Shown here in pieces: positions 1 to 38,326 of a stretch of DNA of 38,326 nt. Made by a program: the position numbers and the translations under genes. The first letter of the stretch is position 1; the number at the start of each line of letters is the position of its first letter. The notes under the pieces were generated by a model. That model had not been told where the DNA came from and did no database searches. It saw only the letters and a list, made by a program, of their open reading frames with translations. The DNA is taken from positions 1 to 38,326 of the forward strand of contig JAISUO010000110.1 in assembly GCA_031272035.1 (NCBI GenBank). The letters run 5' to 3'. This DNA comes from Synergistaceae bacterium (GTDB taxonomy: Bacteria > Synergistota > Synergistia > Synergistales > Aminobacteriaceae).

Positions 1-52
1 ATACAACAGGAAGAAATTTTCGATTGATAAGCAGAAAAAACCGCCCTGTAAG

Positions 53-80
53 TTGCGTATATCCCTGCTCGGTGTATAAT
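53..80 (+). promoter_or_regulatory. Putative sigma-70-type promoter of the peptide transporter operon
   Basis: TTGCGT at 53-58 and a perfect TATAAT at 75-80 are separated by 16 bases. They lie about 60 bases before the binding-protein start at 142. The surrounding 120 bases are AT-rich and contain no convincing gene, so this is the most likely start point for the plus-strand operon. Called by eye from consensus match only. Confidence 0.6.
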
Positions 81-141
81 ACGAAAAATTCCCATTCTTT
101 TATAAACTTTACCAACAATTTTGAAGGAGGTCGATTTGCCA

Positions 142-1689
142 ATGAAGATGATAACGAAGATAATGAAGATGAAGAAATTTTTTTGCGTGTTTGCCCTGTT
201 TTTGGCGATGGCCGCGCTGATGCCGGCTGCAGCCGCCGACGCCGCGGCCTCGAAAATCGTTTTCGCCCGCCCCAGCGACTCCGACAACCTCGATCCGGTC
301 ACTCAGTCTCACAACGAGAACATCTGGATACTCAACCTGATGATGGACGGGCTGGTGAAGAGCAGCAACGAGGGAACCTCCATTGAGCCCAACCTTGCGA
401 AGAGCTGGGACGTGAGCGGCGACGGACTGGAGTACACGTTCCACCTTGTGGAGGGCGTCAAATTCTCGGACGGAACTCCCGTCACGACGGCGGACTGGGT
501 CTGGTCCCTGCTCCGCGCCAGAGACGAGCCCACGAGCATCTGGGGAGGCAACCTGAAAATCATCTCCGACGTAAGCGCCCCCGACGACAAAACCATCCTG
601 GTGAAACTGAAGCAGCCGGACGCGGCAATTCTGGCGTCGCTGGCCATGTTCAACGCCTCCGTCCTGCCGAAGGCCTATTTCGAAAAAGTGACGCTGGAGG
701 GTTTTACTCAGAAACCCATAGGAACGGGCCCCTTTATGCTGAAGGACTGGGTGAAGGGCGAGCATCTCACACTGGCGAAAAATCCCCACTACAGAGTGCA
801 GGGCATTCCCCAGACGGACGAAATCGTGTTCAACGTGGTTCCGGACAACAACACCCGCACCCTTCAGCTTGAAGCGGGAGACATCGACGGCGACCTCAAC
901 GCGCTTTACAACAAGATGGCCGAGCTGAAGGACAATTCCGCCTATGTGACGGCCAATTTCCCGGGGACGCTGGTGCGTTTCCTCGCCTTCAACACGGCGC
1001 GAAAGCCCTTCGACGACGTGAGGGTCCGGAAGGCCATCGCCTGCGCCATCGACAGAAAAGCCATTCTGCAGGTGGCCCTCAACGGATACGGCGAGCTGGG
1101 GACGGCTTTTATGCATAAATCCCTCATGTACCACAACCCGGATCTGCCCCTCGAACCCCTGGACGTGGAAAAATCGAAAAAACTGCTGGCCGAGGCCGGA
1201 GTCAAGGGGGTCACGGTGGAGTTTCTCGTTCGGGCCGGCGACAACATCGCATCTCAGGTGGGCACCATCATCCAGGCGAACCTGGCCAAAGTGGGCATCA
1301 CCGTGAAAATCGTTCAGATGGAGGCCGCGTCGGTCAGCTCCCTGCAGAGGTCTTTCCAGTTCGACATGATCTATTCGGGCTGGACCAGCGACATGGTGGA
1401 CCCGGCGCAGGCGATGGAGCGCTTCATCAACTACAACGACACCACGAGATGCTACTACACGGGCTGGAAAAACGACGAGGCCATCAAGCTCGTGGCGGAC
1501 GCCCTGAAAGAGCTCAACCCCGACAAACGACGGGAGATCTATTATAAAGTGCAGAAAATTTACGCCGACGAGTGCCCGGCCGTTTCCCTGTTCTACGGCG
1601 GATACCCGGTGATTTTGCGGGCGGGAATCAGCGGCTTCGTCCAGACGCCCCTGGGCAACTACCGCTTCGAAAACCTCGTAAAAAAGTAA
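142..1689 (+). CDS. Dipeptide/oligopeptide ABC transporter substrate-binding protein (SBP family 5)
   Basis: Periplasmic peptide-binding protein that captures short peptides and delivers them to the membrane permease pair encoded just downstream. From the ATG at 142 it is 515 residues, a normal length for the DppA/OppA/NikA family. The N-terminus is a signal peptide: a Lys-rich start, a hydrophobic FFCVFALFLAMAAL core and an Ala-rich cleavage region. No lipobox cysteine is seen, so it is probably soluble in the periplasm. The early FARPSDSDNLDP and the later EPNLAKSWDVSGDGLEYTF stretches are family hallmarks. The reading frame is open back to TTG 121, but AAGGAGG at 124-130 sits 11 bases before ATG 142, and a TTG at 136 is too close. 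Peptide substrates are inferred from the neighbours; nickel or other ligands cannot be excluded. Confidence 0.93.
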   Translation: MKMITKIMKMKKFFCVFALFLAMAALMPAAAADAAASKIVFARPSDSDNLDPVTQSHNENIWILNLMMDGLVKSSNEGTSIEPNLAKSWDVSGDGLEYTFHLVEGVKFSDGTPVTTADWVWSLLRARDEPTSIWGGNLKIISDVSAPDDKTILVKLKQPDAAILASLAMFNASVLPKAYFEKVTLEGFTQKPIGTGPFMLKDWVKGEHLTLAKNPHYRVQGIPQTDEIVFNVVPDNNTRTLQLEAGDIDGDLNALYNKMAELKDNSAYVTANFPGTLVRFLAFNTARKPFDDVRVRKAIACAIDRKAILQVALNGYGELGTAFMHKSLMYHNPDLPLEPLDVEKSKKLLAEAGVKGVTVEFLVRAGDNIASQVGTIIQANLAKVGITVKIVQMEAASVSSLQRSFQFDMIYSGWTSDMVDPAQAMERFINYNDTTRCYYTGWKNDEAIKLVADALKELNPDKRREIYYKVQKIYADECPAVSLFYGGYPVILRAGISGFVQTPLGNYRFENLVKK

Positions 1690-1737
1690 AAAAGTTATTT
1701 AATAATTTGACGCTTAAAAGCAGGCAGGTGAAATCGC

Positions 1738-2679
1738 GTGCATCGGCTAAACTACATTTTCAGGCGGGTGTTGCAGATTATCCCTGTCCTGCTGCTGGTG
1801 ACGGTACTGATCTTTTTGCTCATGCGCCTGATTCCGGGGGATCCCGTCGAGGTGATGCTCGGTGAAAAATACACCCACGAAAAAGCCGAGGTCATTCGGG
1901 AAAACCTGGGGCTGAACAAACCTTTATATGTGCAGTATATGATCTTTCTGCGCAATCTGTGCCGGCTGGATTTCGGCAACTCCATCGTGTACATCGTTCC
2001 TGTGAGCCAGCTCCTGACGAGACGAATCGGGATAACGCTTTTGCTGACGCTGATGACGGCGTTTTTCGTCCTGATCATCAGTTTTCCCCTGGGATTCATC
2101 GCCGCCGTCAACAGAAACCGGCCCGGCGACCAGATCATACGAATCGGCGCCCTGGTCTCCCTCGCCCTGCCTCAGTTCTGGATCGGGCTGCTGCTGCTGC
2201 TGTTCTTCGGCCTCAAACTGCGGTGGCTGCCCGTGGCCGGCTGGGGAACGACCTGGCTGGAACACCTTCAGTCCCTCATCCTGCCGGCCTTCACCCAGTC
2301 TCTGGCCACCAGCTCTCTCATCGTCCGCAACCTCAGAAACGCCATTATCGACGTGCTGAACAGCGACTACGTTGATTTCGCCAGAAGCAAGGGGCTGAAG
2401 CCCAAAGTGGTGCGGTCGCGGTACGTGCTGAGAAACGCGCTGATCTCCACCGTGACCCTGTTCTCCATGCGAATAACCTACATGCTGAGCGGGTCGGTGG
2501 TCATTGAGACGGTTTTTGCGCTTCCGGGGATCGGCTCCCTGCTGGTCTCCTCCATTCTCAGCCGCGATTACGCCGTGGTTCAGGCCACCGTTTTCGTTTT
2601 TGCCGCGCTGGTCCTCATCGCCAACCTGGCGACGGACGTCTTTTATTCCGTGCTCGATCCGAGAGTGCGCCTGGAATGA
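1738..2679 (+). CDS. Peptide ABC transporter permease, DppB/OppB type
   Basis: First inner-membrane subunit of the peptide importer, 313 residues as expected for the family. Hydrophobic helices are visible near residues 11-29, 99-123, 136-159, 238-258 and 282-304. The cytoplasmic coupling loop that docks onto the ATPase is seen around 210-235 (DYVDFARSKGL...), followed by the LPGIGSLL motif near 262. The start is GTG 1738, preceded by AGGCAGGTG at 1722-1730. It lies 48 bases after the binding-protein gene and shares the ATGA overlap at 2676-2679 with one possible start of the next permease. Confidence 0.95.
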   Translation: MHRLNYIFRRVLQIIPVLLLVTVLIFLLMRLIPGDPVEVMLGEKYTHEKAEVIRENLGLNKPLYVQYMIFLRNLCRLDFGNSIVYIVPVSQLLTRRIGITLLLTLMTAFFVLIISFPLGFIAAVNRNRPGDQIIRIGALVSLALPQFWIGLLLLLFFGLKLRWLPVAGWGTTWLEHLQSLILPAFTQSLATSSLIVRNLRNAIIDVLNSDYVDFARSKGLKPKVVRSRYVLRNALISTVTLFSMRITYMLSGSVVIETVFALPGIGSLLVSSILSRDYAVVQATVFVFAALVLIANLATDVFYSVLDPRVRLE

Positions 2680-2705
2680 CCCGCGGCGAAAAGCGAGGTG
2701 ACGAC

Positions 2706-3572
2706 ATGACCGGTCAGACAGCGGCGTCGGAAAGTAAGTCGGAAAGTAAAAAGAAAATCCCCCTGTACAGGAGAAGCGTGACGCTCAACGTGGGGGGCGC
2801 GATTTTGCTTGTCGTTCTGTTCTTCGCGTTTTTTCCGGAGCATATCGCTCCCTTCGACCCCGTGGAAATGGATTTGACAGCGATCAAGCAGGGCCCGTCG
2901 CGGATGCATTTTTTCGGCACCGATAATTTTGGGCGGGACCTTTTCTCCCGCGTGGTCTGGGGTACCCGGGTGGATCTGATGGTGGGAGTGCTGGCGACCC
3001 TGGTTCCCCTGCTGGTGGGAGGGCTGATCGGGCTTCTGGCGGGATACTGCGGAGGCTGGGTGGACGTCGTTCTCATGCGGACTCTCGACATTTTCATGGC
3101 CTTCCCCTATCTCACCCTGGTGGTGGCCATTGTGGCCGTGCTGGGCCCGGGGATCGACAATCTATACCTGGCCATATGGCTGGTGGGCTGGAAGGAGTAC
3201 GCCCGGCTGGTCCGCGGCGAAGTCATGGTGGTGAAGAACGCCGAATACGTGGAAATGGCCAGAGCCCTGGGTTTTTCACATGCGAGAATCCTTTTCAGGC
3301 ACGTGCTTCCCAACGTATTCAGCTCGTCGCTGGTCTACGGCGCCTCCGACGTGGTGATGTGCATGCTCGCCGGGGCGTCGCTGGGGTTTCTCGGCCTTGG
3401 CGTCCAGCCCCCCACCGCCGAGTGGGGGGTCATCATCGCGGACGGCAGGCAGTTCATCAACGAGGCGCCCTGGCTCTGCTTTTTCCCCGGCATGGCCCTG
3501 GTCTTCGCCGGAACCGGCTTCAGCCTTCTGGGCGACGGACTGTCGGACCTGCTCAGGACCAAAGGGCGATAA
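2706..3572 (+). CDS. Peptide ABC transporter permease, DppC/OppC type
   Basis: Second permease subunit, 288 residues from ATG 2706. A short cytoplasmic N-terminus and a first helix are followed by the family hallmark HFFGTDNFGRDLFSRV, which precedes the main transmembrane domain. A coupling loop with EMARALGFSHARI lies near the centre, and the C-terminal part has GASLGFLGLGVQPP. An in-frame ATG at 2676 overlaps the dppB stop (ATGA), but GAGGTG at 2695-2700 is correctly spaced for ATG 2706. The extra ten residues of the longer version are polar. The partner permease is encoded immediately upstream and both ATPases downstream. Confidence 0.94.
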   Translation: MTGQTAASESKSESKKKIPLYRRSVTLNVGGAILLVVLFFAFFPEHIAPFDPVEMDLTAIKQGPSRMHFFGTDNFGRDLFSRVVWGTRVDLMVGVLATLVPLLVGGLIGLLAGYCGGWVDVVLMRTLDIFMAFPYLTLVVAIVAVLGPGIDNLYLAIWLVGWKEYARLVRGEVMVVKNAEYVEMARALGFSHARILFRHVLPNVFSSSLVYGASDVVMCMLAGASLGFLGLGVQPPTAEWGVIIADGRQFINEAPWLCFFPGMALVFAGTGFSLLGDGLSDLLRTKGR

Positions 3573-3588
3573 TACGGAAAAAAATAAT

Positions 3589-4587
3589 ATGGCAAAAAAT
3601 AAAGTTTTGGAAATTACGGATCTGGTCACCCGTTTTTTCACGAAAGAGGGCACGGTTCACGCCGTCAACGGGGTGAGTTTTTCGATTTACGAAGGTGAGA
3701 TTTTCGGCCTCGTGGGCGAGAGCGGCTGCGGAAAAAGCGTCACCTGCAAGTCCATCATCAACCTGCTGCACCCGCCGGGGCAGATCGTCTCCGGAAGCAT
3801 AAAATACGCGGGTCAGGAACTGGTGGGCGTCGACGAAAACGCCCTGAGCGACATTCGGGGCAGGGAGATCGGCATGATCTTTCAGGAGCCTCTGACGGCG
3901 CTCAATCCGGTGCTGACAATTCGGGAGCAGATTTTTGACGCCCTCGAAAAAAAGGGAATGACGTCCGGAGAAAAATACGCGAGAGCCGCCGAGCTCCTGA
4001 CTCTGGCCGGCATTCCCGCTCCAGTGGAGAGAATGGAGGAGTATCCCCACCAGTTCAGCGGCGGAATGAGGCAAAGGGTCATGATCGCCATCGCTCTGGC
4101 CTCCGAGCCGAAAATTCTTCTGGCGGACGAGCCAACCACCGCGCTGGACGTGACCATACAGGATCAGATTCTCAAACTGATCGATCAGCTTCGGGAGGAA
4201 CTGGGGATGGCGGTTCTGTTCGTCACCCACGATTTGGGCGTGGTGGCGCAGCTTTGCGACAGGGTGGCCGTGATGTACGCGGGTTACATCATGGAGCTCA
4301 CCGCGACTCTGACCCTTTTTGCGGCGCCGCGTCATCCCTACACTCACGCTTTGCTGCAATCGCTCCCCTCGGACATCCCCAGGGGACATCCGCTGGAATC
4401 CATCGGCGGACAGCCCCCCGACCTCTTCGAGCTGCCCCCGGGCTGTCCTTTTTCACCCCGCTGCAGAATGGCGGAGGGCCGCTGTTTTGAAAGTCTGCCC
4501 CCCCTGACGGAGCTTCTTCCGGGGCATTTCGTCCGCTGTCACCGCTCAGGGGAGACGGAAAACTTCCGCGGAATCATCGATTTATAA
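3589..4587 (+). CDS. Peptide ABC transporter ATP-binding protein, DppD/OppD type
   Basis: Cytoplasmic ATPase of the peptide importer, 332 residues. It has Walker A GESGCGKS (43-50), a Q-loop in IFQEPLTALNP, the signature FSGGMRQRV, Walker B ILLADEPTTALD and the switch histidine in VTHDLGVV. The C-terminal oligopeptide-transporter domain carries four cysteines (CPFSPRC, then RC and RC), a conserved cluster that in this family may hold an iron-sulfur centre; that last point is inference. ATG 3589 was chosen because the protein then begins MAKNKVLEI, typical of the family. Upstream is only a weak A-rich ribosome site. The upstream extension to 3397 lies inside dppC and is not coding. Confidence 0.95.
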   Translation: MAKNKVLEITDLVTRFFTKEGTVHAVNGVSFSIYEGEIFGLVGESGCGKSVTCKSIINLLHPPGQIVSGSIKYAGQELVGVDENALSDIRGREIGMIFQEPLTALNPVLTIREQIFDALEKKGMTSGEKYARAAELLTLAGIPAPVERMEEYPHQFSGGMRQRVMIAIALASEPKILLADEPTTALDVTIQDQILKLIDQLREELGMAVLFVTHDLGVVAQLCDRVAVMYAGYIMELTATLTLFAAPRHPYTHALLQSLPSDIPRGHPLESIGGQPPDLFELPPGCPFSPRCRMAEGRCFESLPPLTELLPGHFVRCHRSGETENFRGIIDL

Positions 4588-4613
4588 TTTATATAATTTT
4601 TCGAAGGTGCGCC

Positions 4614-5633
4614 ATGAACGACAGAACAGAGACATCAGAACAGGGAACCGCGAGCCTCCCTCTGATAGAAGTGCGGGAGCTGACCAGGTACTTTCCCCTG
4701 AAGCAATCCCTGCTGGATTTCGCCGCGCGCAGACCCGTAAAATATTTGAGGGCCGTGGACAACGTCAGCTTCGGTATCGACCAGGGCGAGACCATGGGGC
4801 TTGTGGGTGAAAGCGGCTGCGGAAAAAGCACGCTGGCCCGCACGATCATACGCCTGTACGACCCTCAGAAGGGCAAAATCCTGTTTCGGGGCAGGGACAT
4901 CACCGGCCTGCAGGGGGCCGAACTTCGGGCGATGCGCAGGGAATTTCAGATCGTGTTTCAGGACCCCTATTCCTCCCTGAACCCCAGAATGTCCGTATAC
5001 GACATGCTTTCCGAGATTTTGCGCGTTCATAAAATCTGCTCCCCCAAAGAGATTCCCGCCAGAGTGCTGGAGCTTCTGGAAAGAGTGGGGCTGAACGCCC
5101 AGTGCATGAACCGTTTCGCCAGCGAATTTTCCGGAGGGCAGCGGCAGAGAATCGGAATCGCCCGGGCGCTGGCCCTGAGCCCCGAATTCATCATCGCGGA
5201 CGAACCCGTTTCCGCTTTGGACGTCTCCATTCAGGCTCAGATCATAAACCTGCTGAACGACCTGCAAAAACAGCTGGGCCTCACCATGCTGTTCATTTCT
5301 CACGATTTGCGGGTGGTGCGCTGCATCACCCATCGCGTCGCGGTGATGTATCTGGGGAAAATTGTGGAAACGGGCGACACGGATCAGGTCTTCACTCATC
5401 CCCGTCACCCCTATTCGCGCGTTCTGACGAGGTCGGCGCCCATGCTGGACCCGAGAAAAAAAACCCGCGGCTGCGCCATCGGAGGCGAACTGCCGAACCC
5501 GATAAACGTCCCGCCGGGCTGCCGCTTTCACCCCCGCTGCGAATTTGCCCGGGAAAAATGCAGAACGGAGGAACCCCCTTTTCTGGAGATTTCCACCGGA
5601 AGGCGGGTATCCTGCCATTATCCGCTGAACTGA
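4614..5633 (+). CDS. Peptide ABC transporter ATP-binding protein, DppF/OppF type
   Basis: Second ATPase of the importer, 339 residues. Walker A GESGCGKS is at 65-72, and the signature EFSGGQRQRIGIARAL, Walker B FIIADEPVSALD and switch region FISHDLRVV follow in order. The insertion of about 20 residues before Walker A (FPLKQSLLDF...) is typical of the F subunit, which starts MPLLEVRDLKKYFP-like in relatives. The tail again has four cysteines (CRFHPRC, KC, SC). A GAAGGTG ribosome site lies at 4603-4609 before ATG 4614. With the D-type ATPase it should form the nucleotide-binding heterodimer. Confidence 0.95.
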   Translation: MNDRTETSEQGTASLPLIEVRELTRYFPLKQSLLDFAARRPVKYLRAVDNVSFGIDQGETMGLVGESGCGKSTLARTIIRLYDPQKGKILFRGRDITGLQGAELRAMRREFQIVFQDPYSSLNPRMSVYDMLSEILRVHKICSPKEIPARVLELLERVGLNAQCMNRFASEFSGGQRQRIGIARALALSPEFIIADEPVSALDVSIQAQIINLLNDLQKQLGLTMLFISHDLRVVRCITHRVAVMYLGKIVETGDTDQVFTHPRHPYSRVLTRSAPMLDPRKKTRGCAIGGELPNPINVPPGCRFHPRCEFAREKCRTEEPPFLEISTGRRVSCHYPLN

Positions 5634-5677
5634 AACTTGATTTTCAAAAAATTTATTCTGCAAGGAGACAGAAAGAA

Positions 5678-6436
5678 ATGGAGAAAGTTCGTGTCGAGGA
5701 AATGACATCCGCCGAGTTCAGAGACGTTCTGAACGTCTGCGACATGATTCTCATTCCAATCGGCAGCATCGAGGAACACGGAACGCACGGCAAATTTTTG
5801 TTCGATACGGTCATCGCCCACGAATGCGCTTACAGACTGGGATGCCTGACTCACACCCCCGTCGCGCCCACAATACCCATCGGCCAGTGCCGGAACCTCA
5901 TGGGCTTTCCGGGAGGCGCGTCTCTGGATACCGAGCTGGTCGCCGACCTGCTGCTGGAGGTCGCCGAAGGATACGTGTCGGACGGAGTGCGGAGGATACT
6001 CTTTGTGAACAGCCACGGCGGCAACGGTTTTGCCGTAAAAATGGCCTGCGGGGAGCTATGGGAGCGATACGGCGTCCTCGCAACCCAGGCGGAATGGTAC
6101 GACGTCATAGCGGAGCACTCCCGCTACACCCGCAACGATCACGGCGGAGAATACGGAACCTCCGTGGTCATGGCCCTCGATGAAAGCCAGGTGGACCTCT
6201 CCCAGGCCAAAACCGTCCCGCTCAAAAATCCGTCCGAAAACCTGCTTCGGGGAGATTACCTGACCTACAGAGGCGTGAACGTTTCTCTGCCGCTGCCCAT
6301 GGACTACTACACCCCCGCGGGAGATCTGGGGCCGGAAGCGGCAAACGCCACCGTCCGGCAGGGCAGGGAAATGGTGGATATTTACATTGAAAACACCGTG
6401 AAAATTATAGAAGAAATGAAAAAGATTCTCCTTTAG
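5678..6436 (+). CDS. Creatininase-family metallohydrolase with intact metal-site motifs
   Basis: 252 residues, normal for the creatininase (creatinine amidohydrolase) family, which includes creatinine hydrolases, the mycofactocin peptidase MftE and a formamidopyrimidine deformylase. Visible family motifs are PIGSIEEHGTHGKFLFDT (27-44) with metal-ligand candidates E32, H34 and D43, then FVNSHGGN (109-116) and HGGEYGTS (155-162). These positions correspond to the binuclear metal centre in characterised members. ATG 5678 follows AAGGAG at 5662-5667. It lies 44 bases after the dppF-type gene and 15 bases before a degenerate paralogue, so it belongs to the peptide-uptake operon. The substrate is unknown. 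A role in amide or peptide bond cleavage fits the context, but creatinine itself is not indicated. Confidence 0.9.
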   Translation: MEKVRVEEMTSAEFRDVLNVCDMILIPIGSIEEHGTHGKFLFDTVIAHECAYRLGCLTHTPVAPTIPIGQCRNLMGFPGGASLDTELVADLLLEVAEGYVSDGVRRILFVNSHGGNGFAVKMACGELWERYGVLATQAEWYDVIAEHSRYTRNDHGGEYGTSVVMALDESQVDLSQAKTVPLKNPSENLLRGDYLTYRGVNVSLPLPMDYYTPAGDLGPEAANATVRQGREMVDIYIENTVKIIEEMKKILL

Positions 6437-6451
6437 GAGGGGACGACGACG

Positions 6452-7225
6452 ATGAAAGACAAACCCGCAAACGAGGTCCTCATAGAGCGTCTGAGCTGGG
6501 AAGAATACAAAAGCGCCATCGAAAAAACGAACACCGTCATCATCCCTGTGGGCGGAATGAAGGAACGGGGAACTCACGCGCCGCTGGGGGCGGCGAATAT
6601 CATCGCGAGAGAGATTTCGGTGAAGCTGGCGGAAAAATCCGGCGCGCTGGCAGCTCCGGTGATGACTTACGGATACAACCCCACAGGGAAAAATTTCCCC
6701 GGAGCCGTCTCGGTCAACGCCCCCCTTCTGAGGAAAATCATGCTCTCCTACGCCAAAAGTTACACCCGGCACAGGGCGGACAGAATCGTTTTTGTGAACG
6801 CTCAGAAGGAAAACGCGGATATTCTGGCCAACGTCTCCGTCGATTTGTTCGAAGAAACCAAAGCTATTTCTACAATAATAAACTGGTGGACGATTCTGCC
6901 GAAGGTGAACCCGACGTGGAAGGGATCGGACGACGCGGGTTACGCCGAAACCAGTCTGTTGCTGGCGATACGACCGGACCTCGTGGACCTGAGCCATATC
7001 ACGCCGGCCCGGCCCCTTCCCCTGAGCGAAAACATCAAATACGAAAATGGCTGGAAATGCGCGGGAACCTCTCTGTACTTTGCGGTGGACATGGCCCGTC
7101 ATAAAGGGATCGGCTCCACGGGCTCCTCTCCGGAAAAGGCCTCCGGAGAAGAGGGAAAGGCCATGCTGGAGGCGATCGCGGATTTTGGGGCGGGACTCAT
7201 CGCTGAAATAAGAAAAATCAAATAA
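6452..7225 (+). CDS. Degenerate creatininase-family paralogue, probably without metal catalysis
   Basis: 257 residues with the creatininase fold signature but altered active-site motifs. PVGGMKERGTHAPLGAAN (33-50) aligns with PIGSIEEHGTHGKFLFDT of the upstream gene, giving Glu32 to Lys37, His34 to Arg39 and Asp43 to Ala48. The HGGN motif is replaced by FVNAQKEN (114-121), and HGGE by DAGYAETS (161-168). The frame is open, full length and preceded by AGGAGGGG at 6436-6443, so it is an expressed gene rather than a pseudogene. It follows the intact paralogue by 15 bases. I infer a catalytically silent partner, regulator or ligand-binding protein, perhaps assembling with the intact subunit. A changed chemistry cannot be ruled out. 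Confidence 0.82.
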   Translation: MKDKPANEVLIERLSWEEYKSAIEKTNTVIIPVGGMKERGTHAPLGAANIIAREISVKLAEKSGALAAPVMTYGYNPTGKNFPGAVSVNAPLLRKIMLSYAKSYTRHRADRIVFVNAQKENADILANVSVDLFEETKAISTIINWWTILPKVNPTWKGSDDAGYAETSLLLAIRPDLVDLSHITPARPLPLSENIKYENGWKCAGTSLYFAVDMARHKGIGSTGSSPEKASGEEGKAMLEAIADFGAGLIAEIRKIK

Positions 7226-7274
7226 GAAAATCCAGTTATAAATTCATAACGACGATCCCTGGAGGCGAATATAA

Positions 7275-8576
7275 ATGTCTGAAGCAACAGCACTTGTCAA
7301 TGATCTTATCGATTTTATTTACGAAAGCCCCTCCCCGTTTCACGTTGTGGCAAACGCGAAGAAACGCCTGCTGGCCAATGGATTTTCCCAGCTGTGCCTG
7401 AAGGAAAAATGGAATCTGGAAAAAGGGGGAAAATATTTCACAGACCGTAACGGCAGCGCTCTGACGGCCTTTATCGTCGGCTCCGGCGAAGTCGAGGAGG
7501 AGGGTTACCGCGTCGTCGCCGCGCACACGGACTTCCCCTCGTTCCACGTCAAGCCCTCGCCGGAAATGACGGATAACCATTATCTGAAGCTGAACACCGA
7601 GGCCTTCGGCAGCGCCATCCTGAACACCTGGCTGGACAGGCCGCTGTCTCTGGCGGGCCGCGTGTCGCTGAGAAGCGACGACATCCTGCACCCCGAAGAA
7701 TTGCTGGTCAACATAAAAAAGCCGCTCCTCATCATCCCCAACCAGTCCATCCACATGAACAAAAAAGTGAACGAAGGCGTAGAACTGAACAAACAGAAAG
7801 ACCTGCTGCCCCTGCTGGGGATGACGGGGGAAGATTTCAGTAAGGAGGGCTATCTGTCGCGTCTTCTGGCCGGGGAGCTTTCCGTGAAGGCGGAGGATAT
7901 TCTCGACTTCGAGCTGTGGCTTTACGAGTTTGAGAAGGGCAGAATCATCGGGGTCAACGATGAGTTCGTGTGCAGCAGCCGGCTGGACAACCTCACCTCC
8001 GTGCACGCGGCGCTCAACGCCCTCGTGAATGCCCGCCCGGGACCGTTCACCAGCGTGGCGGTTTTCTTCGACGACGAGGAGGTCGGCAATCGCACCAAAC
8101 AGGGCGCGGACTCCCGAATGCTCTACAACACCCTCGAACGCGTCGCCCTGGCTCAGGGCAAGGGCCCCGAAGAATTTTTCCGGGCGGTCTACAGGTCCTT
8201 TATGCTCTCCTGCGACTGCTCCCACGCCGTACATCCCAACGCCCCCGAAAAGCACGACCCACTGGTAAAGCCCGTGATCAACGGAGGGCCCGTGATTAAA
8301 ATCAGCGCAAACAGGAATTTTACGACGGACAGCAACTCCAGCGCGGTTTATCAGATGATCTGCGAGAGGGCGGGAGTGCCCTTTCAGAAGTTCGTCAGCC
8401 GGTCGGACATGCCGGGCGGCAGCACCATCGGGCCGGCCTCCGTCACTCAGCTCGACCTCCAGTCCATCGACATCGGCTCCGCCCTGTTCGCCATGCATTC
8501 CATAAGAGAAACCGGCGGCGTGATGGACCATCACTATCTGGAAAAATCCTTCGAAGAATTCTATCGTCAGGGATAA
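7275..8576 (+). CDS. apeB: M18 family aminopeptidase (aspartyl aminopeptidase type)
   Basis: Cytosolic two-metal aminopeptidase that releases N-terminal residues, often acidic ones, from peptides. It is 433 residues, the usual M18 length. Metal and catalytic motifs are complete: AAHTDFPSF with H84 and D86, SRLDN with D238, FFDDEEVG with D266-E269, SDMPGGST with D378 and AMHS with H408. The CSHAVHPN block (316-322) is also characteristic. GGAGGCGA at 7261-7268 precedes ATG 7275. As the last gene of the peptide-transport operon it probably trims imported peptides. It converges with the TAXI gene, leaving only ten bases between the two stops. Confidence 0.95.
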   Translation: MSEATALVNDLIDFIYESPSPFHVVANAKKRLLANGFSQLCLKEKWNLEKGGKYFTDRNGSALTAFIVGSGEVEEEGYRVVAAHTDFPSFHVKPSPEMTDNHYLKLNTEAFGSAILNTWLDRPLSLAGRVSLRSDDILHPEELLVNIKKPLLIIPNQSIHMNKKVNEGVELNKQKDLLPLLGMTGEDFSKEGYLSRLLAGELSVKAEDILDFELWLYEFEKGRIIGVNDEFVCSSRLDNLTSVHAALNALVNARPGPFTSVAVFFDDEEVGNRTKQGADSRMLYNTLERVALAQGKGPEEFFRAVYRSFMLSCDCSHAVHPNAPEKHDPLVKPVINGGPVIKISANRNFTTDSNSSAVYQMICERAGVPFQKFVSRSDMPGGSTIGPASVTQLDLQSIDIGSALFAMHSIRETGGVMDHHYLEKSFEEFYRQG

Positions 8577-8586
8577 ATGAGGGATA

Positions 8587-9567
8587 CTATTCCAGCAGTC
8601 CCTTGTCTTTATAAAATTGAAGGGCTCCGTCGTGGAGGGGAATATTTGTGCCCAGAATGCCTCGCAGCGCGGTATCCAGTGAAATATTCTCCTTTGCCGC
8701 GGCGTGAGCGGCATGGATGGCCTCCATCCCCGCGGGAGAATAAATGTTTTCCAAAAGATCATAAACGACCTCGCCGGGCAATTCGACGTCCACCAGCATG
8801 ATGTTCATGACTGCCGTCGTGGTTGTGGCGCTCTTTGTCTCGTAGGTATCCGCGGGGATTTTTGCCTGGATGTAAAAAGGGTATTTTTCAATAAGTTTTT
8901 CCAATGGTTCTCCTTCTACGGGGATGAACACAATTTCTCTCGTCGCTCCAAGTTCTCTGATCATCGCATTTCCCAGCCCCGAGGTCACGAAAGCGACGTC
9001 GCAGTGGTTGTTCCTCATCTGGTTGATGGCTTCTCCGTAGTCGAGATAATCCACTGTACAGTCGTCATACGTCATTCCGTGGGCTTCAAAAATCATGCGG
9101 GCATTTATTTCCACGCCTGAGTTCGGGGCGCCAACGCCCACACGTCTGCCCTTCAGGTCGGTGAATTTTTTAATGCCCGTGTTTGCCATCGTCACGATTT
9201 GACAGTAGTTCGGCCACAAACCCATCATAGCCCTGAGGCTTTTTGCGGGGGGTTTGCCCTCATACGCGCCAAAAGCCTCTACGGCCTGGATCGCCGTATC
9301 CGCCATCACGATCGCCAATTCTCCCTGGTGCGTCAGAAGCGCCGTCAGATTCTCCACAGAAGCGCCTGTGGCCGCCACCGATGACCCGTAACCCAGGTTT
9401 TTGATGAAGGCGGCAAAGGCGCCCCCGATGGGAAAATACATTCCGCTGGACGGGCCTGTCAGCACCGTAATGAAATAATCCTCCCGCTTAACGGACGGCG
9501 CCGCGCAGACCTCTCTGATTCCAAATAAAATGACCGCTATGGCTGCCAACAGAGTTATTTTTTTCAT
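8587..9567 (-). CDS. TAXI family TRAP transporter solute-binding protein, no permease nearby
   Basis: Periplasmic binding protein of a TRAP-type importer for organic acids or amino acids, 326 residues from ATG 9567. A clear signal peptide (KKITLLAAIAVILFG, cleavage near VCAA) is followed by TAXI hallmarks: TGPSSGMYFPIGGAFA, NLTALLTHQGELAIVMADTA, FTDLKGRRVGVGAPNSGVE and CDVAFVTSG. GGAGAG lies 6-12 bases upstream of ATG 9567. The longer frame to 9639 adds 24 residues that are not signal-like. TRAP systems need DctQ/DctM or fused permeases, but neither flank encodes one, so this is an orphan whose permease would lie elsewhere. The ligand is not predictable. Confidence 0.92.
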   Translation of the reverse strand: MKKITLLAAIAVILFGIREVCAAPSVKREDYFITVLTGPSSGMYFPIGGAFAAFIKNLGYGSSVAATGASVENLTALLTHQGELAIVMADTAIQAVEAFGAYEGKPPAKSLRAMMGLWPNYCQIVTMANTGIKKFTDLKGRRVGVGAPNSGVEINARMIFEAHGMTYDDCTVDYLDYGEAINQMRNNHCDVAFVTSGLGNAMIRELGATREIVFIPVEGEPLEKLIEKYPFYIQAKIPADTYETKSATTTTAVMNIMLVDVELPGEVVYDLLENIYSPAGMEAIHAAHAAAKENISLDTALRGILGTNIPLHDGALQFYKDKGLLE

Positions 9568-9726
9568 TTTGCTCTCTCCAATCTCTCGGCTGCAAGCGTT
9601 TATTTTGTTCCATCTGCTGTTCACAAACTGCTGGCTCACAAAACCCCCGCAGGGCTTCCGGCCATTACAGGGACAATATAACTCCTGTCGACATTATACT
9701 CCATGGCTCGGCCCTCTGCTTCCCTA

Positions 9727-9755
9727 ATTATGCGTATTGTTTAACAAAATGAAAA
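9727..9755 (-). promoter_or_regulatory. Possible promoter of the TAXI gene with overlapping inverted repeat
   Basis: On the minus strand TTTTCA (9755-9750) and CATAAT (9732-9727) are separated by 17 bases, about 160 bases before the TAXI start. The spacer contains the inverted repeat TTGTT-n-AACAA (9737-9747), which could be an operator. A second TATAAT lies at 9698-9693 without a matching -35. The rest of the 9568-9789 gap holds nothing else I recognise. Weak consensus evidence only. Confidence 0.33.
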
Positions 9756-9789
9756 TTACCTAATTCTGTTTTAAATCTTTTAAACAGGA

Positions 9790-9833
9790 AAGAACCCCTG
9801 TCTCAGCCCGACCGCAGCTGAACAGGGGTTCTT
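9790..9833 (-). terminator. Rho-independent terminator after the chemotaxis receptor gene
   Basis: A perfect 12-base-pair stem, AAGAACCCCTGT at 9790-9801 pairing with ACAGGGGTTCTT at 9822-9833, encloses a 20-base loop. On the minus strand it is followed by a T-rich run (TTCTTTCCTGTTTAAAA). It lies 66 bases beyond the stop of the receptor gene and before the TAXI promoter region, so it most likely ends the receptor transcript. T residues on the plus-strand side also make it potentially bidirectional. Confidence 0.8.
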
Positions 9834-9899
9834 TTACCCGAAATTAATTACGAATTATGACGGATAGTTTATGGCGGCCTGCAGCGCACCGTTTCGACG

Positions 9900-11990
9900 T
9901 CAGGAGCAGAGGCGGAAGCGGGCCAGAGCCTCGGACAGGGACTGGGAATGTGAACTCATGACCTCGGATTGTTCCGCCACGCTCTGAGCGGCTTTCGACG
10001 TTTCCTCCGTCGCCCGGTGGATATGTCGGGTCGTGTCCATCATGGCCAGCATCGACTGGGTGACCTTACCGATGCCCGCGGCGATTTCCCTGCTGGAGGC
10101 CGCCTGTTCCTCCGCGACCGCCGCGATGTTCTGAATCGAATCATTGGCCTTGTTGATTTCCTCCAGAGCTCCGTTCAGCGCCTTCTGAGCTTCTTCGGCC
10201 TGAACGAGAGTCCCTTCCAGCATCTGCCCCGCTTCGGTGGTGGCCGCGATGCTCTCCTGAGCTTCCCGCTGAAGTTCCGTGATGATGTTTCCCACGTTCT
10301 GCGCGGCTCGAGCGGACTCTTCCGCCAGCTTGCGCACTTCCTCGGCGACGACCGCAAATCCGCGCCCCGCCTCTCCGGCCCGGGCCGCTTCAATGGCCGC
10401 GTTCAGCGCCAGCAGGTTCGTCTGGTCCGCAATTCCCGTGATGACCGACACGAAACTGCTCACGTTCTCCACGGAAGTGACCAGCTGCCGTATCTTGGCC
10501 TCGCTGTCTCTGGAATTTTTATCCACGCCGCGCATACCGTCGATCACGGCGTTCACCGTCTGAATCGCCCTGTGCGAGGCGTCCGTCGTCTGGGAGATAA
10601 ACGCGGCGGTTTCGGTTGCCGAACGGGCCACAGTGTCCGCTCCGTCGCGCATTTCTTCGACTCCCGTGTTGCTCTGCTGAAGTTCTGAACCATTGTTTTC
10701 GCTCATAACGGAAACCTGATCGATGGAGGCTTTGACTTCTTCCATGGACGCGTTCGTTTCCTCGGCAATGGCGGCCAGGTTGTTCGCGCCGCTTTCCACC
10801 GCCGACGCCACGTCCACAACGCGTTTCATCGCCCATTCCTGAGCGGAAATCATTTCGGACAGAGCAACCACCAGATACCCCAGCTCATCTTTGCCCTCAT
10901 AGCCAAAGTCCTTTCGCGTAATGGTCAGATCTCCCTCCTGGCAGCGTTTGGCCAAAGCGACGATGACATTGAGGGGGCCGGTGATGCTGCGAGAAATGCA
11001 AAAGGCGATCAGGACTCCGATAAGGATGGAAATCCCGGCGGAGAGAAACAGAATGAGAACGCTCTTCCTCAGTGCGTTCACGCTGGATCGGGAAACCGTC
11101 AAAACCCTGTCCTGCGCCACCTTGCTGGAGTTCGAAGTTTCTCTGTTATACGTTTCCTCAAGCTGGCTTCGGGCTTTCTTCTGCCGGTTCAGGTTTTCCA
11201 CGGCCTGAATGAAGCCGGTCAGAGCGTTTCTGACGTTCTGCGTGGCCGTCACGAGCCCGTTCACGACTTCCAAACGGCCGGAATCCCGGGTTTGGTCCTT
11301 CACCGTCCGGGAGCAGTTCTCCACCGTCTGAAGGTTCTTCATCATCATTTCAATGGTCTCAGGCGTACCGATCCGCAAAAATTCCTGAACGGAGCCGCGC
11401 AGTTCCACAACGGCCGCGCGCATCCGACTGCCCGTATGCAGCAGGTCCAGGCGTTTCATCATCGCGGCTGGGTTGTCGAGCTCGGTTTTCGCCGCTTCAA
11501 AATATTTTTTCTGCAGAACCTCAATCTCTTTGCCAATCTCCGTCAAAACCGCGTTCAGCGCGTTGGAGGCCAGTTTCTTTTTCCCGATGGCGGTGAAGGT
11601 TTCCTGAAGGCTCTGCACATAAGAACGATGAACGGGCATAATGTACTTCTGAACCCGTTTGGGCGTTGCCAGAGTCGCGTCCGCGCTTCCCAGAGCCGCC
11701 ATATCGCCCAGAACCGCCTCCAGTTTTTTTATCCATTCTCTGCTCGTCGCGATGGCTGCATCCTCTTCTGTACTCTGCACGTCCTTTATGCTCAGAAAAA
11801 GCTCGCAGGCGCTGCGTTCAATAAGAGCGCCCGCCTGCATCACGGGAACAACCCGCGCGTTCAGGTACTCGTTTTCCTTTTCGATGTTCGACAAATCTCT
11901 CCAGACGATAAAAATCGTCCCGGCGAACACCAGCAGCAGCAACCCGAACCCCAGCATCAATTTGGCGGCCATTCTTAAATGTTTCAACAT
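9900..11990 (-). CDS. Methyl-accepting chemotaxis protein with large helical periplasmic sensor
   Basis: Transmembrane chemoreceptor that signals to CheA/CheW, 696 residues. In order it has a first membrane helix (11-30), an extracytoplasmic region of about 280 residues that looks entirely helical, a second helix near 310-333, a HAMP domain and a long signalling coiled coil. The hairpin-tip signature [20 protein letters not shown] and the following [18 protein letters not shown] are intact (about 520-559). The sensor length suggests a double four-helix-bundle (HBM-like) domain rather than Cache, which is inference. There is no C-terminal NWETF-type tether. GAGGGG about 8 bases upstream supports ATG 11990 over a GTG at 12011. 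The ligand is unknown. Confidence 0.95.
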
Positions 11991-12300
11991 TTTTGTATCC
12001 CCTCTCAACACTTATAAAAATTGCGATCGTGAAAAAGCAGGAATCATCAACATTGGGCGTAATCGAACAGTGAATTTATATTCCTTCGTAAAATAAATGA
12101 ATGTAGAACTTCGACTCTAAATCTGTGCCTCCTGCACGGACGACTGCAATCCCTTGCACTGCAAAACACGGCATCCTGCGTTGATTCTAATGCCCTGTCG
12201 AATGATCCGGAATTGGAGTAATTACCGACTTTTTTATACTGAATAAAACCGAAAAAGTTGACGAAATGACACTTTACGTAAACGTAAAAATTTGAAAGGG
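11991..12300. other. Intergenic region upstream of the chemoreceptor
   Basis: This stretch contains no gene I can support. It must hold the receptor promoter, but I found no convincing sigma-70 or sigma-28 match. Visible structure is four TGCA words at 12133, 12145, 12155 and 12160, including the inverted repeat TGCAA-TCCC-TTGCA (12145-12158), and a palindromic TTTACGTAAA at 12273-12282 followed by a second ACGTAAA copy. A minus-strand TATAAA sits at 12238-12233. Confidence 0.5.
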
Positions 12301-12331
12301 TTAAAAAATAATTTCACCGCAATTTCGGCGA
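12301..12331 (-). terminator. Rho-independent terminator at the end of the flagellar-cluster transcript
   Basis: On the minus strand TCGCCG (12331-12326) pairs with CGGTGA (12319-12314), with one G-T pair and the loop AAATTG. The run AATTATTTTTTAA follows. It begins five bases after the stop of the last membrane-protein gene and before the chemoreceptor upstream region, so it probably closes the long minus-strand block. The stem is short, so strength is uncertain. Confidence 0.6.
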
Positions 12332-12335
12332 CCGG

Positions 12336-12698
12336 TCAGGTTCTGTTTTTGTCCAGATGCTCTCGAATATGAGCAAGAATGGGTTTCATTTCCGTGATGA
12401 CAGCCTGGAGCAGAATCAGATAGGGAATCCCCAACACCAGAAACTGTAAAATAAAAAAAACTCTGCTGCTGCGGGGAAGGGCAAGGGTGGGAGTGAGAAG
12501 GGCGAAAAGCGCCAGGATACGAAAACGCCAGAGATAAGACCTGCCCCCGTCGGAGCCGCGAAGCTCCTCCGCGATTTTCAAAAACATCCAAACCATCGCT
12601 ATATCCGCAAAACTGCAGAGAATACCTCCGGTTTTGGACCCGATCAGATACATTTCTCCCCGCCAGTGACGCGCCAGCCACAAAAACAGACTATCCAT
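12336..12698 (-). CDS. Uncharacterised small membrane protein
   Basis: 120 residues, not recognised. Three hydrophobic segments are visible near 23-41, 60-74 and 79-100, followed by a charged C-terminal tail (HIREHLDKNRT), so it is probably an inner-membrane protein. Its ATG at 12698 overlaps the stop of the preceding gene by eight bases (ATGGATAG), a sign of translational coupling to that second membrane protein. It is the last gene of the block that carries the flagellar rod and ring genes, directly before a terminator. No catalytic motif is seen. A shared role with its upstream neighbour is inferred from the overlap only. Confidence 0.75.
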   Translation of the reverse strand: MDSLFLWLARHWRGEMYLIGSKTGGILCSFADIAMVWMFLKIAEELRGSDGGRSYLWRFRILALFALLTPTLALPRSSRVFFILQFLVLGIPYLILLQAVITEMKPILAHIREHLDKNRT

Positions 12699-13329
12699 GG
12701 AGATCCTTCCTCATCGAAAGCCCCTCGTTCGGATGCTTTTCATCCCGATGCTTTTCACGGCGAAGTGTTTTCAAAAATGCGTAAAAAATAAAAGCCGCCC
12801 CGATTTCCAGGGGCATATAAAAAAAGTTGGAGAACTGAATGAAGGCTCGACCAATCCACGTATAATCGTCTATTGACAGGTTAAAAGCCAGCGTCGCGCG
12901 GATGCTCCGCCAGATATAGACGACGCAGAGCAGCCCCGTTCCGGCGACGATCGCTCCGTCCGCCCAGGAGGCGAAACGTACCCTGCCTCTTTTATAGATA
13001 CGAAAAACTCTGTACACATGAAGCAACAGCAGCATGTCAAAGGCAATCATCACCCCGCAGAGGGTGATCCGCACCGCCCAGGGGTAAAAATCCCGGGTTC
13101 CCACGACGAGCCAGGAGGAAAAAAACGGCAGTCCCAGTTCTCTTTCAAAACAAAGGCAGACAAACAGAAGAGCGATGACGAACTGTCCCGCGTAAAATCG
13201 CCTCAGGGACCTGTCGGAAAGCAGGCCTTCATAGAGGTATCGGGCCCCGCAGAAACATATCTGCTGAACCAGCACCCAAAAGAGTCCCATGGATTTTTCG
13301 ATCAGAAAAACGACCTGAGGCGCTTCCAT
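12691..13329 (-). CDS. Uncharacterised multi-pass membrane protein
   Basis: 212 residues, not recognised. About five hydrophobic segments can be seen near 12-28, 47-61, 83-107, 125-141 and 165-187. They are separated by Arg/Lys-rich loops such as RVFRIYKRGRVRF, and the C-terminus is charged (RREKHRDEKHP). Aromatic residues are frequent. ATG 13329 lies 40 bases after the YkgJ-type gene and has only a weak ribosome site. The eight-base overlap with the next membrane-protein gene suggests the two are made together. Position after flgJ and the cysteine-cluster gene links it to the flagellar block, but there is no sequence motif for a flagellar role. Confidence 0.75.
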   Translation of the reverse strand: MEAPQVVFLIEKSMGLFWVLVQQICFCGARYLYEGLLSDRSLRRFYAGQFVIALLFVCLCFERELGLPFFSSWLVVGTRDFYPWAVRITLCGVMIAFDMLLLLHVYRVFRIYKRGRVRFASWADGAIVAGTGLLCVVYIWRSIRATLAFNLSIDDYTWIGRAFIQFSNFFYMPLEIGAAFIFYAFLKTLRREKHRDEKHPNEGLSMRKDLHG

Positions 13330-13369
13330 CCGTCTATCCGTCCCGTCCGCAAATCTTCATCTCAAAAAT

Positions 13370-13807
13370 CTACAGATCCCCAAAAGGAGACCGCCGCAAA
13401 AGCTCGCGTATTTCCTCCGGGGACCAGAGCCGGCCGTCGTTCATTCCGGGACAGTGACGAGCCTGCCGGTCCCATTCGGCTTTCGACTCCACGACGGAAG
13501 GCCAGAAGGGGAAAAGAGAACACTGAAGCGGACGCAGGGGATAGATGGCGCACTTTGCCGATTTTGAGTCGAGGAAAACGCAGTCCCCGTTGAAACGCTC
13601 GACAAAACTGGGCCGCCCCCATCGATGCGTGACATACCCAGCGTTAAATCGCTCCCGATCCAGGTTCAGAAACCCTCTTACCTTCTCTCCCTCCTCAGGA
13701 GTAAAAAAAATAGCGCCGGGTTCTCCCCGGCAGCATCTTCCACATCCCAGACAGGTGAAGCGCAGTCCCTCGCTCCACCACGGCTCCGGCAAATTTTCCT
13801 CAGCCAT
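13370..13807 (-). CDS. YkgJ-family cysteine-cluster protein (putative Zn/Fe-binding)
   Basis: 145 residues with the family signature CLGCGRCC (C19, C22, C25, C26) and further cysteines at C76, C86, C96 and C119 in DCVFLDSKSAKCAIYPLRPLQC and HCPG contexts. Such CxxCxxCC proteins are thought to bind zinc, iron or an iron-sulfur cluster, and the same domain occurs in the flagellin lysine methylase FliB. This protein is much shorter than FliB, so methylase activity is not shown. ATG 13807 was chosen because it overlaps the preceding stop (ATGGCTGA) and is preceded by GGAGGCGGAG; a start at 13828 is possible. The overlap couples it to the flgJ-type gene. Confidence 0.9.
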   Translation of the reverse strand: MAEENLPEPWWSEGLRFTCLGCGRCCRGEPGAIFFTPEEGEKVRGFLNLDRERFNAGYVTHRWGRPSFVERFNGDCVFLDSKSAKCAIYPLRPLQCSLFPFWPSVVESKAEWDRQARHCPGMNDGRLWSPEEIRELLRRSPFGDL

Positions 13808-14153
13808 TCTCCGCCTCCGCGTCTTCACCCCGATGAGCTTTCAGGGTCGCCGCCACCTGCGGAACCAGTTGGTCGTAAAGGACCTTCCAGAGCCCCGAGT
13901 CCGTGCTTTTGATGATTTCCTCCGATGCCATTTCGAGAGACAGATCTTCCATTTGCTTCCAGGGACGCTGCTTTTCGTCCTGTCCCGCCATCTGACGGGC
14001 GTCCGTCTTCATTTTTTTCCAGATCTGAGCCCACAGAATGGACTCGAACTGCTGACAGGCTTCCTTCAGCTTCTGAGCGTCCCGGGTTTTATGAACCTCA
14101 GGCGAAATTTCCTGTTTATGGGCTCTGACGTTGTACACCTGCAGAGAAGTCAT
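13800..14153 (-). CDS. flgJ: Flagellar rod-binding protein, FlgJ N-terminal domain only
   Basis: 117 residues containing the rod-binding domain: KLKEACQQFESILWAQIWKKM near 28-48 and the PWKQMEDLSLEMASEEI block near 64-80. It matches the N-terminal half of enterobacterial FlgJ, which caps the growing rod in the periplasm. The C-terminal muramidase domain is absent, as in many non-enterobacteria, so peptidoglycan opening must be done by another enzyme. No signal peptide is seen, as expected for export by the flagellar secretion system. It follows flgI by 25 bases and overlaps the YkgJ-type gene by eight bases. Confidence 0.87.
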   Translation of the reverse strand: MTSLQVYNVRAHKQEISPEVHKTRDAQKLKEACQQFESILWAQIWKKMKTDARQMAGQDEKQRPWKQMEDLSLEMASEEIIKSTDSGLWKVLYDQLVPQVAATLKAHRGEDAEAENG

Positions 14154-14178
14154 GTTCTTTCGCTCTCTCTCCGTTCAC

Positions 14179-15372
14179 TTACAGATTCACGAGCTGGCCG
14201 TGCAGGGCTCCCGCCTCGTTAATGGCCTGCAGGATCTCAATGATGTCCCGGGGCGACGCTCCAATGGCGTTGATGACCCGAACAAGATCGCGCACCGTAG
14301 TCGTCGCAGGCATGGCAATCAGGCTGCTTCCATTTTCATCCACCGTGATGTCCGTCCGGTTTTCCGTAGCGGTCTGGCCCCCTCCGAGGGGGTTGGGCTG
14401 CACCACGTTGGGATCCTCCGCCACGGAAACCGACAGATTCCCGTGGGCCACGGCGACCGCGCTGATCTTCACGTCGCCTCCCATCACCACGGTTCCGGTA
14501 CGCTCGTTTACCGCCACCCGGGCCACGTTGTCGGGCTGAATTTCCAGTTTTTCCATTTTTGCGAGAAACGCCGTGGGAGCTCCCGCGTACTGGGGAGGCA
14601 GGTCGAGAACCACACGCCCCGCGTCCGAAGGCCGGGCGATCAGCCCGAAAACGGAGTTAATCGCGTCCGAAATTCTCTGAGCCGTTGTAAAGTCGGGGTT
14701 ACGCAGAAGAAGGGCCAGTTGTCCGCCTCCGGCGTAATCCGTGGGGACATCCCGCTCCACAATGGCTCCATTGGGGATTCTCCCGGCGGTGGGCACATTT
14801 TTGGTGGTGGAGGCAGCCGTTCCTGAAACCGCGTACCCTCCCACCAGAACGGGCCCCTGAGCTACGGCGTAAACCTTGCCGTCCGCCGCCCTGAGAGGCG
14901 CCTGAAGCAGGGTTCCCCCCTGGATGCTCTTGGCGTCCCCCATGGTGCTGACGTTCAGGTCGATGGTCTGGCCGGGACGCACGTAAGGCGGCAGGTCCGC
15001 CGTCAGACTGACCACCGCCACGTTTTTGCTCCGGATCGATTTTTCGTCCAGGGTGACGCCGTACTGCTGCAGAAGGTTCTTCATCATCTGCATCGCCATC
15101 GGAGACTTATCTCCCGTTCCCGCAAGGCCCATGACGAGCCCCACTCCGGAAAGCTGGTTCGATCGGGCCCCTTCAATTTCCACCACATCCTTGATCCGCA
15201 CCTCGGGATGCACCCGGTGAAAATCCAGATCTCTGAGGTTTACAGAAGCCTCGGCGGAAGAGGTAAGGAAAAAGCAGAACGTAAGCAGCACAAGCGCCAG
15301 AGCGCAGGGTTCAAGGCGTTTTCGCCGCAGTTTCATCACGGGCTCACTCATCATTATGTTCGTCATCTTCAT
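14179..15372 (-). CDS. flgI: Flagellar P-ring protein FlgI
   Basis: Periplasmic P-ring subunit that surrounds the rod at the peptidoglycan layer. It is 397 residues from ATG 15372 or 385 from ATG 15336. Family hallmarks are RIKDVVEIEGARSNQLSGVG, GLVMGLAGTGDKS, LLQQYGV, a KNVAVVSLTADLPPYVRPGQ stretch and the VNERTGTVVMGGDVKI and C-terminal ASPRDIIEILQAI blocks. A signal peptide begins at MKLRRKRLEP. The start is uncertain: several in-frame ATGs lie in a tandem-repeat region and none has a strong ribosome site. ATG 15336 gives the most compact signal peptide. Its presence with FlgH implies an outer membrane. Confidence 0.95.
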   Translation of the reverse strand: MKMTNIMMSEPVMKLRRKRLEPCALALVLLTFCFFLTSSAEASVNLRDLDFHRVHPEVRIKDVVEIEGARSNQLSGVGLVMGLAGTGDKSPMAMQMMKNLLQQYGVTLDEKSIRSKNVAVVSLTADLPPYVRPGQTIDLNVSTMGDAKSIQGGTLLQAPLRAADGKVYAVAQGPVLVGGYAVSGTAASTTKNVPTAGRIPNGAIVERDVPTDYAGGGQLALLLRNPDFTTAQRISDAINSVFGLIARPSDAGRVVLDLPPQYAGAPTAFLAKMEKLEIQPDNVARVAVNERTGTVVMGGDVKISAVAVAHGNLSVSVAEDPNVVQPNPLGGGQTATENRTDITVDENGSSLIAMPATTTVRDLVRVINAIGASPRDIIEILQAINEAGALHGQLVNL

Positions 15373-15401
15373 CTTGTCATCATCTCATCATTATGTTCGT
15401 C
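15347..15401. repeat. 18-bp direct repeat around the flgI start
   Basis: The 18 bases CTCATCATTATGTTCGTC occur at 15347-15364 and again at 15384-15401, an offset of 37 bases. On the coding strand both copies carry an ATAATGATG start-like triplet. The downstream copy lies within the flgI reading frame and the upstream copy in the flgH-flgI gap. The offset is not a multiple of three, so only one copy is in frame. Confidence 0.9.
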
Positions 15402-15418
15402 ACAGAACCGTCGCCGCC

Positions 15419-16036
15419 CTAAAAAACGGCCTGCAGAACCTGAGTGATCAGGCCTGGTTTCTGAGTACGGCTCAGGGCGCCCTTTCCCTTGATGGCCAGC
15501 TCCGCGTTGGCCACCAGACGGCTTAGAATCTGATTGTCGCTGTTCACGTCCTGAGGGCGAATGACGCCCACGAGCTGAAGCTGCAGCGTTTCCTCCACCG
15601 TTCGAATGTCCCGGGTCCCTTCGATGACGAGATTTCCGTTGGGAAGAACCTCCGTCACCATACAGGAGAGCGTCGTCTTTCCATAATGGTTGCGCTTGAT
15701 GGAACTGTCTCCCTTCGCGTCGTTCTGCGAGGTCAGACTCATCTGACGAATAAACTTCAAAATACCCGTGCCGTCGCTGACGGAGTTACTGGCGGACTTT
15801 TTCAGGTCGCTGACGGCCTTGTCCTGGGTATCCGTTTTTTCGTCCACCAGAACCGTTACAATATCACCGACTCTGCCGGGTCTCTGGTCAGCTATCCAGT
15901 TGTTCGTGTCGTTCCACAACGACCCCGCCTCCGCGCCTGCCGTCAGTCCCAAAACCAGCGCCAGAGAAAGACAGCTCCACACCAGTCTCCTTATGCAGCC
16001 GGCTTTTCTCTCGCTTTTTCTCTCATTTTTCCTCAC
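15419..16036 (-). CDS. flgH: Flagellar L-ring protein FlgH, without lipobox
   Basis: Outer-membrane L-ring subunit, 205 residues. Recognised by SLWND near the mature N-terminus, GDIVTVLVDEKT, KRNHYGKTTLSCMVTEVLPNGNLVIEGTR and VGVIRPQDVNSDNQI. The GTG start at 16036 overlaps the flgA stop (GTGA) and has GGAGGTG eight bases upstream. FlgH is usually a lipoprotein, but here the hydrophobic segment (SLALVLGLTAGAEAG) ends in an Ala-type cleavage site with no cysteine at the lipobox position. The two early cysteines (C14, C22) lie before or within the hydrophobic core. It may be anchored without lipidation. Confidence 0.95.
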   Translation of the reverse strand: MRKNERKSERKAGCIRRLVWSCLSLALVLGLTAGAEAGSLWNDTNNWIADQRPGRVGDIVTVLVDEKTDTQDKAVSDLKKSASNSVSDGTGILKFIRQMSLTSQNDAKGDSSIKRNHYGKTTLSCMVTEVLPNGNLVIEGTRDIRTVEETLQLQLVGVIRPQDVNSDNQILSRLVANAELAIKGKGALSRTQKPGLITQVLQAVF

Positions 16037-17061
16037 GGCATTTTCACCTCCACCGTATCCTTGTCCATAACAACCGCCGACAGGACGGTTTTACTCGAAA
16101 GATTACGCACTTTAATCGTCTCTCCCGCGGAGCCTGGCTCCAGGGCCTCCCCTCGGGTTTTAACCGCCAGAGCGCCATAACGCGCCACGATGGTGACAAT
16201 TTTTCCTCTTTCTATTATCGGCACGCCCGCAATCAAGTTGAGAGGAACGGGCTCTCCCTGAGAAAGATTCTTTCGAAGCGAGAGACCGACCGCCTCCGTG
16301 AGCTTCGATGCGTAGATTCCCGGCCGGCTGATGCGAACCCGCCGAACGACGAAGTCCGATTCACGCAAAGGCTCGTCTTTTTTGACAGAACGCGCAAGAA
16401 CCAGCGCCTGCTGATACCAGGTGAGGCGCACCGCCAGCGAGCGTTCTTCGCCCCGGGGATTTCGGAACTTCAGTGTCGCCGATGGAGTGCCGGGGACGAT
16501 ACTGCTCGGCGCCACCAGCCGGCCGGGGGGAACCGCGCCCTGATGCCGCACCTCCACATCTCCGTCCCAGGCGGCGAGTTTTTTGACCGCGGAGGCCAGA
16601 TCCGTCCCCGGCCCTGCGCCGGCCGGCGGAGAAGAGGAAGCTCTTTCATCTCCCTCGCCTTCCGTGAGGACCGTGACGGAAACCGGCATTTTCAGCTCCA
16701 CTCGCACGCCTTCGAGGCCGCTGACCTGCAGAGCCTCCACCACCTGCTGACGGGTGATGACCCCGTTCCGTACCGACAGAAGCAGCGACCCGGCCTGTTT
16801 TGTCAGCTCATCGGGCCCCTCCAGCTCGGCGATCTCAGAGAGAGCGCAGGCCTCTCCCTCCAAACGAACGACTCCGGGGACGGCAATGCGGATGGTTTGC
16901 GTCAGATCGGCGGCAAACGCGGCATTTCCAAAAGGCGTCGCCTTCGTCACTGACGGAGACGCCGGAAAAAACAAAAACAAAAGGGAAAAAAATATAAAAG
17001 AAAATATAAAGGAAAAGATAAAAAAAGGGCGGAAAGTTCTCCGCCCCTCCGTGCATTCCAT
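16033..17061 (-). CDS. flgA: Flagellar P-ring assembly chaperone FlgA (SAF domain)
   Basis: Periplasmic chaperone for FlgI polymerisation, 342 residues. The C-terminal SAF-type region is evident: VLARSVKKDEPLRESDF, VGLSLRKNLSQGEPVPLNLI and IIERGKIVTIVARYGALAVKT, then a terminal VRNLSSKTVLSAVVMD. The middle contains a low-complexity Ser/Pro/Ala/Gly linker near 140-153. The export signal is unusual: residues 12-32 contain eleven phenylalanines, encoded by an A-rich tract on the plus strand. ATG 17061 lies six bases after the flgG stop without a strong ribosome site, so coupling is likely. The order flgG-flgA-flgH-flgI supports the call. Confidence 0.9.
   Translation of the reverse strand: MECTEGRRTFRPFFIFSFIFSFIFFSLLFLFFPASPSVTKATPFGNAAFAADLTQTIRIAVPGVVRLEGEACALSEIAELEGPDELTKQAGSLLLSVRNGVITRQQVVEALQVSGLEGVRVELKMPVSVTVLTEGEGDERASSSPPAGAGPGTDLASAVKKLAAWDGDVEVRHQGAVPPGRLVAPSSIVPGTPSATLKFRNPRGEERSLAVRLTWYQQALVLARSVKKDEPLRESDFVVRRVRISRPGIYASKLTEAVGLSLRKNLSQGEPVPLNLIAGVPIIERGKIVTIVARYGALAVKTRGEALEPGSAGETIKVRNLSSKTVLSAVVMDKDTVEVKMP
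16966..17026. repeat. Low-complexity A-rich tract inside the flgA signal-peptide region
   Basis: About 60 bases are almost entirely purine on the plus strand, dominated by A runs and including two AAAATATAAA copies. On the coding strand this gives the repeated Phe-Ile-Phe-Ser segment of the FlgA signal peptide. Such tracts are prone to slippage. Confidence 0.75.
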
Positions 17062-17067
17062 TTCGGG

Positions 17068-17859
17068 CTACCGTTTCAGTCCGTTGGCGATTCTCAAAAG
17101 TTCGTCCGCCGTCTGCACGCCCTTGGAGTTCGCCTCGTAGGCGCGCTGCGCAACGATCATGTCCACCATTTCCTCCACCACCTGCACGTTGGACATTTCG
17201 AGAATGCCCTGCCGCACCTCGGACATGCCGTCCTGTCCAGGCTGGGCCAGAATGGGGTCTCCGCTGGCGTCCGTCTGGATAAAGATGTTGTTGCCCTCCG
17301 CCAGAAGACCCGCCGGGTTGATGAAACGCGCCAGCTCCAGTTGCCCGATCTCCTGGGTTTCCGTCTGTCCCGCCAGACGAACGGAAAGCACGCCCGTGTT
17401 GCTGAGCGAAATCTCAATGGCATCTTCAGGAATGATCATCGCCGGCTCCAGCAGCAGACCATCCTCGTTGACGATCTGGCCGTCTCCGTCCACCTGCCAG
17501 GACCCCGCCCGGGTGTAGCCAATCGTTCCATCCTGCAGCGTCACCTGAAAAAATCCATGCTGCCCCGCGATGGTCCAATCCAAAGGATTGTCCGTCACTT
17601 CGAGATAGCCTTCCGTCATGAAGCTCGGCGTTCCCATGACCCGTGTTCCCAAACCCACCTGAACTCCCGTGGGGATCGTGGAATTCGGCTCCACCGGCGT
17701 TCCCGGCTGACGATTGACCTGATAGAGCAGGTCCTGAAAATCCGCACGCCGCTTCTTGTATCCCGTCGTGTTGACGTTGGCCAGGTTGTGCGACACCACG
17801 TCAAGGTGCGTCTGCTGGGCGATCATACCCGAAGCGCTGGACCATAGAGATCTCAACAT
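17068..17859 (-). CDS. flgG: Flagellar distal rod protein FlgG
   Basis: Distal rod subunit, 263 residues from ATG 17859. It has the rod/hook N-terminal motif SGMIAQQTHLDVVSHNLANV followed by NTTGYKKRRADF, a central GYLEVTDNPLDWTIAGQHGFF and the C-terminal EMVDMIVAQRAYEANSKGVQ helix shared by this family. The FlgG-specific insertion around residues 45-70 (QPGTPVEPNSTIPTGVQVGLG) separates it from FlgF. AGGAGG at 17868-17874 is eight bases from ATG 17859; a TTG at 17865 is less likely. It is exported by the flagellar secretion system without a signal peptide. It lies 53 bases after flgF and six bases before flgA. Confidence 0.96.
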   Translation of the reverse strand: MLRSLWSSASGMIAQQTHLDVVSHNLANVNTTGYKKRRADFQDLLYQVNRQPGTPVEPNSTIPTGVQVGLGTRVMGTPSFMTEGYLEVTDNPLDWTIAGQHGFFQVTLQDGTIGYTRAGSWQVDGDGQIVNEDGLLLEPAMIIPEDAIEISLSNTGVLSVRLAGQTETQEIGQLELARFINPAGLLAEGNNIFIQTDASGDPILAQPGQDGMSEVRQGILEMSNVQVVEEMVDMIVAQRAYEANSKGVQTADELLRIANGLKR

Positions 17860-17912
17860 CCCCAAAAACCTCCTTATTTCAACAACAAAAACTGTTTAAT
17901 AACAAATTAATA

Positions 17913-18719
17913 TTAAACCTTGCCAAACGAGGTGATCAGTTTGGAGGTTTCCTCATCGTGAGTCATCAGGGCTTTCGACGCGCCCTCATAGGCGCGCTGG
18001 GCCTCTATCATCCGGACCATTTCCTCCACGACGCTCACGTTCGCCATTTCGATGGCTCCGGGAACGAGCTTCGGGGCCTCCACCTCCACCGGATTGCCGG
18101 AATGCTCGTTGGCCTGCAGGCAGTTTCTCCCCATTTGCTGGAGGTACGTGGGATTTTCGAAGGTGTAGAGGGTAATTGCCCCCACCACCTCGCCGTTGGC
18201 GACCACCTGTCCACTGTCGGTGATCTGGACGTCCGCCGCATCTCCCACGGCGATGGGGCCGCCTCCCCCCTGAAGGGTCATTCCGTCCATCGTGACCAGT
18301 TCTCCTTCACCATTGAGCAGAAAATTGCCCTGTCGGGTGTAATAGGTATTGCCCTGGTCGTCCTCCACGGAAAAGAAACCTGGCCCGTTGATGGCCACGT
18401 CCAAAGGATTGTCCGTCACCCGCACCACTCCCGGATCCGTATCCATATAGGTCTCCGAAAACGTGGCGGCCAGCGACAGGGGCCCCGCTATATCTCTGCC
18501 CTTCCAGTTCATCGTGTAGGGAATCGTCGTGAAGGTCTTGGTTTCCCCATCCTCCGACACTTTTTCGACGCGATCCAGAAGGGCGCTGAAATCCGAATTG
18601 GCAGAAATGCGGCGTCGATAGCCCACCGTATCCACATTGGCCAGATTGTTTGTCACAACGTCCAGATTCGTTTCCTGCACCAGCATGGCCGAACAGGCCG
18701 AATAAAGTCCCCGATTCAG
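17913..18719 (-). CDS. flgF: Flagellar basal-body rod protein FlgF, probable CTG start
   Basis: Proximal rod component of the FlgF/FlgG family, 268 residues if begun at CTG 18719. The conserved NNLANVDTVGYRRR motif and the C-terminal EEMVRMIEAQRAYEGASKAL helix are clear. The first in-frame ATG (18686) would cut off the conserved N-terminal helix. Translating upstream gives NRGLYSACSAM directly after CTG 18717-18719, exactly the expected family start, and a GGGGGG ribosome site lies eight bases before it. An ATG at 18727 leads into the same region but one base out of frame, so a single-base frameshift in the TTTT run is the alternative. The gene follows mreB/mbl by 36 bases and precedes flgG. 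Confidence 0.85.
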   Translation of the reverse strand: MNRGLYSACSAMLVQETNLDVVTNNLANVDTVGYRRRISANSDFSALLDRVEKVSEDGETKTFTTIPYTMNWKGRDIAGPLSLAATFSETYMDTDPGVVRVTDNPLDVAINGPGFFSVEDDQGNTYYTRQGNFLLNGEGELVTMDGMTLQGGGGPIAVGDAADVQITDSGQVVANGEVVGAITLYTFENPTYLQQMGRNCLQANEHSGNPVEVEAPKLVPGAIEMANVSVVEEMVRMIEAQRAYEGASKALMTHDEETSKLITSFGKV

Positions 18720-18736
18720 AAAACATACCCCCCTTT

Positions 18737-18754
18737 CGGGAAGCAGGCTTCCCG
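18737..18754. promoter_or_regulatory. Hairpin between mreB/mbl and flgF
   Basis: CGGGAAGC and GCTTCCCG form an 18-base inverted repeat with almost no loop, positioned just after the mreB/mbl stop and before the flgF ribosome site. No T-run follows, so it is unlikely to be an intrinsic terminator. It could influence flgF translation or transcript processing, but that is speculation. Confidence 0.45.
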
Positions 18755-18755
18755 A

Positions 18756-19805
18756 TCAATATTTGCTGCGTTTCCTGCCTCTCTGGGCATTGAAAAGAAG
18801 GCCGCTGCGCCCCGAGCCGCGAAGCCGGTCGATTTCGGCCAGCGCCTTTCCAGTTCCCAAAGCGACGCACTCCATGGGGTTCTCCGCCGTAAAGCAGGTG
18901 ATTCCCGTCTGCTGGGTGATCAACTCCGTCAGACCCTTCAGAAGAGAGCCTCCCCCCGTAAGCACGATCCCCCTGTCGATAATATCGGCTGAAAGTTCCG
19001 GGGGCGTTAGCTCCAAAACGTTACGTACCCCATCGACCACCGTCTGAACCATCTCTCCGATGGCCATATTCACGGCGGAACTGGAGACTTCGATCTGACG
19101 GGGCAGCCCCTGAACGAGGTCCCGGCCCTTGATCACCATGCGTAAATCTTCCTCCAGAGGGATGCAGGTCCCGATCATGATCTTGAGGTTTTCCGCCGTC
19201 TGCTCCCCGATGGCCAGGTTGTACTGACGCCGGAGATAGCGCATGATCCCCTCGTCAAACTTGTCGCCGCCAATGCGAAGGGATTTCGAAACCACGACGC
19301 CCCCCAGTGATATGACGGCGATGTCCGTGGTTCCTCCCCCGATGTCCACCACCATTTTGCCCCGGGCTTCCTCCACGTTGAGGTTGGCTCCGATGGCGGC
19401 GGCCATGGGCTCTTCGATCAGATAGGCCTCCCTGGCCCCCACCTCCAGCGCGGCTTCCAGAACGGCCCGGCGCTCCACATCGGTGGCTCCCGAGGGAACA
19501 CAGATCATCGCCCGGTTTTTGAAAAAACGATCCCAGCCCCGCGTGACACGGCGCATGAAATGCTGAAGCATCGCCTCGGTCATGGAATAGTCCGCAATAA
19601 CGCCGTCTCTCAGGGGGCGCACGGAAACGATACTGCCCGGCGTACGTCCCACCATGTTCTTTGCCTCGTATCCCACAGCGAGGATATTTCCGGTGTCGAG
19701 GTCGACGGCGACCACGGACGGTTCCCTGAGAACCACCCCCCGTTTTTTCTCAAAAATGAGGATTGTAGCCGTCCCGAGGTCAATCCCGATATCCGTTCCG
19801 AACAT
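18756..19805 (-). CDS. mreB: Rod-shape-determining actin homologue, MreB/Mbl family
   Basis: Cytoplasmic actin-like ATPase that organises lateral wall synthesis, 349 residues. It has the phosphate loops GIDLGTATI near 7-15 and VVDIGGGTTDIAVISLGG, the VPSGATDVERRAVLEA segment, EEPMAAAIGANL and the C-terminal GIVLTGGGSLLKGL. ATG 19805 follows GGAGGAGTAGGGA. It sits between truA and flgF rather than beside mreC/mreD. The arrangement resembles Bacillus subtilis mbl-flhO-flhP, where an MreB paralogue precedes two rod-type genes, so this may be an Mbl-like copy. Which paralogue it is cannot be settled from one sequence. Confidence 0.95.
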   Translation of the reverse strand: MFGTDIGIDLGTATILIFEKKRGVVLREPSVVAVDLDTGNILAVGYEAKNMVGRTPGSIVSVRPLRDGVIADYSMTEAMLQHFMRRVTRGWDRFFKNRAMICVPSGATDVERRAVLEAALEVGAREAYLIEEPMAAAIGANLNVEEARGKMVVDIGGGTTDIAVISLGGVVVSKSLRIGGDKFDEGIMRYLRRQYNLAIGEQTAENLKIMIGTCIPLEEDLRMVIKGRDLVQGLPRQIEVSSSAVNMAIGEMVQTVVDGVRNVLELTPPELSADIIDRGIVLTGGGSLLKGLTELITQQTGITCFTAENPMECVALGTGKALAEIDRLRGSGRSGLLFNAQRGRKRSKY

Positions 19806-19827
19806 TCCCTACTCCTCCCAGAGGCTC

Positions 19828-20613
19828 TCAGACCCCGCAACACCGGCAGCCGAAGCGTCGACCACCTGAAAAAGAGAATTTTTCATAGCCCGCGCACCAG
19901 AAATACAACCCGGACGCGGGCGCCGTTTGGGCTGAAAATTCACGTCCTTTTCCCTCGAGCAGTCCTTCCAGCCAGGCAGGAGACTCTTTTTCCTGGCCGA
20001 TTCTGTCGAGATTACCCACTATTATACGCACCATATTCATCAAAAAAGACGGAGCCCGCACCACGATCAGAGACAAATCGCCCCATCTTTTGTAGCGCAG
20101 CCGGGACAGCGTACGGAAGCTGTCTTCCGGACATTCCGACGCTCTGCAGAAAGCCCGAAAGTCATGCCGTCCCTCCAGGAGCCTGCAGGCGGCCCGTATT
20201 TTTTCATCGTTCCAAAAACGTTTCCGCCACCACACAAATTCCCTCAACTGAGGGAGACAGCTTTTTCCGTGCCAGACAAAATAACGATATTCCCGCCACA
20301 AGGCGCTGCGCCGCGCGTGAAAGTCGTCCTCCACCCCGCGGGCCTCCATCAGGGCCACGTCCGGCGGCAGATGGGCGTTGGCCGCCATAATCAGGCGTTC
20401 CGGCTCCCAGACCCGATCCAGGGTAAAGGACGCCACCTGCCCCACCGCGTGAACGCCTCCATCCGTGCGCCCGGCCCCCGCCACCTTCACCGGAAGACGG
20501 GAAAGTTTCTGCAGAGCTTCCTCCAGGACCTGCTGGACTCCCAGCGCATCGGGCTGACGCTGCCACCCCGCGTAACGCGTCCCCGTGTAGGCCACTCTCG
20601 CTGCGTATTTCAC
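19828..20613 (-). CDS. truA: tRNA pseudouridine synthase A
   Basis: Converts uridine to pseudouridine at positions 38-40 of tRNA anticodon arms. It is 261 residues, slightly longer than the usual 245-250. The catalytic aspartate is D51 in GAGRTDGGVHA, and the GWQRQ motif (near 16-20) and FLMNMVRIIVGNL helix are conserved. The GTG start at 20613 overlaps the ecfT stop (GTGA). The C-terminal tail is Gly/Cys/Arg-rich (GGRRFGCRCCGV) beyond the conserved GLYFWCAGY. The order ecfA-ecfT-truA is common in Firmicutes; here rplM and rpsI do not follow, and mreB/mbl comes next. Confidence 0.95.
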   Translation of the reverse strand: MKYAARVAYTGTRYAGWQRQPDALGVQQVLEEALQKLSRLPVKVAGAGRTDGGVHAVGQVASFTLDRVWEPERLIMAANAHLPPDVALMEARGVEDDFHARRSALWREYRYFVWHGKSCLPQLREFVWWRKRFWNDEKIRAACRLLEGRHDFRAFCRASECPEDSFRTLSRLRYKRWGDLSLIVVRAPSFLMNMVRIIVGNLDRIGQEKESPAWLEGLLEGKGREFSAQTAPASGLYFWCAGYEKFSFSGGRRFGCRCCGV

Positions 20614-21422
20614 GGAAAAATCCTCCGAAGAACGAAAGTACGCAACAGCATAAAACCAAAAATTGTCAGCATGGTAAAAATTGTAGCGCCTGTATCACTT
20701 TTTTTCCAGACCAGCGGAGTCCGCCGCGTGCGCCCGGTTCCTCCCCGATACCCCCGCGCCTCCATCGCCAGAGCCAGTTCTTCCGCCCTCCTGAAAATGA
20801 TCACGAAAAGAGGAATGAGAACGGGGAAAAAAGCCATCATCCGCTGCAGGAAACCGCCCTGATCGAGGCGGGCTCCCCGGGATACCTGAGCCTTGACGAT
20901 GCGGTCGGTTTCCTCCATCAGCAGAGGAATGAAGCGTAAAGCCACGCTCATCATCATCGCGCACTCGTGAGCCGGCACTCCGAATCGGGCGAGGGGCGAC
21001 AAAAGAGCCTCCAGGCCGTCCGCCAGTTCCAAAGGCGCCGTCGTCAGGGGCAAAAGGACGGCGAAAAGCACCAGCAGCAGAAAACGGGTGACTGCCAGAA
21101 GCGCCGTCCCCAGAGCGTGCCCCGCCGGAGACAGGCCCTCTCCCTGCCAGCCGGTGACAAAGTTGAAAATAAAGGTAAAAATCGCGAGAAAAAAAACGGG
21201 ACGGCAGGAACGAGCCAGCAGCCGGGCGGGCAGCCGGGCAAGCCGCGCGATCCCCAGAAAAGCCGCGGCGCAAAGCGTCAGCGACAGAAAATCTCCCGAA
21301 AAAAAGATCGTGAACAGGATCGCCACCAGCAGAAACAGTTTTGCCCGGGGATCCAGTTCATGTACGGGAGACTTCAGCGGAACGTACTGTCCCATGACAG
21401 GAGACGTAAAAGACAAGGCCAT
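20610..21422 (-). CDS. ecfT: Energy-coupling factor transporter transmembrane protein EcfT
   Basis: Membrane scaffold of the ECF-type vitamin/cofactor importers, 270 residues. The N-terminus carries the typical HELDPRAKLFLLV stretch, several hydrophobic helices follow, and the coupling-helix motifs appear in KAQVSRGARLDQGG and in AMEARGYRGGTGRTR near 223-237. It couples the ATPases encoded 16 bases upstream to exchangeable substrate-binding S components. None is encoded in this window, as expected for a group II (shared) module. Overlaps truA by four bases. Confidence 0.94.
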   Translation of the reverse strand: MALSFTSPVMGQYVPLKSPVHELDPRAKLFLLVAILFTIFFSGDFLSLTLCAAAFLGIARLARLPARLLARSCRPVFFLAIFTFIFNFVTGWQGEGLSPAGHALGTALLAVTRFLLLVLFAVLLPLTTAPLELADGLEALLSPLARFGVPAHECAMMMSVALRFIPLLMEETDRIVKAQVSRGARLDQGGFLQRMMAFFPVLIPLFVIIFRRAEELALAMEARGYRGGTGRTRRTPLVWKKSDTGATIFTMLTIFGFMLLRTFVLRRIFP

Positions 21423-21438
21423 TCCACTCTCCGATCCG

Positions 21439-23148
21439 TCAAAGCCCAGGGGACAGAACCTGCCAGAGCTCGTCCGCCTTCCAGGTCAGCGGCACGTTCA
21501 GTCCTCGGCGGCGCAGCAGGCCGGAGAGCTGTAAAATCTCCGGCGCCATACATTTTTCCATTTCAGACAACACTGGCAGAATTCCGCGAACCCCGCCTTC
21601 ATACAACCGCAGCCCGTCGGACAGAAGCAGCAGCCGGTCGCTGTACTCCAGAGCCATGTCAAAATCGTGAGTCACGGTGACGACGGTAACGCCCGATTTG
21701 CGAAGCCCATCCAGAAGGGACAGAATTTTTTTACGAAAAACCTCGTCCAGGCCCGCCGTGGGCTCGTCCAGCACAATGCACTCCGGCCTGGCGGAAAGAA
21801 CGGAGGCGATGGCCACGAGACGGCGCTCTCCTCCGGAGAGAAGCAGAGGGTTGCGCTCCAGATAACTCTCGCTCAACCCCACGCCGGCCAGGGCCTCTTC
21901 GACGAGAGATCCCGTCTCCGACTCCGAAAACCCCCAGTTTCGCGGCGCAAAGGAAAGTTCCTCGCGAACGGTGGAGGAAAAAAGCTGCGTCTCCGGCATC
22001 TGAAACACCAGACCCACCCTTCGGCGCAGGTTTCGAAGCTCCTCGCCGGACTGAGGCAGAGCCAGACCCTCGATCAGAATCTCGCCGGACTGAATTTTGC
22101 AGATACCGTTCAAATGCTGGATCAAAGTGGATTTCCCGCTTCCGGTGCGCCCCAGAACGGACAGCCACCCTCCCGAGGGCGCGAGGCAGGAGACGTCCTC
22201 CAAAACCTTCATTTCCAGGGGGGTGGACGGGTTGAAACTGCAGCTCAGACCGCGGACTTCAAAAAAGGGAGGCTCCGATTCCCGCGCCCGGGGCGTCTCC
22301 TCCGTTTTTTCCGAAGCGGCGAAGCTCCCGGAGAAAGCCGCGGCGATGGCTTCAGCGGCGGGCTCCGCCGCAGGAGGGGAAAAGGTCACTCCCCTGGAGG
22401 CGAGGCGACTCTCCAGAACGGAAAGAGGAGGAAGCTCGAATCCCAAAGACTCCGCAACCTCTCCAAACTCCTCCCGGCGTCCTTCCCAGGCCCACTCTCC
22501 GTGAGACAGAACCAGAACCCGCTCCGCATCCCGCAGGTCCTCCAAACGGTGCGTCACCTGAATGATCGTCTTTCCCGAAACGTGGATGTCCCGCAGCACT
22601 TTCTCCACTTCCAGGCGGCCCTCCGGGTCCAGCATTGCGGTCGGCTCGTCCAGAACGAGGCACTCGAAATCGGCCGCAAGGGCTCCCGCAAGGGCCAGAC
22701 GCTGTTTTTCCCCTCCCGAAAGAGTGGAAGAAAGGGCGGATCGTTTGTGGAGCAGCCCCACTTTTTCCAGCGCCCAGGAGACCCTCCGCTGGATTTCGGC
22801 GGAGGGAAGCCCCTGATTTTCCGGCGCGAAGGCCACGTCGTCCTCCACCACGGCCCCCACGATCTGAGTCTCGGGATTCTGGAAAACGACGCTCACCTTC
22901 CTGTGGATCTCGGCGAAAGACGCCTTCGAAACATCGCAGCCGCAAATAAAACAGGCGCCCTGCGAAGGGTTTTGCAGAGCGCCTAAAATCTTCACGAGAG
23001 TCGATTTTCCGGAACCGTTGTGACCCAGGATAACAAGACGTTCGCCTCTTGCAACTTCCAGAGAAATCCCCTTCAAAACCCGTTTGTCGCCGTCGTATGC
23101 AAAATCTGCCGCCTTCAGGAGAATGACGGGGTCGAACGGAGTACCCAA
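21439..23148 (-). CDS. Fused energy-coupling factor ATPase (EcfA1-EcfA2 in one polypeptide)
   Basis: 569 residues containing two complete ABC ATPase domains. The first has Walker A GHNGSGKS (42-49), Q-loop FQNPETQ, signature LSGGEKQR (143-150), Walker B LVLDEP and switch H200. After an Ala/Glu-rich linker (about 250-295) the second has Walker A GRTGSGKS (333-340), FQMPETQLF, signature LSGGERR (437-443), Walker B IVLDEP and H494. All catalytic motifs are intact in both. In most Firmicutes these are two genes, ecfA1 and ecfA2, at this same position between rplQ and ecfT. The start appears to be TTG 23148 with GCAGGG six bases before it; no ATG lies close by in frame. Confidence 0.93.
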   Translation of the reverse strand: MGTPFDPVILLKAADFAYDGDKRVLKGISLEVARGERLVILGHNGSGKSTLVKILGALQNPSQGACFICGCDVSKASFAEIHRKVSVVFQNPETQIVGAVVEDDVAFAPENQGLPSAEIQRRVSWALEKVGLLHKRSALSSTLSGGEKQRLALAGALAADFECLVLDEPTAMLDPEGRLEVEKVLRDIHVSGKTIIQVTHRLEDLRDAERVLVLSHGEWAWEGRREEFGEVAESLGFELPPLSVLESRLASRGVTFSPPAAEPAAEAIAAAFSGSFAASEKTEETPRARESEPPFFEVRGLSCSFNPSTPLEMKVLEDVSCLAPSGGWLSVLGRTGSGKSTLIQHLNGICKIQSGEILIEGLALPQSGEELRNLRRRVGLVFQMPETQLFSSTVREELSFAPRNWGFSESETGSLVEEALAGVGLSESYLERNPLLLSGGERRLVAIASVLSARPECIVLDEPTAGLDEVFRKKILSLLDGLRKSGVTVVTVTHDFDMALEYSDRLLLLSDGLRLYEGGVRGILPVLSEMEKCMAPEILQLSGLLRRRGLNVPLTWKADELWQVLSPGL

Positions 23149-23165
23149 GTTTTTCCCTGCGGATT

Positions 23166-23525
23166 TTATTTTTCTATCAACTGGAGGATGGCCATGGGAG
23201 CGCCGTCCCCAATGCGATTGCCCAGCTTGACGATACGCGTGTAACCGCCCTTGTCAAAAGACGCGTATCTGGGCGCCAGCTCCGAAAAAAGCTTGAGGGC
23301 CGCCTCTTTGTGCTGCATACGGGAGCGGACGATGCGACGGTCGTGAATGGACCCTCCCCGGGCGCGGGTGATGAGTTTTTCCGCCACGCGCCTCAACTCT
23401 CTGGCTCGGGTTACGGTGGTCCGGATTTGGCCGTTCAGAAAAAGACTGGCTGCCATGTTGGACAGCATCATCATTCTGTGACTGCCGTATCGTCCGAGCG
23501 TTCTGTGATCCATGCGGTGTCTCAT
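23166..23525 (-). CDS. rplQ: 50S ribosomal protein L17
   Basis: 119-residue large-subunit protein near the peptide exit tunnel. The N-terminus MRHRMDHRTLGRYGSHRMMM and the central TTVTRARELRRVAEKLITRA are diagnostic. The end, KLGNRIGDGAPMAILQLIEK, matches the bacterial consensus. ATG 23525 overlaps the rpoA stop (ATGA), so translation is probably coupled to rpoA. It lies 17 bases before the fused ECF ATPase gene. Confidence 0.97.
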   Translation of the reverse strand: MRHRMDHRTLGRYGSHRMMMLSNMAASLFLNGQIRTTVTRARELRRVAEKLITRARGGSIHDRRIVRSRMQHKEAALKLFSELAPRYASFDKGGYTRIVKLGNRIGDGAPMAILQLIEK

Positions 23526-24565
23526 GGGATTTTATCCTCCTTCGGTGTCCTTGCGGCTTCCTTTTTGTCGCGAAGTCTGAGCCCCGCGGCATCGAGCCTG
23601 TCCCCTATTTCTTTCAGGGAAATTTTACCCAAATTACGAATTTTAAGAAGATCGTCCTTCGACTTCTGAAGCAGATCTCCTATCGTATGAATTCCTCCGC
23701 GCAACAGGCAGTTTTCACTGCGAATGGAGAGCTCCAGGTCTCGCACGGGACGAGCCAGAAACTCCGGTTCTCCAACCCCGGATTTCCGGATGAGCGAGGG
23801 CTCCGTCTCCGCCGGGGAAACTGCTCCGCCCTCCTTGTCCGCGCCGCGGTCGTCCCGAACCTCCAGCTTCGAAACCACGTGGCCGAAATACGAGTTGAGA
23901 ATCTGGGCGGCCTCGCAGACAGCGGCCTCGGGAGTCACGATTCCGTTCGTCCACACATCGAGGATCAGACGTTCATAGTCCGTCCTCTGTCCCACCCGCG
24001 CCGCTTCCACTTCGTAGTTCACCCGAAGCACGGGAGAAAAAACGGCGTCGGTCAGCAGCGCGTCCACAGGAAGGTACGTCGGCCGCGGGCGCTCCGAGGA
24101 GAGGTACCCCATCCCCTGCTCCACGTACAGATCCATGGAGAGATGAGAACCTTCTTCCAGCGTACAGATTTTTACATCCGGATCGACAAATTCGATTTCG
24201 CTGTCGACCTGAATGTCCTTTGCCGTTACGTTCGCCGGGCCTTCCAGGTCCAGATGCAGCATACGCACCTCTTTGGCCAGCGAACGAACCGGAACGTGCT
24301 TCAGGTTCATCAAAATCTCAATGACATCCTCCCGCACGCCCGGGACGGTACTGAACTCGTGCAGAACTCCCTCCATCCGGACGGAGGTAATGGCAGCCCC
24401 TCCGATGGAGGACAGCAAAACCCGACGCAACGCGTTACCCAGGGTCATGCCGTAGCCGCGCTCAAGCGGTTCAATGGTCAGGCGTCCCCGGGTCACCGTG
24501 TTGCTTTCTTCTTTGATTATTTCAATTGTTTCAGGCCGCAGAATTTCTTCTAACGTTTCCAACAT
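23522..24565 (-). CDS. rpoA: DNA-directed RNA polymerase alpha subunit
   Basis: 347 residues. The N-terminal domain that dimerises and seeds polymerase assembly is shown by EPLERGYGMTLGNALRRVLL and the GVREDVIEILMNLK region. The C-terminal domain that contacts promoter UP elements and activators is shown by DLELSIRSENCLLRGGIHTIGDL and LRKIRNLGKISLKEI-like sequence. An acidic, Gly-rich linker (about 235-250) joins the two. It follows rpsK by 61 bases; rpsD, usually found between them, is absent. It overlaps rplQ by four bases. Confidence 0.97.
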   Translation of the reverse strand: MLETLEEILRPETIEIIKEESNTVTRGRLTIEPLERGYGMTLGNALRRVLLSSIGGAAITSVRMEGVLHEFSTVPGVREDVIEILMNLKHVPVRSLAKEVRMLHLDLEGPANVTAKDIQVDSEIEFVDPDVKICTLEEGSHLSMDLYVEQGMGYLSSERPRPTYLPVDALLTDAVFSPVLRVNYEVEAARVGQRTDYERLILDVWTNGIVTPEAAVCEAAQILNSYFGHVVSKLEVRDDRGADKEGGAVSPAETEPSLIRKSGVGEPEFLARPVRDLELSIRSENCLLRGGIHTIGDLLQKSKDDLLKIRNLGKISLKEIGDRLDAAGLRLRDKKEAARTPKEDKIP

Positions 24566-24626
24566 AACTCCATGCTCCTATCTCCGCAGAGAATTCGACG
24601 ACCGACTCTGTATCACCCGTCAAACG

Positions 24627-25019
24627 CTACACGCGGCGTCGCTTGGGCGGTCGGCAGCCGTTATGAGGAATAGGGGTCGTATCCTTGATCTGATTCACCT
24701 GAAGGCCCGCCGCCTGCAACGAACGGATGGCAGATTCACGGCCGGGACCAGGGCCCCGGACAATGACGTCGATCTCCTGCACCCCGTGCTCCTGAGCTCC
24801 CTTTGCCACCTGCTGGGCCGCGATCTGTGCGGCAAACGGAGTGGATTTACGCGTTCCCTTGAACCCGACGTTGCCCCCGCTGGCCCAGGACAGAACGTTT
24901 CCGCCCTTGTCGCTGATGCACATGATCGTGTTGTTGAACGTCGAATAAATATGCGCCACTCCATAATTTATGTTCTTCTTCTCACGTTTTTTGCCCTTAC
25001 GAACAGTCCTCTTAGCCAC
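24627..25019 (-). CDS. rpsK: 30S ribosomal protein S11
   Basis: 130-residue platform protein of the small subunit. [22 protein letters not shown] and [24 protein letters not shown], then the terminal [18 protein letters not shown], match bacterial S11. The start is GTG 25019, with GGAGGCGA about eight bases before it. It lies 61 bases after rpsM in the alpha-operon segment. Confidence 0.97.
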
Positions 25020-25080
25020 GCGTTTTTCGCCTCCACATGCTTTCTGTCGTCTTCACAGTCAATTCGACTTGAATCTCATT

Positions 25081-25458
25081 TTACTTGCCGGCCATCTTCT
25101 TGTTGGCGACGGTACGCCGCGGGCCCTTGCGGGTTCTGGCATTCGTTTTCGTCCTCTGCCCCCGAACGGGAAGTCCCAGTTTATGACGAATTCCTCTGTA
25201 GCAGCCGATGTCGATGAGGCGCTTGATGTTCATGGACACCTCACGCCGGAGGTCGCCTTCGACTCTGTAGTTATCCTCAATCTCGCGGCGAAGTTTCTGG
25301 GTATCCTCTTCCGTCAGATCCTTCACCCTCGTATCGGGATTTACTCCTGTTTTCGCCAGAATTTTCTGCGCTGAGGGCAGACCAATTCCGAAAATATACG
25401 TCAGAGCAATCTCCACGCGTTTTTCTCTGGGGATGTCCACTCCCGCTATACGAGCCAT
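25081..25458 (-). CDS. rpsM: 30S ribosomal protein S13
   Basis: 125-residue head protein that touches the P-site tRNA and the large subunit. [20 protein letters not shown], the helix-hairpin-helix [16 protein letters not shown] and the terminal [18 protein letters not shown] are conserved. ATG 25458 lies four bases after rpmJ, with GGAGGTAATCG upstream. In the alpha operon S4 often regulates this region, but no rpsD follows here. Confidence 0.97.
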
Positions 25459-25462
25459 TCGA

Positions 25463-25588
25463 TTACCTCCTCACTCCCTGGCGCTGCTTGTGACGCTGAT
25501 CCCGGCTGCAGATGATCCGCACAACGCCACCGCGCCTCACCACACGGCAAAATTCACATATCGGCTTTACCGACGGTCTGACTTTCAT
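25463..25588 (-). CDS. rpmJ: 50S ribosomal protein L36, zinc-binding type
   Basis: 41 residues beginning [14 protein letters not shown]. The zinc ligands C11, C14, C27 and H33 are all present, so it is the cysteine-containing form. The C27-H33 spacing is one residue longer than usual (CSRDQRH), and the tail adds VRR after the conserved KHKQRQG-like end. GGAGGAGTGGGACC precedes ATG 25588. An upstream extension to 25660 is unrelated to L36 and not used. A 79-base gap with an eight-T run separates it from infA. Confidence 0.95.
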
Positions 25589-25667
25589 GGTCCCACTCCT
25601 CCACCGAAACTTTATAAATTTTTCAGGGTTGTAAAAAAAAGCTGTACAAAAGCCGCTCACAAAGACC

Positions 25668-25904
25668 CTATTTATACCTGTAAATAATTCTCCCCCGCGT
25701 TAAATCATAAGGAGAAATTTCAACCAAAACCCGATCTCCCGGAAGTATTCGAATAAAATGCATTCGCATCTTGCCCGATACATGAGCCAAAAGTTTATGC
25801 CCGTTTTCCAGCTCCACGCGAAACATGGCGTTGGGAAGAGGTTCCGACACCACGCCCTTGGCCTCTATCACTTCTTCCTTCCCTGACGTTTCCTTATTTG
25901 CCAT
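25668..25904 (-). CDS. infA: Translation initiation factor IF-1
   Basis: S1-like OB-fold factor that occupies the A site during initiation. It is 78 residues from ATG 25904 and contains [38 protein letters not shown] and [18 protein letters not shown], near-complete matches to the family. An in-frame ATG at 25934 overlaps the preceding stop (ATGA) with GGAAG before it, and would add ten residues. The shorter form is closer to the usual 72 residues, so I prefer it, but the start is not settled. Confidence 0.95.
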
Positions 25905-25930
25905 TCGCTGCCCTGCCTCTCTGCTCCGAC

Positions 25931-26218
25931 TCATACGCTTTCTTCCGAGGTCCTCAAAAAACGCCGCAACTCTTCGTGATCGATTTCCCTGCCCTTTTCG
26001 ATGGACGCCATCGTTTCCGCGTCGAGAAAACGCCGCGTCGTCTGGATATGGCGGGGATTTTTAGACTTGGGCCGGGAAACGCTGAAATGCTTCGTGTCCA
26101 CCAGCGCCAGCCTGTTTTTGGCCAAAAATCCTGCAATCACGTATATATGCCCGACATCTTTACCCCTCTTCGAGATAACAACCTGCCCCACTCGATATTC
26201 GTCCGGCGATTTTTTCAT
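25931..26218 (-). CDS. KOW-domain RNA-binding protein (L14e-like)
   Basis: 95 residues with a KOW motif at the N-terminus: [23 protein letters not shown] (about 8-30), followed by [25 protein letters not shown]. It matches the small KOW proteins found between map and infA in many Firmicutes (ybzG position), which are thought to bind ribosomal RNA. The C-terminal half is charged and helical. It overlaps or abuts infA by the ATGA at 25931-25934. A ribosomal association is inferred from family and position. Confidence 0.88.
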
Positions 26219-26242
26219 TGTTTCCGGAATTTCTTTTCAAAA

Positions 26243-27025
26243 TCAATCCAGACGGCTTATCCACGGGGTCAAAATCTCGGGGCCATCATCCGTCACGACG
26301 ATGGACCTCTCAAAATGCGCCGCGTCGGAACCATCGGCAGTAACCACAACCCACTCGTCCGATCCGATCGCCACTTGCTCTTTTCCGGCCATAACCATGG
26401 GCTCAATGGCCAGGGTCATGCCGCACTGCAGGGTCACTCCCCTGCCCGGTTTCCCGAAGTTGGGAACCTGAGGCGCTTCGTGAAGTTTTTTCCCGACGCC
26501 GTGTCCGGTGTAATCCCGCACGATTCCGAACCCCTGCCCGAGAACGTAGCTCTCCACCGCGTACCCCACATCTCCCACGGTATTTCCCGTTTTCACAGCC
26601 GCAAGCGCCAAATTCAGAGCTTCCTCCGTGACCCGCAGCAGCTTTTTCCGTCCCACGTCAATGGTCCCAACCGGATAAGTGCAGGCCGCGTCTCCATAAT
26701 ATCCCTCAAGACACACCCCCACATCGACGCTGACGATGTCTCCTTCCGCCAGAATCCGACCATCGCTGGGAATACCGTGAACAATCTCCTCGTTCACCGA
26801 GGCGCACACCGTACCCGGAAAGGGAACAGCCGCGTGAAAAGGCCGATACCCTTTAAATGCCGCGGTTCCCCCCGAAAGTTCAATATATTTTTCCGCCACC
26901 CGATCCAGTTCGGCGGTGGAAACTCCCGGGCGAACCGTTTCTCTGAGCGCATCGAGGATATCGGCAACCACTTTTCCCGCTTTGCGCATCAGCACGATTT
27001 CTTCTTCCGTCTTAAGATATACCAT
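26243..27025 (-). CDS. map: Type I methionine aminopeptidase
   Basis: 260 residues; removes the initiator methionine from new proteins. All five metal ligands are present: D101 in SVDVGV, D112 in GDAAC, H175 in HGVGKKLHE, E208 in IEPM and E239 in HFERS. The substrate-contact H83 lies in EEIVHGIPSD. ATG 27025 falls inside the last 14 bases of adk, in another frame, so the two genes overlap. Next is the KOW protein gene. Confidence 0.97.
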   Translation of the reverse strand: MVYLKTEEEIVLMRKAGKVVADILDALRETVRPGVSTAELDRVAEKYIELSGGTAAFKGYRPFHAAVPFPGTVCASVNEEIVHGIPSDGRILAEGDIVSVDVGVCLEGYYGDAACTYPVGTIDVGRKKLLRVTEEALNLALAAVKTGNTVGDVGYAVESYVLGQGFGIVRDYTGHGVGKKLHEAPQVPNFGKPGRGVTLQCGMTLAIEPMVMAGKEQVAIGSDEWVVVTADGSDAAHFERSIVVTDDGPEILTPWISRLD

Positions 27026-27668
27026 GCTTCTCCAAAGTCATCTGTATTTTCGTAAATATTTCTTCCTGCGTTCCCGAGGCGTCGCACTCGTAAAGGATTC
27101 CCCGCTGCCCGTACCAGGCGACCAGAAGCGCCGTCTGCTCACGGTAGACCTTCAGACGATTGCGGATAACCTCTTCCTCGTCGTCTTCTCTCTGATACAG
27201 TTCTCCTCCGCAGGTCAGGCATCTTTTCCCCTCGGGTTCCCTCATCGTCAGAAGATTCGAGATTCCTCCGCAGGAACGGCAGGTCCTGCGATTTGTCAGA
27301 CGCTGAACGAGGACTTCCTCCTCGATCTTCAAAAGCAGAGCCCCGTCCAGAGGATAACCCCGTTCGTTCAGAACGGTCTCGAAGGCCTCGGCCTGAACGA
27401 TCGTGCGCGGAAACCCGTCCATAAGAAAGCCCTTTGCCACGTCCTTCTCCCGGAATCGCTCCGATACCATTTTAACGACAAGGCTGTCGGGAACGAGTTC
27501 CCCTCTGCTCATAAAGGACTCGGCCTGCAGACCCAGTTCCGTTTTTTCCTTCAGGTTCCTTCTGAAAATGTCCCCCGTGGAGATATGGACGCAACCATAT
27601 TTCTCCTTCAGCAAATTCGCCTGAGTTCCCTTACCTGCACCTGGAGCTCCCAAAAGAACCAGCCGCAT
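27012..27668 (-). CDS. adk: Adenylate kinase with Cys4 zinc LID
   Basis: 218 residues; interconverts ATP plus AMP and two ADP. The P-loop GAPGAGKGT is at 8-16, followed by STGDIFRRNL and FLMDGFPRT. The LID domain carries C130-x2-C133 and C150-x2-C153, a structural zinc site typical of Firmicutes-type and many anaerobe enzymes. ATG 27668 is followed downstream by a 14-base overlap with map. secY ends 34 bases upstream. Confidence 0.97.
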   Translation of the reverse strand: MRLVLLGAPGAGKGTQANLLKEKYGCVHISTGDIFRRNLKEKTELGLQAESFMSRGELVPDSLVVKMVSERFREKDVAKGFLMDGFPRTIVQAEAFETVLNERGYPLDGALLLKIEEEVLVQRLTNRRTCRSCGGISNLLTMREPEGKRCLTCGGELYQREDDEEEVIRNRLKVYREQTALLVAWYGQRGILYECDASGTQEEIFTKIQMTLEKHGIS

Positions 27669-27702
27669 CTCTCATCGACCTCCTTCCAGGCGTCTCGCAG
27701 CA

Positions 27703-29016
27703 TCACATGCGAAGCAGGCTTCCGGCTTTTCCTCCGGATTTTTTCAGAATTCCGTCATAATGACGCATCAGGAGCTGGGCTTCGATCTGATGCACCGTGT
27801 CCAGCGCGACGCCCACGACGATCAGAACCGCGGTTCCCCCGAAATAAAACGCGTTGGCTCCCATCAGCCCGGACATCAGGTTGGGGACAAGGGCCACCAC
27901 GGCCAGGAAGATCGCTCCGCCCAGGGTGATGCGCTCCATGACTTTGGTGATATAGTCCGCCGTGGGCTGACCCGGACGTATTCCCAAAATGAACCCGCCA
28001 TATTTCTTCATGTTGTTGGCGATGTCGTTGGGATTGAAGACCACCGCCGTGTAGAAATAAGAAAAGAAAACGATCAGCAGGATGTAACAAATCATGTAGA
28101 ACCAGCTTCCGTAAGCAAAAAGAGAGCGCAGAAAACGGCCCGCCGTGCTGTCTCCCAGAAAATTCGCCACCGTTGTGGGGAAAATCAGAAGCGAAGAGGC
28201 GAAGATGATGGGGATAACTCCCGACTGGTTCACACGAAGGGGAATGAAGGTGCTCTGCCCCCCATACACCTTGTTTCCAACGACTCTCTTGGCGTACTGC
28301 ACCGGCAGGCGGCGCTGACCCTCCTGAAGCAAAATACAGGCGGCCACCACAATCACCATCAGAATGAGAACGCCCAAAAGAACAAAAATATTCATGGATC
28401 CTGCGATCAACAGCCTCCAGGTTTGCATAACGGCCCCCGGCATACGCGCCACGATTCCCGCGAAAATCAGAAGGGAAATTCCATTTCCAATTCCGTGATC
28501 GGAAAGTTCCTCCCCCAGCCACATCACCGCGATGGAACCGGCCGTCAGCGTAATCGCCACGACAAAAGCGTCGAAAACCCCTCCCGAAAAAATGGGGGGA
28601 TTGCTGACGCTGCCCAGCCAGGTGGTCAGACCGATGGCCTGCACCACGGCAAAGGGAATCGAGCCGTAACGCGTCCACTGGATGATCTTCTTTCTTCCTT
28701 CCTCATTGTCCTTCTGCATCTTTTCCAGGTAAGGGAAGATCACCACCAGCAGCTGCATTACGATGCTGGAATTGATGTAGGGAGCCACTCCAAGAGAAAA
28801 AATGCTGAAACGACTGAGAGCTCCGCCTGAAAACAGGTTCAGGAAATCCAGGATACCACCGCTGCCGCTGTTGAAAAGAGCGGCCATCGCCTCGGTATCG
28901 ATGCCCGGTGCAGGGATATGAGCTCCAAGGCGAAAGATGAAAAGAGCCCCCAGCGTGAAAAGTATCCTTCTTTTCAGATCAGGGAGTCTGAAAGCATCGC
29001 CAAAGGATCCCAACAC
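27703..29016 (-). CDS. secY: Preprotein translocase subunit SecY
   Basis: 437 residues; the protein-conducting channel of the inner membrane. Ten hydrophobic helices can be traced. The first contains ILFTLGALFIFRLGAHIPAPG, the plug region SGGILDFLNLFSGGAL follows, and a cytoplasmic loop contains RRLPVQYAKRVVG. The GTG start at 29016 lies one base after the rplO stop, with GAGGTGAT upstream. It is the last membrane gene of the spc cluster before adk. Confidence 0.97.
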   Translation of the reverse strand: MLGSFGDAFRLPDLKRRILFTLGALFIFRLGAHIPAPGIDTEAMAALFNSGSGGILDFLNLFSGGALSRFSIFSLGVAPYINSSIVMQLLVVIFPYLEKMQKDNEEGRKKIIQWTRYGSIPFAVVQAIGLTTWLGSVSNPPIFSGGVFDAFVVAITLTAGSIAVMWLGEELSDHGIGNGISLLIFAGIVARMPGAVMQTWRLLIAGSMNIFVLLGVLILMVIVVAACILLQEGQRRLPVQYAKRVVGNKVYGGQSTFIPLRVNQSGVIPIIFASSLLIFPTTVANFLGDSTAGRFLRSLFAYGSWFYMICYILLIVFFSYFYTAVVFNPNDIANNMKKYGGFILGIRPGQPTADYITKVMERITLGGAIFLAVVALVPNLMSGLMGANAFYFGGTAVLIVVGVALDTVHQIEAQLLMRHYDGILKKSGGKAGSLLRM

Positions 29017-29017
29017 G

Positions 29018-29464
29018 TCAGATCACCTCTGCCTTCCCGCCCGCCGCCTCGATTTTCTGTCTGGCGCTTTGACTGATCGCGTTGACCCGGAGAGTGAATG
29101 CCCTGTCTACCTCTCCCTTTGCGAGAACTTTGACGGGCAGGGACGCCGAGCGGACAAGCCCCGCGTTGTGAAGCTCCCGCACCGTAATTTCCTGTCCGCT
29201 TTCAAATTTTTCATTCAGCAGACTCAGGTTGACAATCTGATATTCTTTCGCGAAACGTGCGTTGTTGAACCCTCGTTTGGGAATTCTGCGGGAAAGAGGC
29301 ATCTGGCCTCCCTCGAAACCAGGGCCCACTCCGCCGCCCGTGCGGGATTTGTGTCCCTTGTTTCCCTTACCCGCCGTTTTTCCCGTCCCGCTGCCGGTTC
29401 CCTGTCCCAGACGTTTTGGCGCGCGTTTGGCTCCGGGAACCGCTCGGAGATCATGCAGGTTCAT
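29018..29464 (-). CDS. rplO: 50S ribosomal protein L15
   Basis: 148 residues starting MNLHDLRAVPGAKRAPKRLG. The Gly/Lys-rich GSGTGKTAGKGNKGHKSRTG and the FEGGQMPLSRRIPKRGF motif are diagnostic. ATG 29464 overlaps the rpmD stop (ATGA). A frame extension upstream to 29641 runs through rpmD in another frame and is not coding. It precedes secY by a single base. Confidence 0.96.
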   Translation of the reverse strand: MNLHDLRAVPGAKRAPKRLGQGTGSGTGKTAGKGNKGHKSRTGGGVGPGFEGGQMPLSRRIPKRGFNNARFAKEYQIVNLSLLNEKFESGQEITVRELHNAGLVRSASLPVKVLAKGEVDRAFTLRVNAISQSARQKIEAAGGKAEVI

Positions 29465-29661
29465 CTGTCCACACCTCCCTGGTCGTCGGATATATCCTTC
29501 ACAAGATGACGGACCTTCTCGATCATGCCGCGGATCTGAGGGGTATCCTCGTGCTCCACGACGGACTGCAGTTTTTTGAATCCAAGGGCCTCCAGCGTCC
29601 GTTTCTGCCGGGCGGGAAAGCCGATGGCGCTTTTGACCCATTTAATCCTGATATTGGCCAT
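29461..29661 (-). CDS. rpmD: 50S ribosomal protein L30
   Basis: 66 residues: IRIKWVKSAIGFPARQKRTLEALGFKKL and IRGMIEKVRHLVK match bacterial L30. The C-terminal extension (DISDDQGGVDR) is slightly longer than typical. GGAGGTCGTACCCATC precedes ATG 29661. It sits between rpsE and rplO as usual and overlaps rplO by four bases. Confidence 0.96.
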   Translation of the reverse strand: MANIRIKWVKSAIGFPARQKRTLEALGFKKLQSVVEHEDTPQIRGMIEKVRHLVKDISDDQGGVDR

Positions 29662-29676
29662 GATGGGTACGACCTC

Positions 29677-30195
29677 CTATTCCGCCGCGACAGCGGGCTC
29701 GGGAGCTTTTTTACCCCTGAGTCTGAAAATCTCGTCCACTGTGCGGCTCTCTTTCAGCGCCTCCAGGGTCGCCCAGGCCACGTTGATGGAGTTGGACGTA
29801 CGGCCCACCACTTTCGTGACCACGTTTTTCACTCCCCCAAGCTCCATGATGGCGCGCACCACACCGCCCGCGATGACTCCCGTACCGGCGGGGGCCGGCT
29901 TCAAAAGAACGCTGGCCGCTCCGAACTGTCCCTGAACGGGATGGGGCAGGGTATCACCCATGCGCTTCAACTCGACCAGGTCCTTTCCGGCCTTGTCGAT
30001 CCCCTTGCGAACGGCCTCGGATATTTCCTTGGCCTTGCCGATGGCGACGCCCACATAACGATTTTCGTCTCCCACCACCACAAGGACGGCAAACTTGAAT
30101 CGTTTTCCTCCCTTGACGACCTTGCTCACGCGGTTGATGGCGACGACGCGCTCCTTCAGTTCCAAACCCTTGGCATCGATTCTCTTTTTGATCAT
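29677..30195 (-). CDS. rpsE: 30S ribosomal protein S5
   Basis: 172 residues; a decoding-fidelity protein. [40 protein letters not shown] and the later [24 protein letters not shown] and [17 protein letters not shown] are conserved S5 blocks. ATG 30195 lies 21 bases after rplR. The C-terminal tail ([12 protein letters not shown]) is short and Ala-rich. Confidence 0.97.
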
Positions 30196-30216
30196 AATCT
30201 GCCTGCTCTCCCCGAA

Positions 30217-30582
30217 TCAGAACCTGAGACCGGCCTCGCGAGCCGCGTCCGCCAGTGCTTTGATTTTTCCGTGATACAGATGTCCTCCGCGATCGAAGAC
30301 CACCGATTCGATGCCTCTGGCTTTGGCTCGCTCCGCGGCAAGTTTGCCCACGATTTTGGCCGCATCGATATTGCAGGTTCCCTTCAAGCCGCTTTGAATG
30401 TCCTTTTCCAGCGTGGAAGCCGAGGCCAGGGTATGCCCCTTTTCGTCGTCGACCAGCTGCACGTAAATATGACTAAGACTGTGATAGACGGCCATGCGCG
30501 GAGTCTCCGCAGTACCGGAAAGCGTACGGCGCAGACGCTGATGGCGAATCACCCGCATGTCGTTTCTGCTTCTTTTTTTCAT
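30217..30582 (-). CDS. rplR: 50S ribosomal protein L18
   Basis: 121 residues; binds 5S r[43 protein letters not shown] and [24 protein letters not shown] are typical. ATG 30582 was preferred over the GTG at 30591 because GAGGTGG lies just before it. It is placed between rplF and rpsE. Confidence 0.96.
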
Positions 30583-30600
30583 CAAATCCACCTCACACCG

Positions 30601-31140
30601 CTACTTCGCGCCGGTTTTGCCGGCCTTGCGGACGATATGCTCGTCCGAATAGCGAATTCCCTTTCCGTGGTAGGGCTCAGGAGGACGAACCGCGCGGATG
30701 ACGGCGCAGGTTTCTCCCACAAGCTGCTTATCGTTCCCTTTGACAATGAACTTGATCGGGTTTTCCACCACGATCTCAATTCCCTTTGGCGGGTCGAACT
30801 CCACAGGGTGGGAATATCCCACGTTCAAAACGAGTTTTTTGCCCTGCATCTGCGCGCGCCAGCCGACTCCCACGATCTCCAGAGTCTTCTGGAAGCCCTC
30901 GGTCACCCCCGTGACCATGTTGGCCACAAGAGCCCGGGTCATTCCGTGCCAGGCGCAGGTCTGCTTCTCGTCGTTCTCTCTGGCGACCACAATCCGGCCG
31001 TCTTCCACAGCGACCGAAATGCCAGGCATCAGAGGAGTCTGCAGCTCGCCGCGGGTCCCCTTCACCAGAATTTTATCCTCTTTCACGGTAACGGTCGTCC
31101 CTTTCGGGAGAGGAATCGCCTTTCGTCCTATACGAGACAT
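30601..31140 (-). CDS. rplF: 50S ribosomal protein L6
   Basis: 179 residues. MSRIGRKAIPLPKGTTVTVK starts the protein, and the conserved C-terminal RPPEPYHGKGIRYSDEHIVRKAGKTG ends it. The two-domain layout and the central VGVGWRAQMQGKKLVLNVGYSHPV fit bacterial L6 near the factor-binding site. ATG 31140 lies 16 bases after rpsH. Confidence 0.97.
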   Translation of the reverse strand: MSRIGRKAIPLPKGTTVTVKEDKILVKGTRGELQTPLMPGISVAVEDGRIVVARENDEKQTCAWHGMTRALVANMVTGVTEGFQKTLEIVGVGWRAQMQGKKLVLNVGYSHPVEFDPPKGIEIVVENPIKFIVKGNDKQLVGETCAVIRAVRPPEPYHGKGIRYSDEHIVRKAGKTGAK

Positions 31141-31156
31141 CTACTCTCCCCTCCTC

Positions 31157-31561
31157 CTACCAGACATAGCAGAGAACTTCTCCGCCCAGGCCCAGTTTTG
31201 CGGCTTCCGCTCCGGATTTCAGACCCTGAGAGGTCGAAACCACCGCAAGTCCAAGCCCACCCATCACCAGAGGCAGTCTGTCCCGGCCCACGTAAATCCG
31301 CCGGCCCGGTTTGCTGATCCTGCGAAGTCCCTGAATGACGCGTTCCCGCTCCGGACCATAGGAGAGGAATATCCTGATGGAGGCGTAGGGCTTTTTGGGG
31401 TCCGTAATCGTCTTGAAGTTTTTGATGTAGCCCTCTTCTTTCAGAATCCTTGCGATCGCCAGTTTTATTTTGCTCGCAGGAACATCCACACTCTCGCTGT
31501 ATATCATGTTCGCGTTGCGCACTCTCGTGAGCATATCCGCGATGGGATCGTTAACGTACAT
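31157..31561 (-). CDS. rpsH: 30S ribosomal protein S8
   Basis: 134 residues; a central-domain organiser of 16S rRNA and, in enterobacteria, repressor of the spc operon. [15 protein letters not shown] at the start and [28 protein letters not shown] at the end are diagnostic. ATG 31561 lies 21 bases after rpsN. No spc-type repressor site was searched for in detail. Confidence 0.97.
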
Positions 31562-31582
31562 ATCTGTTGCCCCCTGTCCGGC

Positions 31583-31768
31583 CTACCAGCTCGACTTGAC
31601 TACGCCGGGTATTCTGCCCTCGCGGGCAAGCTTACGGAAGCAGCAACGGCACATGTCAAACATCCTCATATAGGCGTGTACCCTTCCGCACAGCGGGCAG
31701 CGGTTATGCTGCCGCACCTCGAACTTCGGGGGTAAGGTCGCCTTGTGCCTCATAGCTTTTCTCGCCAT
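31583..31768 (-). CDS. rpsN: 30S ribosomal protein S14, zinc-binding short form
   Basis: 61 residues, the short type Z (zinc) form. The ligands C24-x2-C27 and C40-x2-C43 are intact, with an additional C42. The end, [18 protein letters not shown], is the standard S14 C-terminus. The basic N-terminus ([10 protein letters not shown]) is conserved. It lies between rplE and rpsH. Confidence 0.97.
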
Positions 31769-31786
31769 TCTTCGCTGTCTCCCCTC

Positions 31787-32329
31787 TTAACGGTTGAAGG
31801 GCACTCCCATGCCCCTGAGAAGCGCGTACGCCTCTTCATCGCTGTTCGCCGAGGTCACAATCGTAACATTCATGCCCCGCGGCCGAATAACCTTATCGTA
31901 CGAGATTTCGGGGAAAATGAGCTGCTCCCGCAGACCGAGGTTGTAGTTTCCCCGACCGTCGAATCCGCGTTTCGAAATTCCCTGAAAATCCTTGATGCTC
32001 GGCAGCGCCAGAGAGATCAGCCTGTCGAGAAACTCCCACATGCGCGTTCCTCTGAGCGTGACCGTGCAGGCCACAGGCATCCCCTCGCGTACCTTGAACC
32101 CCGCAACCGATTTCTTCGCCCGCTTCAGAAGAGGCTGCTGTCCCGTAATGGCTCTCAGCTCGGCGATAGCCGCGTCCATGAACTTGATGTCCACCTTCGC
32201 GTCACCGACTCCGATGTTCACCACAACCTTCTGAACACGGGGAAGCTGCATCACGTTTTTGTAGCTGAACTCCTTCATCAGCGCGGGACAAATTTCCGTT
32301 TTATACTTTTCCAAAATGCGCGGTGTCAT
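31787..32329 (-). CDS. rplE: 50S ribosomal protein L5
   Basis: 180 residues; contacts 5S rRNA and the P-site tRNA. YKTEICPALMKEFSYKNVMQ, KVVVNIGVGDAKVD, ITGQQPLLKRAKKSVAGFKVREGMP and the terminal NSDEEAYALLRGMGVPF match bacterial L5. ATG 32329 lies 14 bases after rplX. Confidence 0.97.
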   Translation of the reverse strand: MTPRILEKYKTEICPALMKEFSYKNVMQLPRVQKVVVNIGVGDAKVDIKFMDAAIAELRAITGQQPLLKRAKKSVAGFKVREGMPVACTVTLRGTRMWEFLDRLISLALPSIKDFQGISKRGFDGRGNYNLGLREQLIFPEISYDKVIRPRGMNVTIVTSANSDEEAYALLRGMGVPFNR

Positions 32330-32343
32330 TTCCGACTCTCCCT

Positions 32344-32667
32344 TCAGGCTCGGTCAATGATCTCGCTGCATTTTCTGCAGACGCGAACTTTTTTGCCGCT
32401 CTCCAAAAAGGAAGAGCCCACCCTTGTGGCGGCCCCGCACTGAGGGCACACCAGCATCACCTTGGAAGCGTAAATGGGCGCTTCCTGTCGATGTATGCCG
32501 GCCTGGGGATTTTTCTGACTCGGTTTCATGTGGCGCGAAACCATGTTGATTCCCTCCACAACGACCATGTCTCTGTCGGGAATGCGCCTCAGGATCTTCC
32601 CCTCTTTCCCCTTATCCTTTCCGGATATGACGCGGACCCGGTCGTTCTTCTTAATTCTCATCGTCAT
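32344..32667 (-). CDS. rplX: 50S ribosomal protein L24
   Basis: 107 residues with the KOW motif DRVRVISGKDKGKEGKIL near the N-terminus and VEGINMVSRHMKPSQKNPQAG in the middle. Two CxxC pairs (CPQC and CRKC) occur in the C-terminal part, as in many L24 proteins that may bind zinc. AGGAGG lies 11 bases before ATG 32667. An alternative ATG at 32661 is too far from it. Confidence 0.97.
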   Translation of the reverse strand: MTMRIKKNDRVRVISGKDKGKEGKILRRIPDRDMVVVEGINMVSRHMKPSQKNPQAGIHRQEAPIYASKVMLVCPQCGAATRVGSSFLESGKKVRVCRKCSEIIDRA

Positions 32668-32682
32668 CGTGCAATGCGCCTC

Positions 32683-33051
32683 CTAAACCACTTCCGGCGC
32701 CAGAGAAAGGATGCGCATATATTTCTTTGCGCGAAGCTCCCGGCCGACGGGGCCAAATATGCGGGTCCCCCTGGGTTCTCCGTTGCCGTCGATGATAACC
32801 GCTGCGTTGTCGTCGAAACGAACGTAGGATCCGTCCTGACGCCTCACCTCTTTTTTGGTGCGGACGATGACGGCCTTCACAACGGCGCCTTTCGCTATGT
32901 TGCTGTTGGGGATGGCCTCACGCACGGAAGCGACTATGACATCTCCGATCGTCCCCCATTTGCGCTTGCTTCCCCCCATCACCTGAATGCAAAAAAGCTT
33001 TCGGGCTCCGGAGTTGTCCGCGACATTCAAAACTGTCGTCAACTGGATCAT
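32683..33051 (-). CDS. rplN: 50S ribosomal protein L14
   Basis: 122 residues, an intersubunit-bridge protein. [20 protein letters not shown] at the start, [27 protein letters not shown] and the end [12 protein letters not shown]-like sequence (here [13 protein letters not shown]) fit closely. ATG 33051 follows rpsQ by three bases. Confidence 0.97.
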
Positions 33052-33054
33052 AAT

Positions 33055-33372
33055 TTACTCCTTCCCGGGTGTATCAGACTCGAAAACAGGAGCCCGCTGC
33101 ACAATTTCTACCAGTTCCCATCTTTTGGTCCGACTCATGGGACGCGTCTCGCGGATGCGAATCTGGTCTCCCACGCGGCAGGTGTTCTCTTCGTCGTGCG
33201 CCACGTACTTTTTGGTTTTGATGATCCGTTTGCCGTAAAGAGGGTGTTCGGCGTGACGGCTCACCTTCACCACAACCGTTTTATTCATTTTGTTGCTGAC
33301 GACCACTCCCACTCTTATCTTTCGGTGGGAAAGTCCCGCTTCCTCTTTGAGTTCCATTTCTTTCACATCCAT
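33055..33372 (-). CDS. rpsQ: 30S ribosomal protein S17
   Basis: 105 residues from ATG 33372. The OB-fold core [20 protein letters not shown], the [19 protein letters not shown] block and the [25 protein letters not shown] region are diagnostic. The C-terminus has about 12 extra residues compared with short S17 forms. The frame stays open to 33429 through the end of rpmC in another frame; that extension is not used. It begins seven bases after rpmC. Confidence 0.95.
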
Positions 33373-33379
33373 GGAGATC

Positions 33380-33595
33380 CTACCTTCCGTCCGCCGAATT
33401 TTCCAAAGCGCGGCTCTTTTCTCCCGCAATGGTCAGGACTCTGGCAATCGTCTTACGGACATCTTTGATGCGATTCGTATTTTTAAGCTGTCCTATCGCG
33501 TTCTGAAAACGAAGGTTGAACAGTTCTTCCTTATATTGACGATACTTTTCCTGGAGCTCGTCCAGTCCGAGTTCGCGAAGTTTTGCCGTTTCCAT
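33380..33595 (-). CDS. rpmC: 50S ribosomal protein L29
   Basis: 71 residues; a coiled-coil hairpin at the exit tunnel. [32 protein letters not shown] and [15 protein letters not shown] are conserved. ATG 33595 overlaps the last base of the rplP stop (TGATG). A GTG three bases earlier is also possible. The basic tail [15 protein letters not shown] is variable. Confidence 0.95.
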
Positions 33596-34020
33596 CACTC
33601 TTCACCACCCATACTTTCTCTCGCCACAATCTTAACCCTGATCGGCAGTTTGTGGGAAGCGGTACGAAAAGCCTGTTCGGCCACATCCTTCGAAACTCCG
33701 GCCACTTCAAACATTACGCGGCCTCGTTTTACAGCGGCCACCCAAAATTCCGGCGCGCCTTTTCCCTTACCCATACGCGTTTCCAGAGGCTTCTTCGTGT
33801 AGGGCCTGTCGGGGAAAATGCGAATCCAGATTTTGCCGCCTTTTTTCATCTTTCGTGAAATCGCCACGCGGGTGGCTTCAATCTGGCGCGCGGTGATCCA
33901 GGCGTTCTCCTGAGCCTGAAGTCCCCAGTCGCCGAAAGCCACGCTCACACCGCCCTTGGAAAAACCTCGAAGCGGGCTGCGGTGGGATTTACGATATTTT
34001 ACCCTGCTGGGCATCAGCAT
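33595..34020 (-). CDS. rplP: 50S ribosomal protein L16
   Basis: 141 residues; helps bind A-site t[17 protein letters not shown] at the start, [30 protein letters not shown], and [20 protein letters not shown] match bacterial L16. ATG 34020 lies six bases after rpsC. It is coupled to rpmC by a one-base overlap. Confidence 0.97.
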
Positions 34021-34026
34021 GAACGT

Positions 34027-34695
34027 CTACCCCCTCTGCCTTTTATTCGAACGCTGCTGAACGGGGCGTTCATTCTCTCGGTCACGGTAAATCCAGATTT
34101 TGCAGCCGATAACGCCGTACATGGTGACGGCTTCCGCAAAGCCATAATCAATATCCGCCCGTATGGTTGAAAGGGGCAGACGGCCTTCGTTGTACCACTC
34201 GGTACGGGCGATTTCCGCTCCTCCGAGGCGTCCGGCCACCTGGGCCTTGATCCCCTTCACTCCGGATTTCGTCGCGCGGAAAATGGCCTGTTTCATCGCG
34301 CGGCGGAACGAGATGCGGCGCTCCAGAGAGGCGGCAATTCCCTCCGCCACAAGCTGCGCCACAACATCGGGATTTTTGATCTCCTGAACGTTGATCATCA
34401 CCTTGCCGCCGGTGAGCTTCTGCAGTTCATCCTTGATGACCTGGATTTCAGTGCCCCCGCGCCCGATAACCACACCCGGCCGCGCCGTCCAGATGGTGAA
34501 ACGAACCACGTGTCCGATTCTTTCGATTTCTACCCGGGAAATGCCTGCGCCTTCCCATTTCTTCATAATCCACTCACGAAGTTTCAGATCTTCGTGCAAT
34601 TTTTTGGCGTAATCTCTGGGGCCCGCGTACCACTTGGACTCCCATTCCGTCGTAACTCCCAGCCTGTATCCTACGGGATGTACCTTCTGTCCCAC
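34027..34695 (-). CDS. rpsC: 30S ribosomal protein S3
   Basis: 222 residues; lines the mRNA entry channel. It starts MGQKVHPVGYRLGVTTEWES at GTG 34695, with GGAGGGT upstream. The KH domain with IGRGGTEIQVIKDEL and the C-terminal GVKGIKAQVAGRLGGAEIARTEWYNEG are intact. It lies 14 bases after rplV. Confidence 0.97.
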   Translation of the reverse strand: MGQKVHPVGYRLGVTTEWESKWYAGPRDYAKKLHEDLKLREWIMKKWEGAGISRVEIERIGHVVRFTIWTARPGVVIGRGGTEIQVIKDELQKLTGGKVMINVQEIKNPDVVAQLVAEGIAASLERRISFRRAMKQAIFRATKSGVKGIKAQVAGRLGGAEIARTEWYNEGRLPLSTIRADIDYGFAEAVTMYGVIGCKIWIYRDRENERPVQQRSNKRQRG

Positions 34696-34709
34696 GTTGT
34701 CAGACCCTC

Positions 34710-35057
34710 CTAACGTTCCGCAACCTTGACGGTTATATGAGATGTGCGATGCACGTACGGATGCGCGCGACCCATGGAAGCCGGTCTGAAACGCTTCAGA
34801 GAAGGGCCCTGATCGACATAAGCCGTCGAAACCTTCAGTTTATCCGTATCCATCCCATAGTTATGCTCGGCGTTCGCTATCGCGCTCTGCAAAATTTTGG
34901 ACACTACGCGCGCCGCTTTCTGAGGACTGAAACGCAGAATCGTCATGGCGTCTTCAGCGCCTTTCCCCCGGATGAGAGCCAGTACCTGCCTCACTTTGGC
35001 CGGTGAGATCCGAATCTGACGAGCCATGGCCTTAGCTTCGATTTTTTCCGCTTCCAT
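34710..35057 (-). CDS. rplV: 50S ribosomal protein L22
   Basis: 115 residues; forms part of the exit-tunnel constriction. RISPAKVRQVLALIRGKGAEDAM and YVDQGPSLKRFRPASMGRAHPYVHRTSHITV are diagnostic. ATG 35057 is used; later in-frame ATGs at 35027 and 35036-type positions are possible but the first has a GGAGGAACGGGCG ribosome site. It follows rpsS by 12 bases. Confidence 0.96.
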   Translation of the reverse strand: MEAEKIEAKAMARQIRISPAKVRQVLALIRGKGAEDAMTILRFSPQKAARVVSKILQSAIANAEHNYGMDTDKLKVSTAYVDQGPSLKRFRPASMGRAHPYVHRTSHITVKVAER

Positions 35058-35069
35058 CGCCCGTTCCTC

Positions 35070-35351
35070 CTACTTTCCTTTGGTGGAGCGTTCCTGCCCC
35101 GCGTGATGTCCGAATTTGCGCGTCGGAGCGAACTCCCCCAGTTTGTGTCCCACCATATTTTCACTGATGTAAACGGGCAAATGCATACGCCCGTTGTGAA
35201 TCGCGATGGTATGCCCTATCATCTGGGGCACTATGGTAGAACGACGCGACCATGTTTTAAGCACTTTTTTGTTTCCCGACGTGTTCATATCTTCGACCCT
35301 CGCCAGGAGACGCTGCTCTATATAGGGTCCTTTCTTAGCCGAACGAGCCAT
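35070..35351 (-). CDS. rpsS: 30S ribosomal protein S19
   Basis: 93 residues; forms a head complex with S13. [47 protein letters not shown] and [18 protein letters not shown] are conserved. ATG 35351 lies 22 bases after rplB. Confidence 0.97.
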
Positions 35352-35373
35352 CCTGAAAATTCCCTCCTCACGT

Positions 35374-36201
35374 CTACTTTTCGTAGCGACGGCGAACGAT
35401 CAGCCTGTCGGAAGGCTTGTGTTTGCGCGTACGATAGCCCTTGGCGGGCGTTCCCCAGGGCGAAAGAGGATGCTTGTGGCTCTTGCTTCTGCCTTCACCG
35501 CCACCCATCGGGTGATCCACAGGGTTCATGACCATTCCCCGAACTTTGGAACGGCGACCCTTCCAGCGGGTTTTTCCCGCCTTGCCAAGAGAAATGTTTT
35601 CATAATCTTCATTGCCCACCTGCCCGACGGTGGCCATGCACTCCTGAAGAATCAGGCGGAGCTCGCCGCTGGGCATACGAAGATAGGCGTATTTTCCCTC
35701 TTTGGCCATGAGCTGCGCCGACGTTCCCGCAGCCCGAACCAGCTTCGCGCCCCGACCGGGTTCCAGCTCCAGATTGTGAACGATGGTTCCCACCGGCATG
35801 TCCTTCAGCTTCAGAGCGTTGCCGGGCGTGATGTCCGCTTCCGCTCCCGCGTAAATGGTGTCGCCCACCTTCAGCCCCTTGGGAAGAATGATATAGCGCT
35901 TCTCGCCGTCGGCGTAGTTGATGAGAGCGATACGAGCGTTGCGGTTCGGATCGTACTCGACCGTGGCGACCTTTCCGGGGATTCCCACCTTATTGCGCCG
36001 AAAATCGATAAGGCGATAGGTTCTTCTGTGGCCTCCGCCGATATGGCGCATGGTGATACGCCCCGTATTGTTCCGCCCGCCGCTTTTACGCAGGGGAGCC
36101 GTGAGCGAACGCTCCGGTTTCTCCGAGGTGATGTCCTCACGCCCCTGGATGGTCATCTGCCGGCGGCCCGGGGTATAGGGTTTAAATTGTTTTATCGACA
36201 T
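35374..36201 (-). CDS. rplB: 50S ribosomal protein L2
   Basis: 275 residues; needed for subunit joining and peptidyl transferase structure. [58 protein letters not shown], and [31 protein letters not shown], which includes the conserved histidine region, are all present. ATG 36201 lies 19 bases after rplW. Confidence 0.98.
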
Positions 36202-36220
36202 GACTGTGTTTTACCCCTTC

Positions 36221-36517
36221 CTAGATACTGGCGCCCTCGAAAAATTCGATGCGCTGCCCCTCGGGCAAGGACACAATGGCCTTTTTCCAGGAACGCGTCT
36301 TTCCAATGAAAGCGCCCATTCGCTTGGGCTTGGAAGGAACGTTCATCGTGTTGACGCTCAGAACCTTCACTTTGAAAATCTGTTCCACGGCCTCTCGAAT
36401 CTGGATTTTGTTGGCGCTCCTGTGCACTTCGAAGGTGTACTTGTTGTGCTCCATCATGGCGCTGCTTTTCTCCGTTATGATCGGCCGGATGATAATGTCA
36501 TGGGCAACCAGATTCAT
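36221..36517 (-). CDS. rplW: 50S ribosomal protein L23
   Basis: 98 residues; docking site for trigger factor and SRP at the tunnel exit. DIIIRPIITEKSSAMMEHNKYTF, ANKIQIREAVEQIFKVKVLSVNTMNVPSKPKRMG and IGKTRSWKKAIVSLPEGQRIEFFEG fit the family. ATG 36517 overlaps the rplD stop (ATGA). Confidence 0.97.
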   Translation of the reverse strand: MNLVAHDIIIRPIITEKSSAMMEHNKYTFEVHRSANKIQIREAVEQIFKVKVLSVNTMNVPSKPKRMGAFIGKTRSWKKAIVSLPEGQRIEFFEGASI

Positions 36518-37137
36518 CTTGTGTAGACCTCCTCAAGACGGGCGACCACTTCAGGGGTCACCACCACGGTTTTCGAGTTGAGCAGGTCATATACGTTGAT
36601 GCTGGCGACGTTCATGATTTTGGTCCCCGGAATGTTGCGCGCCGACCGCACCAGATTGTCGCCGTTGGCATGGAACACGACCAGGGCCTTTTGAGCGTTG
36701 ATCGCTTCCATAAAGGTCTTCATCGCCTTTGTGGATGGTTTGTCCAGCTCAAATCCCTTTACCACGGTCAGAAGTTCCTCTCTGACCTTCATCGAGAGCG
36801 CGCTCAGCATAGCCAGGCGGCGCACCTTTTTGTTCACCTTCTGGTGATAGTCGCGGGGCTTGGGGCCGTGGGCGACTCCACCGTGCGTCCAGATCGGAGA
36901 ACGGCTGCTTCCCTGTCGTGCCCGACCGGTATGCTTCTGCTTCCAGGGCTTCTTACCGCCGCCTCTCACATCGCCCCGGGTTTTGGTGGAATGCGTTCCC
37001 TGTCTGCAGTTGGCCAGATGAGCCACCACCACCTGATGCATGGCGGGCATGTGCAGCGGCGCGCCGAACACCACGTCGGACAGCGTCATCTCTCCCGCAT
37101 CCTGTCCATTGAAATCCACTACTTTGATTACAGACAT
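36514..37137 (-). CDS. rplD: 50S ribosomal protein L4
   Basis: 207 residues from ATG 37137; the exit-tunnel constriction protein and, in E. coli, S10-operon repressor. THSTKTRGDVRGGGKKPWKQKHTGRARQGSSRSP and the HGGVAHGPKPRDYHQKVNKK block are diagnostic. GGAGGG lies ten bases before ATG 37137; the extension to 37167 overlaps the rplC end and is unlikely. It overlaps rplW by four bases. Confidence 0.96.
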   Translation of the reverse strand: MSVIKVVDFNGQDAGEMTLSDVVFGAPLHMPAMHQVVVAHLANCRQGTHSTKTRGDVRGGGKKPWKQKHTGRARQGSSRSPIWTHGGVAHGPKPRDYHQKVNKKVRRLAMLSALSMKVREELLTVVKGFELDKPSTKAMKTFMEAINAQKALVVFHANGDNLVRSARNIPGTKIMNVASINVYDLLNSKTVVVTPEVVARLEEVYTR

Positions 37138-37163
37138 AAGCTCTGAACCCTCCTTCCGGTCCG

Positions 37164-37790
37164 TCACTTCTTTTTGCAGAGGGTGACCAGGCTGTTTTTA
37201 GCCCCAGGTACAGCCCCTTTGACAAGAAGGAGGTTGTTTTCCAGGTCCACCGCTACAATCGTCAGGTTTTTAACCGTCACTTTTTCATTTCCCATATGTC
37301 CCGGCATCCGCTTACCTGGAAACACGCGCCCCGGATAGGAAATAGCTCCGCTGGATCCGCCATGGCGGTGCATGACCGACGTTCCATGGCTGAACTGCTG
37401 GCCGCCGAAGTGGTAACGCTTGATTACTCCGGCAAACCCCTTTCCCTTGCTGACGCCGCTGACGTCCACCTGCTCACCCGGCTCGAACAAATCTACCCTG
37501 ATCTCCTGCCCAATTTCGTACCCTTCCGTTGCGTTCATTCTGAATTCCCTCAGCGTACGTTTGGGTTCGACTTTGACCTTATCGAAAAGGCCCTTGAGGG
37601 GTTTGGACAGCTTGCGCGGCTTAACCGCTCCATAGCCGAGAAGAACGGCAGAGTATCCGTTCTGTTCGGGGGTACGAACGGCAATCACAGGACAGGGCCC
37701 GGCCGCGATCACCGTGACCGCAATCGCCTGTCCCTGCTCATTGAAGACCTGAGTCATGCCGATCTTCTTCCCCAGCAACCCTATGCCCAT
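37164..37790 (-). CDS. rplC: 50S ribosomal protein L3
   Basis: 208 residues; starts MGIGLLGKKIGMTQVFNEQG. The methylation-site loop region HFGGQQFSHGTSVMHRHGGSSGAISYPGRVFPGKRMPGHMG is conserved. ATG 37790 lies 38 bases after rpsJ and follows a GAGAGAAAG ribosome site. Confidence 0.97.
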   Translation of the reverse strand: MGIGLLGKKIGMTQVFNEQGQAIAVTVIAAGPCPVIAVRTPEQNGYSAVLLGYGAVKPRKLSKPLKGLFDKVKVEPKRTLREFRMNATEGYEIGQEIRVDLFEPGEQVDVSGVSKGKGFAGVIKRYHFGGQQFSHGTSVMHRHGGSSGAISYPGRVFPGKRMPGHMGNEKVTVKNLTIVAVDLENNLLLVKGAVPGAKNSLVTLCKKK

Positions 37791-37828
37791 TAACTTTCTC
37801 TCCTTTCAGCCAGCGCTTCCCGCTCTTC

Positions 37829-38134
37829 TCAGAGCTTGATCTGGATGTCGACTCCAGAGGGAAGATTGAGCTGCATTAACGCATCCATCGTTTTCTGCGT
37901 CGGATTGATAATATCGATCAGACGCTTGTGCGTTCTCATTTCAAACTGTTCTCTCGCGTCCTTGTCCTTATGGGGAGACTTCAAAATCGTCACCCGGCTG
38001 ATCTCCGTCGGAAGAGGAATGGGACCCGACACTACAGCCCCGCTTCTTTCCGCCGTTTCAGCTATCTGGGACGCGGAGGTATCCAGTACCCTGTGATCGA
38101 AGGCTTTCAAGCGAATACGTATTTTTTTCGCCAC
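37829..38134 (-). CDS. rpsJ: 30S ribosomal protein S10
   Basis: 101 residues; a small-subunit head protein that also joins NusB in antitermination. [60 protein letters not shown] and [13 protein letters not shown] match the family. The start is GTG 38134. It begins 39 bases after tuf, with no terminator in between. Confidence 0.97.
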
Positions 38135-38173
38135 TTTAATTTTCCTCTGCGTTCTGTCTGCCGAAGGAGGACA

Positions 38174-38326
38174 TTACTCAAGGATCTGAGTGACGACGCC
38201 GGCGCCTACCGTGTGACCGCCCTCACGCACCGCGAAGCGAAGCCCGTCTTCCATCGCTATCGGCACGATCAGCTCAACCTCGAAGTTCGCGTTGTCTCCC
38301 GGCATTACCATTTCCACTCCCTCAGG
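38174..38326 (-). CDS. tuf: Elongation factor Tu, C-terminal end (cut by the window edge)
   Basis: The last 50 residues of EF-Tu, read leftward from the right edge to TAA at 38174. [41 protein letters not shown] and VVTQILE match domain 3 of bacterial EF-Tu closely. The gene continues beyond 38326, so start and G domain are not visible. Its place before rpsJ matches the usual str-S10 junction (rpsL-rpsG-fusA-tuf-rpsJ), which would lie outside the window. Confidence 0.97.

Follow-up and report, generated by a model that had tools for sequence, protein, structure and literature searches.

Two adjacent genes of the creatininase family, here called creat1 and creat2, lie at the end of a peptide-transporter operon in the window analysed (a stretch of 38,326 nucleotides), and the product of the second has lost the metal-site residues that the product of the first retains. 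The explanation that in our view accounts best for this pair, and which we hold to be moderately probable, is that enzyme and pseudoenzyme are translated together and assemble into a mixed oligomer. To our knowledge, few enzyme-pseudoenzyme pairs have been characterised among the bacterial metallohydrolases. In the openly licensed literature we found no report of a creatininase-family pseudoenzyme, nor of a creatininase linked with an oligopeptide ABC transporter.

The pair is part of a run of genes on one strand, in which the transporter genes (for a solute-binding protein, two permeases and two ATPases) are followed by creat1 and creat2 and then by the gene of an M18 aminopeptidase. The features are, in window coordinates:

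142..1689, plus strand: peptide-type solute-binding protein (SBP_bac_5; Pfam PF00496, E 3e-101)
1738..2679, plus strand: DppB/OppB-type permease (Pfam BPD_transp_1 and BPD_transp_1_N)
2676..3572, plus strand: DppC/OppC-type permease (Pfam BPD_transp_1; OppC_N slightly below its cut-off)
3589..4587, plus strand: DppD/OppD-type ATPase (Pfam ABC_tran and oligo_HPY)
4614..5633, plus strand: DppF/OppF-type ATPase (Pfam ABC_tran and oligo_HPY)
5678..6436, plus strand: creat1, creatininase-family protein of 252 residues with all metal-site residues, E32, H34, D43, H113 and H155 (PF02633, motif table)
6435..6440, plus strand: Shine-Dalgarno sequence AGGAGG of creat2 (read in the sequence)
6452..7225, plus strand: creat2, protein of 257 residues with a predicted creatininase fold and without the metal site, the positions reading K37, R39, A48, Q118 and D161 (PF02633, motif table, AlphaFold2 fold match)
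7275..8576, plus strand: M18 aminopeptidase, 49 bases downstream of creat2 (Pfam PF02127, E 7.9e-126)

An NMT1_3-type binding protein (PF16868) is encoded on the minus strand at 8587-9639, convergent to the operon. Within the run, the TAG stop codon of creat1 (6434-6436) overlaps the AGGAGG of creat2, which stands 11 bases before the creat2 ATG, and this overlap suggests that translation of the two genes is coupled. A scan for promoters and terminators yielded two matches of each kind, about the level seen in shuffled sequence; nothing in it seems to point to a break between creat1 and creat2, and both would probably be carried on one transcript.

Both proteins match PF02633 nearly from end to end, at 156.6 bits for creat1 and 136.9 bits for creat2 against a curated cut-off of 31.3 bits. 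The description given in the initial annotation, of adjacent full-length family members that differ at their metal motifs, is borne out by the two reading frames and by their alignment, in which E32, H34, D43, H113 and H155 of creat1 stand opposite K37, R39, A48, Q118 and D161 of creat2 (E-H-D-H-H against K-R-A-Q-D). The AlphaFold2 model of creat2, built on an alignment of four rows, has a pLDDT of 72 and a pTM of 0.76, with low confidence at residues 184-224. Compared with the PDB it matched creatininase structures at E about 1e-12, and all 26 matches at E <=0.001 were to members of this family; going by this model creat2 adopts the creatininase fold. The creatininase of Pseudomonas putida (PDB 1j2t, 3a6j) resembles creat2 in both fold and sequence (E 6e-18), and differs from it in that creat2 is without the metal site.

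The replacements were next compared with the family as a whole. Our alignment comprised 80 members including creat1 and creat2; two are from Chloroflexota and the other 78 belong to the same order as the genome studied here, the sources being 183 genomes of the order and two Chloroflexota. No exception to E32, D43, H113 and H155 (creat1 numbering) occurs among the 79 members other than creat2, which is the only one of the 80 to be changed at all four positions (K37, A48, Q118 and D161). Thus creat1 carries the E, D, H and H expected of an active family member, and creat2 does not. Of the five positions that the initial annotation had used as markers these four hold, while H34 is not telling: in place of this ExH histidine 21 of the 79 carry W (16 members), Q (four) or Y (one), and it is thus unreliable as a marker of activity. 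Twelve additional members, taken from plasmid records and belonging to Fusobacteriota, Pseudomonadota, Thermomicrobiota, Bacillota or halophilic archaea, all keep the first four markers, and the fifth is in register in 11 of them, Halalkalicoccus appearing to be shifted in the alignment at that point. Sequencing error was rejected as the cause of the losses in creat2, because they fall in separate codons within an intact frame.

A protein without the metal pair could not perform the chemistry of the family, and creat2, which by its residues would be unable to hold that pair, is probably a pseudoenzyme. It does retain some features of the ancestral site. Within its QKEN motif a glutamate, E120, occupies the position of E122 in P. 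putida creatininase (HYEN), which is possibly one retained ligand position, and E166, the glutamate of the ETS motif, is also kept. K37 and R39 may stand in for the charge of the absent metals.

The view that creat2 is maintained rather than decaying gained support. The frame is open, and the codon usage is like that of the operon, with a codon-bias score of 0.17 for creat2 compared with 0.13 to 0.34 for its operon neighbours; synonymous codons drawn at random give -0.26. Sixteen further columns are conserved in 80% or more of the members; creat2 agrees with the family at 14 of these and creat1 at 12. Were the six losses of creat2 scattered randomly over the 20 columns, the chance that they included all four metal columns would be 120/38760, or about 0.003. 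A neutral simulation was run 20,000 times with point mutations from the closest intact relative until the four ligands had been lost; no stop codon arose in 0.33% of runs, 14 of 16 columns were kept in 0.6%, and both held in 0.055%, which are guide values given that the simulation has no indels and a single start sequence that is a relative and not the ancestor. Taken at the level of sequence, a loss confined to the metal site fits creat2 best, and decay does not. It is very unlikely, in our estimation, that creat2 has lost its function, has begun to decay and is on its way to being lost itself. Such a history would agree with the lack of an orthologue in anything searched and with a third-position G+C of 0.67, slightly under that of the neighbours, but the losses cluster at the four metal positions that are otherwise invariant, the ribosome site is intact along with the frame and the 14 columns, and the outcome was rare in the simulation.

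The same evidence of retention, in codon bias, conserved columns and simulation, would also serve for a creat2 that acts by itself towards the imported compound, be it as ligand-binding protein, as sensor or as chaperone, and forms no complex with creat1, and its own long branch and low identity to creat1 add to this. We consider it a minor possibility, as the immediate adjacency of the genes and the overlap of stop codon and ribosome site favour joint use, and the characterised members of the family are oligomeric, P. putida creatininase being a homohexamer. Somewhat further from probability is the proposal that creat2 is still an enzyme, with a rebuilt site that is either metal-free or binds metal in another way and has K37, R39, Q118, E120, D160, D161 and E166 in the former pocket. 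Many of the replacement residues are charged and both E120 and E166 have been kept, as this proposal would lead one to expect; however, no member with an intermediate site was found among the relatives collected, and none of the characterised NCBIfam groups is matched at a score above its cut-off.

The descent of the two genes was examined in a tree of the family. They share about 23% identity and are joined weakly in the tree (91/61), on long branches (1.81 and 1.94) that arise basally in a 26-member group containing the operon-linked genes. In leave-one-out trees the position of creat2 was stable, whereas creat1 drifted to a weakly supported place. A recent tandem duplication is unsupported given this identity and the weak joint branch. 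An old duplication is possible, and the same two observations mean that a single duplication of an oligomeric enzyme is not required as the origin of the pair. The first gene is also not typical of the family, for it deviates at K39, L41, Y141 and E169, all four of which positions are kept by creat2, and its own activity is consequently putative; four such positions are too few to establish complementarity with creat2. Of 49 clade columns, 13 differ in both proteins. We also considered a complementary pattern of loss between the two; there is no overlap among the 20 columns, but this would occur by chance with a probability of about 0.2 and is not significant.

Among the genomes searched, which covered the order and the phylum, no orthologue of either protein was found, and hence no orthologous creat1-creat2 pair; the phylum is represented by only 188 genomes in the collection. 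A pattern scan of genome contigs for creat2, which detects close relatives only, gave no orthologue, and the scan of viral contigs added no further family members. The initial annotation had named two observations that would speak against its reading, homologues of creat2 forming a different characterised group and creat2 occurring away from its partner; neither was found, which lends weak support given that no orthologue of either protein came to light. For the solute-binding protein there was no match at E 1e-120 in the order, and a search of 30 relatives at E 1e-60 gave none for the M18 aminopeptidase. The lack of close counterparts of these genes in the relatives searched suggests that the cassette of binding protein, creat1, creat2 and aminopeptidase was acquired, or that the lineage is poorly sampled.

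More distant relatives were informative about the setting. The closest relatives of creat2, at about 30% identity, occur as tandem creatininase-family pairs in three genomes of the same order (G119, G120 and G122). Like creat1 and creat2 these genes are adjacent to one another and directly downstream of a peptide ABC operon, here of DppBCDF and binding protein; unlike them, both copies have kept their metal motifs. Another genome, G115, has the same transporter operon with one family copy. In the genome studied here this gene order occurs once more, in an operon on contig C84 (locus L061, G000:C84:14000-32000, 2763-9090) with a single terminal family gene whose metal residues are E-Q-D-H-H, and in Cetobacterium a peptide-type binding protein is followed by a family member. 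A family gene at the end of or beside a peptide ABC operon is therefore a recurrent feature, found in C84, G115, G119, G120, G122 and Cetobacterium, and tandem copies are not confined to this genome. The suggestion that the setting taken as a whole is non-standard was not supported, since both the linkage to the transporter and the tandem pairs recur in relatives; the unusual element is the metal-less second copy alone. The three tandem pairs also indicate that two side-by-side copies are kept in this type of operon.

If the preferred reading of a mixed oligomer is correct, creat1 would be a cytoplasmic metal-dependent hydrolase whose substrate, either a cyclic amide or a small peptide, is imported by the adjacent ABC transporter, and creat2 would have been retained as a structural or regulatory subunit, most likely within one oligomer with creat1. 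It could stabilise creat1, or shape or cap the entrance to its active site, in the way that MetCb acts on MetCa. In this metformin hydrolase, MetCa and MetCb are adjacent paralogues of the arginase/ureohydrolase family with 34% identity; MetCb has five of six metal ligands changed and is metal-free, MetCa is poorly soluble alone and active only on co-expression with MetCb, and in the alpha2-beta4 hexamer that the two form, MetCb lies as a cap over the active site (PMC11271267). The likeness to creat1 and creat2 lies in adjacent paralogues of which one keeps a two-metal site and the other is without most of the ligands while keeping the fold, and in a family that is otherwise homo-oligomeric. 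The two systems belong to different protein superfamilies, and pairs of the MetCaCb type occur in four phyla with the complex seen by structure, whereas creat1 and creat2 are known from the genes of one genome. It is conceivable, at rather less than an even chance, that the creatininase family has in creat1 and creat2 its first hetero-oligomeric enzyme, one with a metal-free paralogue obligatory for activity, arisen independently of MetCaCb. This would be a second enzyme-pseudoenzyme case on an unrelated fold, in which the dead subunit has been stripped of the metal site and of little besides, and would suggest that the silencing of one tandem copy is a repeatable route. In trypanosomes, AdoMetDC with its prozyme and the deoxyhypusine synthase pair likewise combine a dead paralogue with a live partner, which it activates through a hetero-oligomer (PMC5201418, PMC3663545); these are eukaryotic proteins of other families and are not set in a bacterial operon.

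With regard to substrate, both proteins score far below the cut-offs of the NCBIfam equivalogs for creatininase, MftE and IolN (235, 172 and 245 bits, respectively). At 64.5 bits against the creatininase equivalog, creat1 gives no indication that creatinine is its substrate. Peptide cleavage has been described for MftE, which is homologous to creatininase (PMC10885120), and together with the context of transporter and aminopeptidase this makes a peptide-like substrate plausible for the operon. Annotators should be aware that a match to the creatininase family may, as in creat2, be entirely without the catalytic site.
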